A DNA stretch of 64,000 bases from positions 1 to 64,000 of the forward strand of contig NZ_BAHD01000017.1 in NCBI RefSeq assembly GCF_000298215.1. Reading direction: 5' to 3'. Shown here one piece after another: positions 1 to 64,000 of the stretch. This DNA comes from Kineosphaera limosa NBRC 100340. GTDB lineage: Bacteria; Actinomycetota; Actinomycetes; Actinomycetales; Dermatophilaceae. The first letter of the stretch is position 1. Every line of letters starts with the position of its first letter. The notes beneath the pieces are model-generated. The model did no database searches. It worked only from the letters and a program-made list of their open reading frames with translations, and had not been told where the DNA came from. The translations under genes were made by a program, and so were the position numbers.

Positions 1-234
1 GCCGGCGCGGCCGGAGCCTAGGCGGGGGAAGGGTTCCAGGGAGAAGACCACCTCGATCGGCACATCGAAGTGGGCGGCGATCTGCAGGGCGAGGGTCAGG
101 CTCGGGGCGTACTCGCCGCGTTCGAGGTAGCCGATCGTCTGGTAGTGCACGCCGAGGGCGTCGGCCAGCTCGCGGCGGCTGATGCCCCGCTCGGCGCGCA
201 GCATCGAGATGCGGTTGTGGACCTGCTCCGCCAC
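1..234 (-). CDS. XRE-family helix-turn-helix regulator (3' end cut by window edge)
   Basis: The visible 78 residues begin VAEQVHNRISMLRAERGISR and form a compact Cro/C1-type helix-turn-helix: ISRRELADALGVHYQTIGYLERGEY matches the XRE recognition-helix pattern, and IEVVFSLE follows, as in small 70-80 residue regulators of the YozG/YgzD type. The GTG at 232-234 lies one base beyond the TGA of the ABC permease gene, so the regulator is the last gene of the efflux operon. It probably controls that operon, perhaps through the palindrome at 2165-2180; this is inference. The stop codon lies outside the window. Confidence 0.85.
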   Translation of the reverse strand, partial: MAEQVHNRISMLRAERGISRRELADALGVHYQTIGYLERGEYAPSLTLALQIAAHFDVPIEVVFSLEPFPRLGSGRAG

Positions 235-235
235 G

Positions 236-1129
236 TCAGTAGCCCTGGTTGAGCACGCGCTCGCGGGCCGCGGCGACCGCTGACCCGGACTGCCGACGCG
301 CCATCCGCCGCAGCGCGATCGGCGCGAGCACGAGCCCGGCGACGGTCCACAGCCCGAGCATCCCCGCCGTCTCCAGTACCCGCCACGATTGCCCGATCTC
401 GAGCACCACGGCCTCGTCGGGCAGCAGCGCGGTCCGCAGTCCAAGGCCGGTCCAATACACCGGCAGGGCCTGCGCGAAGACCTGCAACCAGCCCGGCAGC
501 GCCTGCAGCGGGTAGAAGATGCCGCTGACCGCCAGCAGACCGTAGGTGCCGAGCGCCGTCGTCCACAGCAGCGCGGGAGTGCGCAGCATCGCCCCGAAGA
601 CGGCGCCGAACGGCAGCGTCGCGAACAGCCCGAGAATGCTCACCCACAGCAGGGTGAACCAGGCCAGGGGGCTTGAGGGCCAGATGCCCGGGACGAAGAA
701 CCCGGCGAGCCCGAGCAGCAGGAGCATCGGGCAAAGGGCTGTGCCGATGTTGACGGCGACGTCGCCGATGAGCCGGCTCGGCATCCCGCCGGGCACCGCC
801 TTCGCCCGCAGGAGGGTGCCGTCGTCGCGTTCGGTGATGAGCTGCCCGGCGATGCCGATGAGCCCGGAGGTCACGACCGTCATGGCGAGCAGGCCGGGGA
901 TGCCCAACTGCGCGAGGCTGACCTCGCTGCCCATGACGTCGGAGTCGCGCAGGAAGTAGATGGCGAGCAGCCCGAGGGCCGGCATGATGAGCCAGCTGAT
1001 GAGCATCGGCGAGAACAGCTGGACGCGCAGGTCGATGACCAGTTGGCGCCTGGCGCCGCGCAGGACGGCGCCCCATCGGCCCGAGGCGGTGCTCGTCGCG
1101 GGTGTCGTGGCTGTGGTCTGCGTGTTCAT
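236..1129 (-). CDS. ABC-2 type transporter permease (drug-efflux type)
   Basis: A 297-residue membrane protein with about six predicted hydrophobic segments (residues roughly 40-60, 75-98, 130-150, 165-185, 190-212, 255-275) and the ABC-2 membrane layout. The segment ITERDDGTLLRAKAVP after the second helix is the usual cytoplasmic coupling region of this class. Its ATG overlaps the stop of the ATPase gene as ATGA (1126-1129), so the two are translationally coupled and form one exporter. The substrate is unknown; DrrAB-like drug or lipid efflux is the usual role for this arrangement. Confidence 0.9.
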   Translation of the reverse strand: MNTQTTATTPATSTASGRWGAVLRGARRQLVIDLRVQLFSPMLISWLIMPALGLLAIYFLRDSDVMGSEVSLAQLGIPGLLAMTVVTSGLIGIAGQLITERDDGTLLRAKAVPGGMPSRLIGDVAVNIGTALCPMLLLLGLAGFFVPGIWPSSPLAWFTLLWVSILGLFATLPFGAVFGAMLRTPALLWTTALGTYGLLAVSGIFYPLQALPGWLQVFAQALPVYWTGLGLRTALLPDEAVVLEIGQSWRVLETAGMLGLWTVAGLVLAPIALRRMARRQSGSAVAAARERVLNQGY

Positions 1130-2160
1130 CGGTGCTCCCCATCGGTCGTGTCGGACGTCGTGCCGGCGGTCGAGGAGCTGCGCGGGGTCGCGCCGGTGCT
1201 GCTCAGCAGGGCGCGGGCCTCGTGGGCGTCGAGCTCCTGGCCGGTCTCGAAGCGGTGCACGATCGAGAGGTAGGCGTCCTCAAGGCTGGCGCGCCGCACC
1301 TCCAGATCGGTGAACGGCCCGCCAGGGGCGTTGAGCACTTCGCGCAGGTAGGTCGCCGGGTCGTCGGTGGAATGCACGTGCGTGGCGCCGTCGCGGCCCC
1401 AGCGCACCTCGGTCGTCGCGCTCATCGCCCGACGCAGGGCGTCGGGGCTGCCGTCGGCGACGATGCGACCGCCGGCCAGAACGACGATGCGGTCGGCGAG
1501 CTTCTCCGCCTCGTCCAGGTCGTGGGTGGTCAGCAGGATCGTCACGTCGAGGTCGGCGACGCTGCGGATGAGGTCGTGAAAGTCGCGGCGGGCCTGCGGG
1601 TCGAAGCCGGCGGTCGGCTCGTCGAGAAAGAGCACCCGTGGGGCGCCGACCAGGCCGATCGCCACATCGAGGCGGCGCCGCTCACCGCCGGACAGCTTCA
1701 GGATCTGCCGGTCCTCCTTTCCGGTGAGGCCGACCCGCGCGAGCAGGTCGTCGACCGGCCACGGGCGGGGACGCTCCGGGGTGGAGTACGGGCGGTAGAA
1801 CTCGCCGAAGTGGTGCAGCGTCTCGCGCACCCGCCAGCGGGAGTGATCGCGCCACGACTGCAGGACGACGCCGAGGTCGGCCCGCCAGGTGTCCTGCCCG
1901 CCGATCGGCTCGACGCCCAGCACCCGCACGTGCCCGGCCGACGGCGCCCGGAAGCCCTCGAGGATCTCGATCGTCGTCGTCTTACCCGCGCCGTTGGGGC
2001 CGAGCAACGCCACGACCTCACCGATCCCGATGGTGAGGTCCAGGCCGCGCAGCACGTCGGTGGAGCCGTAGCTCATCCGAAGGTCGCGCGCCTCGATGGC
2101 GGGCGTATCCGCCGCGGACGGGACGTCCCGAGTACTACCGAGCATGGTCGTCATGTTCAT
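1126..2160 (-). CDS. ABC transporter ATP-binding protein (DrrA-like)
   Basis: The ATPase subunit of the exporter, 344 residues from the ATG at 2158-2160. Walker A is GPNGAGKTTT, the signature is LKLSGGERRRL, Walker B is VLFLDEPTAGFDP and the switch His is in LLTTHDLDEAE. The reading frame stays open upstream to 2313, but that extension is Arg/Ser-rich and unlike the family. Starts at 2160 or 2154 fit better and sit directly beside the palindrome at 2165-2180. No good ribosome binding site is visible for them, so translation may be leaderless. The gene is first in the operon ATPase, permease, XRE regulator. Confidence 0.9.
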   Translation of the reverse strand: MNMTTMLGSTRDVPSAADTPAIEARDLRMSYGSTDVLRGLDLTIGIGEVVALLGPNGAGKTTTIEILEGFRAPSAGHVRVLGVEPIGGQDTWRADLGVVLQSWRDHSRWRVRETLHHFGEFYRPYSTPERPRPWPVDDLLARVGLTGKEDRQILKLSGGERRRLDVAIGLVGAPRVLFLDEPTAGFDPQARRDFHDLIRSVADLDVTILLTTHDLDEAEKLADRIVVLAGGRIVADGSPDALRRAMSATTEVRWGRDGATHVHSTDDPATYLREVLNAPGGPFTDLEVRRASLEDAYLSIVHRFETGQELDAHEARALLSSTGATPRSSSTAGTTSDTTDGEHR

Positions 2161-2164
2161 AAAT

Positions 2165-2180
2165 GTAGTAGATCTACTAC
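2165..2180. promoter_or_regulatory. 16-bp perfect palindrome at the efflux operon start
   Basis: GTAGTAGATCTACTAC is a perfect dyad ending five bases before the ATG at 2160 on the minus strand. Position and symmetry suggest an operator overlapping the promoter or transcription start of the ABC operon. The obvious candidate ligand is the XRE regulator encoded at the end of the same operon, but no binding evidence is available from sequence. Confidence 0.6.
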
Positions 2181-2268
2181 GAAGCGAACAAACTGTGTGG
2201 TGCTGCTGGGGGCCGGATGGGCTCGTGGGCGCGACCGGGACCGAGGCGGCAGCGCGGCGCGTCCCGCC

Positions 2269-2393
2269 AGACGTAGCGACTTCTCGACGTACTCGCGTCA
2301 GAGCCACTTTCACGCGTAACCCGCTGACCTGCGCCTTTGCTGCTCCGGGTTTGGTGGCGGGGGCTGCGAGTACGTCGAGAAGTCGCTACGTCT
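2269..2393. repeat. Snap-back intergenic element with 28-bp perfect inverted arms
   Basis: Arms at 2269-2296 and 2366-2393 are exact reverse complements (28 of 28; outer end AGACGTAGCGAC). They enclose 69 bases and lie between the ABC ATPase start region and the end of rlmC; the right arm touches the rlmC stop codon by one base. The enclosed core aligns almost without gaps with the core of the element at 30951-31067, including a shared CTGACCTGCG, although the arms are unrelated in sequence. It could be a structured RNA, a miniature mobile element or a bidirectional terminator. No protein is encoded. Confidence 0.75.
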
Positions 2394-3601
2394 CACCTGC
2401 GTCGCAGCAGCGTGAGTACCTCGGCGTGGTCGGTCTGGGGGAACATGTCGAAAAGGCGCGCCCGCACCGGCTTCAGCGAGGGCATCGCCGCGAGGTCGCG
2501 GGCCAGGGACCCGGGGTTGCAGCTGCTGTAGATGACCGTCGGGGTGTCCATGGCCTCCAGCTGGGCGGCCAGCTCCGATCCGAGGCCGCGCCGCGGCGGG
2601 TTCACGATGAGCAGATCGGGTTCGGCCGCCAGCGCCCGGGCCGCTGTCGCGTCACCCACATCGAAAGTGACCTCCAGTCCCATCTCGGCCGCGCTGCGCC
2701 GGGCCGAGGCTACCGCCGGCGGGCTGACCTCGACGCCGTGCACGACCCGCCCGGGCCTCGCCGCGTGCAGCGCGAAGCCGCCGACGCCGCAGTACAGGTC
2801 GAGCACCGAGGTGCTTGGCGTGGCGGTCGCTGTAGAACTGGTTGACGCGGTGGTGTTGCTCGGCGCGGTGAAGCCGGCAGCGGCGGTGGTCCGGTTGGCT
2901 TCGCGGGCCGCGAGGTCGGCGTCGATCCACCCCCCGGCCTGGCGGTACAGGGCCGCCGCGACGGTGCCATTGGTCTGCACGAATGCCCCCGGCGCGACGT
3001 GCAGGGTCACTTCGCCGAACGGCATGGCCAGCGTCGTCTCGTCGGTCAGCAGGATCTCGGTCGCGCCCGCCGTGACGGCCTTGTGCTCGGGCAGCAGGTT
3101 GACCGAGACGACCCGCATGGCGGGCAACTGTTCGTGCAACAGCGGCAGCGAGCGTTGCAGCCGGCCGACCTGCCCCTGCGAGCGCAGCACGAACCGCACG
3201 AGCAGCCCGCCGTCGGCGGCCTCCACGACGTGCACGTACTTCAACTCACCGGAGCGTCGCGGCACCTCGTAGGGCCGCAACCCCGCCGCCGCGATGAACT
3301 CGCGCAGCACCGGCATCGCCGCCGCGGTCGCCGGCCCCAGCAGGCCGCACGCCGACAGGTCGACGCCGAGCCCGTCGGCGTCGAGGATGCCCAGCGTCGG
3401 CTCCGCCGGGGTGCCGCCCACGACCATCGTCGACTTCGTGCGAAAGCCCGACTCGGGTGAGGCGAACGGCTCCTCCCACGCCACTCCCGGCGGTAGAAGT
3501 GCCGCCACACGCGCCTGTTTGGCGCGCAGCTGCGTTGCGTACGGCACGCCCATCTGCGGGCACGACCGACACGCGCCGGCGTCGAAGTAGTCGCACTGCA
3601 C
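2393..3601 (-). CDS. rlmC: 23S rRNA (uracil-C5)-methyltransferase, RlmC-type
   Basis: A 402-residue TrmA/RumA-superfamily enzyme that methylates a uracil of 23S rRNA using SAM. The N-terminus MQCDYFDAGACRSC plus C85 in DLSACGLL gives the four-cysteine [4Fe-4S] ligand set expected for RlmC/RumB without an N-terminal TRAM domain. SAM-binding VLDLYCGVGGFALH, the NPPRRG loop and the catalytic-Cys motif YSSCNP follow in order. A Ser/Thr/Ala-rich linker at about residues 235-265 is longer than usual. The start is GTG at 3599-3601. The gene stands alone, with the snap-back element at its 3' end. Confidence 0.92.
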   Translation of the reverse strand: MQCDYFDAGACRSCPQMGVPYATQLRAKQARVAALLPPGVAWEEPFASPESGFRTKSTMVVGGTPAEPTLGILDADGLGVDLSACGLLGPATAAAMPVLREFIAAAGLRPYEVPRRSGELKYVHVVEAADGGLLVRFVLRSQGQVGRLQRSLPLLHEQLPAMRVVSVNLLPEHKAVTAGATEILLTDETTLAMPFGEVTLHVAPGAFVQTNGTVAAALYRQAGGWIDADLAAREANRTTAAAGFTAPSNTTASTSSTATATPSTSVLDLYCGVGGFALHAARPGRVVHGVEVSPPAVASARRSAAEMGLEVTFDVGDATAARALAAEPDLLIVNPPRRGLGSELAAQLEAMDTPTVIYSSCNPGSLARDLAAMPSLKPVRARLFDMFPQTDHAEVLTLLRRR

Positions 3602-3696
3602 GAGTCCAGAGTCTGGCAGTCACATGCCTGTGGATAACCACGGAGGTGGGTCGCCGGCTCCTGACAGCCTGGCTCTCATGAAGCGAAGGAGGCACG

Positions 3697-4254
3697 ATGG
3701 TCACCATGACCCAGTTGCCGGTGCGCCACCAATGGACCCGGCACGAGCGCGACGCCATTTCGCCGGACGGCAACCGGCACGAACTCATCGACGGCGTGCT
3801 CATCGTGAGCCCCGCCCCCAAGCCCGTGCATCAACGGGTCTCTTTTCGGCTGGGTCTGCTGCTGGAGGCGTCCCGGCCGCAGGGACTGGAGGTCCTGGCG
3901 GCGCCGGTGGATGTCGTGCTCGACGACCAGAGCGTGGTGCAGCCCGATCTAGTCGTCGTGACCAGTGACTCCGTGGGCCGGGCGCATCTCGACGGGGCTC
4001 CGCTGCTCGCGATCGAGATCCTCTCGCCGAGCAGCCGCATGATCGACCTGCACGTCAAGAAGGACCGGATGCGCCGAGCCGGCTGCCCGCACTACTGGGT
4101 GGTCGATCCCGACGTTCCCAGCGTCGCCGCCTGGGACCTCGACGCCGACGGCGAGGAGCCGACCTACCTGCTGGCGGGTCGCGCGGTCGGTGCGCAAGCT
4201 CTGCGACTGAACGCACCGTTCGACATCGAGATAATCCCCTCCCAGCTGGTCTGA
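3697..4254 (+). CDS. Uma2-family (DUF820) endonuclease-like protein
   Basis: 185 residues matching the Uma2/DUF820 restriction-endonuclease-like fold: HELIDGVLIVSPAP, then QPDLVVV, then LLAIEILSPSSR and a downstream Lys (VKKDRMRRAGCPHYWVVDP), which together give the E-D-ExK-type active-site pattern. The role of solitary Uma2 proteins in actinobacteria is unknown; they are often multicopy in cyanobacteria. A clear GGAGG ribosome site precedes the ATG at 3697. The gene has no evident partner. Confidence 0.85.
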   Translation: MVTMTQLPVRHQWTRHERDAISPDGNRHELIDGVLIVSPAPKPVHQRVSFRLGLLLEASRPQGLEVLAAPVDVVLDDQSVVQPDLVVVTSDSVGRAHLDGAPLLAIEILSPSSRMIDLHVKKDRMRRAGCPHYWVVDPDVPSVAAWDLDADGEEPTYLLAGRAVGAQALRLNAPFDIEIIPSQLV

Positions 4255-4431
4255 CCCTGCTCGGCGGTGAGCCGGCTGCTCCCTTGTCGACATGCTGACG
4301 GGCCGACGGCGAAGTGTCACCGCCGCGACCCTGCGCCGTCACCCGCGCGAAACATGCCGTTCCTACGGTGACCGAACCAGTCGCCGAGCCCACTCGTTGA
4401 GCCCAGCAGTCGAACCCCCGAGGAGGCGATC

Positions 4432-6651
4432 TTGTTCGAGCACGTCGATCCCTTCATCGGGACAGGAGCCACCGACCTTCCGCCGCCGCAGGGTCTGGCG
4501 GCCGCCTGGTGGTGGCCCAAACCGCAGGTCGGCAACACCCACCCGGGCGCCACCTATCCGTTCGGCATGGTCTCGGCGTGCGCGTATTCCGGCGGCTACC
4601 CGACCGGCTACGGGCGCTACGACTTCAACACCGAGGGCGTGCCGCACACCATCCACGACCGGCAGGTCGCCTCCGGGTTCACGCACTTCCAGCAGTCCGG
4701 CACCGGCGCGATCCGCAAGTACTACAACTACTTTCGCGTCACCCCGATGCTCCACCCGATCGACGAACTGGGCCGGGTCTGGCCGCTGCACGACGAGGTC
4801 GCCAGCCCCGGATACTACGCCGCGACGCTGGCCACCGGGGTGCGCAGCGAGCTGACCGTCGGCCCGAAATCCGCCGTGCACCGCTACACCTTCCCCGCGC
4901 ACGAGCAGGCGCGGATCGTGCTCGACGCCTCCATCGGCGGACTGCCCACGCCCCGCAGCCGCACGGTCCCGTTGCGCGCCTTCCTGGCGCTCGTGCGGCC
5001 CGGCGTCGCGCAGGGCGAGATTGTCGTCGAGGGCGTGCCGCTGGCCGTGCACATCGAGATCGACGCACCCGGCTGGCGGCAATCGCTGTGGTACGACCGC
5101 CGACTCATGCCCGGCGGCACCCGTCTCGATTTCGACTACATCCGCCCGACCACCCTGCGCCCCTTCGGCCTCATCTGGATGGGGCGAGCCAAGGCCGAGC
5201 AGTCCGTCGAGATACGCCTGGGCTTCTCCCTGCGGGGCATCGAGCGCGCCGAGGCAAACCTGCACGCCGACCTCGCCGAGGCCGGAGCGCCGGCCGGCAC
5301 ACATGGCGGGCCCGCGTTCGACCTGCGCCGCGAGGCCACCCGCACCGCCTGGCGCGAGCACCTCGACCTCATCCGCGTCGACGAGACCGGCCTGACCCCC
5401 GAACGCAAGACGACGCTGGCCACCGCCGCCTACCACTCGTTCATCAAGCCGAGCTTCGCGCCCGAGGAGTCCCCGTGGGGCACCGATGGGCCGTACGCCT
5501 TCGACATCTGCACGATGTGGGACATCTACCGCACCCAACTGCCGCTGCTGAACACCCTGCAGCCGAGCCGGTCCGCGGACCTGGCCACTGTGCTCATGGC
5601 GATCTGCGAGCAAGAGGGCAACCTGCCCATCGGCTACCGGATGGCCAAGGGGGCCGACCGGTTCAGCCGGCAGGCCAGCGCGCTGGCGCACACGTTCCTG
5701 GCCGACCTGTGGGCGCGCCGCGAACCGGGCATCGACTGGGACTGGGCCCTCGTGCACCTCGACGCCGACCTGCGCCGCACCTACGGCGAGGACTATCTGG
5801 CCCACGGCATCGCACACCCCGTGACGCACACCCTCGACCTGGCGTTCGCCTACCACTGCACCGAGCAGATCGCCCGCGGCGTCGGCGACGACACCCTCGC
5901 CGACCAGATGCACGCCCACTCCGGCGGGTGGCGGGCCGCGTTCGACCCCGCCACCGGGCTGCTCGTCGACTCGACGTTCTACGAGGGTGGCCGCTGGAAC
6001 TACAGCTTCCGACTGCTGCACGACATGGCCACCCGCATCGAACTGGCCGGAGGTCAGGAGCGGTTCGTCGGGCTGCTCGACCGGTTCTTCGGCGTCGGGG
6101 CGCCGCCCGTGCGCCAACCCGGCATCCACCCCAGCAAGGAGGAGCTCGCTGCCGGCTACGCGCTCGGGCGGTTCGAGGGGCTGAACAACGAGCCCGACCT
6201 CGACGCGCCCTGGGCCTACCACTATGCGGGCCGGCCCGAGCGGACCGCGCAGATCGTGCACGCCGCCATCGCCAACCAGTTCGGTGTCGGCCGCGGGGGC
6301 CTGCCCGGCAACGACGACTCCGGCGGGCTGTCCGCCTGGTACGTGTGGGCGACCCTCGGGTTGTTCCCCGTCGCCGGGCAAGACGGTTTTCTGCTCGGGC
6401 CGCCCGCTGTCGCGCAGGCCGAACTGGCCCGTCCCGAAGGCGACCTGCTCATCACCACCGAGGGCTTGCGGGTGCCCGAACCCGGCGGACCCGTCTCCTA
6501 TGTGCGCAGCGTGCAGGTCGACGGCCGCGAGCACGCCGGCACGTGGCTGCCGGGCCGCGCCGCACGCCGCGCCCAGCACATCCACCTCGAACTCGGCGAC
6601 GAACCGTCGTCGTGGGGGCGGCGCACTCGCCCGCCCTCCCACTCCAGCTGA
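4432..6651 (+). CDS. GH92-family alpha-mannosidase
   Basis: 739 residues across the two-domain GH92 fold. FIGTG and NTHPGATYPFGM mark the N-terminal beta-sandwich, and GLNNEPDLDAPWAYHYAG (about residue 586) and GLPGNDDSGGLSAWYVWATLG (about residue 626) supply the catalytic acid and base residues of this calcium-dependent inverting family. The start is TTG at 4432, chosen because GAGGAGGCGAT lies just upstream and the family begins near FVDPFIGT. No signal peptide is seen, so the enzyme is probably cytoplasmic, which is unusual since many GH92 enzymes are exported. A GT4 glycosyltransferase follows 67 bases downstream, suggesting turnover or remodelling of a mannose-containing glycan. Confidence 0.92.
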   Translation: MFEHVDPFIGTGATDLPPPQGLAAAWWWPKPQVGNTHPGATYPFGMVSACAYSGGYPTGYGRYDFNTEGVPHTIHDRQVASGFTHFQQSGTGAIRKYYNYFRVTPMLHPIDELGRVWPLHDEVASPGYYAATLATGVRSELTVGPKSAVHRYTFPAHEQARIVLDASIGGLPTPRSRTVPLRAFLALVRPGVAQGEIVVEGVPLAVHIEIDAPGWRQSLWYDRRLMPGGTRLDFDYIRPTTLRPFGLIWMGRAKAEQSVEIRLGFSLRGIERAEANLHADLAEAGAPAGTHGGPAFDLRREATRTAWREHLDLIRVDETGLTPERKTTLATAAYHSFIKPSFAPEESPWGTDGPYAFDICTMWDIYRTQLPLLNTLQPSRSADLATVLMAICEQEGNLPIGYRMAKGADRFSRQASALAHTFLADLWARREPGIDWDWALVHLDADLRRTYGEDYLAHGIAHPVTHTLDLAFAYHCTEQIARGVGDDTLADQMHAHSGGWRAAFDPATGLLVDSTFYEGGRWNYSFRLLHDMATRIELAGGQERFVGLLDRFFGVGAPPVRQPGIHPSKEELAAGYALGRFEGLNNEPDLDAPWAYHYAGRPERTAQIVHAAIANQFGVGRGGLPGNDDSGGLSAWYVWATLGLFPVAGQDGFLLGPPAVAQAELARPEGDLLITTEGLRVPEPGGPVSYVRSVQVDGREHAGTWLPGRAARRAQHIHLELGDEPSSWGRRTRPPSHSS

Positions 6652-6718
6652 ACCCCGCGTCGAACCCTCGCCGCCACCGCTCCTACCCCGACCGTCGCTC
6701 CCGCAGGAGGTGTCTTCC

Positions 6719-8020
6719 ATGACCGTTGTGACCGCCCACCCGCCGACCAAACGCCTTGTCATCGTCGTCCGAGCAGATCCCGTCATCTGTGGCCACTCCG
6801 GCGAGGCCCGCTGCCTGGCCGAGGTCGCTCTGACCCGCGGCTACGACGACGTGCGGATCGTCACCTGGCCCATCGACCGCCTCGAGGCGGCCGGGCTGCC
6901 GCTGAAGCCGCTGGACCACGTGCTGCCGTACAGCGCCGGCATCACCGTCGAGCGGCCCGGGCCCGTCGGCGATTACCGCGTGCCCGACGGCCGCTGGCTC
7001 GCCGGCCTGACCGGCCGACTCATCGAGATCGTCAGCGACGGTGTGCCGACCGTCGTCATGTCGTTGTACCTCTCGCCGCACACCGTGGCCGTCGAGGAGG
7101 CCGTTCGGGTCGCCCGCAGCCTGGGCCGGGCGCGGGTCACGACGATCGCGGAGGCCGTGGGGTCCGACGTCACGAACATCGTGCGGGCCTGCGTGGAGTC
7201 CGACCGCTTCGGCGCCGCAGCGCACCTGCTGTCGGTGTACCTGGGATCGGACCACTGCGTGGCGGTCTCGCAGTACACCAAGGACCTCATCGTGGGCGAG
7301 GCCGCGACGCTCGACGCGTTGCACGGCACGTCATTCGCGCAGGCCTGCCGTGAGCGGGTCGGCATTTCGTATCCGGCGGTCGATTCCAGCGCCTACCTGT
7401 CGCTGAGTGACGACCGCATCGAGGCCGACCTCGCGGCCCGCGGGTTGACCCGCGGCGGATACGCGCTCTACCTGTCCCGGATCGCCTCGGCCAAGGGCCT
7501 CGACGACCTCATCGAGGCGTACGCGGGGTCGCGCGCCCGGGAGCAGGTGCGGTTGGTGCTGGCCGGCCGCGGCCCGCAGGAGGATGACGTGCGCCGCTGG
7601 ATCACCCAGGCCGGCTTGGACGACCGCATCGTGTTGCTCACCGACGTGGGCGACGACGAGAAGCCGTCGCTCATGGCCGGGTCGGCGGCGTACGTGCTGC
7701 CGACCCGCCCGCAGCCGGAGTTCGTCGAGACGTTCGGCATCGCGCTGGTGGAGTCGATGCTCGCCGGAGGCGGTCCGGTCATCACGTGTCCGACCGGCGG
7801 GGTGCCCGAGGCCGTCGGCGACACGGCGCTCATGGTGCCGCCCAACGATCCCGCGGCGATCCGCGCAGCCCTGGACGCCGTCGTGTGCGACTGGTCGCCC
7901 GAGCAGCTGGCCCGACACCGCGACGCGGCGCGCGAATTCGCGGTGCAGTTCGACCGGGCCAATGTGTTCGACCGGCTGTTCGCCCGCCTGGCCCCGCGCA
8001 GCGTCGACGCCGTCGCCTGA
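6719..8020 (+). CDS. GT4-family glycosyltransferase
   Basis: 433 residues with a GT-B fold. The donor-binding C-terminal half shows LYLSRIASAKGLDDLIEAY, LVLAGRGPQEDDV and the family E-x7-E motif in EFVETFGIALVESMLAGG, followed by CPTGGVPEAV. The start is the ATG at 6719 behind CAGGAGGTG; the frame is open far upstream but runs through GH92 coding sequence. Likely co-transcribed with the GH92 gene. Acceptor and sugar donor cannot be read from the sequence; a GDP-mannose or UDP-sugar donor is usual for GT4. Confidence 0.88.
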   Translation: MTVVTAHPPTKRLVIVVRADPVICGHSGEARCLAEVALTRGYDDVRIVTWPIDRLEAAGLPLKPLDHVLPYSAGITVERPGPVGDYRVPDGRWLAGLTGRLIEIVSDGVPTVVMSLYLSPHTVAVEEAVRVARSLGRARVTTIAEAVGSDVTNIVRACVESDRFGAAAHLLSVYLGSDHCVAVSQYTKDLIVGEAATLDALHGTSFAQACRERVGISYPAVDSSAYLSLSDDRIEADLAARGLTRGGYALYLSRIASAKGLDDLIEAYAGSRAREQVRLVLAGRGPQEDDVRRWITQAGLDDRIVLLTDVGDDEKPSLMAGSAAYVLPTRPQPEFVETFGIALVESMLAGGGPVITCPTGGVPEAVGDTALMVPPNDPAAIRAALDAVVCDWSPEQLARHRDAAREFAVQFDRANVFDRLFARLAPRSVDAVA

Positions 8021-8066
8021 GCCGCCGGCAGAGATTCGATCCGACCCGGGAAGGGTCTCGCCAAAC

Positions 8067-8114
8067 GATAGTGTTCGCTTTTACAGCCCGGACGGTGCAA
8101 AAGCGAACACTATC
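8067..8114. repeat. Dispersed 48-bp palindromic repeat, copy 1
   Basis: GATAGTGTTCGCTTTT (8067-8082) pairs perfectly with 8099-8114 around a 16-base loop. Read on the minus strand, its first 27 bases are identical to the copy at 56019-56076. It lies between the convergent ends of the GT4 gene and the GOLPH3-like gene. It may act as a bidirectional terminator or mRNA-stabilising REP-like unit, but the conserved loop sequence suggests a dispersed repeat family rather than a chance terminator. Confidence 0.8.
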
Positions 8115-8182
8115 TTTCGCGGGCCTGCTTCCCGCCTGCCCGTAGGTGCCCGCTATGGGTGAAAGGTCGCCTATGTGCGCGG

Positions 8183-8830
8183 TCAGCTGGAGGCGGCGAC
8201 AGCCGCAGCAGCGGAGCCGGCGGCAGCGGCCGCGGCGATGGCATTGCGGACGGCATCGGTGGCCCAGCCGGTCTGGTCGAGCTCCTTGAGTCGCCGGTTC
8301 AGCTCGCCCTTTCGCGCGCCCGGGAACACCCGGCCGTGCAGACCGACCGCGACGATGAGCGCGCCGAGCGCGACGATTCGCGGATCGTTGGGGGTGAGCC
8401 CGGTGATCATGACGCCCCGCAGCTCGGTGAGTCGCTGGTCGCGGCGGGTGCCGGTGATCTGCGGGTAGCGAGAGGTGTCCCACATCCCTAGGAACCTGGA
8501 TTGCTCGCGCCGCACGATCTCGGCCGTGCACAGGTCGTCGAGTAGATCTTGGGTGAACTTGCCCTTGAGTTTTGTGGCCCACGTCTCGGGCTTGCGCTCC
8601 TTCTCGCCGGACAGGCGACGCAGCAGATCGTCGGCCCGCGGCTGACCGGTCGGCGACGGGTCGACGACCTGCACCTTCTTGGCGCGTAGGTCGACCCGGC
8701 CCGCCAACGCGAGCTCGGCCAGCAGCGCACCGACCTCGCCATACCCCATGGCTTGCGTAGCGCGGCGCTTCCCGGTCTCTGGGTCCAACGACAGCAGCAA
8801 CAGGTCGTGCGCGAGCGTCAAGGTCGTCAT
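8183..8830 (-). CDS. GPP34/GOLPH3-like phosphoprotein
   Basis: 215 residues from the ATG at 8830. The pattern TLAHDLLLLSLDPETGKR, GALLAELALAGRVDLRAKKVQVVDPSPTG, then W(A)TKLKGKFTQDLLDDLCTAEIVRREQSRFLG matches the GPP34 (GOLPH3/Vps74) family. In eukaryotes this family binds PI4P and retains glycosyltransferases; in actinobacteria its role is unknown. The C-terminal 30 residues are Ala-rich. Its position among glycosyltransferase genes (GT4 at 6719, GT1 at 8998) is suggestive but not proof of a link. An upstream in-frame extension to 8959 is Pro/Ser-rich and was not adopted. Confidence 0.88.
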   Translation of the reverse strand: MTTLTLAHDLLLLSLDPETGKRRATQAMGYGEVGALLAELALAGRVDLRAKKVQVVDPSPTGQPRADDLLRRLSGEKERKPETWATKLKGKFTQDLLDDLCTAEIVRREQSRFLGMWDTSRYPQITGTRRDQRLTELRGVMITGLTPNDPRIVALGALIVAVGLHGRVFPGARKGELNRRLKELDQTGWATDAVRNAIAAAAAAGSAAAAVAASS

Positions 8831-8997
8831 AGCTTTCACGCTACGGCGCTGGCTTGCCGAGCGGATCCGCCCCGAGAATGAACCGTCGTGGCCGGCAACA
8901 GCGGCCGTTCCGCCGTCCGGCGGAGGCGCTGGGGACGACCCGCGCAGGTATCCGGCCAAGCCTGCGCTGGGGCGTCGCGGGCCCCATGATCGAGACC

Positions 8998-10290
8998 ATG
9001 CGCATTCTGCTGCTCGGGTGGGGTTCTCGTGGTGATGTCGAGCCGTTCGTGGCGTTGGGGCGGGGGCTGGTGGCCGCGGGGTATGACGTGGCCATCGCGG
9101 CGGGGCGGGATTTCGCGTCGTGGATCGAGAGCCACGGAGTGACGTGCGAGCCGTTCAGCGTCGACATGGAGGAGGCGATGCGCTCGCCGCTGGGGCGGCG
9201 CTGGCTCGGCGCGCCGACCGGCAGCGTGCGGGCCGAACTGCGGGTGATGTCGGACGTCGTCCACGGTTTCGCCCCGACGCTGGCGCAGGATCTGCTGCGG
9301 ATGGTGCGTCCCGACGACCTCGTCGTCTCCTCGAGCCTGACCTTCGACTCGATGCTGGCCATCGCCAAGGCGCGCGGCTGCCGGCACGTGACCGCCCTGT
9401 TCACCCCCGGCATTCCCACCCGCAGCGGCACCGCCAGCCTCGCGCCCGTGCGAGCCGACGGCGACAGCGCCCTGAATGTCGCCTCCGGGTACGCGGCCAT
9501 CGCCACCATGTACCAAGTGATGCGCCCCGCGGGGCGGCTCGTGCGGCAGCGGCTCGGCCTGCCCAACGAGTCGTTCTGGAGCTACGGCCGGCAGGGGCGG
9601 CAGGTGCCGGTGCTGCTGCCGGTCAGCCCTCTCGTGTGGCCGCCGCCCGCGGACTGGGGGCCGCGCGTCCGCGTCACCGGCTACTGGAACCTGCCCGCCC
9701 CCGAACCGGCCGACCTGGCGGCCCAGGTGCCGCAGCACGTGCGCGACTTCATCGCCGCCGGGCAGGCGCCCGTCTACTTGGGCTTCGGCAGCATGACCAG
9801 CCCCGACCCGCGCGCGACCGCCGACCTGCTCTACACGGCTGTTGCCAGCGCCGGCGTACGGGCCGTCATCTCGCGCGGGGTCGACCGGCTCGGCGACCTC
9901 GGCGTCCCGCTCGACCTGCAGGGCCGGGTGCTGCTCGTCGACTCCGTGCCGCACGCCTGGCTGCTGCCGCGCTGCGCCGCCGTCGTCACCCACGGCGGCT
10001 CCGGATCGACCGGCGCCGGCTTGCGCGCCGGGGTGCCGAGCATGGCCGTGCCCCACATCGGCGACCAGCCGTACTGGGGCCGGCGGTTGCACGAACTCGG
10101 CGTCGGCCCGCCGCCCATCAAGCGCGCCGACCTGAGCGCGCAGAACCTCGCCGACGCGCTCACCGCCATGACCACCGAGCCGGCCTACTCCCGCGCCGCG
10201 GTGGCGCTCGCCACCGACCTCGCGCGAGAGAACGGCGTGGCGGCCGCCGTCGGGCTGCTGGCGAACTACCTCGCGAACACCGGCGGCTGA
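8998..10290 (+). CDS. GT1-family glycosyltransferase (macrolide/sterol glucosyltransferase type)
   Basis: 430 residues starting MRILLLGWGSRGDVEPFVAL, the typical N-terminus of bacterial UDP-glycosyltransferases acting on small hydrophobic acceptors (MGT/rhamnosyltransferase type). The donor site is in VVTHGGSGSTGAGLRAGVPSMAVPHIGDQPYWGRRL. A second possible start, the ATG at 8986, adds MIET; neither has a strong ribosome site, and I prefer 8998 because the first strand begins there. The gene is divergent from the GOLPH3-like gene and about 100 bases ahead of the PIG-L deacetylase. Confidence 0.88.
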   Translation: MRILLLGWGSRGDVEPFVALGRGLVAAGYDVAIAAGRDFASWIESHGVTCEPFSVDMEEAMRSPLGRRWLGAPTGSVRAELRVMSDVVHGFAPTLAQDLLRMVRPDDLVVSSSLTFDSMLAIAKARGCRHVTALFTPGIPTRSGTASLAPVRADGDSALNVASGYAAIATMYQVMRPAGRLVRQRLGLPNESFWSYGRQGRQVPVLLPVSPLVWPPPADWGPRVRVTGYWNLPAPEPADLAAQVPQHVRDFIAAGQAPVYLGFGSMTSPDPRATADLLYTAVASAGVRAVISRGVDRLGDLGVPLDLQGRVLLVDSVPHAWLLPRCAAVVTHGGSGSTGAGLRAGVPSMAVPHIGDQPYWGRRLHELGVGPPPIKRADLSAQNLADALTAMTTEPAYSRAAVALATDLARENGVAAAVGLLANYLANTGG

Positions 10291-10391
10291 ACCGGGGGCG
10301 TCGGTCTGCGCCGGAACGCGCCGGAATGCGCCGGACGCGCCGTGCGGTGCCGGTGGACACGCCGGATCGGCACGCAGGCGCAGGTGTCACC

Positions 10392-11195
10392 ATGAGCCTC
10401 GTGTCGACGATCGTCTTCTGCCACGCCCATCCCGACGACGAGGCCTCCCAGACCTCCGGGACGATGGCCCGCGCCGCCCGCGAGGGGCACCGGGTCGTCG
10501 TCGTGTTCGCCACCAACGGCGACCACGGCGAGGTCCCGCCCGACCTTGCCGATGGAGAGAGCGTCGTGCAGCGGCGGCGCCGGGAGGCGGCCGCGTCGGC
10601 GCAGGCCATCGGTCTGGCGCGCGTCGCCTGGCTCGATTACGCCGACTCCGGCATGACCGGCTGGGAGCAGAACGGGGCCGACGGCTGCTTCCACGCCGCC
10701 GACCTCGACGAGGCCGCGGGCCGGCTGGCGGCGATCCTCGACGAGGAGGATGCCGACGTGCTCGTCGGCTACGACTGGCACGGCGGCTACGGCCACCCCG
10801 ATCACGTGAAGGTGCACCACGTCGTGCACCGGGCCGCCGACCTCGCGGCCCGGCGGCCCCGCCTCCTTGAGTCGACGATGAACCGCGACGCGATGCGCCT
10901 GCTCATGGCCTCCGCCAAGGAGGCCGGCATGGAGGCGGGGATGGATGTCGACGGGCCCGCCGACGACGGCAATCCGTTCGGCACCCCGGAGGCCGAGATC
11001 CACTACCGCGTCGACATCGCGCCCGATCTGGAGGTCAAGCGGGCGGCCCTGACGGCCCACGCCAGTCAGACCAGCGACGTGGGGATGATGCTGGCGATGC
11101 CGCCGGAGGTCTTCGCCCTCGTCTTCGGCTTCGAGTACTTCATCGAGCCCGGCCGCGAGCCGGGCATGCGCGACGCCTGGATCTTGTCGGACTAA
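10392..11195 (+). CDS. PIG-L family (LmbE-like) N-deacetylase
   Basis: 267 residues. The zinc site shows FCHAHPDDEASQTSG near the N-terminus and GHPDHVKVHHVVH centrally, as in MshB, Mca and LmbE-like deacetylases. Mycothiol enzymes are 280-300 residues, so this is slightly short and could be a general N-acetylsugar or mycothiol-conjugate deacetylase. The ATG at 10392 is preceded in frame by a GTG at 10386. A short GCGCCGGAA-type direct repeat (about 10308-10335) lies between it and the preceding glycosyltransferase, with which it may form an operon. Confidence 0.87.
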   Translation: MSLVSTIVFCHAHPDDEASQTSGTMARAAREGHRVVVVFATNGDHGEVPPDLADGESVVQRRRREAAASAQAIGLARVAWLDYADSGMTGWEQNGADGCFHAADLDEAAGRLAAILDEEDADVLVGYDWHGGYGHPDHVKVHHVVHRAADLAARRPRLLESTMNRDAMRLLMASAKEAGMEAGMDVDGPADDGNPFGTPEAEIHYRVDIAPDLEVKRAALTAHASQTSDVGMMLAMPPEVFALVFGFEYFIEPGREPGMRDAWILSD

Positions 11196-11219
11196 CGCGC
11201 GGGACGGGCCGCGGGACGA

Positions 11220-11648
11220 TCAGTAGGGCCGCGGCGGAACGTAGTCCTGCGGTCCGCCGGGAGGCCCGCTGAGCTGGCCCTTCGGGTCGTACCCGAAGCG
11301 GTTTTGGTGACGCTGTCCGTCGCGAATCGTCCAGATGAGCATGATGATCCATCCGATGATCGGGATGAAGTTGAGCAGCTGCCACCAGCCTGACTTGTCG
11401 ATGTCGTGCAGCCGGCGGCAGGTGACCGCGATCGAGGGGAGCAGCAGCACCACGTTGGTCAACCACTGCACCGGCCCCTGGTCGCCGCCGAGCTCCCAGC
11501 GCGGGAACACGATCGAGTCGATGATGGCCGCCGCAATGCTGACCAGGATCTGGAACAACACGAAGTACCAGAACTCGCTGCGTCGCGCGCGACCGTCGAA
11601 CGTCACGTATTTGGTCAGGCACGTGCGGACTGCTTCGCCGAAACCCAT
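11220..11648 (-). CDS. DUF805 membrane protein
   Basis: 142 residues with the DUF805 pattern: MGFGEAVRTCLTKYVTFDGRARRSEFWYFVLF at the N-terminus, then three to four membrane helices and VTCRRLHDIDKSGWWQLL between helices. These are inner-membrane proteins of unknown function common in bacteria. The ATG at 11648 follows AGGGGAGAT in a duplicated AGGGGAGATT sequence. The Pro-rich C-terminal tail is specific to this copy. Confidence 0.9.
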   Translation of the reverse strand: MGFGEAVRTCLTKYVTFDGRARRSEFWYFVLFQILVSIAAAIIDSIVFPRWELGGDQGPVQWLTNVVLLLPSIAVTCRRLHDIDKSGWWQLLNFIPIIGWIIMLIWTIRDGQRHQNRFGYDPKGQLSGPPGGPQDYVPPRPY

Positions 11649-11828
11649 CAGATCTCCCCTGAATCTCCCCTGGACCGCCACTGCAGGTGGCGCCCGGTGC
11701 GCTACTTGCGCACCCTCCAAGGATGCCGTCTTCGGTCGCCGTCGTTGGCAACCGGGTCGCTTGCCTGCGGTAACTCCGCGGCCCGGGGCGGGCGCTGAAG
11801 GGGGCGCGCACCCGTAAGCTCGCGTGTC

Positions 11829-12311
11829 ATGACGGCCAATCCCGCGATGGATCCGCGTACGTACGTTCCCCGCGGGTCGAACGCGCAGCTGCTCGATGAC
11901 CTGCGCGCGCTGCTTGGGCCTCCGGCGGCTCCCGGCGGCACGACTGCCACCGGCTCCCTCCCGGTCATCGACCCGGCCACACCACCCGCAGCCTCGGGGC
12001 GACTGCATGTGTCGCACGGCAAGGATTCCGCAGAGCTGCCCGCGCAGGTGGCCGACGCGTTGCGGCTGCTCGTGGCGGCGCTGGCCGACGGGCGACCGGT
12101 GACGGTCGCCCCACAGACGCACCTGGTGACGCCGCAGGAGGCGGCGCAGATGCTGGGAGTGACCAAGACCCAACTCGAGGAGCTGATGGATTCAGGCGCT
12201 CTGCCGTACCGCACGATCGGCCGCCACCAGCGCATCCTGCTCACCGACGTGCTCGCCAGCGTCCGCCGTCGGCTCGGTGACCAGGCCGGGCTGGGCCTGG
12301 GCGACGACTAG
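11829..12311 (+). CDS. Excisionase-like helix-turn-helix protein
   Basis: 160 residues. The C-terminal third, VTPQEAAQMLGVTKTQLEELMDSGALPYRTIGRHQRILLTDVLA, is a MerR/excisionase-type winged helix (HTH_17). The N-terminal half is Pro/Ala/Thr-rich and probably disordered. Such proteins are often antitoxins of PIN-domain toxins or small regulators; no toxin or integrase lies next to it here. Its TAG stop overlaps that of the convergent gene at 12308-12622 in the tetramer CTAG. Confidence 0.85.
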   Translation: MTANPAMDPRTYVPRGSNAQLLDDLRALLGPPAAPGGTTATGSLPVIDPATPPAASGRLHVSHGKDSAELPAQVADALRLLVAALADGRPVTVAPQTHLVTPQEAAQMLGVTKTQLEELMDSGALPYRTIGRHQRILLTDVLASVRRRLGDQAGLGLGDD

Positions 12312-12622
12312 GCCGCCGGCTTGCGAGAGCGCAGGAGGTAGGCGCCCAGCGCGCCGGCCAGCAGTCCGATGGCGAGCGCGCCCAAGAAGCCGACGAGGCC
12401 GTCGGCGACGCCCTCGCGCATCAGCGCGTCGCGCGAGAAGAGGAAGACGCCGAAGGCGAGCGCGGAAGGCGCAACGGTCCGCCAGTCCGTGCGCCCACCG
12501 TCGGCCGGCAGCTGCGGCGCGGGCAGACGCCGTAGGAGCAGCCGGTGCCACCACAGCAGGATGGCTCCGAAGACGAGGGCCCCGATGATCGAGGTGGCCA
12601 GGCTCAGCAGATACGCACCCAT
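12308..12622 (-). CDS. Small three-helix membrane protein, unknown function
   Basis: 104 residues beginning MGAYLLSLATSIIGALVFGAILLWW, with three predicted membrane segments (about 3-24, 50-65, 75-95) and a basic end LRSRKPAA. The start at 12622 has AGGATGGG upstream on the minus strand. I do not recognise a family. It is convergent with the excisionase-like gene and shares its stop region (CTAG, 12308-12311). Confidence 0.7.
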   Translation of the reverse strand: MGAYLLSLATSIIGALVFGAILLWWHRLLLRRLPAPQLPADGGRTDWRTVAPSALAFGVFLFSRDALMREGVADGLVGFLGALAIGLLAGALGAYLLRSRKPAA

Positions 12623-12648
12623 GCGCCCATCCTGTCGGTGACGGCCGG

Positions 12649-13896
12649 TCAGGCCAGCAGGGGGATGCGGGAGCGGTGACCGGTAGCCGCGAGGGTGATG
12701 AACGGGCTGAGAGGAGCGGTGGGGCCGGCCAGGGCGCCGATGGCGTGGTAGAAGTCCGGGCGGCCCGGCCACACGTTGCTCGACGCGCGCAGTTCCTCGT
12801 CGAGTTCGTTGATCCAGGTGCCGCGATCGTCGATGAAGTGGGTCGCGGCGAAGTCCCAGGCTCGACGATATTCGTGCTCCCAGCGCTCGTCGGCGGTGAC
12901 CTTCAGCAGCGCAGACGTGGTCCAGATCGTCTCGCATACCGGCCAGTGCAGGCGCAGCCGCGACACCGGAGAGCCATCCCAGTCGACCGTATAGACCAGC
13001 CCCTCGCGCCCGTCGGTCCCCCAGCTGTCGAGGGCCCGGCCGGCGAGGGCGACGGCGTGCTCGACCAGCCAGTCCTCGCCGCTGATCGCGGGGGAAACAT
13101 GCAGCATGAGCAGCAGCCGCGCCCACTCCAGCGAGTGCCCGTAGGTCGCGCCGTACGGCCGGAAGGGGTGGTTCGGGTCGTCCCGGTTGTAGTCCCGCAC
13201 CACCTGCCACTTCGCGTCGTAGTGCTCCGGCAGCAACCACGTGCCGTCGGTCGCGATATCCCGGACGCAGCGTCGAGCGATCGCCAGGCCGCGCAGGTGC
13301 CACTTCGGGTCACCGGTGACATCGCCGAACGCCAGGAACGCCTCCAGCCCGTGCATATTGGCGTTGGCCCCGCGGTAGTTCTCGGAGTCGGAGAAGTCGC
13401 GGGCGAACGACTCGCGCAGCGCCTCCGCCTCGGGCTCCCACAGGTGCTCCTCGACGAGCTGCAGCACGGTCTCCAGCAGTTCGGCGCCCTGCGGGTGGCC
13501 GACGGCCGCGGCGGAGGCCGCGCCGAGCCCGACCTGCACGTGGTCGTAGGTCGACTTACGGCCCTCCGGCTGAGACGGGTCGCTGAAGAAGCCGCCGTGC
13601 GCGTCGTCGGTGAACAACCCCTGCAGGGAGGCGATCGCGTGGTCGAGCAGCGGCCGGCAGCCCGGGATGCCCAACGCGACGCCGAGTGCGCTGACATGCG
13701 CCATCCGGGCCGTGAGAAACAGCTGCGGGGTGCGGTCGGGCAAGGGGGTGCCGTCGGCGTCGAGCCAGGCGAAGCCGCCGCCGGGCAGAGCCGAGCCGAC
13801 CGCGAAGGAGAGCAGCCGCCGGATGTTGTCGTCCAGCCACGCGAGATGCGGCGGTCGGTTGAGCCACGGCTGGGCGTCGAGCGTCTGCTGGGTCAT
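12649..13896 (-). CDS. AGE-family sugar epimerase/isomerase (YihS/mannose isomerase type)
   Basis: 415 residues of the (alpha/alpha)6-barrel N-acylglucosamine 2-epimerase superfamily. GANANMHGLEAFLAFGD, GATYGHSLEWARLLL, HWPVCETIW and DFYHAIGAL hold the conserved His and Glu residues of the YihS/mannose isomerase branch, so a mannose-fructose, lyxose-xylulose or sulfoquinovose isomerase activity is likely. The start is the ATG at 13896 (MTQQTLDAQPWLNRP). With the GH92 mannosidase 6 kb away it would fit mannose catabolism, but they are not in one operon. Confidence 0.88.
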   Translation of the reverse strand: MTQQTLDAQPWLNRPPHLAWLDDNIRRLLSFAVGSALPGGGFAWLDADGTPLPDRTPQLFLTARMAHVSALGVALGIPGCRPLLDHAIASLQGLFTDDAHGGFFSDPSQPEGRKSTYDHVQVGLGAASAAAVGHPQGAELLETVLQLVEEHLWEPEAEALRESFARDFSDSENYRGANANMHGLEAFLAFGDVTGDPKWHLRGLAIARRCVRDIATDGTWLLPEHYDAKWQVVRDYNRDDPNHPFRPYGATYGHSLEWARLLLMLHVSPAISGEDWLVEHAVALAGRALDSWGTDGREGLVYTVDWDGSPVSRLRLHWPVCETIWTTSALLKVTADERWEHEYRRAWDFAATHFIDDRGTWINELDEELRASSNVWPGRPDFYHAIGALAGPTAPLSPFITLAATGHRSRIPLLA

Positions 13897-13957
13897 GGGT
13901 GACACCCTGGCACGGCGGCCCGCGCGTGGGGACCAAGGGGGAGGGCTGTCCATTGCG

Positions 13958-13970
13958 ATAACACCGTTAT
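13958..13970. promoter_or_regulatory. Candidate operator upstream of the AGE epimerase gene
   Basis: ATAAC-ACC-GTTAT is a 13-bp dyad 62 bases upstream of the epimerase start, in the AT-richest part of the interval to the divergent gene at 14049. It has the size of a LacI/GntR-type half-site pair. No cognate regulator is adjacent, so this is only a candidate. Confidence 0.35.
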
Positions 13971-14048
13971 TTATGGAGTTACCGAGCGGCGCGCGAAAGC
14001 GGCCCAGGAATGGCTCGTAATGTCGGGCCAAACGGGCACGCTAGTGGC

Positions 14049-14462
14049 ATGCGTCACATTCGCCGCGCTCTCGACCCGACCGGCTACCGGTTCGGGTTTG
14101 TCGCGGCGGCGGTCTGCGCCCTCTACCTCTGGATCATCGTGGTGACCGCGCTCCTCGACGCTCTGGCGGTCCGCGACGGGCCGGACGACTACATGCGGTG
14201 GGTGCCCGATACCGCCGGTCACTGGATGTCGGCGCCGGTCAGTCTGCTGCTGGAACAGGGTCTGTTGGCCGTGTCGGGGCCGGTGGAGCAGTACCTGGGC
14301 GTGTCCGTCGTGGGTCTGCTGCAGTGCCAGGTCTTCGGTGCCGTCCTGATTCTGCTGGCCGGGGCGATCCAGACGGTCCTGCTCTTTCTGCTCCTGCGCG
14401 GCCCGCGCCGTGCCAGCACCGAGCCCACGCAGCGCAAGAATCGCGCGCACTCGTCGGCCTGA
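14049..14462 (+). CDS. Membrane protein of unknown function (three helices)
   Basis: 137 residues from the ATG at 14049 (MRHIRRALDPTGYRF). Hydrophobic segments lie near residues 14-36, 55-80 and 88-118, with a basic hydrophilic tail PRRASTEPTQRKN. It loosely resembles small actinobacterial SCO4225-type membrane proteins but I cannot confirm that. There is no clear ribosome site, and an earlier in-frame ATG exists at 14010. The C-terminus of the convergent Nramp-like gene follows 61 bases away. Confidence 0.65.
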   Translation: MRHIRRALDPTGYRFGFVAAAVCALYLWIIVVTALLDALAVRDGPDDYMRWVPDTAGHWMSAPVSLLLEQGLLAVSGPVEQYLGVSVVGLLQCQVFGAVLILLAGAIQTVLLFLLLRGPRRASTEPTQRKNRAHSSA

Positions 14463-14523
14463 GCCCGCCCCGCGAGGCGCCCCGCGAGGGCGCCTACCCG
14501 TCAGCCTGGGCTTAGCTGCCTAC

Positions 14524-15783
14524 CTACATCCCCAGCGCCTTCTGCAATTCGGTGATGGCGAGGGCGATGAAGGCGAGCGCGCACAGGCCCATGAGGATGT
14601 TGGACACCGGGCCGTTGCGCCACTGTCGCGGCACGCGGTCGGTGTTGAGGATCCACAGCAGCGTGATGGCCAGGAACGGCATGAAGAAGGCGCCGAGTAC
14701 GCCGTAGGCGAGGATGAGGTAGATCGGCCGGCCGAGGAACATCATGACCATCGGCGGGAACGTCAGCCACAGGATGTACGCCTTGTACCACTTGCCGCCG
14801 GACAGCACGTCGGGGTGGTCCTTGCCGAGGCCCTTGAGGTGACCGACCAGGTCGGCGAACATCATCGACACGCCATTCCACACACCGACCAACGAGCTCA
14901 TCGCCGCGGCCCAGAAGCCGACGAGGAAGACCGACCCGGCCCACGATCCGTACCGCTCGCCCAGCACATTGCCCAGGTCGAGCAGGCCCCGGTCGCCGGT
15001 CTGCACCGCGATATTCGCCGAGTACAGCAGCTCGGCGCCGACGATCAAGGTCGAGACGACGAAAATGCCCGTGACGATATAGGCGACGCCATTGTCCAGG
15101 CGCATGACGCCCATGTACTTCGTCGTGGTCCAGCCCTTCTCACGAATCCAATAGCCGTAGGCGGCGAGCGTGATCGTGCCGCCCACCCCGCCGGCCACCG
15201 AGAGCACGTTGACGATCGCGCCCGGGGGCACCGTCGGCGCCAACCCGGCGAGCATCGCCGGCAGATTCGGCAGCGTCAGGGCGGCCGCCCCGACCATCGA
15301 GACGAACATCAGGCCGACCAGCGCGGCGCACACCTTCTCGAAGAACGCGTAGTGGCCGAACCAGACGAGCGCCAACCCGATCAGGCCCGACAGGATGCCC
15401 CACCAGGTCACCGACAGCACCGGGAAGAGCGACGCCAGCGGCAGCCCCGTGCCGGCCATGGCCGCGGCGCCGTACACGAATCCCCAGATGACGATGTACG
15501 GGGTGAAGTAGAAGTGCGTCCACTTGCCCAGCGTCGACCAACCCTCGTAGATCGTGTTGCCGGTCGCCAGGGTGTACCGCCCGGCGCCCTCCACCAGCAC
15601 CACCTTCATGACGCAGCCCAGGATCACGCACCACAGCAGCGCATACCCGTACTTCTGCCCGGCGATGAGCGTCGCCACGAGGTCGGCCGCACCGACTCCC
15701 GTGGCGGCGACGATGAGCCCGGGACCGATGAGGCGCCACTTCGGCGTCTTCGCCCCTTCGAGCGTGGCGGCTTCGCTGTTCAT
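14524..15783 (-). CDS. Nramp-related metal transporter lacking the canonical DPGN motif
   Basis: 419 residues with 11 predicted helices and the overall SLC11/Nramp order. The first helix reads LIGPGLIVAATGVGAADLVATL, where canonical Nramp proteins have DPGN, and no MPH motif is visible in helix 6 (VLSVAGGVGGTITLAAYGYW). It therefore belongs to the divergent Nramp-related branch, some of whose members move Mg2+ rather than Mn2+/Fe2+. Annotating it as MntH would be unsafe. The start at 15783 follows CAGGAGGCC. Confidence 0.85.
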   Translation of the reverse strand: MNSEAATLEGAKTPKWRLIGPGLIVAATGVGAADLVATLIAGQKYGYALLWCVILGCVMKVVLVEGAGRYTLATGNTIYEGWSTLGKWTHFYFTPYIVIWGFVYGAAAMAGTGLPLASLFPVLSVTWWGILSGLIGLALVWFGHYAFFEKVCAALVGLMFVSMVGAAALTLPNLPAMLAGLAPTVPPGAIVNVLSVAGGVGGTITLAAYGYWIREKGWTTTKYMGVMRLDNGVAYIVTGIFVVSTLIVGAELLYSANIAVQTGDRGLLDLGNVLGERYGSWAGSVFLVGFWAAAMSSLVGVWNGVSMMFADLVGHLKGLGKDHPDVLSGGKWYKAYILWLTFPPMVMMFLGRPIYLILAYGVLGAFFMPFLAITLLWILNTDRVPRQWRNGPVSNILMGLCALAFIALAITELQKALGM

Positions 15784-15974
15784 CCGGCCTCCTGGCGGTT
15801 TCGCGATTCCGGTGCGGCGCGGGCGAGCTGACCGGGCACTCGTGTGACGAGCCCGCATCCTGCCACGCCCACGAGACTGTGCAGGTGATTGTGTGCGCTC
15901 TGTCCGAAATGCGGATGGGCTGTTCGAAGCATGCAGATGGTGGTGCTACCACGAGTCTCGACTACCCTCACAGG

Positions 15975-16907
15975 GTGGAGATCGCGCAGCAGCGGGAGAG
16001 TCGACCGAGCGTGGCACAGGTCGACTTCGGCGACGGTCAGCTGGCCGTCATCGATTACGGGGCGTCGGCGGCACCGGATGCGGTACCCGTGCTCCTCGCG
16101 CACTCCCTGGGCAACTGCGCCGACACCTGGCAGTTCGTCGGGCCGGCCTTCAGCGACCGGATTCACGCCTACGCCCTCGACCTGGCCGGGCACGGCTCCA
16201 GCACGGCCACCGTGCGCACCTTCGACGACGCCTGGCAACAGTTCATCGAGGTCAGTCGCGGTCTCGGCCTCGATCGGCCGGTGCTCGTCGGGCACGACCA
16301 GTCGACCTTCCAGACGTCGCTGGCGGCGATGGAGGCACCGCAGGAGTTTCGCGCGGTGGTCAGCATCGGCGGTGCTGTACACATCGACTACGAGAAGGCC
16401 CGCCAAGACATCGACTTCGCGCTGCTGCCGACGTTCGCGGACATGCTGCGGGAGCGCTTCCTGCTCGGCGCCACCGGCAGTGGCCGCCAGGAGGCGGACA
16501 ACCTCATCGAACAGCTCGTCGGCCTGTCCACCCAGGACTGGCTGCTGGCCGGCATGCGCGAGGGGCTGCACACCGAGGTCGCTAACTCGGTCGAGTACTT
16601 CGACGACGGCACATGGCTGCACAAACCCGCCCCAGAGATGGTGCAGCGCAGCGTCGACGTGCCCGACCGGCGCCCCATCACCCCGGGACCGTGGTTTTAC
16701 GACCGCCTCACCGTGCCGCAGTGGATCGTGCAGCTGCGCGAGGGCTACGAGGTGCTCACCCCCGACGGCGCCGAGTTCGTCGCCGAGCATCCGATGCTGC
16801 GCCACGCCTACCTCGACACCACCGCCTGGCCGCAGTACGACAAGCCCGCCGAACTCGCCGCGGTCATCGAGGCCATCGCCCTCGATCCCGCCGGCCCCGA
16901 CCTGTAG
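15975..16907 (+). CDS. Alpha/beta hydrolase with Asp at the nucleophile elbow
   Basis: 310 residues from the GTG at 15975. LLAHSLGNCADTW gives the oxyanion-hole region, LDLAGHGSS the usual turn, and VLVGHDQSTF (residues 103-112) the nucleophile elbow, with D108 where serine hydrolases have Ser. Asp here is typical of haloalkane dehalogenases and epoxide hydrolases, although those carry HDWG rather than HDQS. The substrate is unknown. A longer frame to 15879 exists, but similarity to the fold begins after residue 12, and the sequence just before the GTG (TACCCTCACAGG) could suit a leaderless transcript. Confidence 0.82.
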   Translation: MEIAQQRESRPSVAQVDFGDGQLAVIDYGASAAPDAVPVLLAHSLGNCADTWQFVGPAFSDRIHAYALDLAGHGSSTATVRTFDDAWQQFIEVSRGLGLDRPVLVGHDQSTFQTSLAAMEAPQEFRAVVSIGGAVHIDYEKARQDIDFALLPTFADMLRERFLLGATGSGRQEADNLIEQLVGLSTQDWLLAGMREGLHTEVANSVEYFDDGTWLHKPAPEMVQRSVDVPDRRPITPGPWFYDRLTVPQWIVQLREGYEVLTPDGAEFVAEHPMLRHAYLDTTAWPQYDKPAELAAVIEAIALDPAGPDL

Positions 16908-16964
16908 CGCGCCGGTAGGCCTGCGGCCGGCCGTCGCCAGCCAAGGTCTGTCGGGCCAGCCGGG

Positions 16965-17978
16965 TCAGTCGCAGAGCGTGGCGACGAGCACGGCCTTGAT
17001 GGTGTGCAGCCGGTTCTCCGCCTGGTCGAAGACGATGGAGGCGGGGCTCTCGAACACCTCGTCGGTCACCTCCACCCCCTCCAGCCCGTAGCGGTCGGCG
17101 ATCTGGGCCCCGACGTCCGTGCCGCGGTCGTGGTAGGCGGGCAGGCAGTGCATGAACTTCACGTCGGGGTTCTGTGCGCGCGCCATGAGCTGCGCATCCA
17201 CGCGGTAAGGGCGCAGCAACTCGATCCGCTCGTCCCACACCGAGGTCGGCTCACCCATGGAGACCCACACGTCCGTGTGCACGAAGTCGACGCCGGCCAG
17301 GCCCGCGGCCACGTCGTCGGTCACCGTGAGCCGCGCCCCCGTGGCCGCGGCGATCTCCCGCGCCTGCCCCACGACCGCCGGGGCGGGTTGTAGCGGCCCC
17401 GGCGCCACCATCCGGGCGTCCATGCCCATGAGCGCGGCCATCGCCAGCAGCGAGTTGGCGACGTTGTTGCGGGCGTCGCCGACGTAGGCGAACACGATCT
17501 GCTCGTCCGGCTTGTCGCAGTGCTCGCGCATCGTCAGGGCGTCGCACAGCGACTGGGTGGGGTGCCAGTCGTCGGTCAGCCCGTTCCACACCGGCACCCC
17601 GGCGTGGCGGGCGAGTGTCTCCACCGCGCTGTGGGCGCTGCCGCGGTACTGGATGCCGTCGTACATGCGCCCCAGCACTCGGGCGGTGTCGGCGACCGAC
17701 TCTTTGTGCCCCAGTTGGGAGCCGGTGGGGTCGAGGTAGGTGACGTGGGCGCCCAGATCGTAGGAGGCCACCTCGAAGGCGCACCGCGTGCGGGTCGAGG
17801 TCTTCTCGAACAGCAGCGCGATATTGGCGCCGGCCAAGGCCCGCTCCTGGGTGCCCGCCTTCTTGGCGGCCTTCAGCGACGCCGCCAGCCCCAGCAGGGC
17901 GCGCCACTCCTGCGCCGTGAAGTCGACCTCGCGCAGAAACGATCGACCGCGCAGGGTCTGCTGGCGCTGGGTCCCCAT
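16965..17978 (-). CDS. arcB: Ornithine carbamoyltransferase (catabolic context)
   Basis: 337 residues with all OTCase signatures: carbamoyl-phosphate loop STRTR (61-65), HPTQ near 142, and the ornithine-binding MHCLPA near 280. The enzyme catalyses carbamoyl phosphate plus ornithine to citrulline, reversibly. Its ATG abuts the stop of the arginine deiminase gene with no gap (TAG then ATG), so the pair forms a catabolic arcAB operon rather than an arg biosynthesis cluster. No carbamate kinase (arcC) or antiporter (arcD) is next to it. Confidence 0.95.
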
Positions 17979-19268
17979 CTAGATGTCCTCTCGTTGCACC
18001 GGGCAGCTCATGCAGCGGGGGCCCCCACGCCCGCGCCCCAACTCACCGCCCGGAATCGTCACGACCTCCACGCCCTGCGCACGCAGGTAGTCGTTGGTCG
18101 CGCGGTTGCGTTCGTAGGCCATGACCACCCCGGGGCGCACGGCCAGCACATTGCACCCATCGTCCCATTGCTCCCGCTCCGCTGCCCCGAGGCTCTGCGG
18201 GGTCGTCAACACCCGCAACGAGGAGACCCCCAGGGCGTCGGCGATGACGTCGTGCATCGCCTCCGGCGCGTGCGATGCGACGCGGAAGCCGGCTTGATTG
18301 TCGGCCGGGGTCAGCGAGTAGGTGGGCAGCATGCCCAGGCCCGCGTACTTGGTGAACGAACGCTCGTCGACCATCGACATCACGGTGTCCAGGTGCATCA
18401 TCGCCCGGGTCCGCGGCATCGCGACCCCGACGATCGTGCGCGCCGCCCCTTGGGCGAACAGTTGCTGCGCCAGCCGCTCGACGGCCTGCGCCGTGGTCCG
18501 TTCGCTCATGCCGACGAGCACCGCGCCGTGGCCCAGCACGTGCACGTCGCCGCCCTCCATCGTCGCCAGCCCGGTGCCCAGGCCGCCGCCCCACCAGTTG
18601 AACGGGGTGTCTGTGGCCGCCAACTGCGGGTGCCAGCGGTAGATCGCCTCGTAGTTGACCGACTCGCGCACGCGCGCCAACATCCGCATCTGGTTGACCG
18701 ACACCCCGCCGTACACCCAGCAGGAGGTGTCGCGCGTGAACAGGTGGTTGGGCAGCGGGGAGAGCACGAACTCCTCACCGGCCTGCGTCGCCAGCACCAG
18801 GGAGTCCAGGTCGGCGTCGCCGGAGGAGCCGTCGAGCCGGGCGCGGGCCTCGGTCTTGGACAGCCCGTCGATGAGGGCGTCGGCCAACTCGGCGTCGCCC
18901 ATTCCCTCCAGCACCGCCAGCAGCGGTCCGACCGCCCCCGGGCCGAGCATCTCGTCGTCGAGCAGCTCGGCGAAGATGAACGACCGAGCCGCCGGCACCG
19001 CCAACGTCTCGCGCAGCAGGTCACGCAGGTAGAGCACCTCGACATCCAGATCGCGCAGCGCCTGCGCGAAGACGTCGTGCTCCTCCTGCGCGCGCGGCAC
19101 CCACGGCAGGTCGTCGAAGAGCAACTCGGCCATGTTGGAGGGCGTCAACCGCGCCAACTCGCGCCCCGGGCGGTGCAGGATGACGCGGCGCAACGCCCCG
19201 ACCTCCGAGCCGACGTACGCCCGCGCCGCCGGGTCGGTCGGCGTCGTCTTCGTGCTGTGATCAGTCAT
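17979..19268 (-). CDS. arcA: Arginine deiminase
   Basis: 429 residues from the ATG at 19268. It hydrolyses arginine to citrulline and ammonia. [26 protein letters not shown] and the C-terminal catalytic-Cys motif GGPRCMSCP are intact. A start nine codons upstream (19295, MTTQKRGAA) is also possible; 19268 has GAGGTG seven bases before it. It lies divergently from serA, and the gap between them carries a perfect 16-bp tandem duplication (19299-19330). First gene of the arcAB operon. Confidence 0.95.
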
Positions 19269-19298
19269 CGCCGCACCTCGTTTCTGTGTCGTCATTGC

Positions 19299-19330
19299 CT
19301 GTCGTTACTGCGGGCTGTCGTTACTGCGGG
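19299..19330. repeat. Tandem 16-bp direct repeat between arcA and serA
   Basis: CTGTCGTTACTGCGGG occurs twice back to back (19299-19314 and 19315-19330), 31 bases upstream of the chosen arcA start and 119 bases ahead of serA. Two identical half-turn-spaced copies in a divergent promoter region could be paired activator or repressor sites, for example for the deiminase pathway, or a simple slippage duplication. Confidence 0.55.
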
Positions 19331-19448
19331 TGATGCCGTGCACGCTACCGGCCGCCATCGCCCGCTTCGCCGTGAAGCCCCGGTCAAGCAGGGTCGCATG
19401 GTGGACCCCGCACGAACCGCCATGCGGACCAGGTCGACAATGTGGGAC

Positions 19449-20645
19449 ATGAAGGCGCTCCTCCTGGAGAACATCCACCATCTGGCCGAAACCGTGTTCA
19501 ACAACGCCGGGATCGAAGTAGAGATGCGTCCCGGCGCCCTCGCCGAGGACGACCTCATCGAGGCCCTCGACGGCGTCGACCTGCTCGGCATCCGTTCGAC
19601 CACCCAGGTCACCAAGCGAGTGCTGGACGCCTCCCCACACTTGAGCGCGATCGGCTGCTTCTGCATCGGCACCAACCAGGTCGACCTCACAGCCGCGGTC
19701 GACCTCGGCATCCCGGTCTTCAACGCCCCCTTCTCCAACACCCGCTCGGTCGTCGAGCTCGTGCTCGCCGAGATCATCGTGCTGGCCCGCCGGCTCACCG
19801 AGAAGGATCGACAGCTGCACGCGGGGGAGTGGAACAAGTCGGCCGCCGGCTCGCACGAGATCCGCGGCCGCAAGCTGGGCATCGTCGGCTACGGCAATAT
19901 CGGCAGCCAACTGTCCGTCGTCGCCGAGATGCTCGGCATGGAGGTGTACTTCTACGACACCGACGACAAACTGGCCTTGGGTAACGCCAAACGGTGCGCC
20001 TCCCTGGAGGAGCTGCTCGACGTCGCCGAATGCGTCACCCTGCACGTCGACGGCCGGGCCGGCAACGCCGGCCTGTTCGGTGCCCGCGAGTTCGGGCGGA
20101 TGCGCGACCGGGCCCTCTTCCTCAACCTGTCCCGCGGCTTCCTCGTCGACTACGAGGCGCTCGCCACCGCGCTGGAATCCGGGCACATCGCCGGGGCCGC
20201 GGTCGACGTCTTCCCCAACGAGCCCAAGACGCGTGTGGGCGACTTCGCCTCGCCGCTGCAGAACCTGCCCAACGTCATCCTCACCCCGCACGTCGGCGGC
20301 TCGACGATGGAGGCGCAGGAAGACATCGGCCGGTTCGTCGCCGCAAAGCTGCGCGACTACACCCACCTCGGCACGACGACGCTGAGCGTCAACGCCCCCG
20401 AGCTCACGCTGGCCTTCGCGCCGGGACACCACCGCATCACGTACTTCCACACCAACACCCCGGGGGTGCTGGCCTCGCTGAACAACATCCTGGCCGACCA
20501 CGGCGCCAACATCGACGGGCAACTGCTCGGTACGCGCGGGCAGATCGGCTACGTGGTCACCGACGCGTCGATGGCCATGCCGCAGGACGTGGTGGCCGCG
20601 ATCGAGGCCCTGCCCGAAACGATCCGGCTGCGCCTCATCGGCTGA
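19449..20645 (+). CDS. serA: D-3-phosphoglycerate dehydrogenase with C-terminal ACT domain
   Basis: 398 residues; first step of serine synthesis. NAD-binding LGIVGYGNIGSQLSVVAE, catalytic Arg in LFLNLSRGFLVDY, and the active-site His in LTPHVGGSTMEAQEDIG are present. The final 75 residues (HHRITYFHTNTPGVLASLNNIL) form an ACT regulatory domain, so this is the roughly 400-residue E. coli type rather than the long mycobacterial type. The alternative start ATG at 19440 adds MWD. A strong hairpin follows at 20716-20754. Confidence 0.93.
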   Translation: MKALLLENIHHLAETVFNNAGIEVEMRPGALAEDDLIEALDGVDLLGIRSTTQVTKRVLDASPHLSAIGCFCIGTNQVDLTAAVDLGIPVFNAPFSNTRSVVELVLAEIIVLARRLTEKDRQLHAGEWNKSAAGSHEIRGRKLGIVGYGNIGSQLSVVAEMLGMEVYFYDTDDKLALGNAKRCASLEELLDVAECVTLHVDGRAGNAGLFGAREFGRMRDRALFLNLSRGFLVDYEALATALESGHIAGAAVDVFPNEPKTRVGDFASPLQNLPNVILTPHVGGSTMEAQEDIGRFVAAKLRDYTHLGTTTLSVNAPELTLAFAPGHHRITYFHTNTPGVLASLNNILADHGANIDGQLLGTRGQIGYVVTDASMAMPQDVVAAIEALPETIRLRLIG

Positions 20646-20715
20646 CGCCCCGCCAGGCATCCCGCCCGAGCCGACCGGTGCCCCTGCCGAGCGACGTCCG
20701 ACCGCCTCGGCCCGC

Positions 20716-20754
20716 CTCACCCACACCCCCGAGATAGCTCGGGTTGTGGGTGAG
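20716..20754 (+). terminator. Strong hairpin after serA
   Basis: CTCACCCACA (20716-20725) pairs with TGTGGGTGAG (20745-20754), and CCCGAG (20728-20733) with CTCGGG (20738-20743) around an ATAG loop. The 16-pair stem lies 71 bases past the serA stop and lacks a T-run, as is common for high-GC actinobacterial terminators. Confidence 0.7.
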
Positions 20755-20838
20755 TTCGCTGTGGTAACAAGTAAATCCGTGTGGCCACGGTAGGTCGGAG
20801 GCTGCCAGTGTGGATGCCGAGCGAAGCGGGAGACGGGC

Positions 20839-22770
20839 GTGCACCCAGCGCAAGAGGCAGCGTCGCCGAGGCCGGCGTCGGGCTCGGGTCGGGACGCCGA
20901 CGACCCGCAGGAGTGGGACGTCATCGTCGTCGGCTCCGGCTTCGGCGGCTCGGTCGCGGCGCTGCGCCTGGTGGAGAAGGGCTACCGCGTGGCCGTGCTC
21001 GAAGCCGGCCGCCGGTTCGGTGACAGCGACTTTCCGCGCACCTCCTGGGACCTGCGGCGCTACGTCTTCGCGCCCGCCCTGGGCCTGCAGGGCATCCAGC
21101 GATTCAGCCTGCTGCGCGACGTCATCGTGCTCGCCGGAGCCGGCGTCGGCGGCGGTTCCCTCGTCTACGGCAACACCCTCTACCGGCCGCACGGGCGCGC
21201 CTTCTACGACGACCCGCAATGGGGCCACATCACCGACTGGGCCGGCGAACTGGCACCCCACTACGACACGGCCGCCACCATGCTCGGCGTCACCATCAAC
21301 CCGGCCCGCACCCCCATCGACACCGTGCTGGAGACGGTGGCCGAGGAGATGGGGGTCGGCCCCACCTTCGCGCCGTCGCAGGTCGGTGTGTTCTTCGGGG
21401 TGGACGGCGGGCTGCCGGGGGTCACTGTGCCCGATCCCTTCTTCGGCGGTGCCGGGCCACCGCGCGCCGGTTGCCTGCAGTGCGGGGCCTGCATGACCGG
21501 CTGCCGGTACAACGCCAAGAACACGCTGGACAAGAACTACCTCTACCTGGCCGAACAGGGCGGCGCCGTCGTGTTCGAGCGCACCCTCGTCCGTCGGCTG
21601 CGCCAGCTGCCACGTTCGGGCGGCGGGTGGGAGGTGTTCGTGACGGCGACCACCGCCGACCCCCTGCGCCGCCGACGCTCGGGCCGGACGCTGCGCGCGC
21701 GGCACGTGGTGCTCGCCGCCGGGACCTGGGGCACCCAGCAACTGCTGCATCAGGGCGTCGCCGATCGGGCGCTGCCGCACCTGTCGCCGCGCTTGGGCGA
21801 GCTGACCCGCACCAACTCCGAGGCGATCTGCGGTGCGACCCGCCGACTGCGCAGCCACGACGAGCGTGACTTTCGGCAGGGGGTGGCGATCACCTCCTCG
21901 ATGTACCCGGACGCCAATACGCACGTCGAGGCGTGCCGCTACGGCCGCGGCGCCCAGTCGATCGCGCTGCTGAGCACGGTGATGATCGACGGTGCCGCCC
22001 CGCACCGTCGGTGGCTGGCGTGGCTGCGGGCGGTCGGAGCCGCCCCCCTGCAACTCGTCAGCAACTTCCTCGGCCCGCGCTCGTGGTCCCAGCGCTCGAT
22101 CATCACGCTCGTCATGCAGACCGTGGACAACTCCATCACGATCCGGGCGCGGCGCCGCTGGTTCGCCCACGGGGTCACACTGACCTCGACCGCGCCCCGC
22201 GGCGCGCCGAGTCCCCGTTGGCTGCCGGTGGCCAACGACGTCTCCCGACGCATCGCCGCCCTCATCGACGGGCATCCGCGCAGCAGCGTCGCCGACATCT
22301 TCGACGTGCCGATGACGGCTCACTTCCTCGGCGGCGCCGTGATCGGCGAGACCCCGCAGACCGGCGTCATCGACCCCTATCACCGGGTGCACGGGTATCC
22401 CAGCCTGCACGTCGTCGACGGAGCGGCCATCTCCGCCAACCTTGGTGTCAACCCGTCGTTGACCATCGCCGCGCAGGCCGAACGGGCCTTCTCCCTCTGG
22501 CCCAACCTCGGGCAGGCCGACCCGCGCCCAGCCCCGGGTCAGCCGTACCGACGGATGCCGGCCGTGCCCGCGTTGCGGCCGGCCGTCATCCGATTCGGTC
22601 CGCAACCGAGCGTCCCCCGGGTGGATCTCGATCAGCCGGCGGCGCCGGCCGCGGACGTCCAGCGCCCCGAGCAGCGGGGATGGGCGAGCGGGATCACGGC
22701 GTGGCGGCCTAGGCTCGTGCCATGGCTCGCTACCTCGACGTCCACCCGATCAACCCGCAGGAGCGGCTGA
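20839..22770 (+). CDS. GMC-family oxidoreductase, cholesterol-oxidase-like
   Basis: 643 residues. The FAD-binding Rossmann motif is WDVIVVGSGFGGSVAALRLVEKG (residues 26-48), followed by GAGVGGGSLVYGN. A four-cysteine segment LQCGACMTGCRYNAKNTLDKNYL and the C-terminal HFLGGAVIGETPQTGVIDPYHRVHGYPSLHVVDGA match the ChoD-type branch of GMC enzymes. It may oxidise a steroid or another polycyclic alcohol; no steroid cluster is nearby. No Tat signal is seen. GTG start at 20839. The C-terminal tail after residue 580 is Pro-rich, and its last 49 bases overlap the next gene. Confidence 0.85.
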   Translation: MHPAQEAASPRPASGSGRDADDPQEWDVIVVGSGFGGSVAALRLVEKGYRVAVLEAGRRFGDSDFPRTSWDLRRYVFAPALGLQGIQRFSLLRDVIVLAGAGVGGGSLVYGNTLYRPHGRAFYDDPQWGHITDWAGELAPHYDTAATMLGVTINPARTPIDTVLETVAEEMGVGPTFAPSQVGVFFGVDGGLPGVTVPDPFFGGAGPPRAGCLQCGACMTGCRYNAKNTLDKNYLYLAEQGGAVVFERTLVRRLRQLPRSGGGWEVFVTATTADPLRRRRSGRTLRARHVVLAAGTWGTQQLLHQGVADRALPHLSPRLGELTRTNSEAICGATRRLRSHDERDFRQGVAITSSMYPDANTHVEACRYGRGAQSIALLSTVMIDGAAPHRRWLAWLRAVGAAPLQLVSNFLGPRSWSQRSIITLVMQTVDNSITIRARRRWFAHGVTLTSTAPRGAPSPRWLPVANDVSRRIAALIDGHPRSSVADIFDVPMTAHFLGGAVIGETPQTGVIDPYHRVHGYPSLHVVDGAAISANLGVNPSLTIAAQAERAFSLWPNLGQADPRPAPGQPYRRMPAVPALRPAVIRFGPQPSVPRVDLDQPAAPAADVQRPEQRGWASGITAWRPRLVPWLATSTSTRSTRRSG

Positions 22771-23345
22771 TGCGCCAGTCGGCCGAGATGCTGGCTGACG
22801 GCGGCCTCATCGCCTATCCGACCGACTCGGGCTACGCCTTGGGCTGCGCGCTGGGCAATGCGCAGGGGCGCGAACGGATCATCTCGATCCGGCGGCTCGA
22901 CGACCGTCATCACTTCACGCTCATGTGTGCGGACTTTGCGCAGATGGGCCAGTACGTCGACATGTCGAATGCGACCTTCCGGGCGCTGAAGGCCGCGACG
23001 CCGGGCGCCTACACGTTCATCCTGCGGGCCACGCCGGAGGTGCCGCGCAAGCTGGCGCACGCCAAGAAGCACACCGTCGGCGTGCGGATCAGCCCCGATG
23101 TGCTCGTGCAGAGCTTGCTGCGCGAAGTCGGCGAGCCGATCCTGTCCTCCACCCTCATCCTGCCCGGTGAGGACGACCCCATGACCGACGGCTGGCTGGT
23201 CAAGGAGGAGCTCGACCACGTCGTCGACGCCGTCATCGACACCGGCGAGTGCGGCCGAGAGCCGACCACGGTGGTCGATCTGTCGTCCGGGGAGGCTGAG
23301 GTCGTGCGCGTCGGCGCCGGCGACCCGAGCCCGTTCGAGGCCTAG
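22722..23345 (+). CDS. Sua5/YciO/YrdC-family protein (threonylcarbamoyl-AMP synthase-like)
   Basis: 207 residues with the YrdC fold: DGGLIAYPTDSGYALGC, the basic motif IRRLDDRHHFTLMCADF, and PGAYTFILRATPEVPRKL. The spacing and the sequence STLILPGEDDP place it in the YciO subfamily rather than TsaC proper, so a role in tRNA t6A37 synthesis is possible but not assured. It overlaps the end of the GMC gene by 49 bases and meets the convergent NUDIX gene at a shared CTAG (23342-23345). Confidence 0.85.
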   Translation: MARYLDVHPINPQERLMRQSAEMLADGGLIAYPTDSGYALGCALGNAQGRERIISIRRLDDRHHFTLMCADFAQMGQYVDMSNATFRALKAATPGAYTFILRATPEVPRKLAHAKKHTVGVRISPDVLVQSLLREVGEPILSSTLILPGEDDPMTDGWLVKEELDHVVDAVIDTGECGREPTTVVDLSSGEAEVVRVGAGDPSPFEA

Positions 23346-23893
23346 CCCGGCTTCGAGCAGTTCTGCGGGCCACCGGCCCGCTCGGCCGGCCGCGGTGGCT
23401 CGTTCGGCACAGTCGGGAGCGGACGCGAGAGTAGGTCCGGCACCTCCAGCAGCGCCTGCGCGGCCTCACGGCTCAGCTCCGGCATCTCATCGACGGGCCA
23501 CCAGCGGGCCTGGGCGATCTCGGCGGTGTCGCGCACCTGCGGCTCCCCGCTGGCCGCCACGAGAAAGAGGTGGTCCAGATGCATGGCCCACGGCTGGCGA
23601 TAGGTGCGTAGGTGATTGGCCGGGCCGATGGCTGGCGTCAGGCCGGTCTCCTCGGCGAGCTCGTGGGCGGCCGTCGCCACGATCGTCCTGCCGTAACTGA
23701 CGTAGCCCGCCGGGAAGCCCCACTGCTGCCCGCCCGTGCGCTTGCGCACCAGCAGCACCCATGGCACGGGGCCGTGCTGGTCGTCGCGGGCCACGACCAT
23801 GGCGCTGGCGGTGAACTTCGGCATGAGCGCGTAGGCGGCGGTGCGTGCCAGGCGGTGCCACCCGGCACGTGCCAGAGCCTTCACGTCTTCCAT
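23342..23893 (-). CDS. NUDIX hydrolase with a degenerate box
   Basis: 183 residues. The NUDIX box reads GYVSYGRTIVATAAHELAEE then TGL: the metal-binding EE pair is kept, but the first Glu of the consensus is Arg and the Arg of REUXEE is His. FPAG and the fold around it are normal. It may cleave a non-standard nucleotide-diphosphate substrate or have reduced activity. The start is the ATG at 23893 behind AGGGGG. Convergent with the YciO-like gene. Confidence 0.85.
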   Translation of the reverse strand: MEDVKALARAGWHRLARTAAYALMPKFTASAMVVARDDQHGPVPWVLLVRKRTGGQQWGFPAGYVSYGRTIVATAAHELAEETGLTPAIGPANHLRTYRQPWAMHLDHLFLVAASGEPQVRDTAEIAQARWWPVDEMPELSREAAQALLEVPDLLSRPLPTVPNEPPRPAERAGGPQNCSKPG

Positions 23894-24068
23894 CGAGACC
23901 CCCTGTTTCTCGGGTGGAGCGATCGTGTGTCGAACGCCACACGCTACCTCGCGAAATCGCGCTTCGGGGCAACAGCACTGCGTGGTGGACACCGGGCGGG
24001 CCCCGGGTGGACACCGGGCGGACCGGGCCCGCAGGGTTGCCTGCACCCGCGCCGATACGCTATTCAGC

Positions 24069-25808
24069 ATGGTTTCACCGGTCGACGCCGTTACCCCCCT
24101 CATCACGCAGGCCATCGAGGCGACGCTCGGTGCCGAGTTCGCGGGGGCCGACCCGGTGCTACGCCCCAGTCAGTACGCGGACGTGCAGGTCAACGCCGCT
24201 TTGGCGCTCGCCAAGCGGGCCAAGCGCCCGCCGCGGGAGGTTGCCACCGCGATCGTCGCGGCCCTCGACCTGAGCGAGCAGTGCTCGGCCGTGGAGGTCA
24301 GCGGGCCCGGCTTCATCAACCTCACGTTCCGCGACTCGTGGCTGGCCCGCCTCCTGGCCCAGCAGGCCGCCGACGAGCGGCTCGGCGTACCCACCCAGCC
24401 CCGACAGATCGTGCCGATCGACTACTCCGCGCCCAATGTCGCCAAGGAGATGCATGTCGGGCACCTGCGCACGACGGTCGTCGGCGACGCTCTGGCCCGC
24501 ACCCTGGAGTTTCTGGGGCACGACGTCATCCGGCAGAACCACATCGGCGACTGGGGCACCCCCTTCGGCATGCTCATCGAGCACCTGCTGGAGGTCGGCG
24601 AGGACTCGCCGCAGGCCGCGCTCCTGGAGACCGACCCCAACGCCTTCTACCAAGGCGCCCGCACGAAGTTCGACGGCGACCCCGAGTTCGCCACCCGGGC
24701 CCGAGCCCGCGTCGTCGCGCTGCAGAGCGGCGACCCGGCCACGCTGGAGCGCTGGCAGCGACTCATCGGCCTGTCCACCGCCTACTTCAACCGCATCTAC
24801 ACCGCCCTCGACGTCACCCTCACCGACGCCGACCTCGCGGGCGAATCGACGTACAACGACGAGCTCGCCGCCATCTGCGACGAGCTCGAAGAACGGGGCC
24901 TGGCTCAGATCAGCGACGGCGCCCTCTGCGTCTTCCTGCCCGGGTACACCGGCCGCGAGGGCAAGCCGTTGCCGCTCATCGTGCGCAAGTCCGACGGGGG
25001 CTACGGCTACGGCACCACCGACCTGGCCACCGTGCGACACCGCGTCCGCGACCTGCACGCCGACCGCATCCTCTACGTCATCGGCGCCCCGCAGGCGCTG
25101 CACCTGCGCATGGTGTGGGAGACGGCCCGCCTGGCGGGGTGGCTGCCGGACGACGTCGAGATCGTGCACGTGCAGATCGGCAACGTGCTGGGGGAGGACC
25201 GCAAGATCCTGCGGACCCGCTCCGGTGCGCCGCTGCGACTCATGGCGCTCATCGAGGAGGCGATCGCCAAGGCCGGCGCGCATCTGGACGCGGCCCGGCC
25301 CGACCTGGCGCCGGCCGAGCGCGACCTCATCGCCGCCCAGGTCGGTGTCGGCGCCATCAAGTACGCCGACCTGTCCGTCGCGCACGACAGCGAATACGTC
25401 TTCGACCTCGACCGCATGCTCTCGCTCACCGGCAACACCGGCCCCTACCTGCAGTACGCGGCGACGCGGGTGCGCTCGATCTTCCGCTCGATCGAGGCCG
25501 ACCCCGCCGATCCGGCGTTCGCCCAGGCCGCCATCGATCTGGCCGAACCGGGCGAACGAGCCTTGGCGGCACACCTGCTGGACTTCGGCACGGTCGTGGC
25601 CGCCGTCGGCGACGAGCTGGAGCCGCACCGCCTGTGCACCTACCTGTTCGAGCTGGCGCAGGCCTTCAGCGCGTTCTACGAGAACTGCCCGGTGCTCAAG
25701 GCCGACGAGCCCACCCGCACCTCCCGGCTCGCGCTGTGTGCGCTGACGCTGCGGGTCATGGAGCGGGGGCTGAACCTCGTCGGCATCCGGTCCCCGCAGC
25801 AGATGTAG
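24069..25808 (+). CDS. argS: Arginyl-tRNA synthetase
   Basis: 579 residues, class I. The N-terminal Add1 domain is followed by DYSAPNVAKEMHVGHLRTTVVGD (HIGH motif as HVGH), RQNHIGDWGTPFGML and DGGYGYGTTDLATVRHR. The KMSKS position reads GEDRKILRTRSG, a variant common in ArgRS. The C-terminal anticodon domain ends MERGLNLVGIRSPQQM. ATG at 24069. A strongly palindromic stretch follows the stop. Confidence 0.95.
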   Translation: MVSPVDAVTPLITQAIEATLGAEFAGADPVLRPSQYADVQVNAALALAKRAKRPPREVATAIVAALDLSEQCSAVEVSGPGFINLTFRDSWLARLLAQQAADERLGVPTQPRQIVPIDYSAPNVAKEMHVGHLRTTVVGDALARTLEFLGHDVIRQNHIGDWGTPFGMLIEHLLEVGEDSPQAALLETDPNAFYQGARTKFDGDPEFATRARARVVALQSGDPATLERWQRLIGLSTAYFNRIYTALDVTLTDADLAGESTYNDELAAICDELEERGLAQISDGALCVFLPGYTGREGKPLPLIVRKSDGGYGYGTTDLATVRHRVRDLHADRILYVIGAPQALHLRMVWETARLAGWLPDDVEIVHVQIGNVLGEDRKILRTRSGAPLRLMALIEEAIAKAGAHLDAARPDLAPAERDLIAAQVGVGAIKYADLSVAHDSEYVFDLDRMLSLTGNTGPYLQYAATRVRSIFRSIEADPADPAFAQAAIDLAEPGERALAAHLLDFGTVVAAVGDELEPHRLCTYLFELAQAFSAFYENCPVLKADEPTRTSRLALCALTLRVMERGLNLVGIRSPQQM

Positions 25809-25874
25809 GCACCCGGTGCCCTGCCGCCCAGGGCCCTGGGCTCTCGGAGTTCGCGTATCGGACGCCGGTGCCTA
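25806..25874 (+). terminator. Palindrome-rich terminator region after argS
   Basis: Three nested symmetries follow the argS stop: GGCACCCGGTGCC (25808-25820), CCCAGGGCCCTGGG (25827-25840), and outer arms TAGGCACC/GGTGCCTA at 25806-25813 and 25867-25874. They can fold into one cruciform-like structure and probably end argS transcription before the nucleoside transporter promoter. Confidence 0.55.
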
Positions 25875-25998
25875 GTCCGGCGCATCGGGTCGGTCACGGC
25901 TTGCTGCTCCCGCGCCACCCACCGCGCTCTGCCCGCTAGCCTCACGTCCAGTCGGCGCCGTCGGCGGCGCCTGTGACCTTGGCAGACAGGAGGCACCC

Positions 25999-27393
25999 GT
26001 GAACATTCTCTGGGGCCTGGTGGGCATGCTCGGCCTGCTTGCGATAGCCGTTCTCTTCTCGACCAACCGCCGCGCCATCAAACCCCGGATCGTCGTCGCG
26101 GCGCTCGCGTTGCAGGTCGGCTTCGGCGTGCTGGTGTTGTTCGTACCGCCCGGCCGGGCCGCGCTGGCCGCGGCCGCGGGCGCGGTGCAGGCGGTCATCG
26201 ACTCCTCGCGCGCCGGCATCGGCTTCCTCTTCGGGCCGTTGATCCCAGAGAACGGCGTGATCTTTGCGTTCCAGGTGCTGCCGGTCATCGTGTTCTTCGC
26301 GTCGCTGATGTCGGTGCTCTATCACCTGGGCTGGCTGCAGAAGGTCGTGCAGGTGATCGGCGGGGCTTTGTCGTGGCTCATCGGCACCGAGCGCATCGTG
26401 TCGGTCAACGCCGCGGCCAACATCTTTGTCGGTCAGACCGAGGCGCCGCTGGTCATCCGCCCCTACATCAAGGGCCTGTCCCGCTCCGGGCTGTTCGCCG
26501 TCATGGTCGGTGGTCTGTCGACCGTCGCCGGGTCGGTGCTCGTCGGCTACAGCCTGCTCGGCGCGAGCCTCGACTACCTCATCGCCGCCGCCTTCATGGC
26601 GGCCCCCGGAGCGCTGCTCATGGCCAGCATCATGGTGCCCGAGGACGGCACGATGAACTGCGACAAGCCGGAGGGCAAGAAGGGCTGGTTCGGTCGCGGC
26701 TCCAAGAGCTCGCAGGCGCAGGCCGAGGCGGAGGCCGGGACTGCCGCCGCCGGATCGCGCGGCGCGACGACCGCCGTTCGTGACGAAGAGGCTGACGCCG
26801 TCGCCGACTCAGACCCCGAGGCCAACCCCGAGGCCAAGTCTCCGGAGGAGACGACCGAGGAAGAGCTCGACGCGGTGAAGCACCGCAACCTCATCGACGC
26901 GGCCGCTGCGGGCGCCTCCGACGGCATGATGCTGGCCCTGAACATCGGCGCGATGCTGCTGGCGTTCATCTCCCTCATCGCCCTGCTCAACCTGCTGCTC
27001 GGCGGGGTCGCGGGCTGGTTCGGCTACGGCGACCTGACGTTCGAGACGATCCTGGGCTACCTGTTCGCGCCGATCATGGCGATGATCGGCGTGCCCTGGG
27101 GCGAGGCCGTCAGCGCCGGCACCTTCGTCGGCCAGAAGATCGTGCTCAACGAGTTCGTCGCGTTCAGCCAGTTCGGTCCGGTCGTCGACACGTTCACGCC
27201 GAAGACCGCCGCGATCATCACGTTCGCCCTCACCGGCTTCGCCAACCTCGGCTCCCTCGGCATCCTGCTCGGCGGACTCGGCGGCCTGGCGCCCACCCGG
27301 CGCAGCGACATCGCCGCCCTCGGTATGCGCGCCGTGCTCGCCGGCACGCTGGCGAACCTGATGAGCGCCGCCATCGCCGGCATGCTCACGTAG
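25999..27393 (+). CDS. Concentrative nucleoside transporter (CNT/NupC family) with acidic insert
   Basis: 464 residues. [21 protein letters not shown] and later [21 protein letters not shown] are the two CNT substrate/Na+-binding hairpin motifs, and [22 protein letters not shown] closes the core. A highly charged low-complexity stretch of about 75 residues (around 215-290) replaces a loop that is short in most bacterial CNTs. GTG start at 25999 with ACAGGAGGCACCC upstream. It imports nucleosides driven by Na+ or H+. Confidence 0.92.
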
Positions 27394-27435
27394 CCACTGC
27401 GTGTAAGGCCGGCTCGAGGCGGGTACGGCTAGTGC

Positions 27436-27744
27436 ATGCCTACTGACAGCAGTGATGCCCGGAAGGAATCCCCGCACACCACCGACATCCCTGACCCGCA
27501 CGGGGAGCCGGCGTTCGGCGCGCAGCCGCAGCCCGAGGGCAAGGCCGTCGCCACCAGCAACGATCGCCGCGACGACCCAATTACCGGTCAGCCGCTCTAC
27601 ACCGACGACTCACCCGACGTCAGCAGCGGCGGGGACGTCAACCGACACCCCGGCGACAAGGGGATCCAGGAGGAGACCAAGGCGCGCGCCGTCGGTCAGC
27701 CCTCCAGCACCCCCCGCCGGGAGAAGCCGCTGCGCGAGTTCTGA
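27436..27744 (+). CDS. Small hydrophilic protein, unknown
   Basis: 102 residues, rich in Asp, Pro, Ser and Gly, with no hydrophobic core (MPTDSSDARKESPHTTDIPD at the start, TPRREKPLREF at the end); it is probably intrinsically disordered. It follows the CNT gene by 42 bases and may be co-transcribed. No family recognised. Codon use with strong GC third positions supports that it is real. Confidence 0.65.
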   Translation: MPTDSSDARKESPHTTDIPDPHGEPAFGAQPQPEGKAVATSNDRRDDPITGQPLYTDDSPDVSSGGDVNRHPGDKGIQEETKARAVGQPSSTPRREKPLREF

Positions 27745-27769
27745 GGGCAGCCCGTTCCAGCGGTGGCGC

Positions 27770-28450
27770 TCAGTCTTCGGTGATCGTCACGCTCTCGATG
27801 GTGTGCACCTTCGTCGGCTGACCCGAGTCCGAGCCGTCGGCCTCGATCTTCTGCACGACATCCATGCCGGAGGTGACCTTGCCGAACAGGCTGTACTGCG
27901 GCGGCAGGCCGACACCCGCGTCGCCGGTGACGATGAAGAACTGGCTGCCGTTGGTGTTCGGTCCCGCGTTGGCCATCGCCAGCGAGCCGACCTGGTACTC
28001 GCCCGCCTGCGGCAACTCGTCCTCGAACGTGTAGCCCGGGCCGCCCATGCCGGTGCCCTCGGGGTCGCCGCCCTGGATCATGAACCCGGGGATGACGCGG
28101 TGGAAGGTGACGCCGTTGTAGTAGTTCATCCGCGAGAGCACGACGAAGTTGTTGACCGTGTTGGGGGCCTTGTCGGCCAGCAGCTCGATGCGCACATCGC
28201 CGGCGTCGGTCTTGACGTCCGCGGTGTACGTGCGCTCCGGGTCGATGCACAGCTGCGGCGCGGCGTCGAAGCTCGTCGTGCGGTCCGTAGGGCTGCCCGC
28301 CTGCGGGCAGCTGTCGAGACCGCCGGACGCGGGCTGGGTGCCGGTGGCGGTGACCTCCGGCGCCGAGCCGGGGTTGGTCGTGGATCCCCCTGAGCCGCAA
28401 GCGGAAAGCGTCAGGACGGCGGCAGTGGCGAGCAGCGTGAAACGGCGCAT
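27770..28450 (-). CDS. Cyclophilin-type peptidyl-prolyl isomerase lipoprotein
   Basis: 226 residues. An N-terminal signal with lipobox LSAC (Cys18) indicates a lipid-anchored extracytoplasmic protein. The cyclophilin domain starts near residue 75: NNFVVLSRMNYYNGVTFHRVIPGFMIQGGDPEGTG and MANAGPNTNGSQFFI contain the catalytic Arg and Gln/Phe positions. Role: folding of exported proteins. The gene lies alone, divergent from the riboswitch-controlled metB. Confidence 0.93.
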   Translation of the reverse strand: MRRFTLLATAAVLTLSACGSGGSTTNPGSAPEVTATGTQPASGGLDSCPQAGSPTDRTTSFDAAPQLCIDPERTYTADVKTDAGDVRIELLADKAPNTVNNFVVLSRMNYYNGVTFHRVIPGFMIQGGDPEGTGMGGPGYTFEDELPQAGEYQVGSLAMANAGPNTNGSQFFIVTGDAGVGLPPQYSLFGKVTSGMDVVQKIEADGSDSGQPTKVHTIESVTITED

Positions 28451-28613
28451 TTGCCCACGGTAACCGGCCGCGGCGACCGCACGGCAATCCGGCGATCGCG
28501 GCGAGCCGCCCGCGCGAGGGGCCTATGCAACCCCCCTGGCGCGCCCACCTGGCAAGACGATGCGTCCATCCTGTGGCGGTTCTGGCGGTCTTGTCGGTTA
28601 CGGTGAGCGGGTA

Positions 28614-28732
28614 TCCATCACGACCGGCGGAGGGACAGGCCCGTAGATGCCGGGGCAGCCGCCCACGGGGTAACCCGCGGGGTTTGGTGCCAAGTCCTGC
28701 GGTTGCGTGGCGACACCCGACCGGAAGATGGA
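28614..28732 (+). promoter_or_regulatory. SAM-I (S-box) riboswitch upstream of metB
   Basis: All core elements are visible. P1 is TCCATC (28614-28619) with GATGGA (28727-28732). GGAGGGAC (28629-28636) is the conserved J1/2-P2 sequence; P2 pairs GGCGG (28626-28630) with CCGCC (28659-28663). P3 is CGGG-GTAA-CCCG (28666-28677), and GGTGCCAAGTCCTGC (28686-28700) is the conserved J3/4-P4 region. It should sense S-adenosylmethionine and lower metB expression when methionine supply is sufficient. A further hairpin (28734-28757) follows as possible expression platform. Confidence 0.85.
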
Positions 28733-28733
28733 G

Positions 28734-28757
28734 CGTCGCGGGCGATTCGCCGCGACG
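28734..28757 (+). terminator. Hairpin in the metB leader (possible riboswitch expression platform)
   Basis: CGTCGCG (28734-28740) pairs with CGCGACG (28751-28757), extended inside by GGCG/CGC around ATT. It begins one base after the riboswitch P1 strand and lacks a T-run, so it could work either as a terminator or in translational control; 81 bases remain to the metB start. Confidence 0.5.
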
Positions 28758-28838
28758 TCGCCGTCTCCGCGTTCGGTGCCGAAACCGCCCGTCAGGTCGG
28801 CGGCGCTCGGCTGTTGCACCGAGACGAAGGGCGCGGCC

Positions 28839-30011
28839 ATGAGCGACATCTCCCGACTCACCCAGGCGATCCGTGCGGGCATCGAGTCCGACCCGCAGCA
28901 CGGCGCGGTGGTGCCGCCCCTGTTCATGTCGACGAACTACGCCTTCGACGGCTTCGACAACAAGCGCACCTTCGACTACTCCCGCAGCGGCAACCCGACT
29001 CGTGCGCTGCTCGGTGATGCCCTGGCCACCTTGGAAGGCGGCGCCGGGGCGATCATCACCGCCACCGGGACCGGCGCGATGACCTGCGTCGTCACCGTGC
29101 TGCTCGACCCCGGCGACCTGCTGCTCTTTCCGCACGACTGCTACGGCGGCAGCTGGCGACTCTTCGAGTCGCTCGCGGCCAAGAAGCACTTCGACACCGC
29201 GACGACCGACTTCACCGACCCGGTCGCCGCCGCGCAGGCCATCCGCACGCTGCGCCCCAAGGTCGTCTGGCTGGAGACCCCCTCCAACCCACTGCTGCGC
29301 ATCACCGACATCGCCGCCGTCGCGGCCGTCGCCAAGGAGGTCGGCGCGACCGTCGTCGCCGACAACACCTTCATGACCCCGTTGTGGCAGCGTCCCATCG
29401 AGCTCGGCGCCGACATCGTCGTGCACTCCACGACGAAGTACATCAACGGGCACAGCGACGTCGTCGGCGGCGCGATCATCTCCGCCACGCAGGAGCAGCA
29501 GGAGGAGATGGACTTCTGGTCCAACGTGCTCGGCCTGACCGGCGGCGCGTTCGACGCTTACCAGACGCTGCGCGGCCTGCGCACGATCCACACCCGGCTG
29601 CGGGCCCACGAAGAGAACGGTGCCGCCGTCGCGCAGCTTTTCGTCTCCCACCCGGCCGTCGCCGCCACCTACTACCCGGGGCTGCCCGATCACCCGCAGC
29701 ACGAGCTGGCCAAGCGACAGCAGAGCGGCGGGTTCGGCGGCATGGTCAGCGCCGACCTCGTCGGCGGCATCCCCGCCGTGACCGCCTTCGTCGACGGGCT
29801 GCGCTGCTTCAGCCTTGCCGAATCCCTGGGCGGCACCGAGTCGCTCGTCGACCACCCGCCGACCATGACCCACCTGGCCATGACCCCGGAGGCGCTCGCC
29901 GAGGCCGGTATCGGCGACGGGCTGCTGCGCTTCTCCGTGGGCATCGAGCACGTCGACGACCTCCTCGCCGACCTGCGCGCCGCGCTCGACCGCGCCGCCG
30001 CCGCGAGCTGA
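28839..30011 (+). CDS. metB: Cystathionine gamma-synthase / homoserine-ester sulfhydrylase family
   Basis: 390 residues, PLP-dependent Cys/Met metabolism enzyme. The PLP Lys lies in VVHSTTKYINGHSDVVGGAI; SGNPTR and GLRCFSLAESLGGTESLVDHP are family hallmarks. It joins cysteine or sulfide to an activated homoserine on the way to methionine. ATG at 28839, chosen because the upstream frame runs through the riboswitch. The SAM-I riboswitch strongly supports a methionine-biosynthetic role. Confidence 0.92.
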   Translation: MSDISRLTQAIRAGIESDPQHGAVVPPLFMSTNYAFDGFDNKRTFDYSRSGNPTRALLGDALATLEGGAGAIITATGTGAMTCVVTVLLDPGDLLLFPHDCYGGSWRLFESLAAKKHFDTATTDFTDPVAAAQAIRTLRPKVVWLETPSNPLLRITDIAAVAAVAKEVGATVVADNTFMTPLWQRPIELGADIVVHSTTKYINGHSDVVGGAIISATQEQQEEMDFWSNVLGLTGGAFDAYQTLRGLRTIHTRLRAHEENGAAVAQLFVSHPAVAATYYPGLPDHPQHELAKRQQSGGFGGMVSADLVGGIPAVTAFVDGLRCFSLAESLGGTESLVDHPPTMTHLAMTPEALAEAGIGDGLLRFSVGIEHVDDLLADLRAALDRAAAAS

Positions 30012-30037
30012 GGCGGGCCTCCGTCAGGCGTTCTGTT

Positions 30038-30835
30038 TCACGGGGGCGTCAGCGGGTGGCCGCGCTCGGCGTAGACCTGGGCGAGGATGTCGAGGCGGTC
30101 GGTGACGATGCCGTCGGCGCCCAGGTCGAGCAGGCGGTGCATCTGCGCGGCGTCGTTGATCGTCCACACGTGCACCTGCCGACCGATGGCATGCGCGGCC
30201 CGCACGAATCGGGGGGTGACGACCTCGACGTCGCGGCCGAACAGTCGATGATGGTTCGGCACCTGAAAGGCCAGGCCAGGCGTGTGCACGACCCGGCTGA
30301 CACGCTCCGGCAGGAAGCGTAGGGCGGCGACCCCCAGCGGACCGGCGCTCGTCGCGACCCCCTGGCCGCGCGCCAGCCACCGGAACCGCCACAGGTTTCG
30401 GGCCGAGAACGACCCGATGCACACTCGCCGGGTCGCGCCGAGCTCGCGCAGCAGCGCCAGGGTGACCGCCGGGGCGTCCGCCGCCTTGAGGTCGATGTTG
30501 ACCCGGGCGTGCGGCAGGTCGGTCAGGAGCTGGCGAAGCGTCGGGATGGGCTCGCGGCCACCGATCCGAGCGCGCTCGACCTGCTCCCACGGCAGGTCAG
30601 CGATCCGGCCGGCGCTGTCGGTGACCCGGTCGAGCTCGTCGTCATGGAACGCCACGACGACTCCGTCGCTGGTGACATGCACGTCGGTCTCCAGGTAGCG
30701 GAAGCCGAGCCGGACCGCCGCGGCGAACGCGACGAGCGTGTTCTCCAGAGCCAGCCCCGCCTCGTCGACCGCGCCCCCGCGGTGCGCCAACCCCACCGGC
30801 GGCTCCTCGAAGTACGGATGATCCCCAGCCTGCAT
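30038..30835 (-). CDS. Glycerophosphodiester phosphodiesterase
   Basis: 265 residues, TIM-barrel GDPD. LAHRGGAVDEAGLALENTLVAF holds the first catalytic His and Arg plus the ENT motif, ETDVHVTSDGVVVAFHDDELDRVTD the metal ligands and second His, and HVWTINDAAQMHRLLDLGADGIVTD the C-terminal barrel strand. It hydrolyses glycerophosphodiesters to glycerol-3-phosphate and alcohol. No signal peptide, so cytoplasmic. ATG at 30835 behind AGGAGGGCG. Confidence 0.93.
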   Translation of the reverse strand: MQAGDHPYFEEPPVGLAHRGGAVDEAGLALENTLVAFAAAVRLGFRYLETDVHVTSDGVVVAFHDDELDRVTDSAGRIADLPWEQVERARIGGREPIPTLRQLLTDLPHARVNIDLKAADAPAVTLALLRELGATRRVCIGSFSARNLWRFRWLARGQGVATSAGPLGVAALRFLPERVSRVVHTPGLAFQVPNHHRLFGRDVEVVTPRFVRAAHAIGRQVHVWTINDAAQMHRLLDLGADGIVTDRLDILAQVYAERGHPLTPP

Positions 30836-30950
30836 GCCCGCGCCCTCCTGCCTGGTCACGTCTACCTGATCACGCCTGCAGCCCTCAGTGAACCAGCCGG
30901 AGCTCTGGGGCGCGGCCCGCTCGGGGGTGCAGACAGGGGCTCGCACTTTG

Positions 30951-31067
30951 TTGTGGTGGTGAACTAATGACGTGCCTCGAAATCGCCATTGGGTGCGACC
31001 TTCTGACCTGCGGATTTTTCGCCAAGGATTTGTGTGCGATGTGGGGCACGTCATTAGTTCGCCACAA
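30951..31067. repeat. Snap-back intergenic element, second copy of the 2269-2393 type
   Basis: GAACTAATGACGTGCC (30961-30976) is exactly complementary to 31045-31060, and the pairing continues imperfectly outward through the Gly/Thr-rich TTGTGGTGGT against GCCACAAAC. The 68-base interior aligns with the 69-base interior of the element at 2269-2393, with the same CTGACCTGCG at almost the same offset (position 27 versus 28), yet the arms are unrelated. It fills the gap between the divergent GDPD and aldehyde dehydrogenase genes, so it may also influence their promoters. Confidence 0.72.
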
Positions 31068-31154
31068 ACCCAAATACTGCGGGGTGCCGAGGGGTGGCGG
31101 GCCCTCGCCTCGCCCTGGCTGCGTCGGGTCGGCGCGCGTGGCAGGCTGCGCAGG

Positions 31155-32579
31155 GTGGAGACGACGACGAACTTCATCGGCGGGCAGCCGGTCGCGGCGG
31201 CGCAGACGTACGACAACATCGATCCGGCGACCGGGCAATCGCTGGGGGGTGTGTCGCGCTCGGGCGAGGCCGAGGTCGACGCCGCGGTGCAGTCGGCCGC
31301 GGCGGCGCAACCGGACTGGGCCGCCACGCTGCCCGAGCATCGCTCCCGCCTGCTGCACGCCATCGCCGACCTCGTCGACCGCGACCGCGAGTCGCTGGCG
31401 CGCGCCGAGAGCGAGGACACCGGCAAGCCGCTGAGCCAGGCCCGTACCGACGCGGTGGTCTGCGCCCGGTACTTCCGCTTCTACGGCTCGGCGATCGACA
31501 CCTACTACGGGCTGCAGATTCCTCTGGCCCCAGATCAACTCGTCTACACCCGCAAGGAGCCGTTCGGGGTCATCGGCTCGATCGTCGCCTGGAACTACCC
31601 GCTGCAGCTCATGTCCCGTGCGGTGGCCGGCGCGATCGGCACGGGCAATGCGATCGTCCTCAAGCCCGCCGACGAGACCCCGCGCACCGCGGTGGCCCTG
31701 GCGCGACTGGCGATCGAGGCGGGCGTGCCGGCGGGCATCTTCAACGTCGTCACCGGCCTGGGCGCCGAGGCGGGCGCGGCCCTGACCGCGCACCCGGGCG
31801 TCGGCCACCTCAGCTTCGTCGGCTCGACGGAGGTGGGATCGCTCGTCGCGCACGCGGCCGCCGACCGGGTCGTGCCGACCGTGCTGGAGTTGGGCGGCAA
31901 ATCGGCGCAGGTCGTCTTCGCCGACGCCGACCTCGAGACGGCCGCGGGCTTCATCGTCAAGGGCATCTTGCAGAACGCCGGGCAGACCTGCTCGGCCGGG
32001 TCGCGCCTGCTGGTGCACGCCGACGTGCGCGAACAGTTGCTGGAGGTCGTCGCCCAGCGCCTGGCGCAGACGCGCATCGGCCGCGGCCTCGATGACCCGG
32101 ACCTCGGCCCGCTGGTGTCGAGCAAGCAACAGGGCAGGGTCTTGGGGTTCCTCTCCGACCTGGGCGGTGGCGAGGTGCGCACCGGCGGCGGGGTGCCCGA
32201 CGACGGGGCCCTGGCCGGCGGGGCGTACGTCGAGCCGACCCTCATCGACGGCGTCGACCCGGACTCCCGCATCGCCCGCGAGGAGGTCTTCGGCCCGGTG
32301 ATCGTCGCGATGCCGTTCACCGAGGAGGACGAGGCGGTCGCCATCGCCAACGGCACCGACTACGGCCTGCTCGCCTCTGTGTGGACCCGCGACCTGTCCC
32401 GGGCGCACCGCATGGCAGCCCGCCTGCAAGCCGGCCAGGTGTACGTCAACACCTACGGCGCCGGCGGCGGAGTAGAGCTACCCTTCGGCGGCGTCAAGAA
32501 ATCCGGCTACGGTCGGGAGAAGGGCGTCGAGGCCCTCGACGCGTTCACGCAGACCAAGACCGTGGTGGTGAAGTTGTGA
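31155..32579 (+). CDS. NAD(P)-dependent aldehyde dehydrogenase (betaine/aminoaldehyde type)
   Basis: 474 residues. YTRKEPFGVIGSIVAWNYPLQLM is the NAD-binding N-terminal region, TVLELGGKSAQVVF contains the general-base Glu, and NAGQTCSAGSRLLV the catalytic Cys. The overall pattern is nearest betaine-aldehyde or 4-aminobutyraldehyde dehydrogenases. GTG start at 31155 in the context CGCAGGGTGGAG; no separate ribosome site, possibly leaderless. It overlaps the next gene by GTGA, so both are translated together. Confidence 0.88.
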   Translation: METTTNFIGGQPVAAAQTYDNIDPATGQSLGGVSRSGEAEVDAAVQSAAAAQPDWAATLPEHRSRLLHAIADLVDRDRESLARAESEDTGKPLSQARTDAVVCARYFRFYGSAIDTYYGLQIPLAPDQLVYTRKEPFGVIGSIVAWNYPLQLMSRAVAGAIGTGNAIVLKPADETPRTAVALARLAIEAGVPAGIFNVVTGLGAEAGAALTAHPGVGHLSFVGSTEVGSLVAHAAADRVVPTVLELGGKSAQVVFADADLETAAGFIVKGILQNAGQTCSAGSRLLVHADVREQLLEVVAQRLAQTRIGRGLDDPDLGPLVSSKQQGRVLGFLSDLGGGEVRTGGGVPDDGALAGGAYVEPTLIDGVDPDSRIAREEVFGPVIVAMPFTEEDEAVAIANGTDYGLLASVWTRDLSRAHRMAARLQAGQVYVNTYGAGGGVELPFGGVKKSGYGREKGVEALDAFTQTKTVVVKL

Positions 32580-33520
32580 ACCAGCGACAGAGCAGTGAGC
32601 GTCAACTCGTTGCGGTGATCGGCCGGGGCGTTGTGCCGACCGACGAGCCGTTCATCTACGCCGATGACCTGGGCCTGACGCGGGGGGACGGGTGTTTCGA
32701 TGCGACCGTCGTGTTCGCCTCGACCGCCCGTGGCGGGGCCTCGGACTCCTCGGACTCCGCCGACGGGCCGGGCGCGCAGGGCACCCATGAACGGGAAGTG
32801 CTGCACCTGGACCGACATATCGACCGGCTGGGGCGGTCCGCATCGGCGCTGCAGCTCAACGGGCCGGAGCCGCGGGAGTGGGCCGACCTCGTGGCGGCCG
32901 CCCTGGCCTCCCGGCACGCCCCGACGGTGGAGTCGATGCTCAAGCTCGTGCTCGAACGCGGGCGAGAAGACCACGACGGGGGACCGGTCGGCTACCTGAC
33001 CGTCACCCCGCTGCCCGACTCCTCGTTCGCCGAGCGCCGCGGCATCGCGGTCGCCAGCATGAGCGGTGGGCGCACGGCCGACGCGTTCGCCGACGCCCCG
33101 TGGCTGCTCGGCGGGGTCAAGACGATCGCCTACGCCACCAACCTGGCCGCCAAACGTGAGGCGCAGAGCCGCGGGGCCGCCGACGCCCTGTTCGTCTCGA
33201 CCGACGGCTACGCCCTCGAGGCGCCCACCGCTGCACTCATCGTGCGCCTCGGCGACGAGTTGGTCACCACACCGACCGGCCCCACCGGGGTGCTCGCCTC
33301 CATCACCGCGGCCACCCTGTTCGAGGCCGCGCAGGCCGAAGGGTTGACGTGCACCCACCGGCTCATGCGGATGGAGGAGGTTCATGACAGCGACGGAGCC
33401 TGGCTCGTCTCCTCAGTGCGCGGCATCGCCCCCGTGCAACGCCTCGACGACCGCGAGGTGGCTTTCGACGACGCCTGGCACCAGCGCATCACCGCCCTCG
33501 CCGGCTTCCCCCCGCCGTGA
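32576..33520 (+). CDS. Class IV aminotransferase (aminodeoxychorismate lyase-like)
   Basis: 314 residues of the fold-type IV PLP family. PFIYADDLGLTRGDGCFDATVV is the N-terminal signature, the PLP Lys is in LLGGVKTIAYATNLAAKREA, and DALFVSTDGYALEAPTAALIV and PTGPTGVLASIT complete the active site. PabC (folate pathway) is the closest match, but D-amino-acid or branched-chain aminotransferases share this fold. A Ser/Asp-rich insert lies near residues 55-70. GTG at 32576 overlaps the aldehyde dehydrogenase stop, suggesting a joint amine-degrading function is worth considering. Confidence 0.85.
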   Translation: MNQRQSSERQLVAVIGRGVVPTDEPFIYADDLGLTRGDGCFDATVVFASTARGGASDSSDSADGPGAQGTHEREVLHLDRHIDRLGRSASALQLNGPEPREWADLVAAALASRHAPTVESMLKLVLERGREDHDGGPVGYLTVTPLPDSSFAERRGIAVASMSGGRTADAFADAPWLLGGVKTIAYATNLAAKREAQSRGAADALFVSTDGYALEAPTAALIVRLGDELVTTPTGPTGVLASITAATLFEAAQAEGLTCTHRLMRMEEVHDSDGAWLVSSVRGIAPVQRLDDREVAFDDAWHQRITALAGFPPP

Positions 33521-33529
33521 CGCCGCGGG

Positions 33530-34651
33530 TCAGCCGCCGGTGCCGGCCGGGGCGGGCGAGGCGATGTCCGTCGGCGACGGCGCGGGCGACATCGTGCGCC
33601 GCGCCTCGGCGATCTGCTCGGGGGAGTAGACGAGTTTGTCCATCCACTTCTTGTACGCTTCCGCGGCCCTGGGATTGAGGCTCAACGCGCACTTGCAGTA
33701 GTCCTCGGTCTCATCGAAGTACGTCTCGAACGCCATGATGTCGGCGTTGCGCTCCATCCACTCGTAGACGTAGTCGATGTACTTCGGGTTGTCCCCGCCG
33801 GAGTTTTCACTACCGCGGATGACGCCCCACTCGGGGACCGCGAACTTCTTGCCCCGCTCCCGCGCGAAGTTGGCCCAGAAGTCCCACCCCTGGTGCTTGG
33901 TGCGGTGCTCTTCCCAGCCCTTCTCGTCGTACGGCGGGTGCCAGTCGTAGGCGTCGATGCCGACGATGTCGACGTACTCGTCACCGGGCCAGGCCATGGT
34001 GGCGTCCGGCAGGGTGTCGCCCTTGCCCTCGTTGGGGTTGAACACGATTCGCAGGTCGTTCCCGCCCCGCTTGAGGTTCACCGAGGCTCGGCGGAACGCC
34101 TCCTTGAACTGCTCCACGTTGTCCGGATTGGCCGACCAATCCCAGTTGTGGATGTTCATCTCCCAACCCGGGCGCACGTACGACGTGGGGTGGTCTTTGG
34201 CGATCATCTGGCCGAGCCGGCGCCATTGCGCGTCGTAGTCGCCCCGGGCGGCGGCCGCCATCGACCCGTTCTTGGGGAACATCGGCACCGCGACATTGAG
34301 GGGGCCCTCGAAACCTTCGGGGAGTTCGGTGAGCCACCAGTCGCTGAAGATCGCGCTCCAGCTGTCGCGGGTCGGCGAGACCGCGACGACATCCAGATCG
34401 CGTCCACGCAATGCGGCGAAGTCGCCGCCCTGGCTCGGCTTGTGGCTGAACGACCCCGAATCCCAGATCATGCCGCTGGGCCGGTCTACATACGGAAGGT
34501 CGGCCGGGCGCGTCGGCGTGGGCGTGGCGGTCGGAGTGGTCGGTTCCGGCTCCGGCGGTTCGGTCGTGCACGCGGCCGCGCCGAAAAGCAGCGCCGCGGC
34601 TAGAGCGGCCGCGCCGAGCGCGCGAAATCGTCTGGTAGGCATGCCTGCCAT
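33530..34651 (-). CDS. Secreted GH26-like glycoside hydrolase, lipoprotein
   Basis: 373 residues from the ATG at 34651. An N-terminal hydrophobic stretch ending LLFGAAAC suggests a lipoprotein signal, followed by a Thr/Pro-rich linker. The catalytic domain has YVRPGWEMNIHNWDW (acid/base Glu) and KFAVPEWGVIRG (nucleophile Glu), the layout of GH26 beta-mannanase-like enzymes. It ends in a conserved DYCKCALSLNPRA motif and a short Pro-rich tail. It is paralogous to the divergent gene at 35001 over the whole catalytic domain. The polymer substrate is unknown. Confidence 0.83.
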   Translation of the reverse strand: MAGMPTRRFRALGAAALAAALLFGAAACTTEPPEPEPTTPTATPTPTRPADLPYVDRPSGMIWDSGSFSHKPSQGGDFAALRGRDLDVVAVSPTRDSWSAIFSDWWLTELPEGFEGPLNVAVPMFPKNGSMAAAARGDYDAQWRRLGQMIAKDHPTSYVRPGWEMNIHNWDWSANPDNVEQFKEAFRRASVNLKRGGNDLRIVFNPNEGKGDTLPDATMAWPGDEYVDIVGIDAYDWHPPYDEKGWEEHRTKHQGWDFWANFARERGKKFAVPEWGVIRGSENSGGDNPKYIDYVYEWMERNADIMAFETYFDETEDYCKCALSLNPRAAEAYKKWMDKLVYSPEQIAEARRTMSPAPSPTDIASPAPAGTGG

Positions 34652-35000
34652 TGGTCTGTACTCCACCCCTGGTTCGGTCCTGGCAGGGCCCCCCTGCGCA
34701 ACTCCGCCGGGTCCGCCCACTTGTCGGGCGGGCACTCTACGACGTCGTGGCACGGCCCCCGAGAAGGTCACTCTACCCAGGTGCTAGCACAGTGTGTGAC
34801 AACCGTCCAGGAGGCTGGCCGCGCCCGCCGGGTGCGCGCGGCCCGTTTCGTTGTCCACATGGGGGGTGTGTCGAGGTGGTCGATCCACAGGCGGCGCAAC
34901 GCGGTTCGGCGCGCGCAGGTCGGGCCGTTCTAGCGTTCCGGGCACCAGGGCGCTGCCGGTCATTGCCGGTGCGCCACCCGTTCAGATTCGTGGAGAAGCC
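34652..35000. promoter_or_regulatory. Divergent promoter interval between the GH26-like paralogues
   Basis: 349 bases without a gene. It holds a perfect 10-bp dyad GTGCTAGCAC (34781-34790) and a direct repeat CACTCTAC (34733-34740 and 34769-34776). These are plausible regulator sites shared by the two divergent hydrolase genes. No promoter can be named with confidence. Confidence 0.4.
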
Positions 35001-36395
35001 GTGTCCGCACCCGCCGTCGCATCCCGCTGCGTCCCGCCGCCCGCCGACGGGACACGCGGTCGTCACCGCCATAGCGGCCCGGGCGCGCCGCACCTGCTGC
35101 GCCTCCCGCAGCTCCTCGCCGCGGGATCGCGCCTGGCCCGCCTCGGTGCCCTGGTGGTGCTGTCCGTCGTGGTGGCCGCGTTCAGCGTCGGCGGCGTCGG
35201 CCCGGTCCGTGGTGAAGAGCTGACCCGGCCCGCGACCGGCGCAATCGACAACAGTGTCCAGCGAGCATCCGGATTGGCCTGGCACTCGGGGGTTTTCAGC
35301 CATGATTCGGCGCGCACGGTGGAGTTCGAGCGGGCGCGTGGGCGCCGCGTCGACGTCTTGGCGGTCTTCCCCACCCGCGACTCCTGGGAGGCGATGCTGC
35401 AGGACTGGTGGATGAGCCCGAGCGCCGTGCCGGCGGGGTTTACGGGGACGTTGGCGGTCGGAGTGCCGCTCTTCCCCGACGACGGGTCGATGGAGCGCAC
35501 CGCCTCCGGCGCCGACGCCGCCCGCTGGGAGGAGCTGGGCCGACTCATCGCCTCCCGCTACCCGGATGCGTGGGTGCGACCCGGGTGGGAGATGAACATC
35601 CCGAACTGGCCGTGGGCGGCGACCCCGGAGAACGTCGAGACGTACAAGCAGGCGTTCCGGGCGGCGGTGGAGGGGCTGCGTCGCGGCGGCCCGCAGTTGC
35701 GGATGGTGTTCAACCCCAACGAGGGGCGCGGCGCTTCCCTGCCCGACGCGCGGCTGGCGTATCCGGGCGACGACGTGGTGGATGTCGTCGGCATCGACGC
35801 CTACGACTGGTACCCCGCGTACCGCGACGGCGGCTGGGAGGAGCATCGCACCAAGGACCAAGGCTGGGACTTCTGGGCGAACTTCGCCCGGGAGCGCGGC
35901 AAACAGTTCGCGCTGCCCGAATGGGGCGTCATGACCGGCAGCTCCGCCTCCGGCGGCGACAACCCCGAGTACATCGAGCAGGTGCTCGCGTGGCTGGGCG
36001 CCAACGCCGACATCATGGCGTTCGACGCCTACTTCGAGGAGACGCAGGATTACTGCCGCTGCGCCCTGAGCCAGAATCCCCGCGCGCAGGCCGCCTACAC
36101 CCAGGCGTTGAGCACCCACGCTGCCTCGGCCGTACCCGCCGGGCCTGCCCGCCCTCCCGTCGGCGCTCACGTCGGCCCTGCGCCGAATGCCGTGCGCACC
36201 CCGGCCTCGCAAACCCCGGGGCCAGTCCCTTCGCAAACGGTGGACGGGCCGGCCCCTGCCGCGTCTGTCCCGGCCGCGTCTGTCCCGGCGACGGATGGCC
36301 GGCCGGGTGCGCCCGCTGCCGAGCCGCAGTCGCGTCGGCCGGGGCGCGGGGTGTTCGGGCGTCCGGCGACGCCGCGGGAGTTCAGCGGCGGTTGA
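35001..36395 (+). CDS. Secreted GH26-like glycoside hydrolase with Pro/Ala-rich tail
   Basis: 464 residues from the GTG at 35001 (GGAGAAGCC upstream). A long positively charged N-terminus precedes one hydrophobic segment (about residues 47-70, GALVVLSVVVAAFSVGGVG), so it is exported or anchored. The catalytic domain parallels its neighbour: WVRPGWEMNIPNWPW, MVFNPNEGRG, QFALPEWGVMTG, DYCRCALSQNPRA. The last 100 residues are Pro/Ala-rich with a duplicated PAASVPAASVPA, probably a cell-wall-spanning or glycosylated tail. The final 14 bases overlap the convergent LLM gene. Confidence 0.83.
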   Translation: MSAPAVASRCVPPPADGTRGRHRHSGPGAPHLLRLPQLLAAGSRLARLGALVVLSVVVAAFSVGGVGPVRGEELTRPATGAIDNSVQRASGLAWHSGVFSHDSARTVEFERARGRRVDVLAVFPTRDSWEAMLQDWWMSPSAVPAGFTGTLAVGVPLFPDDGSMERTASGADAARWEELGRLIASRYPDAWVRPGWEMNIPNWPWAATPENVETYKQAFRAAVEGLRRGGPQLRMVFNPNEGRGASLPDARLAYPGDDVVDVVGIDAYDWYPAYRDGGWEEHRTKDQGWDFWANFARERGKQFALPEWGVMTGSSASGGDNPEYIEQVLAWLGANADIMAFDAYFEETQDYCRCALSQNPRAQAAYTQALSTHAASAVPAGPARPPVGAHVGPAPNAVRTPASQTPGPVPSQTVDGPAPAASVPAASVPATDGRPGAPAAEPQSRRPGRGVFGRPATPREFSGG

Positions 36396-37227
36396 CCTCG
36401 TCGCGCCACTCCAGCCAGGCCGGCAGGGCGCTCAGGTCGAAGTCGGGGCCGCCGGTGCCCATGGTGAACAGCGTGGCGCCGAGGGCGCGCAGCGGCTCAC
36501 CCTCCTCCTGCGGAGCGGCCGGCGCTCGGCCCTCCCGTCCGCGACCGCCGACCCCCACGGAGATCTCGATGTCGCTGCGGTCACGACCCACCGCCTCGCA
36601 GTGCCCGTCGAGCACGTCGATCTTGTGCGCGAGCTCGTCGCCCTGGGAGAACGTGTGCCAGATGTCGGCGTGCCGCGCGACCAGCCGCAGGGTCTTGCGC
36701 TCCCCACCGCCGCCGATGAGGACCGGCAGGGCGCCGGCGGGGGGCGGGTCGAGAGCCGCGAGCCGCGACTCGATGAGCGGTAGCGCCTCGCCCAGGGCGT
36801 CCAGGCGCCTTCCGGCCGTGCCGAACTCGTAGCCGTACTCGTCGTAGTCCCGCTCGAACCAGCCCGACCCGATACCCAGAATCAGCCGGCCGCCGCTGAT
36901 CTGGTCGACGGTGCGGGCCATGTCGGCCAGCAGCTGCGGGTTGCGGTAGCTGTTGCACGTGACGAGGGCGCCGATCTGCACCCGGTGGGTCTGCTCGGCC
37001 CAGGCGGCGAGCATCGTCCAGCACTCGTAGTGCTTCCCGTCGGGCTCTCCGTAGAGCGGAAAGAAGTGGTCCCAGTTGAACAGGACGTCGGCGCCGGCCT
37101 CCTCGACCCGCGCCACCGCCTCCCGGAGCTGGGCGTACTCGCAGTGCTGCGGGTGCAGCTGCACCCCGATCCGCACCGGACGGGCCGGTTTGGCTGGGGA
37201 GGTGGGCTGAGCTGCGCTGACGGTCAT
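36382..37227 (-). CDS. LLM-class F420-dependent oxidoreductase
   Basis: 281 residues of the luciferase-like monooxygenase fold. VRIGVQLHPQHCEYAQL opens the barrel, ADVLFNWDHFFPLYG and LGIGSGWFERDYDEYGY are typical of the F420-binding actinobacterial subgroup, and LPVLIGGGGERKTLRLVARHAD is the late barrel signature. The substrate is unknown. It sits 25 bases after the CGNR-domain gene on the same strand and its end overlaps the GH26-like gene by 14 bases. Confidence 0.88.
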   Translation of the reverse strand: MTVSAAQPTSPAKPARPVRIGVQLHPQHCEYAQLREAVARVEEAGADVLFNWDHFFPLYGEPDGKHYECWTMLAAWAEQTHRVQIGALVTCNSYRNPQLLADMARTVDQISGGRLILGIGSGWFERDYDEYGYEFGTAGRRLDALGEALPLIESRLAALDPPPAGALPVLIGGGGERKTLRLVARHADIWHTFSQGDELAHKIDVLDGHCEAVGRDRSDIEISVGVGGRGREGRAPAAPQEEGEPLRALGATLFTMGTGGPDFDLSALPAWLEWRDEVNRR

Positions 37228-37252
37228 GCTCGGCAACGTAGCAAGCCGCACA

Positions 37253-37795
37253 TCACTCCACCTGCTCGGCCTTGCGGGCGCGGTAGGCGGCGGCCGCCAC
37301 CCGGTTGCCGCAGGTCGTGCTGCAGAACCGGCGGGAGCCGTTGCGGGAGAGGTCCACCAACACGCCCGCGCAGCCGGGCGCCTCGCAGCGCCGCAATCGT
37401 TGGGTCTGGTCGGCCCGCAGCACGTCGACGAGGGCCATGGCGCTCTCCAGCGCGATGCGGGTCGCCAAAGGCTGGTCGTCGTCGGTGGCGTGCAGGTGCC
37501 ACCCGAAGTGGTCGTGCCGCACGACGTGGGGCAGCGCTTGGGACTCCCGCAGCAGCGCATTGACGTGGGCCACCAGACCCTCTTCGTCGGTATTGAACAG
37601 TTGCCGGAGGCGCACGCGCAGCTCCCGCAGCTCGGCGAGCTCCGCAGCGTCGCGGTCGATGCGGCCCGTGTAGGTGAACTGGGCGAGGAAGGCCTCCAGC
37701 TCCGCGATGGTGGTCAGCGTGTCCGGCTCGCCCGCGGTGTTGACCAGCGCTGTCATCGCGGCCAGCGCATCCTCGGTGTCATGAGTGAAAAGCAT
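37253..37795 (-). CDS. CGNR zinc-finger (ABATE-domain) protein
   Basis: 180 residues. The C-terminal zinc finger CEAPGCAGVLVDLSRNGSRRFC then STTCGNR is the diagnostic CGNR motif; the N-terminal part fits the ABATE domain predicted to bind a stress-related ligand. CGNR proteins are presumed transcription regulators. The likely target is its own operon with the LLM oxidoreductase and perhaps the divergent EamA exporter 55 bases away. Confidence 0.9.
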   Translation of the reverse strand: MLFTHDTEDALAAMTALVNTAGEPDTLTTIAELEAFLAQFTYTGRIDRDAAELAELRELRVRLRQLFNTDEEGLVAHVNALLRESQALPHVVRHDHFGWHLHATDDDQPLATRIALESAMALVDVLRADQTQRLRRCEAPGCAGVLVDLSRNGSRRFCSTTCGNRVAAAAYRARKAEQVE

Positions 37796-37850
37796 GTTGA
37801 CCCCTGACCATAGCTTGACCTATCGTCATCAGTGTAAATGGTGTTCAGTC
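37796..37850. promoter_or_regulatory. Short divergent promoter region CGNR/EamA
   Basis: Only 55 bases separate the two start codons. On the plus strand TTGACC (37816-37821) and TGTAAAT (37832-37838) resemble -35 and -10 elements, although the spacing is short. Transcription from there would begin close to the ATG at 37851, implying a leaderless or near-leaderless EamA transcript. Confidence 0.4.
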
Positions 37851-38891
37851 ATGACGCCCCGTGGCGTTGCTGTGCTCAGGAGGTGTGCGGTGTCCGTCCG
37901 CGTCTCGGTTCCTCGCGTCGGTCGTCGTCTCGCCTCGTCGCCCGGGATGCCCAGGCGCGCGCACCCGTTCGCTGGGCCCGCGGCGGGGGCTACGCTGCGC
38001 GGTCTGGCGTGGGCGCTGCTCTCCTGCATCGCCTTCGGCCTCTCGGGCACCCTGGCCAAGGGCCTCATGGCCACGGGCTGGTCGCCGCTGACGACCGTCA
38101 GCGTGCGCGTGGGTGGCGCCGCGCTGCTCATGGGGTTGCCCGCGCTGTGGTTCATGCGGCACCGCCTCGGGGTCTTGCGCCGCCACGCGGGGCTCATCGT
38201 CGGCTACGGAGTCATCGCGGTCGCCTCCACGCAGCTGTGCTACTTCCTGGCCGTCCAGACCCTGCCGGTCGCGGTCGCCCTCCTCATCGAGTACCTCGCG
38301 CCGATCATCATCGTCGGCTGGTTGTGGGCGCGGCACGGGCAGCGCCCCGGTCCGCTCACCGTGCTCGGCGCCGTCCTCGCGATGACCGGCCTCGCCCTCG
38401 TTCTGGGGATCACCGGTGCCGTGCCCGTCGACCTCGTCGGGATCGGCTGGGCCCTCGGTGCCGCGGTCAGCCTCGCCGGCTACTTCCTGCTCGCGGCCAA
38501 GCCTGCCCCCGACCTGCCGCCGCTGGTGCTCGTCGGTGTCGGCATGGGCGTCGGGACGCTGACCCTGCTGACCATCGCGGCCCTGCGTGTGCTGCCCTGG
38601 CAGTGGTCGAGCGCGCCGGTGCCGATGGGGCCCTGGGTCGTCTCGCCGCTGGTGCCGTTGACGCTGCTCGTGCTGGTCACCGCCGTGGTGGCCTACACCG
38701 CCGGTCTGTTCGCCGCGCGATCCCTCGGCTCGCGGGTCGCCTCCTTCGTCTCGCTGGTCGAGGTGCTCGCCGCGGTGCTCTTCGCTTGGCTCTTCCTCGC
38801 CGAGGTGCCCGGCGCGACGCAGGCGCTCGGCGGCGTCGCGATCCTGCTCGGTGCCATCGCCGTCAAGGTCGCCGAGACCCGCTCCGCCTGA
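37851..38891 (+). CDS. EamA-family (DMT) exporter
   Basis: 346 residues from the ATG at 37851. After a basic 45-residue N-terminal extension come ten predicted membrane helices in two EamA repeats (GLAWALLSCIAFGLSGTLAKG and GIGWALGAAVSLAGYFLLA begin the two halves). DMT proteins of this kind export amino acids or metabolites. The extension makes a later start, such as GTG at 37890 or ATG at 37947, possible. Divergent from a CGNR regulator. Confidence 0.87.
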   Translation: MTPRGVAVLRRCAVSVRVSVPRVGRRLASSPGMPRRAHPFAGPAAGATLRGLAWALLSCIAFGLSGTLAKGLMATGWSPLTTVSVRVGGAALLMGLPALWFMRHRLGVLRRHAGLIVGYGVIAVASTQLCYFLAVQTLPVAVALLIEYLAPIIIVGWLWARHGQRPGPLTVLGAVLAMTGLALVLGITGAVPVDLVGIGWALGAAVSLAGYFLLAAKPAPDLPPLVLVGVGMGVGTLTLLTIAALRVLPWQWSSAPVPMGPWVVSPLVPLTLLVLVTAVVAYTAGLFAARSLGSRVASFVSLVEVLAAVLFAWLFLAEVPGATQALGGVAILLGAIAVKVAETRSA

Positions 38892-38934
38892 GCTGGTCCG
38901 ACGCGCCGGCGAGCCCGGCGGCCGGTCGGCCGGT

Positions 38935-39612
38935 TCAGGGGGTCGGCTGGGTGCCGCCGGCGCGGTCGAGGTTGGTGCCGGTCAGCTCGACGGCCTGCCG
39001 CAGCAACCGCTGATTGGCGCTGCTGGAGGGGCCGGTGACCGACGCCGCGACGACAGCGTGGGTGCGGCGGGCGAGCACGTAGTCGAAGGAGTACCGCAGC
39101 CCGTCGGTGTTGTAGGTCACCGAGTAGCCAGCGGTGTTGGCGTTCGAATCGTCGTGCTCGGTGACAGTCATCGTCACGGTGCGGATACCGGCACGGGTTC
39201 GCATCGGCTCCGTGCAGGCCTCCGTCATGGCCCGGACCGCGGCCGGGCGGTCCGGCGGTGCGTCGAAGGTCTCGACGGTCACCGTCAAGTCCCGGTCGGC
39301 GTTGGCCCCCTGGGTCGGATTGCGATACACCGACCGGGCGAACCGAGCGGGCTCGGGCGTGACCAGCGCTTCCTCCAGGGCCAGGAGGGCGGTGCGGCAC
39401 GCCGGGTCTTCGGCGGAGGCGTCTGTCAACGCGTCGTCCCACGAGGCCTCCGCAGGGCGTTGCGTCGTCGTACCGACCAGCTGCCACTCCCGGCCCAACT
39501 CGCCGGCCGTCGGCAAGGCGGAGCCCACCTGCTTCTCCGAAAGACCCCCCGGACTGAGCGTGCAGGCGCTCAACAGCAGGATCGACCCGAACGACAGACA
39601 GCGGCGGAGCAT
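38935..39612 (-). CDS. Putative lipoprotein, unknown function
   Basis: 225 residues. Signal peptide with lipobox LLSAC (Cys17). The remainder is hydrophilic and looks like a small extracellular sensor-type domain: LPTAGELGREWQLVG and TVTEHDDSNANTAGYSVTY recall PknH-like extracellular domains of actinobacteria, but similarity is weak. Two further Cys (in DPACRTALL and TEACTEPM) could form one disulfide. First of three unlinked minus-strand genes of unknown role. Confidence 0.72.
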   Translation of the reverse strand: MLRRCLSFGSILLLSACTLSPGGLSEKQVGSALPTAGELGREWQLVGTTTQRPAEASWDDALTDASAEDPACRTALLALEEALVTPEPARFARSVYRNPTQGANADRDLTVTVETFDAPPDRPAAVRAMTEACTEPMRTRAGIRTVTMTVTEHDDSNANTAGYSVTYNTDGLRYSFDYVLARRTHAVVAASVTGPSSSANQRLLRQAVELTGTNLDRAGGTQPTP

Positions 39613-39736
39613 CGCGGACTTTCCTCGTCGACGGCACAGGGGCCACGCCAGGGTAGTGCAGTCCGCGTGTGGGTCGTTTCGCGCGCAGTCGGCGGCGCCT
39701 GAGCCCCCGGAGGGCCGTTCGGTGACGTTGCGGTCG

Positions 39737-40249
39737 TCAGGAGACGACGACGATCTCCACCTCGGCCAGGCTGGGCACTCGGCGCCGCATCTGGCTCAGC
39801 GACTGCGCGGCGGCGTGACCGCCGAGCAGCAGCACCGAGCGCCCCTGCGGATTGGCGCGGGCCACCAGGGCCAGTTTGAACAGGTCCTGCACCACGAGGT
39901 CGAGCTGTGCCCGGTCGAGCGTGTCGCGGTAGGCGTGCGCCTCGACGAACAGCGTGCGGGCGGCATCGACGCCGTCGACGTGCACGGCTGACCCTTCGGA
40001 GACCGGCACGCTCGCCGGTGCCAGGTGACCGTGCCCGACCGCCTCCGCATACCGCATGAGCAGTTCGATCTCGACACGCCGCAACGCCGCCAGGCCGTTG
40101 GGCCGGCCGCGCAGCAGTCCCGATCCGGCAGCAGGTCCGCTCGCGCGGTTGCCGGCCAGGGAGTTTCCGGCCGTGGTGTCGTCGGCCTGCGTCGTCTGCT
40201 GCGGCGCCGTGGGCAGGTCGGAGCCGAAGGGTCGAGGCAGCGCAGACAT
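39737..40249 (-). CDS. Hypothetical protein (170 residues)
   Basis: The N-terminal 45 residues are Thr/Ala/Gly-rich; the rest looks folded, with LAALRRVEIELLMRYAEAVGHGHLAP and ALVARANPQGRSVLLLGGHAAAQSL predicted as helix and strand. No signal peptide or membrane segment. No family recognised. A GAGTTACC box precedes the start on the minus strand. About 330 bases without a gene separate it from the next gene upstream. Confidence 0.6.
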   Translation of the reverse strand: MSALPRPFGSDLPTAPQQTTQADDTTAGNSLAGNRASGPAAGSGLLRGRPNGLAALRRVEIELLMRYAEAVGHGHLAPASVPVSEGSAVHVDGVDAARTLFVEAHAYRDTLDRAQLDLVVQDLFKLALVARANPQGRSVLLLGGHAAAQSLSQMRRRVPSLAEVEIVVVS

Positions 40250-40583
40250 GGGTAACTCCTGAGCGTTCTGAGCCGTCGTCGAGACGGTCGGTCGGGGCCG
40301 CAGCCGGTGAGCCAGGCCACGTCGGGTTTCGGGGTGTCGTTCGGGATCTAGTGCGGGACGGTCGCGAGCGGCGTGCTGCTGCGTTGCGGCACGTTGCCGC
40401 CCGCCCGCGCACCGCCGGCTCGTTGAGACCCCATCGACCTGGCGTGTGCAAACTGCAGGACAACGGCCCGACGAGCCGCAGGGAGTGCGTCACGCACCTG
40501 GGGGTCGTAGCCGGTGCGGGCGGGGTTTCGGGCCGGATGGCGCGGGCCCGCGGTTGCTGGCGGGGTTGACCGGCGGAGACTGA
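40250..40583. other. Non-coding interval, nothing convincing
   Basis: 334 bases between two minus-strand hypothetical genes. I see no hairpin, tandem repeat or RNA gene, only scattered short GC-rich direct repeats. It presumably carries the promoter for the gene ending at 39737. Confidence 0.4.
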
Positions 40584-41741
40584 TCAGGTGAGGTCGGTGG
40601 CCGGAAGCCAGGGGCGCGGGCGCGGCATCCGCGAGGCGGCGAACAGGCCGAAGCTCTGGCGGTCCAACATCCGCAGGGCGGCGAACTCGACGCAGCGACG
40701 AGCGGCGCGCACCCGGGCTGCCTCCGCCTCGTCGACCGGGCGGATGGCGTGCAGGTCCTCGCGCAGCGCCTCCAGGCCGATCGCGATCCGAGGGCGCACC
40801 GCCGGGCGCAGCCGCGTCGCCGGCTCCAGCGTGGCGAGGTGATGGCTCAGGCTGCCCGGGTTACTGCGGCCCAGGGCGGTCCCCACGAAGGCCTCGGGGC
40901 CGGCGAAGCCGTCGAGACGGTCGAAGATCGCGGCCCCGGCGAGGCCGGCGCGCTCGGGAGGGGTTCCGTCGAGCAGCAGGACGGCTGCCGCCTGCGCCGC
41001 CGGGGGAGAAATGCCGAGCACCGCCACCATCATGTCGGCGACCGCGTCCTGGGGTCCCACGGCATCGACGAGGCCGCGCGGCGAAAAGCTCAGCCGGCTC
41101 GCACCGGCCAGTAGGCGACGGGACTGCCGGTGCCCCCGGTACATCCGGGTCACGGTCGTCACCGGCAGGTGGGGGGCCAGGTAGCCGGCGGCGTCGAGAA
41201 AGAGCGCCAGCGGGTCGGCGGACCAGTCCAGACCGTCCGCCGCGCCGCCGGTGGGTGCGCAGGCGCTCAGCCGCGGGGGTGCGGTCGATGTCATGACTTC
41301 CAGCAGCGCCATCGCCGCATCGGCGGGCCCGAGCTGCCCGGAGGCCTCGTGCATCGTGTCGCGCAACCACTCGACGAGACGCACGCCGCGCAACGCCTCC
41401 GGCGGGTCCGGCTGGTGCCGGTGGTCCGCCGGGGTGGCCTGCTCTACCTGAGCCACCTGCTCTACCTGAGCACCCTGCTCTACCTGAGCAACCTGCTCAA
41501 CCGGAGCCACGTGCTCGACCGGAGCGGGCGCCTCCACAGGGCGGGCTGCCTCGGCCGACGGGTTCGGGTGGGTGGCGGCCTGCGCAGTGACGGTCGCGCG
41601 CAATTCATCGAGGGCCGCGAGTTTGCGCAGGGTGATCGACGGGGTCGCCAGATAGGCGTCGCGGACGAGTACGTAGAGGCGAGTGGCCCGGATGGCCGCA
41701 CTGAGCTGCGGGCTCGACGCGAGCGGGTTTGTCGGCGTCAT
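40584..41741 (-). CDS. Hypothetical protein with (VEQVAQ)n repeat
   Basis: 385 residues from the ATG at 41741 (AGGGAG upstream). An N-terminal helical segment is followed at about residues 70-101 by a tandem hexapeptide repeat (VEHVAP, VEQVAQ, VEQGAQ, VEQVAQ, VEQAT) encoded by 18-bp repeats at 41440-41520. The C-terminal 270 residues are Ala/Leu-rich helices, with no membrane segment or known motif. The repeat could be length-variable. No function assigned. Confidence 0.65.
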   Translation of the reverse strand: MTPTNPLASSPQLSAAIRATRLYVLVRDAYLATPSITLRKLAALDELRATVTAQAATHPNPSAEAARPVEAPAPVEHVAPVEQVAQVEQGAQVEQVAQVEQATPADHRHQPDPPEALRGVRLVEWLRDTMHEASGQLGPADAAMALLEVMTSTAPPRLSACAPTGGAADGLDWSADPLALFLDAAGYLAPHLPVTTVTRMYRGHRQSRRLLAGASRLSFSPRGLVDAVGPQDAVADMMVAVLGISPPAAQAAAVLLLDGTPPERAGLAGAAIFDRLDGFAGPEAFVGTALGRSNPGSLSHHLATLEPATRLRPAVRPRIAIGLEALREDLHAIRPVDEAEAARVRAARRCVEFAALRMLDRQSFGLFAASRMPRPRPWLPATDLT

Positions 41742-42075
41742 GGGGCTCCCTCGTCGTGCTGACCGGCCCCCATCGGCAGCACCGGTCGAAAACGTCGGTG
41801 CCGACGGCTGACCTCCCCATGCCACCGCCGTGTGAACTGGTGCGCCCGACGACGCCTCCGACTTCTCGTGGAGGTGCCGCCGCGACACTCAGGTGCGAGC
41901 CGCCGCAGCGGCTCCCCTCTCATAGTCGGCAGCGACCGGCGCCGACTCAATGGGCGGCAGGTCAAGGTTGGTTAAGAACTCCGCAAACTCTGCGGGCAAC
42001 CCCCGCCGGCTGTGCGCCCCGTCACTGCGTGGCTGGGAGCGGGCGTCAAAAGACCCGCCGGTCGGGGCGTCGCCG
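41742..42075. other. Non-coding interval
   Basis: 334 bases between the hypothetical gene and the end of the nitronate monooxygenase gene, both on the minus strand. It includes a locally AT-richer patch (about 41960-41990, with GGTTGGTTAAGAACTCC) that could hold the promoter of the downstream minus-strand gene. No clear structure. Confidence 0.35.
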
Positions 42076-43131
42076 TCAGCCGGCGAGCCGGAAAGTGATG
42101 TCGGCCGCAGCCGTGTCGGAGGCGGCTCGCCAGCCCGCACCGGCCCACAGCGACAGCCCCTCGACGTCGCCGAGCTGCCCGGCGCGGGCCCGCAGCGGCT
42201 TGGTCAGCTGGTCGACAGCGGGAAAGACGGCCGGTGCCAGGTCGTCGAAGGTGTCCATGAAGCGGTTGCGCAGGCCGCGGGCGGGGCGGCCGCTGAACGC
42301 GCGGGTGATGCCGGTGCCGCGGTCGCCGTCGCGCAGCGCCTGCCGGTACCACTGGTTGGTGCCGGCCTCGTCGGCGAGCAGATAGGCGGTGCCGGCCTGC
42401 ACCGCGACCGCGCCCAGACCAAGGGCGCGGCGGGTGTCCCCGGGGGTGGTGACGCCGCCGGCGGCGATGAGGGGCACCTCGGCGCCGGCTAGCAACCGCA
42501 GGAGTTCGATGTGGTCGAGGCTGTTCGGCGTGCTGGCCACGTCGTGGGTGCCGCGGTGTCCGCCGGCCTCGAAGCCCTGCACGATGAGCGCGTCGGCCCC
42601 GGCCTGCTGCGCGGCGTCGGCTTCGGCCTCGCACGTCACCGTCACCGCCACGCAGGAGCCGACCTCGTGCAGGCGGTGCACGACCTGGGGGTCGGGCACC
42701 CCGAACGTGAACGACACGACCGCCACCGGGTCGTCGAGCAGCACCTCGATCTTCTCGTCCCAGTCGTCGGTGTCGTCCCAGCGCGGCTGCGGCAGCTCGA
42801 CCCCGAGACGCATCGCCTCCGCGGACAGCAGGTCGATGTAGGCGTCGACCGCCGTGCGCTGCGCTCGCTGTCGGCCCGCGTCGCCCTCGACGTTCGGCAC
42901 GAAGACGTTGACCCCGAACGGTGCGGCCGTCAACGCCCGCGTGGCTCGAACCTGGGCGGCGACCTCGGCGGCGCTACGGTAGCCGGCCGCCAGAAAGCCC
43001 AGGCCGCCCGCGGTGCTCACCGCGGCGGCCAGCTGCGGAGTCGACGGGCCGCCGGCCATCGGGGCGGCGACCACGGGCAGTGGGGTGAGCGGCCACGGCA
43101 CGGTCGCAGAACCGAGGGAGGGTGACGGCAT
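42076..43131 (-). CDS. Nitronate monooxygenase (2-nitropropane dioxygenase family)
   Basis: 351 residues, FMN-dependent TIM barrel. PVVAAPMAGGPSTPQLAAAVSTAGGLGFLAAGY, FGVNVFVPN, DALIVQGFEAGGHRGTHD and LIAAGGVTTPGDTRRALGLGAVAVQAGTAYL are the ordered NMO signatures, including the catalytic His in GGHRG. It oxidises alkyl nitronates and detoxifies 3-nitropropionate. ATG at 43131 preferred over an extension to 43209. Confidence 0.92.
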   Translation of the reverse strand: MPSPSLGSATVPWPLTPLPVVAAPMAGGPSTPQLAAAVSTAGGLGFLAAGYRSAAEVAAQVRATRALTAAPFGVNVFVPNVEGDAGRQRAQRTAVDAYIDLLSAEAMRLGVELPQPRWDDTDDWDEKIEVLLDDPVAVVSFTFGVPDPQVVHRLHEVGSCVAVTVTCEAEADAAQQAGADALIVQGFEAGGHRGTHDVASTPNSLDHIELLRLLAGAEVPLIAAGGVTTPGDTRRALGLGAVAVQAGTAYLLADEAGTNQWYRQALRDGDRGTGITRAFSGRPARGLRNRFMDTFDDLAPAVFPAVDQLTKPLRARAGQLGDVEGLSLWAGAGWRAASDTAAADITFRLAG

Positions 43132-43434
43132 GCGCCCCACCCTGGCACCGGCTCCGCGGCGTTGCAAGGACGGCGGGGCCCGCGCGCACGCGACGTGCGG
43201 GGAGCGCACCTGCCCCCCTGGGGCATCCCGGGGTCGGGGGTCCCCTCGGGGTCACGGGTCGGGTTGCCGGCGGGACCGGGCGGTCTCTCGTGGTCGGCTC
43301 GTGGTCGGTTCAGGGTGGCACCGCATGGTCGCGCAAGCCGCCAGCGGGCAGGGTGGAAGGGAAGTCGCACACCGGCGACCCACCCGATCCAGTTCGATGC
43401 CGGCAGGTATCAGTCAGGCACGAGAAAGGCAGTC
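43132..43434. other. Divergent non-coding interval NMO/PspC
   Basis: 303 bases between divergent start codons. It contains several short GC-rich direct repeats such as GGTCGG around 43255-43310, but no recognisable operator or RNA. It must contain both promoters. Confidence 0.35.
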
Positions 43435-43704
43435 ATGAACTCCATCCACGAGTCCCTCGCCCGTCGGGGCTACACCCGGTCGAGCTCCGAGCGCGTCATC
43501 GGTGGCGTGTGCGGCGGCCTCGCGACGAAGTGGGGCATCAACGCCTGGGCGTTGCGGTGCCTCGTCGTTCTCCTGATGTTCGTGCTGCCCGGCAGTCCGA
43601 TCCTGCTGTACCCCGCCGCGTGGATCGTGATGCCGGACGACACCTTCACCCCCAACTCGGGCCCGATCACCGGCTCCGGCCCGCAGGACCGACTCACCCA
43701 CTGA
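43435..43704 (+). CDS. PspC-domain membrane protein
   Basis: 89 residues: SSSERVIGGVCGGLATKWGINAWALRCLVVLLMFVLPGSPILLYPAAWIVMPDD is a full PspC domain with one or two membrane helices. PspC proteins take part in envelope-stress sensing; no pspA or histidine kinase is adjacent. ATG at 43435 preceded by GAGAAAGG. Confidence 0.9.
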   Translation: MNSIHESLARRGYTRSSSERVIGGVCGGLATKWGINAWALRCLVVLLMFVLPGSPILLYPAAWIVMPDDTFTPNSGPITGSGPQDRLTH

Positions 43705-43812
43705 TCGATCCCGATCCGATCCCGGTCCAGCCACTGATCGGCGGCCCCCTGGCTCGACGCCGCAGCAGCCCTCCGGGGGATCCCCGGCCCGCGTAGCGGC
43801 AGACTGAACCCC

Positions 43813-43893
43813 ATGCAGCACCCGATCCGCCTCCTCGTCCGCCCCGGCCACTCCCTGGCCGGGGCGGACGCGTGTGCCGGGGAGCTGTTCTGA
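43813..43893 (+). CDS. Possible 26-residue leader peptide ahead of the AbrB-family gene
   Basis: ATG at 43813 opens a 26-codon frame (MQHPIRLLVRPGHSLAGADA then CAGELF) that ends at TGA 43891-43893, inside the start region of the next gene. The frame spans both arms of a perfect 15-bp hairpin (43836-43870). There is no good ribosome site, so it may be leaderless or spurious. If translated, ribosome passage would open the hairpin that occludes the start of the membrane protein gene. Confidence 0.35.
   Translation: MQHPIRLLVRPGHSLAGADACAGELF
43836..43870 (+). promoter_or_regulatory. 15-bp perfect hairpin immediately before the AbrB-family start
   Basis: CGTCCGCCCCGGCCA (43836-43850) is fully complementary to 43856-43870 across a CTCCC loop and ends one base before the GTG at 43872. 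It could terminate pspC transcription or mask the ribosome site of the downstream gene. Confidence 0.6.
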
Positions 43894-45020
43894 GCCCCGC
43901 CGACGGCGCCGCCCAGGGGGCGAGCAGCGGCCCGGAGCCGGAGTCCAGACTCCTCGGCTGGGCGGTGCTCGCGCTGCTCGTGGCGCTTGCCTCCGGGGTG
44001 TTCGCCGCGACCGGTCTGCCGTCGCCGCTGCTGTTCGGTGCGGTGCTGGGCTCGATGCTCTACGCGGTGTTGCTGACCGGGCGCCGGCTCGGGTCGCGCC
44101 CCTTGCCGACACTCGCCATGCCGCCGTGGGGGTCCCCGCTCGGCCAGGCGATCATCGGCGTCTCGATCGGGGCGCTCATCGACCCCCGCACGGTGGGGGA
44201 GCTCGGCGGCTGGACCGGAGTCGCGATTGTCGGGGTCGGGGTGGCGACCCTCGCGGTGAGCATCGGCTCCGGGCTGTTGCTGGCCCGTGGGGGCGCGGTG
44301 TCGACGCCGACCGGGGTGTTCTCCATGATCGCCGGCGGCGCCTCGGGCATCACGGCGATCGCGCGCGAGCTCGGCGCGGACGACCGGGTGGTCTCGGTCG
44401 TGCAGTACGTGAGAGTGCTGGTGATCCTCGTGGGTATGCCGGTGGTCGCGGCCCTGGTCTTCCGCCCGCCGAGCACGGGCCAGGTGCTCGACCTCTCCGG
44501 AGAGGCGTCGTGGCCGGTGTCGCTGGTCTTCGTCGCCGTGTGTGGCGGGCTGGGCACGCTGCTCGGTCGCCGACTGCGGCTGCCGGCCGGCGCGCTGCTG
44601 GGTCCGTTGACGCTCGCGGTGCTCATCGGGGTGTTCGTCGCGCCGCGGTTGGGCTTCACCTTCGGGGTGCCGACGGCGGTGCAGGCGGTGGGCTACCTGC
44701 TGATCGGCGTGACCGTCGGCGTGCGGTTCACCGTTGCGGCGTTGCGCTCGATCGCCCGGATCCTGCCCGCGGCTCTCGCGCTCATCGTGGCGGCCATCGT
44801 CATCTGCGCCGGGTTCGGGCTGCTGCTGGCCCGTTGGACCGGGCACTCCGCCCTGGAGGGGTACCTGGCCACCACCCCCGGCGGGCTGTACGCGGTGCTC
44901 GCGATCGCCGTCGATTCCGGCGCCGACCTGACGTTCGTGCTCGCCGTGCAGGTCATCCGCCTGCTCATCATGCTCGCCGCCGCGCCGCTGCTGGCCTGGC
45001 TGCTGCGACCCCGCCTCTGA
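43872..45020 (+). CDS. AbrB-family membrane protein (AbrB duplication type)
   Basis: 382 residues with about ten helices and an internal duplication, as in membrane proteins of the AbrB/ammonia-monooxygenase-like family (not the DNA-binding AbrB). GQAIIGVSIGALIDP and GYLLIGVTVGVRFT mark the two repeats; TPTGVFSMIAGGASGITAIARELGADDR and TTPGGLYAVLAIAVDSGADLTFV are the paired core motifs. Its function is unclear, possibly transport or regulation. The GTG at 43872 is uncertain; an in-frame CTG at 43890 has GGGGAG before it and would overlap the leader peptide stop. Confidence 0.83.
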   Translation: MCRGAVLSPADGAAQGASSGPEPESRLLGWAVLALLVALASGVFAATGLPSPLLFGAVLGSMLYAVLLTGRRLGSRPLPTLAMPPWGSPLGQAIIGVSIGALIDPRTVGELGGWTGVAIVGVGVATLAVSIGSGLLLARGGAVSTPTGVFSMIAGGASGITAIARELGADDRVVSVVQYVRVLVILVGMPVVAALVFRPPSTGQVLDLSGEASWPVSLVFVAVCGGLGTLLGRRLRLPAGALLGPLTLAVLIGVFVAPRLGFTFGVPTAVQAVGYLLIGVTVGVRFTVAALRSIARILPAALALIVAAIVICAGFGLLLARWTGHSALEGYLATTPGGLYAVLAIAVDSGADLTFVLAVQVIRLLIMLAAAPLLAWLLRPRL

Positions 45021-45041
45021 GGCCACCCCGATCGCGGGGCC

Positions 45042-45091
45042 GGTCAGGTGCGACTCGGTCAGGTGCGACTCGGTCAGGCGCGACTCGGTCA
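45042..45091. repeat. 15-bp tandem repeat at the 3' end of the methyltransferase gene
   Basis: GGTCAGGTGCGACTC is repeated at 45042-45056 and 45057-45071, once with a single change at 45072-45086, and a partial fourth copy begins at 45087 and includes the methyltransferase stop codon. This is a slippage-type minisatellite between convergent genes; it may vary in copy number between strains. Confidence 0.75.
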
Positions 45092-45730
45092 GCCGCGGCG
45101 CAGGACTGCGACGAGAAAGTCGCTGGTGTCGGTGAACGGGCGCAGGTCCCAGGTGGCCAGCGACAGGTCGAGCGCCAGCCCCGCGGTGGCGGCGTCGGCG
45201 AAGAAGTCCTCGAAGGCGTAGCCGCGGCCCGCGCCGAACCCGACGACCGCCCTCCCGTCGAGGTCGAGGTGGCGCTCGAAGGTGCGCAGCACGTCGACTC
45301 GGGTGCTCGGTGCCAGAAACGTCATGACGTTGCCGGCGCAGACGATGGCGTCGAACCGTGCTGCCGCGCCCTCGTGCTCCGCGCCCTCCGGCTTGGGGAG
45401 GTCGTGCGCGGCCAGGTCGAGGTCGGCCAGGTTCGCGGCGATCCAGGTGGCGCCGGGGTGGTCCTGCCGGGCGGCGGCGATCAGCTCGGGGTCGACATCC
45501 ACCCCGACGACCGCGTGCCCGACCCGCTGTAGGTAGCCCCCGACGCGACCCGGCCCGCAGCCGGCGTCGAGCACCCGCGAGCCGCGGGGCAGCATCGCGT
45601 CGATGAGCCGGGCTTCGCCGACGATGTCGTCGCCGGCGGCCTCCAGGTCGCGGAACCGCTGGATGTACCAGCGGGAGTGGTCCGGGTTCGCCTCGATGAT
45701 CCGTTCCCACTCGCCGGGTTCGACGGCCAT
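45089..45730 (-). CDS. Class I SAM-dependent methyltransferase
   Basis: 213 residues. SAM motif I is RVLDAGCGPGRVGGYLQRVG, the acidic end of strand 2 is VVGVDVDPELI, and FDAIVCAGNVMTFLAP is motif post-II. The substrate is unknown; small-molecule methyltransferases of this size are common. ATG at 45730 with CAGGAGGAACC before it. Confidence 0.88.
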   Translation of the reverse strand: MAVEPGEWERIIEANPDHSRWYIQRFRDLEAAGDDIVGEARLIDAMLPRGSRVLDAGCGPGRVGGYLQRVGHAVVGVDVDPELIAAARQDHPGATWIAANLADLDLAAHDLPKPEGAEHEGAAARFDAIVCAGNVMTFLAPSTRVDVLRTFERHLDLDGRAVVGFGAGRGYAFEDFFADAATAGLALDLSLATWDLRPFTDTSDFLVAVLRRG

Positions 45731-45852
45731 GGTTCCTCCTGTTCGCCGGTGCCGTTTCACCGTAGCCCGGCCGCCTCTGGCGGGCGGCTGCCGGGCATGC
45801 CCTGCCGGTACGCTCTGGCTGTGCCGTCCGTCCCGCTGCCCGTCCAGAACGC

Positions 45853-46842
45853 ATGAGTGGCACCCTGGATGCGGGCGCACTGACGTCGGCGCTGCTGCCC
45901 ACGGCCGCGCTCATCGCGCTCGGCTGGGCGCTGCGCCGCAAGTGGCGCTTCACCGACGAGTTCTGGCGCAACCTCGAGCGGCTGGCCTATTTCATTCTGC
46001 TGCCGGCGCTCTTCGTGTCGGGGCTGTCGCGGGCCGACTTCGAGGGGCTGGGCGTCGGGTCGATGGCCCTGGTGCTGGCGATCTCGTCGGCCCTGGCCGC
46101 CCTCGTCACCTGGCTGGTCCGGCGGCTCATCACGCCCGACGGTCCGGCGTTCACGTCGGTCTTTCAGGGCGGCGTGCGGTTCAACAACTACATCGGCCTC
46201 GTCGTGGCGACGGCCGTCTTCGGTGCCGACGGGCTGGCCCTGGCGGCGCTGTGCAACGCCGTGCTGGTGCCTCTGGTCAACGTCACCTCGACGCTGGCGT
46301 TGGCCCGCTACGGGCAGGGGCACACACACTGGCTGGCCATTGCGCGCCAGATCGTCACCAACCCCCTCGTGGTCGCGTGCGTGCTGGGCATGGGGCTGCA
46401 GGTGCTCGGGCGGTCCGCCGTCGGAGCGGCGGCGCTGCAGGCGCCCGGCATCGGCGAAGTGCTCGTGGGAGTCGGTGAGCTCGTCCGCATCCTGGGGACC
46501 GCCGCCCTGCCCATCGGCCTGCTGTGCGTCGGCGCTGGGCTGCGCCGCCCGCAGGCCCTGCTCGGCCCGAACGGGATGGGGGTGCTCATCGCCTGGTCGA
46601 TGGCGTTGCGGTTCGTCGTCGTGCCGGCGATGACCGCGGGGATCGCGTTGGCGCTCGGGCTCAGCGGCCCGGCCGCCGTGGTGGCGGTGCTGTTCCAGTC
46701 GCTGCCGACGGCCTCCAGCGCGTACATGCTGGCGCGTCGCCTCGGCGGCGACGCGCCCCTGATGGCGGCGATCATCGCCGTGCAGACCGTGGCGGGTCTG
46801 GTGACCGTGCCCGTGTGGCTGCTCGTGGGGCAGGCGCTCTAG
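45853..46842 (+). CDS. AEC-family (auxin efflux carrier-like) transporter
   Basis: 329 residues with ten predicted helices. LERLAYFILLPALFVSGLSRADF, FQGGVRFNNYIGLVVATAVFG and the terminal VVAVLFQSLPTASSAYMLARRLGGDAPLMAAIIAVQT are the AEC core motifs, including the crossover helix near residues 270-300. Bacterial members move malate or other carboxylates. Divergent from the methyltransferase gene. Confidence 0.9.
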   Translation: MSGTLDAGALTSALLPTAALIALGWALRRKWRFTDEFWRNLERLAYFILLPALFVSGLSRADFEGLGVGSMALVLAISSALAALVTWLVRRLITPDGPAFTSVFQGGVRFNNYIGLVVATAVFGADGLALAALCNAVLVPLVNVTSTLALARYGQGHTHWLAIARQIVTNPLVVACVLGMGLQVLGRSAVGAAALQAPGIGEVLVGVGELVRILGTAALPIGLLCVGAGLRRPQALLGPNGMGVLIAWSMALRFVVVPAMTAGIALALGLSGPAAVVAVLFQSLPTASSAYMLARRLGGDAPLMAAIIAVQTVAGLVTVPVWLLVGQAL

Positions 46843-46843
46843 C

Positions 46844-46857
46844 GCCCCGGCCGGGGC
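46844..46857. terminator. Palindrome between convergent AEC and SanA-like genes
   Basis: GCCCCGGCCGGGGC is a perfect 14-bp palindrome starting two bases after the AEC stop codon, 70 bases before the end of the convergent gene. It is a plausible bidirectional terminator stem, without a T-run. Confidence 0.5.
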
Positions 46858-46926
46858 TCATGCTCGCGCTCCTTTCCGCACCCCGTCCTTACTCGTCGGG
46901 CTCGTTTCCGTAGCCCGTGCGGGGCG

Positions 46927-47712
46927 TCAGTCGGCGTGGCGGGCCAGCGCCTCCCGGACGGCCGGATCGGGCGGGTCGTCGGCCAGCTGCGCGGGGTGCC
47001 GTCGGACGAAGACATCCCAGACGGCCTTGACGTTGGCGGGGTACTCGCGCAGTTCGCCGCCCCGCCAGGTCGATTCGAAGACCCGCATCGTCTCGTCCCC
47101 GACGCCGACGGCGGCCAGCCCGAGGTGCCGGCAGATCGCCAGCGCGCGCGGCAGGTGGTAGGCCTGGCTGACCACGAGCATCGACTCGACCCCGTAGACG
47201 TGCTGCGCCCGGTAACAGGAGGCGTAGGTGTCGTGCCCCTCACCGTCGGTCACCAGGTCGGCGGCCGGGACGCCGCGGGCCAGCAGCCACTCGCGCATGA
47301 CCGCCGGCTCGTCGTAGGTAGCGCCGCGTCGGGACCCGGAGAGCAGCAGCACCCGGGTGACGCCCCGCGTGTAGAGGTCGTGGGCGACGTCGAGTCGGGC
47401 CGCGAGAAACGGCGAGGGGCCGCCCCGCCCGTCGAGGCCGGCGCCCAACACGAGGGCCACGGGCAGGTGCGGCACCGCCTCGGCCTGGCTCGCGGGGTAC
47501 AGGTGACCGGTCGCACTGCGGTGGGTCCACACCGCCGGGACGCCGAGCCCGACGAGCCCCGCGACCAGGGCCCCGGCGAGCAGAGCTCCCAGTCGGCGGC
47601 TGGTGGAGGCGGAGACGTGCACGACCGGGTCGGCCGCTCCCAGGCCGCTGCCACCCGCCGGCCGCCCGGACCACTTCGATCCGTGCGGCCTGCCCGGCCC
47701 GACCCCGCTCAT
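46927..47712 (-). CDS. SanA/YdcF-family (DUF218) membrane-anchored protein
   Basis: 261 residues. One membrane helix (about residues 41-60) is followed by the DUF218 core: VALVLGAGLDGRGGPSPFLAARLDVAHDLYTRG, VLLLSGSRRGATYDEPAVMREWLLARGVPAADLVTDGEGHDTYASCYRA and LVVSQAYHLPRALAICRHLGL. SanA affects envelope permeability in enterobacteria; YdcF-like proteins bind SAM. It begins 10 bases after the UDP-glucose pyrophosphorylase stop, so both are likely one operon related to envelope glycans. Confidence 0.9.
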   Translation of the reverse strand: MSGVGPGRPHGSKWSGRPAGGSGLGAADPVVHVSASTSRRLGALLAGALVAGLVGLGVPAVWTHRSATGHLYPASQAEAVPHLPVALVLGAGLDGRGGPSPFLAARLDVAHDLYTRGVTRVLLLSGSRRGATYDEPAVMREWLLARGVPAADLVTDGEGHDTYASCYRAQHVYGVESMLVVSQAYHLPRALAICRHLGLAAVGVGDETMRVFESTWRGGELREYPANVKAVWDVFVRRHPAQLADDPPDPAVREALARHAD

Positions 47713-47722
47713 CCCCGACCGA

Positions 47723-49099
47723 TCAGCTCTGCCCGAGCGTGGCGCCGTCCTGCACCGTGCCGCCCTCGGCGCTCAGGCTCGCGGCCCCAGTGACCACGAC
47801 GTCGGCCCCGAACGTCCAGTCGCCGTCCACGCTCAGGCTCCGGGCGGCCCGCAGCGACGGGGGACCGGCGGGGAAGCGATCTTCGAAGTCGCCGATCTTC
47901 TTGTACGCCGTGGACAGCTCGATGGTGGGGGCGCTCTCGACCGCCAGGGTCAGTTGGCCGTCGTCGCCGACGTCGTAGGCGTCGGAGCGCAGCAGCAGCA
48001 GTTCGCTCGTCGTCTTGACCGGCAGGAACCGCCGCCGGGGCACGCAGATGGCCTGCGCGCCCTCGAACACCTCGATGGCGGCGCCCATCGCCGACTCGAT
48101 CTGGATGACCTGCGGGCTCTGCGAGTCCTTGGGGTCGACGGTCTTGGTGTTGCGGATGAGGGGCAGGCCGAGCACGCCGCCACGCTCTTTGAGGACCGCC
48201 AGCACTGCCGGCAGGTCGAACCACAGGTTGTTGGTGTGGAAGAAGGGGTGTCGGTGCTCGTCGGTGAAGTAGTCCATCTCCTCATCCGCGGTCTGCGCGG
48301 TGTCGCGCAGAATGAGCTGGCCGTCGCTCTTGCGGAGCGCGAGGTGGCCGCCCTTGCGGTCCATCGCGGTGCGCCGGCAGACCTCCGCGGCATAGGGCGC
48401 CCCCGACTGGGCGAACCAGCCGGCGAGCACGGCATCGGGGGCCGCGCCCAGGTTGTCGGTGTTGCTGACGCAGGCGTACCGGAAGCCCTCGTCGACGAGC
48501 TGCTGCAGCACGCCCGTGGACAGCAGCGAGGGGTAGAGGTCGCCGTGCCCGGGCGGGCACCACTCCAGCCGCGGATCGGCGGGCCATGTTGCGGGGGTCA
48601 GGTCATCGGCGAGCAGCTTGGGCTCCTGGCTTTGCAGAAAGTCCAGCGGCAGGTCGCCGACGGGCAGGTCCGGGTGCTTGGCCAGGGCCGCCAGGGTGTC
48701 GTCGCGGGTGTTGAAGCTGTTCATGAACAACAGCGGCAGCCGCGCGCCGTACCGCTCGCGGGTCGCACGCACCTGATCGACGAGCAGATCGAGGAAGTTC
48801 TTGCCGTCGCGCACCGGCAGCAGCGACTTCGCTTTCGACATGCCCATGCTGGTGCCGAGGCCGCCGTTGAGCTTGATGATGACCGTCTTGCCGATCGCCT
48901 CGCGGGCCTGTTGTTCGCTGATCTCGACGTCGGCGAGCATCGGCGGGTCGAGCAACGGCTCGATGGAATCCTCCGGGATGAGGCCCGTCTCGCCCCCCGC
49001 CAACTGCTCGTAATAGTGCTCGAAGACCCCGATCGCCGCCTCGTTGACCCCGGCGTCGACCATCTTCGCGCGTGCCTGCTGCAGACCCTCAGCGCTCAT
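47723..49099 (-). CDS. UTP-glucose-1-phosphate uridylyltransferase (UGP2/UDPGP type)
   Basis: 458 residues. It belongs to the eukaryote-like UDPGP family rather than the short bacterial GalU: KTVIIKLNGGLGTSMGMSKAKSLLPVRDGKNFLDLLVDQV is the nucleotide-binding loop, WCPPGHGDLYPSL and VSNTDNLGAAPD contact uracil and metal, and HTNNLWFDL and a left-handed helix C-terminus follow. It makes UDP-glucose for glycans. ATG at 49099. Confidence 0.92.
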   Translation of the reverse strand: MSAEGLQQARAKMVDAGVNEAAIGVFEHYYEQLAGGETGLIPEDSIEPLLDPPMLADVEISEQQAREAIGKTVIIKLNGGLGTSMGMSKAKSLLPVRDGKNFLDLLVDQVRATRERYGARLPLLFMNSFNTRDDTLAALAKHPDLPVGDLPLDFLQSQEPKLLADDLTPATWPADPRLEWCPPGHGDLYPSLLSTGVLQQLVDEGFRYACVSNTDNLGAAPDAVLAGWFAQSGAPYAAEVCRRTAMDRKGGHLALRKSDGQLILRDTAQTADEEMDYFTDEHRHPFFHTNNLWFDLPAVLAVLKERGGVLGLPLIRNTKTVDPKDSQSPQVIQIESAMGAAIEVFEGAQAICVPRRRFLPVKTTSELLLLRSDAYDVGDDGQLTLAVESAPTIELSTAYKKIGDFEDRFPAGPPSLRAARSLSVDGDWTFGADVVVTGAASLSAEGGTVQDGATLGQS

Positions 49100-49158
49100 G
49101 TCCTCGATCGTAGGACAGGCCCCCGACAACCTCCGAGGCCCCGACGAAGCGCCCCGGA

Positions 49159-50448
49159 TCAGCCACGCTTCACGACGTAAGGGGGCCCTGGGAAAGTCAG
49201 GGTGCCACCCTCGAAGACGCCCCGCCAGCTGCCGTCGGGCAGCTGCTCGGTGTCGGAAACCGGGTACCCCCACGGCCCGTCGGCGCCCCCTTCCTTCATC
49301 CACTCCAGGTAGATGAACCCCGCGACCCCGACGGGCCGGGTGCGTGGGCCCCACGTGACGCACCCGTTCCGAAAGGCCTGCGCCCATCCCTTGTCGGGCC
49401 GCTGAGTCCGCGGTCCGGAGGGGTGCCCGAGGATGCCTTGGCCATAGCCGAGCCGCTTCCACACGATGAACGACTCGCCCCAGATGGCCTGTGGCGTGGT
49501 GCGCGGACCTTTGACGATCGAGCCGCCGCGGAACCGCTGGGTCCACTCCGGGTCACTGCCGGAGTCGGCCATCGGGTAGCCGAGCGGCCCCGCAGGTCCG
49601 CCCGCGGCGAGATAGGCGGTCAGCGCTGCGGCGTTCAGTGCCTGTGCGTCCGTCGCCTGCGTCCAATAGATGGCGCCCCCCTGGTACCGCACGACTTGGC
49701 CCCGGCCGTCACCGACGGCCTTCTGCGGCCCCAGCGACGATTTCAGATAGGAGCGCTCCGCACCCAACGCCTGGAACTTGCGCAGCAGCGGCCCGCAACC
49801 CTGCAGGCACGGGGCGTTGTGTTGACTCGTCCGGTCGTCGCGCAGAGAGGTGCGGGTGCAGTTCTCGAAGGCGTACGGCGGGATGCAGCTGGCGATGCGG
49901 CACACCACGCCTCCGCTGCACCGAACGTGGGTGTTGCACTGGCCGTAGCGAAAGGCGTTGCAGCAGTGTCGCCGCTGGTCGCAGCTGGACGAGGGTCCCC
50001 GGCCACACTTGCAGCTCCAGCAGCTGCTGTTGCACAGGTGCCCGCGGCCGCAGCCGCACTTCGTGCATCGGGCGTTGCAGTCGATGATGTACCGGTATCC
50101 GCCGCAGCACCATGAGGAGTCCGCCGCCTTCCACCAGCCGGCCGCGAAGCTGCCCGGCGGGCAGGTGTTAGAACCCTTGTTGACCGTGCAGCAGAAGACC
50201 GTCCAGCCGTTGGCTGCCTTGGTCGCCGGTCCGCACACCGTCGCGTAGGCGCTTTGCGGACGCAGTACGTACGCCTTCGGGTCGACTGTCAAGGCCGTGC
50301 CGGCCAGCGCCGCCCCCAGAACGACGCTGCGGCGCGTGGGACCGCCAGGCTCTGCCGGGTCACCGTAAAGACGTCGGGCGAGCGTCTCGACGAACCCAGC
50401 CAGGCCGCGGGGTCGGGTGCGCAACTGGGTGAGCGTGGGGTGGTCCAT
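49159..50448 (-). CDS. Tat-exported Cys-rich protein (MauA-like region) with LGFP-like repeats
   Basis: 429 residues. Residues 36-53 carry a Tat signal (PTRRSVVLGAALAGTAL). Residues 72-218 contain 24 cysteines, enough for 12 disulfides; within them TCPPGSFAAGWWKAADSSW and YRYIIDCNARC resemble the methylamine dehydrogenase light chain, where the first TTQ tryptophan follows CPPG. Residues 285-425 hold three LGFP-like repeats (GPLGYPMADSG, GILGHPSGP, GPWGYPVSDT), which bind mycobacterial or actinobacterial cell wall. A quinone cofactor is not demonstrated. Last gene of an operon encoding MauE- and MauD-like disulfide machinery. Confidence 0.85.
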   Translation of the reverse strand: MDHPTLTQLRTRPRGLAGFVETLARRLYGDPAEPGGPTRRSVVLGAALAGTALTVDPKAYVLRPQSAYATVCGPATKAANGWTVFCCTVNKGSNTCPPGSFAAGWWKAADSSWCCGGYRYIIDCNARCTKCGCGRGHLCNSSCWSCKCGRGPSSSCDQRRHCCNAFRYGQCNTHVRCSGGVVCRIASCIPPYAFENCTRTSLRDDRTSQHNAPCLQGCGPLLRKFQALGAERSYLKSSLGPQKAVGDGRGQVVRYQGGAIYWTQATDAQALNAAALTAYLAAGGPAGPLGYPMADSGSDPEWTQRFRGGSIVKGPRTTPQAIWGESFIVWKRLGYGQGILGHPSGPRTQRPDKGWAQAFRNGCVTWGPRTRPVGVAGFIYLEWMKEGGADGPWGYPVSDTEQLPDGSWRGVFEGGTLTFPGPPYVVKRG

Positions 50449-50451
50449 GGG

Positions 50452-51003
50452 CTACCTCGACATCAGCGCGTAGGGGGTGATCCGTACTCGGGCGGTCATG
50501 GAGGCCGCCAAGGGAACCGTGGCCATCCGTCGGCGGTGCGCGCCGATCACCACGAACAGGCAAAAGCCCCGGCCACCACTGGAAAAGAAGTGCTGCGCGG
50601 CGCTGACTCGTGCCTGCGGACGTTGGAGGTTGTTCTGGCTGAACTGGCTGGGCGCCAGCCGGGGTATCCCGTTCGCTGCGAACAGCCCCGTGTCGGCGAC
50701 CTCCGGCCCGTAGTCCACGAGCGCGAAGAAGACGTCCGCGCTGCCGAGGAGTTGCACGGCACCGGACCCGAAGTCACCCCGGTCGTCGGGCAGGGCGGCG
50801 GTGCTCGCATGCAGCACCGGTCGCAGGATCTCCCCCGTGCTGCCCAGGAGGCTGTTCCCCTCCACGGATGCGACCCGCAGGCCGTCCGGTTCGAGTCGGC
50901 GAATGTCGACCGACCAGCCCCGCGGGCGTGGGGATGCGAGGCCGAAGCGGGAGACGACCGGTGCGGCGGCCGTCGCCATCGCGGGCAGGGTCGCGGCGCT
51001 CAT
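50452..51003 (-). CDS. Hypothetical protein of the mau-like operon
   Basis: 183 residues, one Cys (in GRGFCLFVVIG), no clear membrane segment or signal peptide. Alternating strands (VDIRRLEPDGLRVASVEGN, VQLLGSADVFFALVDYG) suggest a beta-rich fold. No family recognised. Only three bases separate it from the Cys-rich gene and 42 from the membrane gene upstream, so it is an integral operon member and may be a partner, chaperone or catalytic subunit for the Cys-rich protein. Confidence 0.75.
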   Translation of the reverse strand: MSAATLPAMATAAAPVVSRFGLASPRPRGWSVDIRRLEPDGLRVASVEGNSLLGSTGEILRPVLHASTAALPDDRGDFGSGAVQLLGSADVFFALVDYGPEVADTGLFAANGIPRLAPSQFSQNNLQRPQARVSAAQHFFSSGGRGFCLFVVIGAHRRRMATVPLAASMTARVRITPYALMSR

Positions 51004-51045
51004 GCTGATTCTCCTTCAGGCGTGCTGTCGTCGGGTTGGAGCGGC

Positions 51046-51648
51046 CTAGATGAGGGCGACGGCCCCGGCCATCAGGACCAAGGCGGCCAGCGCGAGAGAA
51101 ACCTGGGCAAGCACGTCAGCTGGGCGGGCCCACCGCTGCAAGCCTCGAAAGAGGGCGCGTAGCTGCCCGGGCGCCTCCACCCTCGCGACGAGGAACACGG
51201 GTAGCGCGCGCACCAACCCGAACGTGGCGCCGATCACCGCGCCCGCTGAGGGTTGCCCGGTCAGCATCGCCGCGACAACGACCGCGTACGTCGTGGCGCT
51301 GGGCACGATCGTGGCGACGCCGAAGCCCAGTTGGACGCCGAATCCCACGCCGTACACCCAGCCGCGGTACCGCGTGAGCCATTGCTCGTCGACCTGGCGC
51401 CGCCACGAGGGCAAGGCTCGGCCCAGCAGTCCCAGATCTGCGAGGAGCCCGACGATCAGCAACGCGGCGAACAGCCCGAGGACTGGCACCGAACCTCGCC
51501 AAGTGGTGGGCACGAGCGCTCCGACGCCGGCGCCGAGGGTGCCCAGTGCGACGCCGCCGGCCACCGAGCCGAGGACGTAGGCGCCGGTCGTCACGGGCCA
51601 GCGGGAGGCTCGAGCCCGCTCACCTAGCGGGCAGATGCTCGAGAGCAT
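51046..51648 (-). CDS. CcdA/MauF-like polytopic membrane protein
   Basis: 200 residues with six predicted helices. SRWPVTTGAYVLGSVAGGVALGTLGAGVGAL and YGVGFGVQLGFGVATIVPSATTYAVVVAAMLTG have the Gly/Pro-rich repeat character of the CcdA/DsbD membrane domain to which MauF also belongs. The paired membrane Cys of true CcdA are absent; the only Cys is C6. It may scaffold or pass reductant together with the MauD- and MauE-like proteins. Start at 51648 behind GAGG, nine bases after the small gene upstream. Confidence 0.75.
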   Translation of the reverse strand: MLSSICPLGERARASRWPVTTGAYVLGSVAGGVALGTLGAGVGALVPTTWRGSVPVLGLFAALLIVGLLADLGLLGRALPSWRRQVDEQWLTRYRGWVYGVGFGVQLGFGVATIVPSATTYAVVVAAMLTGQPSAGAVIGATFGLVRALPVFLVARVEAPGQLRALFRGLQRWARPADVLAQVSLALAALVLMAGAVALI

Positions 51649-51657
51649 CGACTCGCC

Positions 51658-51765
51658 TCAAGGGGACCAGGTGGCGCGGATCGCCGCGACGACCGCGATG
51701 GGCACGCCGATCAGCATCCCGAACACGAGACTGACCTGCGCCGGGCTCGACGTGATTTCACTCAT
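51658..51765 (-). CDS. 35-residue single-helix membrane peptide in the mau-like operon
   Basis: ATG at 51763-51765 overlaps the TGA of the thioredoxin-like gene (TGATG); the frame runs to TGA at 51658-51660. It begins MSEITSSPAQVSLVFGMLIG and continues hydrophobic to AIRATWSP, giving one membrane helix of about 20 residues with a basic end. Tight overlap upstream and nine bases downstream to the next start indicate a real cistron. Probably a small subunit of the membrane complex. Confidence 0.7.
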   Translation of the reverse strand: MSEITSSPAQVSLVFGMLIGVPIAVVAAIRATWSP

Positions 51766-52589
51766 CAGTCGTCGACTCCGGCGGGCTTCGAGCTGCGGCT
51801 CGAGGACTGGTCACCGGGGGCATCGGGCGCCTCATAGAGGCTGGGGTGCCCGGGGTGGATTCCCGCCGCGAGCAGCTCGCGGTCCATCCGGGGCAGGTCA
51901 TCGCGACTGCCGCGGCCCAGGACGGGGTCGTGCGCGCGCGCCTCGGCGATCTCTGCGACCCCCTGGCCCATGAGGCTGCGCACCTGCTCCCACCGGGTGG
52001 ATGACCCTTCGCCGGTCACGACGCCGCCCTCCACGTGCACGAAGTAGGGGGAGCCGGGGATGTCGTAGTCGCTCCAGGTGGCGTCCGACTGCACGACCGT
52101 CAGCCCGGGCGTCGCGAGTCGGCGCAGGGCACCCGGGCTTTCACTCTCCGGGCCCTGCACGACGACGACCAGGCGCGCGCCCGCGGGAATGTCAAGGAGG
52201 TCCGGCGCGGCGAAGGCGGCCCAGAACTCGTGGCACACGCTGCATCCGCTGGACAAGAACGCCAGGAGCGTCGACGCGCCTGACGAACCCATGGGGACCA
52301 CGACTTCCCGGCCGTTCAGGTCGGTGCCGACGACATCGGCTGCCGAGCGCCGGGCACCGGCTGGGCGCGCCGCCACAACTCCGTCACCCAGCTGTAGCGG
52401 CAGCGGGCCGGGTTGCTCGGCTATCGAGTCGTCGGTCCCGGCCGCACGCTCCAGGTCGAGGCCGGCGCCCAGTTCATCGAGCGCTCGCAAGATGAGGGCG
52501 TGGCTGCGCAGGAGGCCGAGCACGAGAATCGACAGCAGGCCCACGGCGAGGCTGAGCGTCACGACCGCGATGAGCAGAGCGGTAAGCAT
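51765..52589 (-). CDS. MauD/TlpA-like membrane-anchored thioredoxin-fold protein
   Basis: 274 residues. One N-terminal helix (residues 3-27) anchors a thioredoxin domain; the active site is LLAFLSSGCSVCHEFW (C116, C119). The domain outline (LNGREVVVPMGSSGASTLLAFLSSG, VVVVQGPE, DIPGSPYFVHVEGG with the cis-Pro) matches MauD, which forms the disulfides of the MauA subunit. The C-terminal 60 residues are hydrophilic and extra to the family. It starts three bases after the MauE-like stop. Confidence 0.85.
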   Translation of the reverse strand: MLTALLIAVVTLSLAVGLLSILVLGLLRSHALILRALDELGAGLDLERAAGTDDSIAEQPGPLPLQLGDGVVAARPAGARRSAADVVGTDLNGREVVVPMGSSGASTLLAFLSSGCSVCHEFWAAFAAPDLLDIPAGARLVVVVQGPESESPGALRRLATPGLTVVQSDATWSDYDIPGSPYFVHVEGGVVTGEGSSTRWEQVRSLMGQGVAEIAEARAHDPVLGRGSRDDLPRMDRELLAAGIHPGHPSLYEAPDAPGDQSSSRSSKPAGVDD

Positions 52590-52591
52590 GG

Positions 52592-53155
52592 TCAGGTGCT
52601 CCTGTTGGCGTGGGTGTGGATACTGCGGATGGCGGCCGGCGTCGTGGCAGGCAGCGCCGAGAACACCTGCCAGGCGAGGAAAGCGACGAGCGCTGCCCCC
52701 ACCCAGGTGACCGCGATGACGACGGGGTCACGCGCGACGGCGGCCAAGCTCGGTTGGACCGCGACGGCACCGGCGGCGGCCGCCAGCCCCAACGTGACGA
52801 GTAGGTGGCTGCGAGTCGGTGGAGTGTCGGCCTTGCCGAAACACCCGCAGGACTGCATGACGCCACCCTGCCGAAGCGCTATCCACACAAAAGCGCTGAA
52901 TCCGACATAGATGCAACACAGGGCGGCCGCAGGCCAGCGTGACGGCGCAATGATTGCGGCCGCGAAAATGCCGAACTGAACCGTCGCGAACAGCCGCACG
53001 AGTGTTCGATTCGCTGGAATGTTGACTGAGTGCAACGCTCTGACCAGTGGCATCGGGTCCATTAATTTGGGTGCAGCGCTGATGGCTAAGAGTATTGCAG
53101 CGGCGATAAAGGGCGCTGCAAGAATGCCGGGCATGCCCTTGAGGATATTGGCCAC
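52592..53155 (-). CDS. MauE-like redox membrane protein
   Basis: 187 residues, about five helices, DoxX/MauE superfamily. The hallmark is QSCGCFGKADTPPTRSHLL with C103 and C105; two further Cys (C80, C81) lie in a helix. MauE works with MauD to oxidise MauA disulfides. GTG start at 53153-53155. First gene of the operon. The 5' third is lower in GC at third codon positions than neighbouring genes (for example around 52950-53100), hinting at acquisition by transfer. Confidence 0.88.
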   Translation of the reverse strand: MANILKGMPGILAAPFIAAAILLAISAAPKLMDPMPLVRALHSVNIPANRTLVRLFATVQFGIFAAAIIAPSRWPAAALCCIYVGFSAFVWIALRQGGVMQSCGCFGKADTPPTRSHLLVTLGLAAAAGAVAVQPSLAAVARDPVVIAVTWVGAALVAFLAWQVFSALPATTPAAIRSIHTHANRST

Positions 53156-53186
53156 AAAGACGCCCTAGGAAGGGCCTGTCTCGCTA

Positions 53187-53227
53187 TTCGACAAGTCACA
53201 CGTTCGACCTTCAGAAAATGTCGAACG
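53187..53227. promoter_or_regulatory. TTCGAC-box cluster upstream of the mau-like operon
   Basis: CGTTCGAC (53201-53208) and GTCGAACG (53220-53227) form an 8-bp inverted repeat with an 11-base spacer; a third TTCGAC lies at 53187-53192. The cluster is 32-72 bases upstream of the MauE-like start and may be its operator, or may serve the divergent ABC transporter operon. The surrounding DNA is locally AT-richer than the rest of the window. Confidence 0.45.
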
Positions 53228-53464
53228 GCAGAGCCGCCAAGCCGCTCGCGCGGCGAGTCTCTCCGGATCGGCGTCGGCGAGTCGCCGCCCCTGAGGCCCG
53301 GCGCGGCCGGCGTCCGAGACACCCCGTTTTGGGCGCTCGTCCAACCGCTGGCCTGGACGAGTGTCTGGCTCGAGCAAGGATTGGGTCTGCAGGTCGTAAA
53401 ATTTCGCGCCGGCGCGTTCGGGATGGGCCCCCCGTGGATTAGCGTCGCGGGGGTGGCGGGGTCG

Positions 53465-54379
53465 ATGGTGTGCGCACAAGGGCTGCGCAAGGGGTTCGGC
53501 GACGTCGAGGCGGTCAAGGGGATCGACGTCGACGTTCGTCGCGGTGAGGTGTTCGGATTCCTAGGTCCGAACGGCGCCGGCAAGTCCTCCACCATGCGCA
53601 TGATCGCCACGACCTCCCCGGTCTCCGGCGGCACCCTGCGGGTGCTCGACATGGACCCGGCCACCCACGGGCCGCAGATCCGCGCCCGCCTCGGTGTCTG
53701 CCCGCAGGACGACACCCTCGACACCGAGTTGTCCGTGCGCGAGAACCTCACCGTGTACGGCCGCTACTTCGGGCTCAGCCGGGCCAGAGTGCGGATGCGG
53801 GCCGACGAGCTCCTCGACTTCGTGCGGCTGACCGACCGGGCCACCTCCCGCGTCGACCAACTCTCCGGCGGCATGCGGCGCCGGCTGACCATCGCCCGCT
53901 CCCTCGTCAACGCCCCCGACCTGCTGCTGCTCGACGAGCCGACCACCGGCCTCGACCCCCAGGCCCGGCACACCCTGTGGGACCAGCTCTACCGGCTCAA
54001 GCACTCCGGGGTCACCCAGATCCTGACCACCCACTACATGGACGAGGCCGAGCAGTTGTGCGACCGGCTCGTCGTCATGGACCACGGCCGCATCGTCGCC
54101 GAGGGCACCCCCGCCGAACTCATCTCCCGCTACTGCACCCGCGAGGTCGCCGAACTGCGCTTCGGCGTCGTCGACCACGAGCCCTACGCCGCCGGGCTGC
54201 AGGGGATCGCCGGCCGCGTCGAGGTGTTGCCCGACCGGGTGCTGCTCTACGCCGACGACGGCGAGGCCGCGCTCGCCGCCGCGCATCATCGCGGCCTGAC
54301 CCCCACCTCCGGACTGGTGCGCCGGGCCAGCCTCGAAGACGTCTTTCTACACCTCACCGGCCGGACGCTGGTCGACTGA
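53465..54379 (+). CDS. ABC transporter ATP-binding protein
   Basis: 304 residues from the ATG at 53465. Walker A GPNGAGKSST, signature VDQLSGGMRRRLTIA, Walker B LLLLDEPTTGLDP, switch His TTHYMDEAEQL. DrrA/NodI-type subunit of an exporter whose two permeases follow directly. A longer frame to 53381 lacks family similarity. Confidence 0.9.
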   Translation: MVCAQGLRKGFGDVEAVKGIDVDVRRGEVFGFLGPNGAGKSSTMRMIATTSPVSGGTLRVLDMDPATHGPQIRARLGVCPQDDTLDTELSVRENLTVYGRYFGLSRARVRMRADELLDFVRLTDRATSRVDQLSGGMRRRLTIARSLVNAPDLLLLDEPTTGLDPQARHTLWDQLYRLKHSGVTQILTTHYMDEAEQLCDRLVVMDHGRIVAEGTPAELISRYCTREVAELRFGVVDHEPYAAGLQGIAGRVEVLPDRVLLYADDGEAALAAAHHRGLTPTSGLVRRASLEDVFLHLTGRTLVD

Positions 54380-55207
54380 ATGGCCACCGCCGTCGACACC
54401 ACACGCGCTCGAGCGCCCCAAGCCCCGGGGCGAGCGATGATGCTTACCCGGCAGGTGGACTACTGGCTCACCCAAGCGCGCCGCACCTGGCGCGGCACCA
54501 TCGTCACCGCCTTCTTCACGCCCCTGCTCTACGTCCTGGCCATCGGTGTGGTCCTCGGCCGGTTCGTCGACCAAGCCTCGCCGGGCGTCGGCGGCGCTCC
54601 CTCCTACCTGCACTTCATCGCCCCCGGCCTGCTCGCCGGGCAGGCCATGCTGCTGGCCGTCGGCGACTCGACGTGGCCCGTCTACGGCAAGATCGCCTGG
54701 GACAAGACCTACCTGGCCATGATCGCCACCCCGCTGCGAGTCAGCGACGTCGTCATCGGCCACCTCATCGCCATCGTTGCCCGCGTCGGACTCTCCTGCG
54801 CGGTGTTCGCGGTCGCCCTGTCGTTCTTCGGTCTGTTCGCCGACTGGCCCGGTGCGCTGGTCGCCGTGGGCGTGCAATTGCTCATCGCCTTCGCCTTCGC
54901 CGGCCCCGTGTTCGCGTTCACCGCCGGGCTGCGCAGCGACTCGCCGTTCGCCGTGCTGCACCGCGTTGTGCAGGTGCCGATGTACCTGTTCTCCGGGGTG
55001 TTCTTTCCGCTGAGCAACCTCGCCGAGCCGCTGCAGTGGGTGGCCCAGGCGCTGCCGCTGTGGCATGGCGTCGAGCTGACCCGCATGGCCATGCTCGCCC
55101 AGCCCGACTGGAGCGCCGCCGCCGGGCACGTCGCCTACCTACTGGTCCTCGGCTCCCTCGGCGCCTGGCTGGGCGTGCGGCGCCTCACCCGGCGGGTGAT
55201 CGTGTGA
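54380..55207 (+). CDS. ABC-2 type permease, first subunit
   Basis: 275 residues, six helices, with GRFVDQASPGVGGAPSYLHFIAPGLLAGQAMLLAVGDSTWPVYGKIAWDKTYLAMIATPLRVSDVV typical of NodJ/DrrB-like permeases (split here into its TM and coupling parts at about residues 50-115). Its ATG directly abuts the ATPase stop (TGA-ATG). Pairs with the second permease to form a heterodimeric pore. Confidence 0.88.
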   Translation: MATAVDTTRARAPQAPGRAMMLTRQVDYWLTQARRTWRGTIVTAFFTPLLYVLAIGVVLGRFVDQASPGVGGAPSYLHFIAPGLLAGQAMLLAVGDSTWPVYGKIAWDKTYLAMIATPLRVSDVVIGHLIAIVARVGLSCAVFAVALSFFGLFADWPGALVAVGVQLLIAFAFAGPVFAFTAGLRSDSPFAVLHRVVQVPMYLFSGVFFPLSNLAEPLQWVAQALPLWHGVELTRMAMLAQPDWSAAAGHVAYLLVLGSLGAWLGVRRLTRRVIV

Positions 55208-55959
55208 ACGCCTGGCGGTTGGTCTCCCGCAACGCCCTGGTCTATCGCCGCGAATGGGCCGTCTTTCTCACCGGATTCGCCGAGCCCGTGTTCTACCTGT
55301 TCTCCATCGGCGTCGGGGTGGGCGCGCTGTTGGGCGGCTTCGAGGTCGACGGGCGGCAGATCCCGTACGCGCACTTCGTGGCTCCCGCGATGCTCGCCAC
55401 GTCGGCGATGAACGGCGCGATCATGGACGCGACTTTCAACATCTTCTTCCGCCTCAAACACGCCCGCCTCTACGACGCCGTGCTGGCGACGCCCATGACG
55501 ACGCGGGACATCGCGATGGCCGAGACCACCTGGGCGCTGCTGCGCGGCGGCATCTACTCGGCCGGATTTCTGCTCATCATGCTGCTCATGGGGTACCTCA
55601 CCTCGTGGTGGGCCGTGCTCGCGCTGCCCGCGTGCCTGCTCATCGGCTACACCTTCGCCGGCCTGGGGATGTGGGCCACGACGTACCTGAAGTCGTGGCA
55701 GGACTTCGAGTACGTCACCCTGCTGCTCATGCCGCTCGTGCTGTTCAGCGGCACGTTCTTTCCCATCGAGGCGCTCGGCGGCACGCTGCGGTGGATCATC
55801 GAGGCCACCCCGCTGTACCGCGGCGTCGTGCTTTGCCGCGAACTGACGACCGGCACCGTCGGCCTCGCCTCGCTGGTCTCGGTCGTCTACCTCGCCGCGC
55901 TGGGCACGCTAGGCATGTGGGGCGCCCGCCGCCGCCTCGACGCCCTGCTGCTCACCTGA
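55204..55959 (+). CDS. ABC-2 type permease, second subunit
   Basis: 251 residues, six helices, NodJ-like: SRNALVYRREWAVFLTGFAEPVFYLFSIGVGVGALLGGF and LVLFSGTFFPIEALGG. The GTG at 55204 overlaps the preceding TGA as GTGA. It shares the NAxLxxRxW / FSGxFFP layout with the first permease, indicating duplication. The export substrate is unknown. Confidence 0.9.
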   Translation: MNAWRLVSRNALVYRREWAVFLTGFAEPVFYLFSIGVGVGALLGGFEVDGRQIPYAHFVAPAMLATSAMNGAIMDATFNIFFRLKHARLYDAVLATPMTTRDIAMAETTWALLRGGIYSAGFLLIMLLMGYLTSWWAVLALPACLLIGYTFAGLGMWATTYLKSWQDFEYVTLLLMPLVLFSGTFFPIEALGGTLRWIIEATPLYRGVVLCRELTTGTVGLASLVSVVYLAALGTLGMWGARRRLDALLLT

Positions 55960-56018
55960 GCCCTGCCCCCCGCACCCCCGCGCAGTCGTGGTGCGTCGCG
56001 GCGCGAACAGGCCTACGG

Positions 56019-56076
56019 CCGAAGATAGTGTTCGCTTTTGCACCGTCCGGTGAGCAAAGACGAACACTATCTTCGG
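56019..56076. repeat. Dispersed palindromic repeat, copy 2
   Basis: CCGAAGATAGTGTTCG (56019-56034) pairs perfectly with 56061-56076, and the next seven bases pair with two mismatches around the loop ACCGTCCGGTGA. The 27 bases from 56024 are identical to the reverse complement of the copy at 8067-8114. It lies between the convergent ABC permease and TetR genes, the same context as copy 1. Confidence 0.8.
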
Positions 56077-56142
56077 GCGGAAGCCGCTCAGGGGTCGCTG
56101 CCGTGGTCATCGGCCCGATGGCGGCGGTGCCTGATCGCGGGC

Positions 56143-56832
56143 CTAACGGAGGTTCAGCGTGCGGGTTTGGCGGGCTACCAGCGCTGTATAGAGGGGGTCG
56201 GCCGGATCGGCGGTGCCGACGAAGTGGCCGGAAAGCTCCAGGCTGAGGAAGCCGACGAGGGCCGCGAGTTCGGCCAGGACCGCAGCAACGCCCGCGGGTT
56301 GTAGCCCGGCGCCGTCGGCGTAGGCCGTCAGTCCCTCGGCTTGGCCCGCCTCGTCGAAGCCCGCGATATCGGCGTGCGCGCCGACCTGCAGGAAGTGCCG
56401 GGCGACCGCCTCGGCAGCCGGCACCGTCTGCGGCGGCGCGACGTAGCCCGGGATCGGCGTGCCGTAGATCAGTTGGAACTCATGCGCATTCGCCGTGGCC
56501 CAGGTGCGCAGGCCGTTGGCGAGCGCGAGCCATTGCTCGGCCCCCGCGTCGGCGTCTGCTGCGACCCCCGAGGCCACCCCCGAGGCGACCCCCGAACGGG
56601 CGGAGGCGGTGAGTGCCAGGGCGAGGTGGCCGTAACTCTCGATGATCATCGCGGTCAGCAGCGCCTCGCGGGTTGGGAAATAGCGGTACACGGCCGACGA
56701 CACCAGCCCGACCTCCCGGGCGATGGCGCGCATCGACAGGCCGCCCCCGCCGTGCTGCTCGATCTCGTCCCGCGCCGCCCGCAGGATCGCCGCCGTCGTG
56801 CGCTCCCGTGCCTGTTCCCGCTTGCCCGCCAT
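56143..56832 (-). CDS. TetR/AcrR-family repressor
   Basis: 229 residues. The N-terminal HTH (TAAILRAARDEIEQHGGGGLSMRAIAREVGLVSSAVYRYFPTREALLTAMI, about residues 13-62) is classical TetR; the C-terminal half fits the WHG-domain group. A short SGVASGVASGV repeat near residue 80 stems from a 12-bp duplication. It is divergent from a membrane protein gene, and the shared 129-base interval carries three copies of one palindrome, so it probably represses both. Confidence 0.9.
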   Translation of the reverse strand: MAGKREQARERTTAAILRAARDEIEQHGGGGLSMRAIAREVGLVSSAVYRYFPTREALLTAMIIESYGHLALALTASARSGVASGVASGVAADADAGAEQWLALANGLRTWATANAHEFQLIYGTPIPGYVAPPQTVPAAEAVARHFLQVGAHADIAGFDEAGQAEGLTAYADGAGLQPAGVAAVLAELAALVGFLSLELSGHFVGTADPADPLYTALVARQTRTLNLR

Positions 56833-56874
56833 CAGCGTCTCCCTCGTCCTCAGCGCCAGTCTCGCACAGAAGCG

Positions 56875-56940
56875 AGAGCAGTGCTCTTGATAAATTCAAG
56901 AGCACTGCTCTACGTTCGTCACAACAGAGAGCGCCGCTCT
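56875..56940. promoter_or_regulatory. Triple operator AGAGC-N3-GCTCT for the divergent TetR gene
   Basis: AGAGCAGTGCTCT (56875-56887), AGAGCACTGCTCT (56899-56911) and AGAGCGCCGCTCT (56928-56940) are three copies of one 13-bp palindrome. The first two are also mirror images of each other within a larger 16-bp-armed inverted repeat (56875-56911, centre TAAAT). TTGATA (56887-56892) and TACGTT (56911-56916) could be promoter boxes covered by the sites. Confidence 0.75.
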
Positions 56941-56961
56941 CGAACTTTCAGGAGAGTCGAC

Positions 56962-57696
56962 ATGAGCATCACGAACAGCTGCCCGCGCACCACCTCGCAG
57001 CACCCGTTGCCGGCGGGTCAGACCCGCACCCGGCTGCTGGCGCCGACGGTCGGTACCGGCGTCTTCATGGCCGCCTACCTGCTGCTGCGCCCCTATGGCG
57101 ACGCCGACGGTGGGCCCGCGGCCGTGGCTGCCGCCTTCGCCTCCTGGTTGTGGGTGGCCGCGCACGTCTTGGGGATGCTGGCCATTGCCTCGTTCGCACG
57201 GCTCGCCGTGCGCTTCGCCGACGAACAGACGGCGCAGGCCGGTCGCCCGAGGTCCTGGGTGCCCGCGCGGATCGCTCGCTGGAGTGCTCTGGCCGGCACG
57301 GTGCTCGTGCTGCCGTACTACGGGGCGGAGACGTTCGCGCTGCACGTCATCGGCAAGGCCGCGCTCGCCGGCGGGGCGACGGGTGTGGACGTCACGACGC
57401 TGGCCCTGGCCGAGCAGGTGCGTAACGAGCCGGTGGCGATGGCGATGTTCGGCCTCGGGCTGGTGCTGCTGGCGGTAGCGGGTCTGGCGCTGGCCGCAGC
57501 CTGGGCTCACCGGTATCCGGCGGCCACAGCGTCGATCCGGTTCGCTGCCTGGCCGCTCGGGATGCTCGTCGCGCTCCTGCTCCCGCAGTTCTACCTGCCT
57601 ACCGCGGGGCGCATGGCCTTCGGTGTGCTCTACGCCCTGGCCGCGGGCTACCTGTTGTTGGCCGCCCACCGGCAGGCGACCGCTCACGATCAGTGA
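56962..57696 (+). CDS. Membrane protein of unknown function, TetR-controlled
   Basis: 244 residues from the ATG at 56962 (CAGGAGAGTCGAC upstream). Six hydrophobic segments: about 30-45, 58-80, 110-130, 155-178, 190-208, 212-232. No transporter signature is recognised. Its only visible clue is the divergent TetR regulator and triple operator, the usual arrangement for a drug- or lipid-responsive membrane function. Confidence 0.72.
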   Translation: MSITNSCPRTTSQHPLPAGQTRTRLLAPTVGTGVFMAAYLLLRPYGDADGGPAAVAAAFASWLWVAAHVLGMLAIASFARLAVRFADEQTAQAGRPRSWVPARIARWSALAGTVLVLPYYGAETFALHVIGKAALAGGATGVDVTTLALAEQVRNEPVAMAMFGLGLVLLAVAGLALAAAWAHRYPAATASIRFAAWPLGMLVALLLPQFYLPTAGRMAFGVLYALAAGYLLLAAHRQATAHDQ

Positions 57697-57807
57697 TGGA
57701 GGCCGGACGACTGGGCTATCGCCGAGGCGACTGAACAACAACTCGAGCGGTTGGTCAGTGGGGATTCCAGCTGTCCAGTGCGGGGTCCAGGTGTGCAGTC
57801 GGGCGGA

Positions 57808-58242
57808 TCAGGCCGTGGGTGCCGTGCGTTTGAGCCAGCGGAGCACGAGGATCGGCAGGATCGCAGGCAAGAACAGGTAGCCCATGCCGAAGTTGGACCA
57901 CACGGTGGCGTCGGGGAACAGGTCGGTACGCGCGACCGACAGGGTGCCGACCACGAGCACCCCGGTCAGCTCGACGAGGCACAGCACGCGCATCGCCCGC
58001 CGCGAACCGGGGTGCCCCCAGCGCAGCAGCAGCACGAAGCCGACGACGTACACGAGCGCCGCGAGCGCTGACAACCCGTAGGCCACCGGGGCGTGCGAGG
58101 CCCGTTCGATGAGCTGCACCGCCGAGCGTGACGTCGCGCCGACCGCGAAGATTCCGTAGAGCAGCGTGAACAGCCGACCCGGGCCCGACGGCACGGTGGT
58201 CGAGGGTTCGGGGTGGGCCACGGAGGCGGTGCCCTCAGACAT
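57808..58242 (-). CDS. Small membrane protein (DUF3817-like), unknown
   Basis: 144 residues with four predicted helices; RLFTLLYGIFAVGATSRSAVQLIERASHAPVAYGLSALAALVYVVG is the conserved-looking core. It resembles small DUF3817-type proteins only loosely. Start at 58242; its first bases overlap the end of the upstream membrane gene by eight bases, so the two are co-translated. Confidence 0.68.
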   Translation of the reverse strand: MSEGTASVAHPEPSTTVPSGPGRLFTLLYGIFAVGATSRSAVQLIERASHAPVAYGLSALAALVYVVGFVLLLRWGHPGSRRAMRVLCLVELTGVLVVGTLSVARTDLFPDATVWSNFGMGYLFLPAILPILVLRWLKRTAPTA

Positions 58243-58609
58243 TGAGGTACCCGAACGGGATGCCGAGGGTCTGCACCTGGCGCACGATCATGATCGCGCC
58301 GATGAGGGTGGCGACGCCGAGGATGACCAGCCCCCAGCGGTCGATCTTCTTGTAGGTCAGCGCGTACCCGGCCGGGATGATGAACGGCAGCGAGATCAGG
58401 TAACCCAGGTGCGTCGCCAGGTCCGGCAGGCGCCAGCCCTGCACGAGCAGAACGATGTTCGCACCGAGACCGACGAGGGTCGCCGCGTAGGCGATGCCCG
58501 CGACACCCAAGGCCACGCGCCGCGGCGCGCGACCGATGGCCGCCAGCGCCAGCAGCACGATCCCGCACCCGGTGACGACCCACATTCCGGCGATGATCAC
58601 CTCGAGCAT
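58235..58609 (-). CDS. Small membrane protein, unknown, coupled to 57808
   Basis: 124 residues, four helices (about 4-25, 32-52, 65-85, 95-112), basic loop YKKIDRWG. No family recognised. It overlaps the following gene by eight bases, indicating a two-gene membrane module. Upstream of it lies a 15-bp tandem repeat and the gluD terminator hairpin. Confidence 0.68.
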   Translation of the reverse strand: MLEVIIAGMWVVTGCGIVLLALAAIGRAPRRVALGVAGIAYAATLVGLGANIVLLVQGWRLPDLATHLGYLISLPFIIPAGYALTYKKIDRWGLVILGVATLIGAIMIVRQVQTLGIPFGYLNV

Positions 58610-58700
58610 GGGTCGTTCAGTCCTTCACGGGCGGCGGCGTGGTTCTTCGAGCGGTACTCACTGTACGAGCAGCGCCGGTCGACCGGTCGCGTGGTCCGAA

Positions 58701-58739
58701 CTCGGGGCGAACGACCTCGGGGCGAACGAACTCGGGGCG
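58701..58739. repeat. 15-bp tandem repeat downstream of gluD
   Basis: CTCGGGGCGAACGAC (58701-58715), CTCGGGGCGAACGAA (58716-58730) and CTCGGGGCG (58731-58739) form 2.6 copies. The last copy contributes one arm of the gluD terminator hairpin, so slippage may have built the terminator. Confidence 0.7.
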
Positions 58740-58762
58740 CCCCAACTGCAGGAGCGCCCCGA
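58732..58762 (-). terminator. Terminator hairpin after gluD
   Basis: TCGGGGCGC (58732-58740) pairs with GCGCCCCGA (58754-58762), nine GC-rich pairs with a 13-base loop, 28 bases beyond the gluD stop on the minus strand. No T-run follows. Confidence 0.6.
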
Positions 58763-58789
58763 ATCTCGGGTCTGGCGAAGAGTCGCCGG

Positions 58790-59689
58790 CTAAGTCTTGT
58801 TCGCGGGCTGGACCCCCTCCTCATGCCCGGCAGTCATCTCCGGGTCGCCGCCGATCGCGCCGCCGGCGACTCGGCCGCGATGGCTGAGCCGCCGCTCGAG
58901 CCACTCGGCGAAGCGGGTCAGGAGGAAGTTGACGAGGATGAAGATCACCGCGATGACGATGATCGCCGGAACGATGTTGCCGTACTGGGACCCGATACGC
59001 ACACCCTGGCGCAGCAGCTCGGGGTAGGTGATCTGGTACGCGAGCGCCGTGTCTTTGAGGACGACGACGAGTTGTGCCACCAGGGAGGGCAGCATCGCCG
59101 TGAGCGCCTGGGGCAGCTGGATCGACATCAGGGTCTGGCCCCGCGTCAGGCCGATCGACAGCCCCGCCTCGGCCTGGCCCTTGGGCAGTGAGTGGACACC
59201 TGAGCGCAGCAGTTCGGCGATGACGCAACTGTTGTAGAGCGTCAAGCCGACGATGGCGCCGATCAGAGGCAGGAACCGCCCGGGCACGTTGAGGTAGTAC
59301 AGCGCTCCCCAGAAGGCCAGCATCATCATGACCAGCACGGGCACGGCGCGGAAGAGTTCGACGAAGACCGTGCAGAACCAGCGCACCGGGGCGATCAGGG
59401 AGAGGCGCCCGATGCCGAGTAGGAGCCCCAGCGTGCAGGCGAGCACGATGGAGATGGCGGCCGCGTACAGCGTGTTGATGAGGCCCGGGATGATGTTGAC
59501 CGTCCACACGGTCTCGGTGAGGAACGGTGACCAGCGGGCGGCAGAGAGGTTACCCCGTTCGGCCAACCGCCAGATGACGAGGGCGCCGAAGCCGACCGCA
59601 GCGACGATCATGACGGCGGCGACGATCCGCTGAATCATCCGCGCCCGGGGACCGGGAATGTCGAACAATTGGGCGGGTGCGTTGCTCAT
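58790..59689 (-). CDS. gluD: Glutamate ABC transporter permease
   Basis: 299 residues, polar-amino-acid (His/Glu/Gln) permease. GLINTLYAAAISIVLACTLGLLLGIGRLS opens the transmembrane domain, and ELLRSGVHSLPKGQAEAGLSIGLTRGQTLMSIQLPQAL is the EAA coupling loop to GluA. Last gene of gluABCD; with GluC it forms the membrane pore. The hydrophilic C-terminal tail of 35 residues is typical of GluD. Confidence 0.92.
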   Translation of the reverse strand: MSNAPAQLFDIPGPRARMIQRIVAAVMIVAAVGFGALVIWRLAERGNLSAARWSPFLTETVWTVNIIPGLINTLYAAAISIVLACTLGLLLGIGRLSLIAPVRWFCTVFVELFRAVPVLVMMMLAFWGALYYLNVPGRFLPLIGAIVGLTLYNSCVIAELLRSGVHSLPKGQAEAGLSIGLTRGQTLMSIQLPQALTAMLPSLVAQLVVVLKDTALAYQITYPELLRQGVRIGSQYGNIVPAIIVIAVIFILVNFLLTRFAEWLERRLSHRGRVAGGAIGGDPEMTAGHEEGVQPANKT

Positions 59690-59732
59690 GACGCTCCCTT
59701 CCGTGCGTGGGGGACGGTGTCGCGCACATGGC

Positions 59733-60404
59733 TCATCGCTGCACCGCCAACTTGCGTCCTAGGTAGGTGCCGAGCAGTCCGATCGGAAGAGTGAGGATCA
59801 CGAACCCGAGGGCGACGATGAGGAACATCGACAGGATGAGGCCAGGCTGGTTCTCGATGACGATCGAGGTCAGGTAGGCGATCTCGGCGACTCCGATCAC
59901 TGCGGCGACGGTGGTGTTCTTCGTCAAGGCGATGAAGACGTTGGTCAGCGGCACGATGGCGCCTCGCAAGGCCTGCGGAAAGATGACGTGCCGCAGGCTC
60001 TGCGTGAAGGTCAGCCCCATCGATCGCGCGGCCTCGGCCTGGCCGACCGGCACGGTGTTGACGCCACTGCGCAGTGCCTCGCACACGAACGCCGAGTGGT
60101 AGATCGCCAGCGCGACCACCGCCCAGTTGAAGTTGCGGGTCGCGACGGTGTCCGCCCCGATCATGGGGATCAACAGGTTGGAGTGGAACACCAGCAGCGT
60201 CGACACCATGATCAGGGTCAGGGGCGTGTTGCGGATGACCTCGACATAGAAGCGACCGAGCCCGCGCAAGAACCCCACGGGAGCCAGGCGGAAGATCGCG
60301 ATGATGGTGCCCAGGACGAACGCGCCGATCGCCGAGAAGACGGCCAGACGGATCGTCAGGAAAAAGTACGCGAACACGTCATAGTTCGCGAGGATTTGAC
60401 CCAT
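59733..60404 (-). CDS. gluC: Glutamate ABC transporter permease
   Basis: 223 residues. FFLTIRLAVFSAIGAFVLGTIIAIFRLAP is the first helix pair, and EALRSGVNTVPVGQAEAARSMGLTFTQSLRHVIFPQALRGAIVPL the EAA loop. Permease of the PAAT family pairing with GluD. It lies 43 bases before gluD and 93 after gluB; that latter gap contains a strong hairpin. Confidence 0.93.
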   Translation of the reverse strand: MGQILANYDVFAYFFLTIRLAVFSAIGAFVLGTIIAIFRLAPVGFLRGLGRFYVEVIRNTPLTLIMVSTLLVFHSNLLIPMIGADTVATRNFNWAVVALAIYHSAFVCEALRSGVNTVPVGQAEAARSMGLTFTQSLRHVIFPQALRGAIVPLTNVFIALTKNTTVAAVIGVAEIAYLTSIVIENQPGLILSMFLIVALGFVILTLPIGLLGTYLGRKLAVQR

Positions 60405-60450
60405 CCACGTTGCCTTTCATGAGGGCGGATTGCCAGGTCCGCTCCGACGG

Positions 60451-60484
60451 GATCGGCGGACGGCCGTGCAGCCGTCCGCCGATC
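60451..60484 (-). promoter_or_regulatory. 14-bp perfect hairpin between gluB and gluC
   Basis: GATCGGCGGACGGC (60451-60464) is fully complementary to 60471-60484 around CGTGCA. It starts 13 bases past the gluB stop on the minus strand and lies 47 bases before gluC. Such stems after binding-protein genes block 3' decay or partly terminate transcription, giving more binding protein than permease. Confidence 0.75.
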
Positions 60485-60497
60485 GAGGGGAGTGGGG

Positions 60498-61349
60498 TCA
60501 GGCCCGCTGGCAGGTGGGGGTGGGCGGGTTGCCCGGGCCGGGCTTGTAGCCCGCGGCCCCGAAGACCTCGTCGACCTTCTGCTGCCAGGCACCGGAGTCG
60601 ATCATCTGCTTGAGGGCGTCGGTGACCTGGTTGCACAGCTGCTCGTTGTCTTTCTGCACGCCGACCCCGAGGTTCTCCTGCGAGAACGGGTTGCCGACGA
60701 GCTTGACCTTGCCCGAGAACTGCGGCTGGGCGGCGAAGCCGGCGAGGATCACGTCGTCGGTGGTGACGGCGTCGACGGTGCCGTTGACCAGCTCCTCGAC
60801 GCAGTTGGAGTAGGTGTCGTACTCCTGCAGCTGAACACCGGGGTGCTCCTTCTGCACGCGCTGGGCGGGCGTGGACCCGCGTACCGAACACAGGGTCTTG
60901 CCCTCGAGCGTCTCCGGACCGGTGATCGCGGTCTCGTTCTCCCGGACCAGGAGGTCTTGGCCGGCGATGAGGTACGGCCCGGCGAAGGAGACCTGCTGCT
61001 TGCGCTCGTCGGTGATCGAGTAGGTGGCCACGATCATGTCGACCTGGTCGGTGCGCAGCAGCGTCTCGCGCTGGGGGGTCGGGGCCTCGGAGAACTGGAC
61101 TCCGCGACCGAGCTGCTGACCGATGTAGTTGGCGACCTCGACGTCAAAGCCGGTGTAGTTGGCGCCCTCCTGCAGGCCGAGACCAGGCTGGTCGAACTTG
61201 ATGCCGACGCGCAGCGGGCCCGTAGCGCCACCGCCCGCAGTGCTGTCGCCGGTGCCACCTCCGGCGTCTTCGGTCCCGGCTCCGCAGGCGGACAGGGCGA
61301 GCGCGGCCGCACTCACGATGGCCATGAGGCCGATACGGGTCTTCTTCAT
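60498..61349 (-). CDS. gluB: Glutamate-binding lipoprotein of the GluABCD transporter
   Basis: 283 residues from the ATG at 61349 (GGAGACG upstream). Signal peptide with lipobox LSAC (Cys22), a Gly/Thr-rich linker, then a SBP-bac-3 fold: FDVEVANYIGQQLGRGVQFSEAPTPQRETLLRTDQVDMIVATYSITDERKQQVSFAGPYL covers the substrate-binding lobe (about residues 70-130). Captures glutamate or related polar amino acids outside the cell. Confidence 0.93.
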   Translation of the reverse strand: MKKTRIGLMAIVSAAALALSACGAGTEDAGGGTGDSTAGGGATGPLRVGIKFDQPGLGLQEGANYTGFDVEVANYIGQQLGRGVQFSEAPTPQRETLLRTDQVDMIVATYSITDERKQQVSFAGPYLIAGQDLLVRENETAITGPETLEGKTLCSVRGSTPAQRVQKEHPGVQLQEYDTYSNCVEELVNGTVDAVTTDDVILAGFAAQPQFSGKVKLVGNPFSQENLGVGVQKDNEQLCNQVTDALKQMIDSGAWQQKVDEVFGAAGYKPGPGNPPTPTCQRA

Positions 61350-61398
61350 GATCGTCTCCGTTTGCTGGTGGATGGCGGTCGTGTTGCTCGTGGGTGGG

Positions 61399-62205
61399 TC
61401 AGTGGGTGAGGATCTTGCCGAGGAAGTCCTTGGCGCGGTTGGACTGCGGGTTGGTGAAGAACTCTTCGGGTTCGGCCTGCTCGACGATCTCGCCGTCGGC
61501 CATGAAGACCACCCGGTCGGCGGCACGGCGCGCGAACCCCATCTCGTGGGTGACCACGACCATCGTCATGCCGCCGTCGGCGAGGTCGATCATGACGTCG
61601 AGGACCTCGTTGATCATCTCGGGGTCGAGCGCGGAGGTCGGCTCGTCGAAGAGCATGACCTTCGGCTCCATCGCCAACGAGCGGGCGATGGCCACGCGCT
61701 GCTGCTGACCACCGGAGAGTTGCGCCGGGTACTTCGCGGCCTGGTGGGCCACCCCGACGCGCTCGAGCAACTCCTTGGCCCGAGACTCCGCTTGCGACTT
61801 CTTGGTGTTGCGCACCTTGATCGGCCCGAGCGTGACGTTCTCGAGGATGGTCTTGTGCGCGAAGAGGTTGAACGACTGGAACACCATGCCGACCTCGGCG
61901 CGCAGCTTGGCCAGCCCCTTGCCTTCTTCGGGCAGTGGCTGACCGTCGATGGTGATGGTGCCGCTCTCGACGGTCTCGAGGCGGTTGATCGTGCGACACA
62001 ACGTCGACTTACCGGAGCCGGAGGGGCCGATGACGACGACCACCTCACCCTCGTGGATGGTCAGGTTGATCTCGCGCAACACGTGCAGATCGCCGAAGTG
62101 CTTGTTGACGTCTTTCATCACGACGAGCGGGCGCCCGGGACGCCCACGCCGCTTGGACAGGCCACCGGTCGGAGCGTCGTCGACGGGCTCGGGGGAGTCG
62201 GTCAT
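61399..62205 (-). CDS. gluA: Glutamate ABC transporter ATPase
   Basis: 268 residues. Walker [14 protein letters not shown]-loop [13 protein letters not shown], signature [16 protein letters not shown], Walker [15 protein letters not shown], switch [12 protein letters not shown]: a full polar-amino-acid uptake ATPase. The first 25 residues are a hydrophilic extension. First gene of gluABCD; TAGTGT lies six bases before the ATG with GTCAAC 17 bases further up, so a leaderless mRNA is likely. Confidence 0.95.
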
Positions 62206-62209
62206 GCAC

Positions 62210-62240
62210 GGACACTAGGTCAGAGCACCGACAAGTTGAC
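62210..62240 (-). promoter_or_regulatory. Probable gluABCD promoter, leaderless
   Basis: On the minus strand GTCAAC (-35-like) and TAGTGT (-10-like) are 17 bases apart, and the gluA ATG follows the second box after six bases, leaving no room for a ribosome site. Typical of actinobacterial leaderless transcripts. Confidence 0.5.
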
Positions 62241-62357
62241 CCCCGCGAGGCAGTTTGCGACCTAATCGTGACGCTTGCGCACACCTGTTCGCCCACAGAA
62301 TGGGACGAAGTTGGATGCCGCCGCCCGGGCCTACGCCGGTCTACCGGGCGCGCCCTT

Positions 62358-63131
62358 TCAGTCGGGGCGGGCGGTGAGCACGATGGGGTCGCCCTGGGTG
62401 ATGGCGATCGTGTGCTCGCTGTGAGCGCCGCGGGAGCCGTCCTGACTGCGCAACGTCCAGCCGTCCGGGTCGGTGAAAATCGCGTCGGTGCCGCGCATCA
62501 GCCACGGCTCGATGGCGATGACCAGCCCCGGCTTGAGACGCATGCCACGGCCCGCGCGACCGTCGTTGGGCACGTGCGGCTCGCCGTGCATCGTGCGGCC
62601 GACACCGTGGCCGCCGAACTGCGTGTTGACCGTGTAACCGTCGCGGTGGGCGATCGCCCCGATGGCCGCGGAGATGTCGCCGAGCTTGTTGCCGGCCCGA
62701 GCCACCGCGATCGCGGCGTCCAGCGCCGCCACGGTGGTGTCGATGACCGCCTGGTCGGCCGGGTCGCGGCGCTCACCGACGATGAAGCTGCGGGCCGAGT
62801 CGGCGACCCAGCCGTCGACGGAGACGGCGAAGTCGATGCTCAGCAGATCTCCGTTGCGCAGTTTGTAGTCGTGCGGCAACCCGTGCAGCACCGCGTCGTT
62901 GACCGAGGTGCAGATGACGTGCCCGAACGGCGATGCGCCGAAGCTTGGGTGGTAGTCGATGTAGCAACTGGTCGCGCCGCGCTCCCGGATCAACTCGTGC
63001 GCCCGCCGGTCGATGTCGAGCAGGTTGGTGCCCACCCGGACCTCGGACTCCAGAGTCGCCAGCACGCCGGCGACGAACTCGCCGGCCGGTCGCATCGCCT
63101 CGATCTCGCGGGGGGTGAAGTGTTCGATCAC
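62358..63131 (-). CDS. map: Type I methionine aminopeptidase
   Basis: 257 residues. All five metal ligands are visible in order: SIDFAVSVDGWVADSARSF (two Asp), GGHGVGRTMHGEPHVPN (His), AIEPWLM (Glu) and AHSEHTIAIT (Glu). It removes the initiator Met from nascent proteins. GTG start at 63131. Type Ia length, without the N-terminal SH3-binding extension of some actinobacterial MapB enzymes. Confidence 0.95.
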   Translation of the reverse strand: MIEHFTPREIEAMRPAGEFVAGVLATLESEVRVGTNLLDIDRRAHELIRERGATSCYIDYHPSFGASPFGHVICTSVNDAVLHGLPHDYKLRNGDLLSIDFAVSVDGWVADSARSFIVGERRDPADQAVIDTTVAALDAAIAVARAGNKLGDISAAIGAIAHRDGYTVNTQFGGHGVGRTMHGEPHVPNDGRAGRGMRLKPGLVIAIEPWLMRGTDAIFTDPDGWTLRSQDGSRGAHSEHTIAITQGDPIVLTARPD

Positions 63132-63431
63132 TGTGCTCGGTGTTCCTTCGTTCGTCTCGGACGTCGACCGGTCGCCTTAAGGCTAAGTGGGCCACACGCC
63201 CACCGACGACGTGACCCCGCACACGCAAATCTCACCCGATGTCAGGATTCGCGCGAATCCGGACAAGCGACCTATGCTCTTGCAGCACCCGCAGTTTCGT
63301 CGCCGTCGCCCTCGCGGCGGGGCATCGCGATGGGGGTGCAGCGCGTCGGGGGCGGGGGTTTGCGCTCGACACACCGCTACCGATCACGATTGCTCACGCA
63401 CGCGTACGAACGCCTACGAACGAGGAGACCT
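63132..63431. promoter_or_regulatory. Divergent interval map/flippase with 16-bp palindrome
   Basis: 300 bases between divergent genes. GGATTCGCGCGAATCC (63245-63260) is a perfect 16-bp palindrome 171 bases before the flippase start, and CCTTAAGG (63174-63181) a smaller one near map. Both are operator candidates; no regulator gene is adjacent. Confidence 0.4.
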
Positions 63432-64000
63432 GTGGCTTCACTCGCAGGACTCGCCAAGCGAGCCGGCTGGAACGTCGTCGACCAGGCGTTGTCGGCCCTG
63501 GGCAACATGCTCCTCATGATCGTCGTCGCGCGGGAGGTCAACAACGCCGACGTCTTCGGCGCCTTCGCCGTCGGCTTCCTGGTCTACGGAGTAGCGGTCG
63601 CCGTCGGCAAGGCGGTCGTCGGCCAGCCGCTGACGATCCTGCACAGCGCCGACAGCCCCAGCGAGTTCCGGTCCGCCGTGGCCAAGGGCCAGGGCGTCAC
63701 GATCTGGATCGGCCTGGCCTTCGGCATCGTCTGCGCCCTGGTCGGCGTGCTGCTCTCCGGGGCCGTGGCCCACGTGCTCTACGCCGTTGCGGTCTGCCTG
63801 CCGTTGCTCATGGTGCAGGACAACCAGCGCATGGCGTTCTTCGCCAAGGGGCGTTCGGACCACGCGACGCTCATCGACTTCGTCAAGGTCGTCGCCCAGT
63901 TCGGGTTGCTGTACGTGCTGCTGTGGGCCGGCGTCAACGAGGTGGGCCTGCTGACCCTCTCGTGGGGCGTCGCCGCGATCCTCTCCTCGCTCGTCGGGAT
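63432..64000 (+). CDS. Flippase-like polysaccharide membrane protein (5' part, cut by window edge)
   Basis: The first 189 residues are visible. GTG at 63432 follows GAGGAGACCT. It starts VASLAGLAKRAGWNVVDQAL and shows four to five helices in the MATE/Wzx-like order: SALGNMLLMIVVAREVNNADVFGAFAV (helix 1 and loop), a conserved QPLTILHS segment, then VTIWIGLAFGIVCALVGVLL and LPLLMVQDNQRMAFFAKGR. The loop QDNxRxAFFAKGR is typical of actinobacterial O-antigen/teichoic acid exporter-like proteins. Substrate and the rest of the gene lie outside the window. Confidence 0.82.
   Translation, partial: MASLAGLAKRAGWNVVDQALSALGNMLLMIVVAREVNNADVFGAFAVGFLVYGVAVAVGKAVVGQPLTILHSADSPSEFRSAVAKGQGVTIWIGLAFGIVCALVGVLLSGAVAHVLYAVAVCLPLLMVQDNQRMAFFAKGRSDHATLIDFVKVVAQFGLLYVLLWAGVNEVGLLTLSWGVAAILSSLVG

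Follow-up and report, generated by a model that had tools for sequence, protein, structure and literature searches.

A conserved actinobacterial gene cluster combines MauE-, MauD- and MauF-like proteins, the last most likely a selenoprotein, with a cysteine-rich surface protein

The window, a 64,000-nucleotide stretch of the Kineosphaera limosa NBRC 100340 genome, contains a closely packed gene cluster on the minus strand (53155–49159), confirmed at the position given by the original prediction. Six tightly packed minus-strand genes had been claimed there; the packing stands, but the cluster comprises five genes. A "tiny membrane peptide" and a separate "CcdA/MauF-like" gene form a single frame with one in-frame TGA (51660–51658), so the likeness to MauF was rightly seen while the separateness was not. 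After the two frames are merged, the cluster encodes a MauE-like protein, a MauD-like protein, a MauF-like protein designated Sec-MauF, a partner protein, and an exported client, with the following features:

52592–53155, minus strand: MauE-like membrane protein (PF07291; hhalign to true MauE; invariant C-G-C, SCGCFG)
51765–52589, minus strand: MauD-like membrane-tethered thioredoxin-fold protein (hhalign to true MauD; TIGR02661; CSVC)
51046–51765, minus strand: Sec-MauF, MauF-like membrane protein and most likely a selenoprotein (239 residues plus stop, predicted product about 24 kDa, in-frame UGA; hhalign to true MauF)
51658–51660, minus strand: in-frame TGA, most likely decoded as selenocysteine (at the position of the conserved MauF Cys, TWSP-C-G)
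51614–51632, minus strand: candidate SECIS hairpin (frozen synonymous positions, two covarying pairs)
50452–51003, minus strand: partner protein, no export signal (AlphaFold2 fold; co-occurrence with the Cys protein)
49159–50448, minus strand: client, a Tat-exported surface protein with a 24-Cys domain and three LGFP repeats
49744–50253, minus strand: conserved Cys-rich domain within the client (its residues 66–235; 69 relatives aligned)

The gene set is a real conserved unit. It co-occurs and co-localizes across Actinomycetota, with carriers in many families, among them the environmental Piscicoccus intestinalis and Phycicoccus; identical gene families are present in all assessable loci, and the set is kept in approximately 60 loci, with its order rearranged in deep lineages. 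The partner gene, originally listed as unknown, was found in 31/31 genomes encoding the Cys protein among 396 sampled Actinomycetota. The proposal of a conserved module devoted to one Cys-rich surface protein is supported phylum-wide, and the scattering that would have spoken against it was not seen. No additional conserved gene was found in the neighborhood, and an apparent conserved neighbor cluster at 23 loci was rejected as chained antisense frames plus a cyclophilin neighbor. For the partner itself, AlphaFold2 returned a model with a pLDDT of 89. VIA-align matched this fold to Tsi3, PsbP, and LpqN (Z 5–7, up to 7.0), with Mog1, EagT6, and SciW lower, all weak similarities (Z <8), and the best Foldseek E value was 6.9e-3. 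The partner is cytosolic and probably PsbP/Mog1/DcrB/Eag-like, and it matches no family.

MauD and MauE form the disulfides of the methylamine dehydrogenase light chain. The identities initially given to their counterparts here, MauE-like with CGC and MauD-like with CSVC, were borne out by profile comparison. The MauE-like protein matches PF07291 at 55.2 bits and true MauE by hhalign (98.3%, E 1.8e-14), and its CxC motif is invariant in 20 sequences. The MauD-like protein aligns with true MauD over 180 columns that include the anchor segment (98.5%, E 1.8e-15); TIGR02661 (MauD) matches 10/21 members of its family (best 9.5e-6), in which CxxC is invariant. Together with the MauF comparison below, these profiles confirm the MauE, MauD, and MauF relationships of the three machinery proteins.

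The client carries a Tat-type export signal, and its mature N-terminal domain contains 24 Cys. Three LGFP repeats (PF08310, 81.6 bits) make up a region resembling the corynebacterial PS1/LGFP wall protein (PDB 6sx4, E 3e-12). All three traits agree with the original description of an LGFP-anchored protein, although LGFP as the anchor is only one of several C-terminal solutions. Alignment of 69 relatives revealed the invariants WWK, RY, DC, and FRYGQC. The number of Cys is even (16–26) in nearly all family members; at the alignment threshold used, odd counts occur in L041, L045 (truncated), L107, and L108. Cys87 and Cys214 co-vary (37/28/0), as does a second Cys pair (43/22/0), reflecting paired loss and gain, and the module is predicted to carry 8–13 disulfides. 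Predicted pairings in the client include C87–C214 and C115–C218. AlphaFold2 gave no usable model of the Cys domain (pLDDT 33), so the pairing is drawn from covariation only. Neither a PDB profile search nor a plasmid search with the Cys domain returned a match, and a single-protein match to tetraspanin-10 (E 0.18) was dismissed as Cys composition. In the deep lineages L041, L104, and L106, a stand-alone Cys protein adjoins a gene for a secreted PD40 β-propeller.

Kinship of the client with MauA did not survive scrutiny. The "MauA-like stretches" initially perceived reduce to a brief C..N.CPPG motif. The MauA model PF02975 found no match in the client or its genome and was above cut-off in 0/396 genomes, while the same model matched true MauA at 180 bits as a control. 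A client profile scored 93.6% against MauA, but this signal was carried by the Tat peptide and was lost upon its removal, leading us to reject MauA family membership. The mature domains gave E = 0.011, within the column-shuffle range. A MauA-related client that bears a tryptophan-derived quinone (TTQ-like) and serves as a shield or redox enzyme would fit the Tat export, the N.CPPG motif followed by Trp, the MauD/E/F-like helpers, and the PD40 neighbor, which recalls MauA and the MauB propeller. Such a client is nevertheless decidedly unlikely, given a mature domain without MauA homology and an adjacent W105–W106 as the sole invariant Trp pair of the family, with no distant second invariant Trp. 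MauG (PF03150) is absent from the window genome and from 17/18 carriers. MauB (PF06433) was detected in none of 18 carrier genomes, with control genomes giving none either and the model matching true MauB at 701 bits. Of the original observation that MauB and MauG are missing here, the absence of MauG is upheld and MauB was not detected; the quinone-bearing wall protein built upon it is not supported: a TTQ-type cofactor was rejected on the Trp pattern and the missing MauG. Nothing was found for the suggested role as an antimicrobial shield. We consider it unlikely, but worth stating, that the Sec-MauF machine installs, in addition to disulfides, a new protein-derived crosslink on WWK...RY...FRYG, in which case the Cys domain and β-propeller (fused, or next door as in the three deep lineages) would constitute a MauG-independent analogue of a two-subunit amine dehydrogenase.

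The MauF-like protein gives a DsbD_2-like match (25.1 bits), and its hhalign score against true MauF rises from 93.5 to 140.2 (E 7.1e-21; shuffled controls ≤19.3) upon reading through the UGA, which sits exactly at the conserved cysteine of true MauF. The original prediction had overlooked this codon. At TWSP-x-G, TGA is present in 55/55 distinct stop-bearing sequences and TAA or TAG in none, and four homologues (L048, L085, L157, L158) carry TGC (Cys) instead. Coding conservation extends on both sides of the UGA and includes the codons between the TGA and a downstream ATG. This predicted Sec, or Cys, is the single catalytic-type residue in the family, as other Cys are not conserved. Because the two "genes" are one, read through a stop codon, the membrane protein is most likely an unrecognized selenium-containing protein. 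NCBIfam models gave no match to it, and the family is absent from NCBIfam and from the 2026 selenoprotein inventory, which counts 119 families (PMC13188914).

The distribution of the selenocysteine machinery and a structured element downstream of the UGA bear on how this codon is read. SelA is encoded in 26/26 assessable UGA carriers of the phylum sample versus 0/3 Cys carriers (Fisher p = 2.7e-4). Since SelA is common across the phylum (234/396 sampled Actinomycetota, 59%), the 26/26 is modest taken alone, and the weight of the link falls on the Cys exceptions, which are three genomes only, two from one family. None of these three has SelB above cut-off; SelB was counted only at that level, as looser thresholds are uninformative because elongation factors match. 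Among close relatives, 8/8 UGA carriers, including the window's genome, encode tRNA-Sec at 66 bits or higher. A hairpin (GCCCGCT-AGGTG-AGCGGGC) with GGU in its loop lies 26–44 nt downstream of the UGA. Wobble positions after the UGA are frozen (Ser +7 AGC, 55/55; Pro +10 CCG, 55/55; Arg +14 CGG, 37/38), and two hairpin pairs covary by G-C/C-G and C-G/T-A exchange. Compared with synonymous shuffles, folding energies are only mildly lower (mean z −1.1 in one group, ~0 in the other), so the case for a SECIS element rests on the frozen wobbles and covariation. At the level of sequence, a UGA/Cys exchange tied to SelA together with a constrained hairpin is a selenocysteine signature. Decoding of the UGA as another residue, or leaky readthrough for regulation, would equally explain coding conservation on both sides, but is very improbable because the exact Cys exchange, SelA dependence, tRNA-Sec, and GGU-loop hairpin fit selenocysteine specifically. 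Even less credence is due to two genes, with a small membrane peptide ending at a TGA that serves as terminator or translational-coupling site before a separately started MauF-like protein. Most members do have an ATG three codons past the TGA, and small coupled ORFs are common; however, the stop is invariably TGA, the three codons ahead of the ATG are conserved, TGC appears only where SelA is missing, and true MauF is continuous with Cys at the site.

With the UGA read as selenocysteine, we hold with high confidence that the cluster encodes a dedicated extracytoplasmic folding machine with a Sec-bearing MauF-like part, along with its Tat-exported surface client. Most likely, this is a selenium-dependent disulfide-forming machine serving one surface-protein family. 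The membrane protein MauE (C-G-C) and the tethered thioredoxin-fold MauD (CxxC) would form and shuttle disulfides. Sec would occupy the single conserved catalytic residue of the MauF-like protein, inserted by SelA, SelB, and tRNA-Sec at the in-frame UGA with its hairpin just downstream. The cytosolic fourth protein likely holds the client ahead of Tat export, and the exported client would present a disulfide-rich module followed by surface or wall-binding repeats of various kinds. We infer selenium incorporation, the disulfides, the direction of electron flow, and the chaperone role; the finished surface protein most likely serves as a module for structure or adhesion. In Streptomyces, homologues of MauE and MauD are reported from putative RiPP clusters that contain no further mau genes, and a part in making small molecules or RiPPs has been proposed for such clusters (PMC7794033). 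A similar role here is scarcely plausible, as the client is a large surface protein that carries wall-binding repeats and the neighborhood has no further conserved biosynthetic gene.

Our literature search found no paper linking MauE with LGFP, or selenocysteine with a methylamine-type system. Like the mau operon of Paracoccus denitrificans PD1222 (L111), the cluster encodes MauE, MauD, and MauF homologues, with MauE and MauD adjacent, and a client that is Tat-exported and disulfide-rich. Unlike that operon, MauB is not detected, MauG is absent in the window genome, the client is not detectably MauA and is fused to surface repeats, Sec most likely replaces the MauF Cys, and an extra cytosolic partner is present. 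The MauD/E/F module is hence not bound to amine oxidation and appears to fold a surface protein too. DsbD/CcdA carriers (PF13386) are related through the weak DsbD_2 match and share an SPC-type motif at the Sec/Cys site, but the MauF-like protein has one catalytic residue, most likely Sec, and no other conserved Cys. To our knowledge, the chemistry of MauF is unsettled; the predicted Sec at its one conserved thiol renders the catalytic residue testable by Sec-to-Cys exchange. The nearest inventory entry is TsoB (NF045694), a rhodanese/DsbD fusion-like selenoprotein (PMC13188914, Table 1) that likewise has Sec in a DsbD-type membrane part, but with UxxxxU (two Sec) and a rhodanese fusion. Sec-MauF would thus add a selenoprotein family, spread across many Actinomycetota families, to that inventory. 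Its genes are likely misannotated wherever present, because annotation pipelines stop at UGA. Corynebacterial PS1/LGFP wall proteins share the LGFP repeats with the client, which differs in having no mycoloyltransferase domain and in using LGFP as one of several C-terminal modules.

We rate the mau maturation module in the window as a new variant, and its probable selenoprotein and its client each as founding a new family. The genome (G000; 4.85 Mb, actinobacterial) carries it as six open reading frames, for whose proteins an NCBIfam search gave no useful assignment.

Reading frames of the module, in order
within 53155-49159, minus strand, first: MauE-like gene
within 53155-49159, minus strand, second: thioredoxin-like gene with CSVC
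within 53155-49159, minus strand, third: short ORF
within 53155-49159, minus strand, fourth: DsbD_2-like membrane gene
within 53155-49159, minus strand, fifth: family-less gene (the partner)
within 53155-49159, minus strand, sixth: Tat-type protein (the client) combining a Cys-rich domain with three LGFP repeats

Elsewhere in the window (39072-39161) lies a tRNA-like gene whose four-base anticodon (gtcg) was unassignable by ARAGORN.

The gene-neighborhood survey proposed in the original prediction showed that the set co-occurs and is mostly co-localized. The client was present in 8 of 78 related genomes, the window's own counted, at 51-78% identity between the window's copy and the other seven, and all eight retained the full gene order, including the small ORF. 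A scan of named genomes yielded 34 loci, among them Piscicoccus, Phycicoccus, Janibacter, Pedococcus, Knoellia, Nostocoides, Kineococcus, Frankiales, Egibacteraceae, and Acidimicrobiaceae. Of the 396 genomes in a sample of the phylum, 31 encoded the client, and an independent search of the same genomes found the partner gene in 31/31 of these, plus one weak hit. Deep lineages rearrange the order to MauE-Cys-MauD-MauF-unknown, with the genes mostly still clustered. No further widely conserved neighbor gene emerged from the surveyed loci; several lineages do have a gene for a cyclophilin-type peptidyl-prolyl isomerase close to the operon (L018, L022, L023, L027, L047, L107, and L108).

Profile comparison with true mau clusters, taken as reference from Paracoccus, Methylobacterium, Indioceanicola, and other plasmids, upheld the predicted mau-like character of the MauE-like (E 1.8e-14), MauD-like (E 1.8e-15), and MauF-like (E 8.9e-14) proteins. 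TIGR02661 (MauD) was the NCBIfam family matching most MauD-like members (10/21). The MauA-like stretches ascribed to the client did not survive the same treatment. A first comparison with MauA (93.6%, E 2e-7) was misleading because the alignment includes the Tat signal. With the comparison confined to the mature domains, E was 0.011 over 19 columns (FCcTIn.G.N.CPPG), and a column-shuffled control scored higher. PF02975 (MauA light chain), which scored 180 bits on true MauA, had no match over its cut-off in the 396 genomes. The predicted lack of MauG was found in 17 of 18 carrier genomes; MauB went undetected in all 18, in a search that had no positive control genome.

The short ORF and the DsbD_2-like gene, originally read as a tiny membrane peptide and a separate CcdA/MauF-like protein, form one frame around a TGA, a probable selenocysteine codon that the original prediction missed. 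The short ORF ends ...AIRATWSP, followed by TGA and then GESMLSSICPLGER; true MauF reads ...LLSTWSPCGYSSISLLRP... around this site. When the frame was read across the TGA, the score against the MauF profile rose from 93.5 to 140.2 (E 7.1e-21), with shuffles scoring at most 19.3. The stop was TGA at every assessable stop-bearing locus (55 distinct sequences), and neither TAA nor TAG occurred among them. TGC (Cys) occupies the site in L048 and L085, which at first looked divergent, and in genomes G445 and G208, where MauF lies away from the cluster.

SelA, searched in the same 396 genomes (background 234/396), was present in 26/26 readable UGA carriers and 0/3 Cys carriers (G208, G445, and G453; 26/0 vs 0/3, Fisher p = 2.7e-4). 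Three genomes missed by the sequence pattern (G113, G191, and G256) were classed by the TGA read in L108, L107, and L099, respectively. Two carriers gave no readable site: G262 because of a contig end, and G339 because the Sec/Cys site of its MauF (L106, contig C332, just upstream of 5461) falls within a run of N, which left the genome unclassed. SelB exceeded its cut-off in none of the three Cys carriers. tRNA-Sec scored 66-76 bits in 8/8 carriers among the close relatives. The window's own genome, at 66.4 bits, is one of them, and there SelB lies ~3 kb from tRNA-Sec on contig C143.

Past the UGA, synonymous codons are frozen (Ser +7 AGC 55/55, Pro +10 CCG 55/55, and Arg +14 CGG 37/38); usage elsewhere in the gene is mixed. 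A candidate SECIS hairpin spans GCCCGCT-AGGTG-AGCGGGC in group one, with stem covariation (G-C/C-G exchange 18/15; C-G/T-A exchange 31/4), and CTCCCC-GGTC-GGGGAG in group two (loop GGTC in 17/17). Cys homologues disrupt the hairpin (4-5 of 7 pairs). Compared with synonymous shuffles, folding energy was no more than mildly reduced (mean z -1.1 in one group, close to 0 in the other) and is therefore not proof of a SECIS by itself.

None of the 119 prokaryotic selenoprotein families inventoried in 2026 (PMC13188914) is of MauF type, the nearest being TsoB, a rhodanese/DsbD fusion-like selenoprotein. NCBIfam 2026 has no model for the MauF-like protein, and a literature search, with most subscription journals outside its coverage, returned no paper joining selenocysteine to a mau-type system. 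As cited in PMC7794033, van der Palen (1997) reported MauD and MauE essential for Paracoccus methylamine metabolism and speculated that MauE aids light-chain disulfide formation. By homology to the mau genes, the present module would introduce the disulfides of the client, and its presumed most reactive group would be the Sec of MauF. Selenocysteine has a lower pKa than cysteine and exchanges faster, properties that would be well matched to a client with as many as 13 predicted disulfides.

The AlphaFold2 model of the partner (pLDDT 89) retrieved nothing below 1e-3 with Foldseek; its VIA-align list (Z up to 7) was mostly of the Tsi3/PsbP/LpqN/Mog1/EagT6/SciW group. No export signal was evident in the partner. 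As Eag proteins are cytosolic chaperones, it is reasonable to infer that the partner may act as a holdase before Tat export of the client.

Client Cys counts (16-26) are even in nearly all full-length members, and cysteines are lost or gained pairwise: C87 and C214 (37 both, 28 neither, 0 mixed), alignment columns 30 and 115 (43, 22, and 0), and C115 and C218 (7, 57, and 1). Invariant non-Cys residues include WWK, R-Y, D-C, and FRYG. The predicted LGFP anchor, present as three repeats in the window's client, recurs in most members, but the C-terminal part varies across the family: LGFP may be joined by DUF4214 or by CWB2 (cell-wall-binding), other members have repeats of the GYWLVASDGG or FG-GAP-like type, and some have nothing there. 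Uncharacterized tandem repeats of the type GWAIDPDT..VHVYVDG, with at most weak Big_7 in Pfam, follow the Cys domain in L098, L100, and L102. Where the client stands alone (L041, L104, and L106), a PD40 β-propeller gene immediately follows the partner gene, as though the place of the fused repeats were taken by a propeller of its own gene. These secreted propellers are encoded at 10591-11553, about 10300-12255, and 6506-7498, respectively, overlapping the partner gene in L041 and L106. In L036, L043, L046, L048, and L103, the Cys domain is followed by GYWLVASDGGIFSFGDA repeats, which match no Pfam family and look propeller-like.
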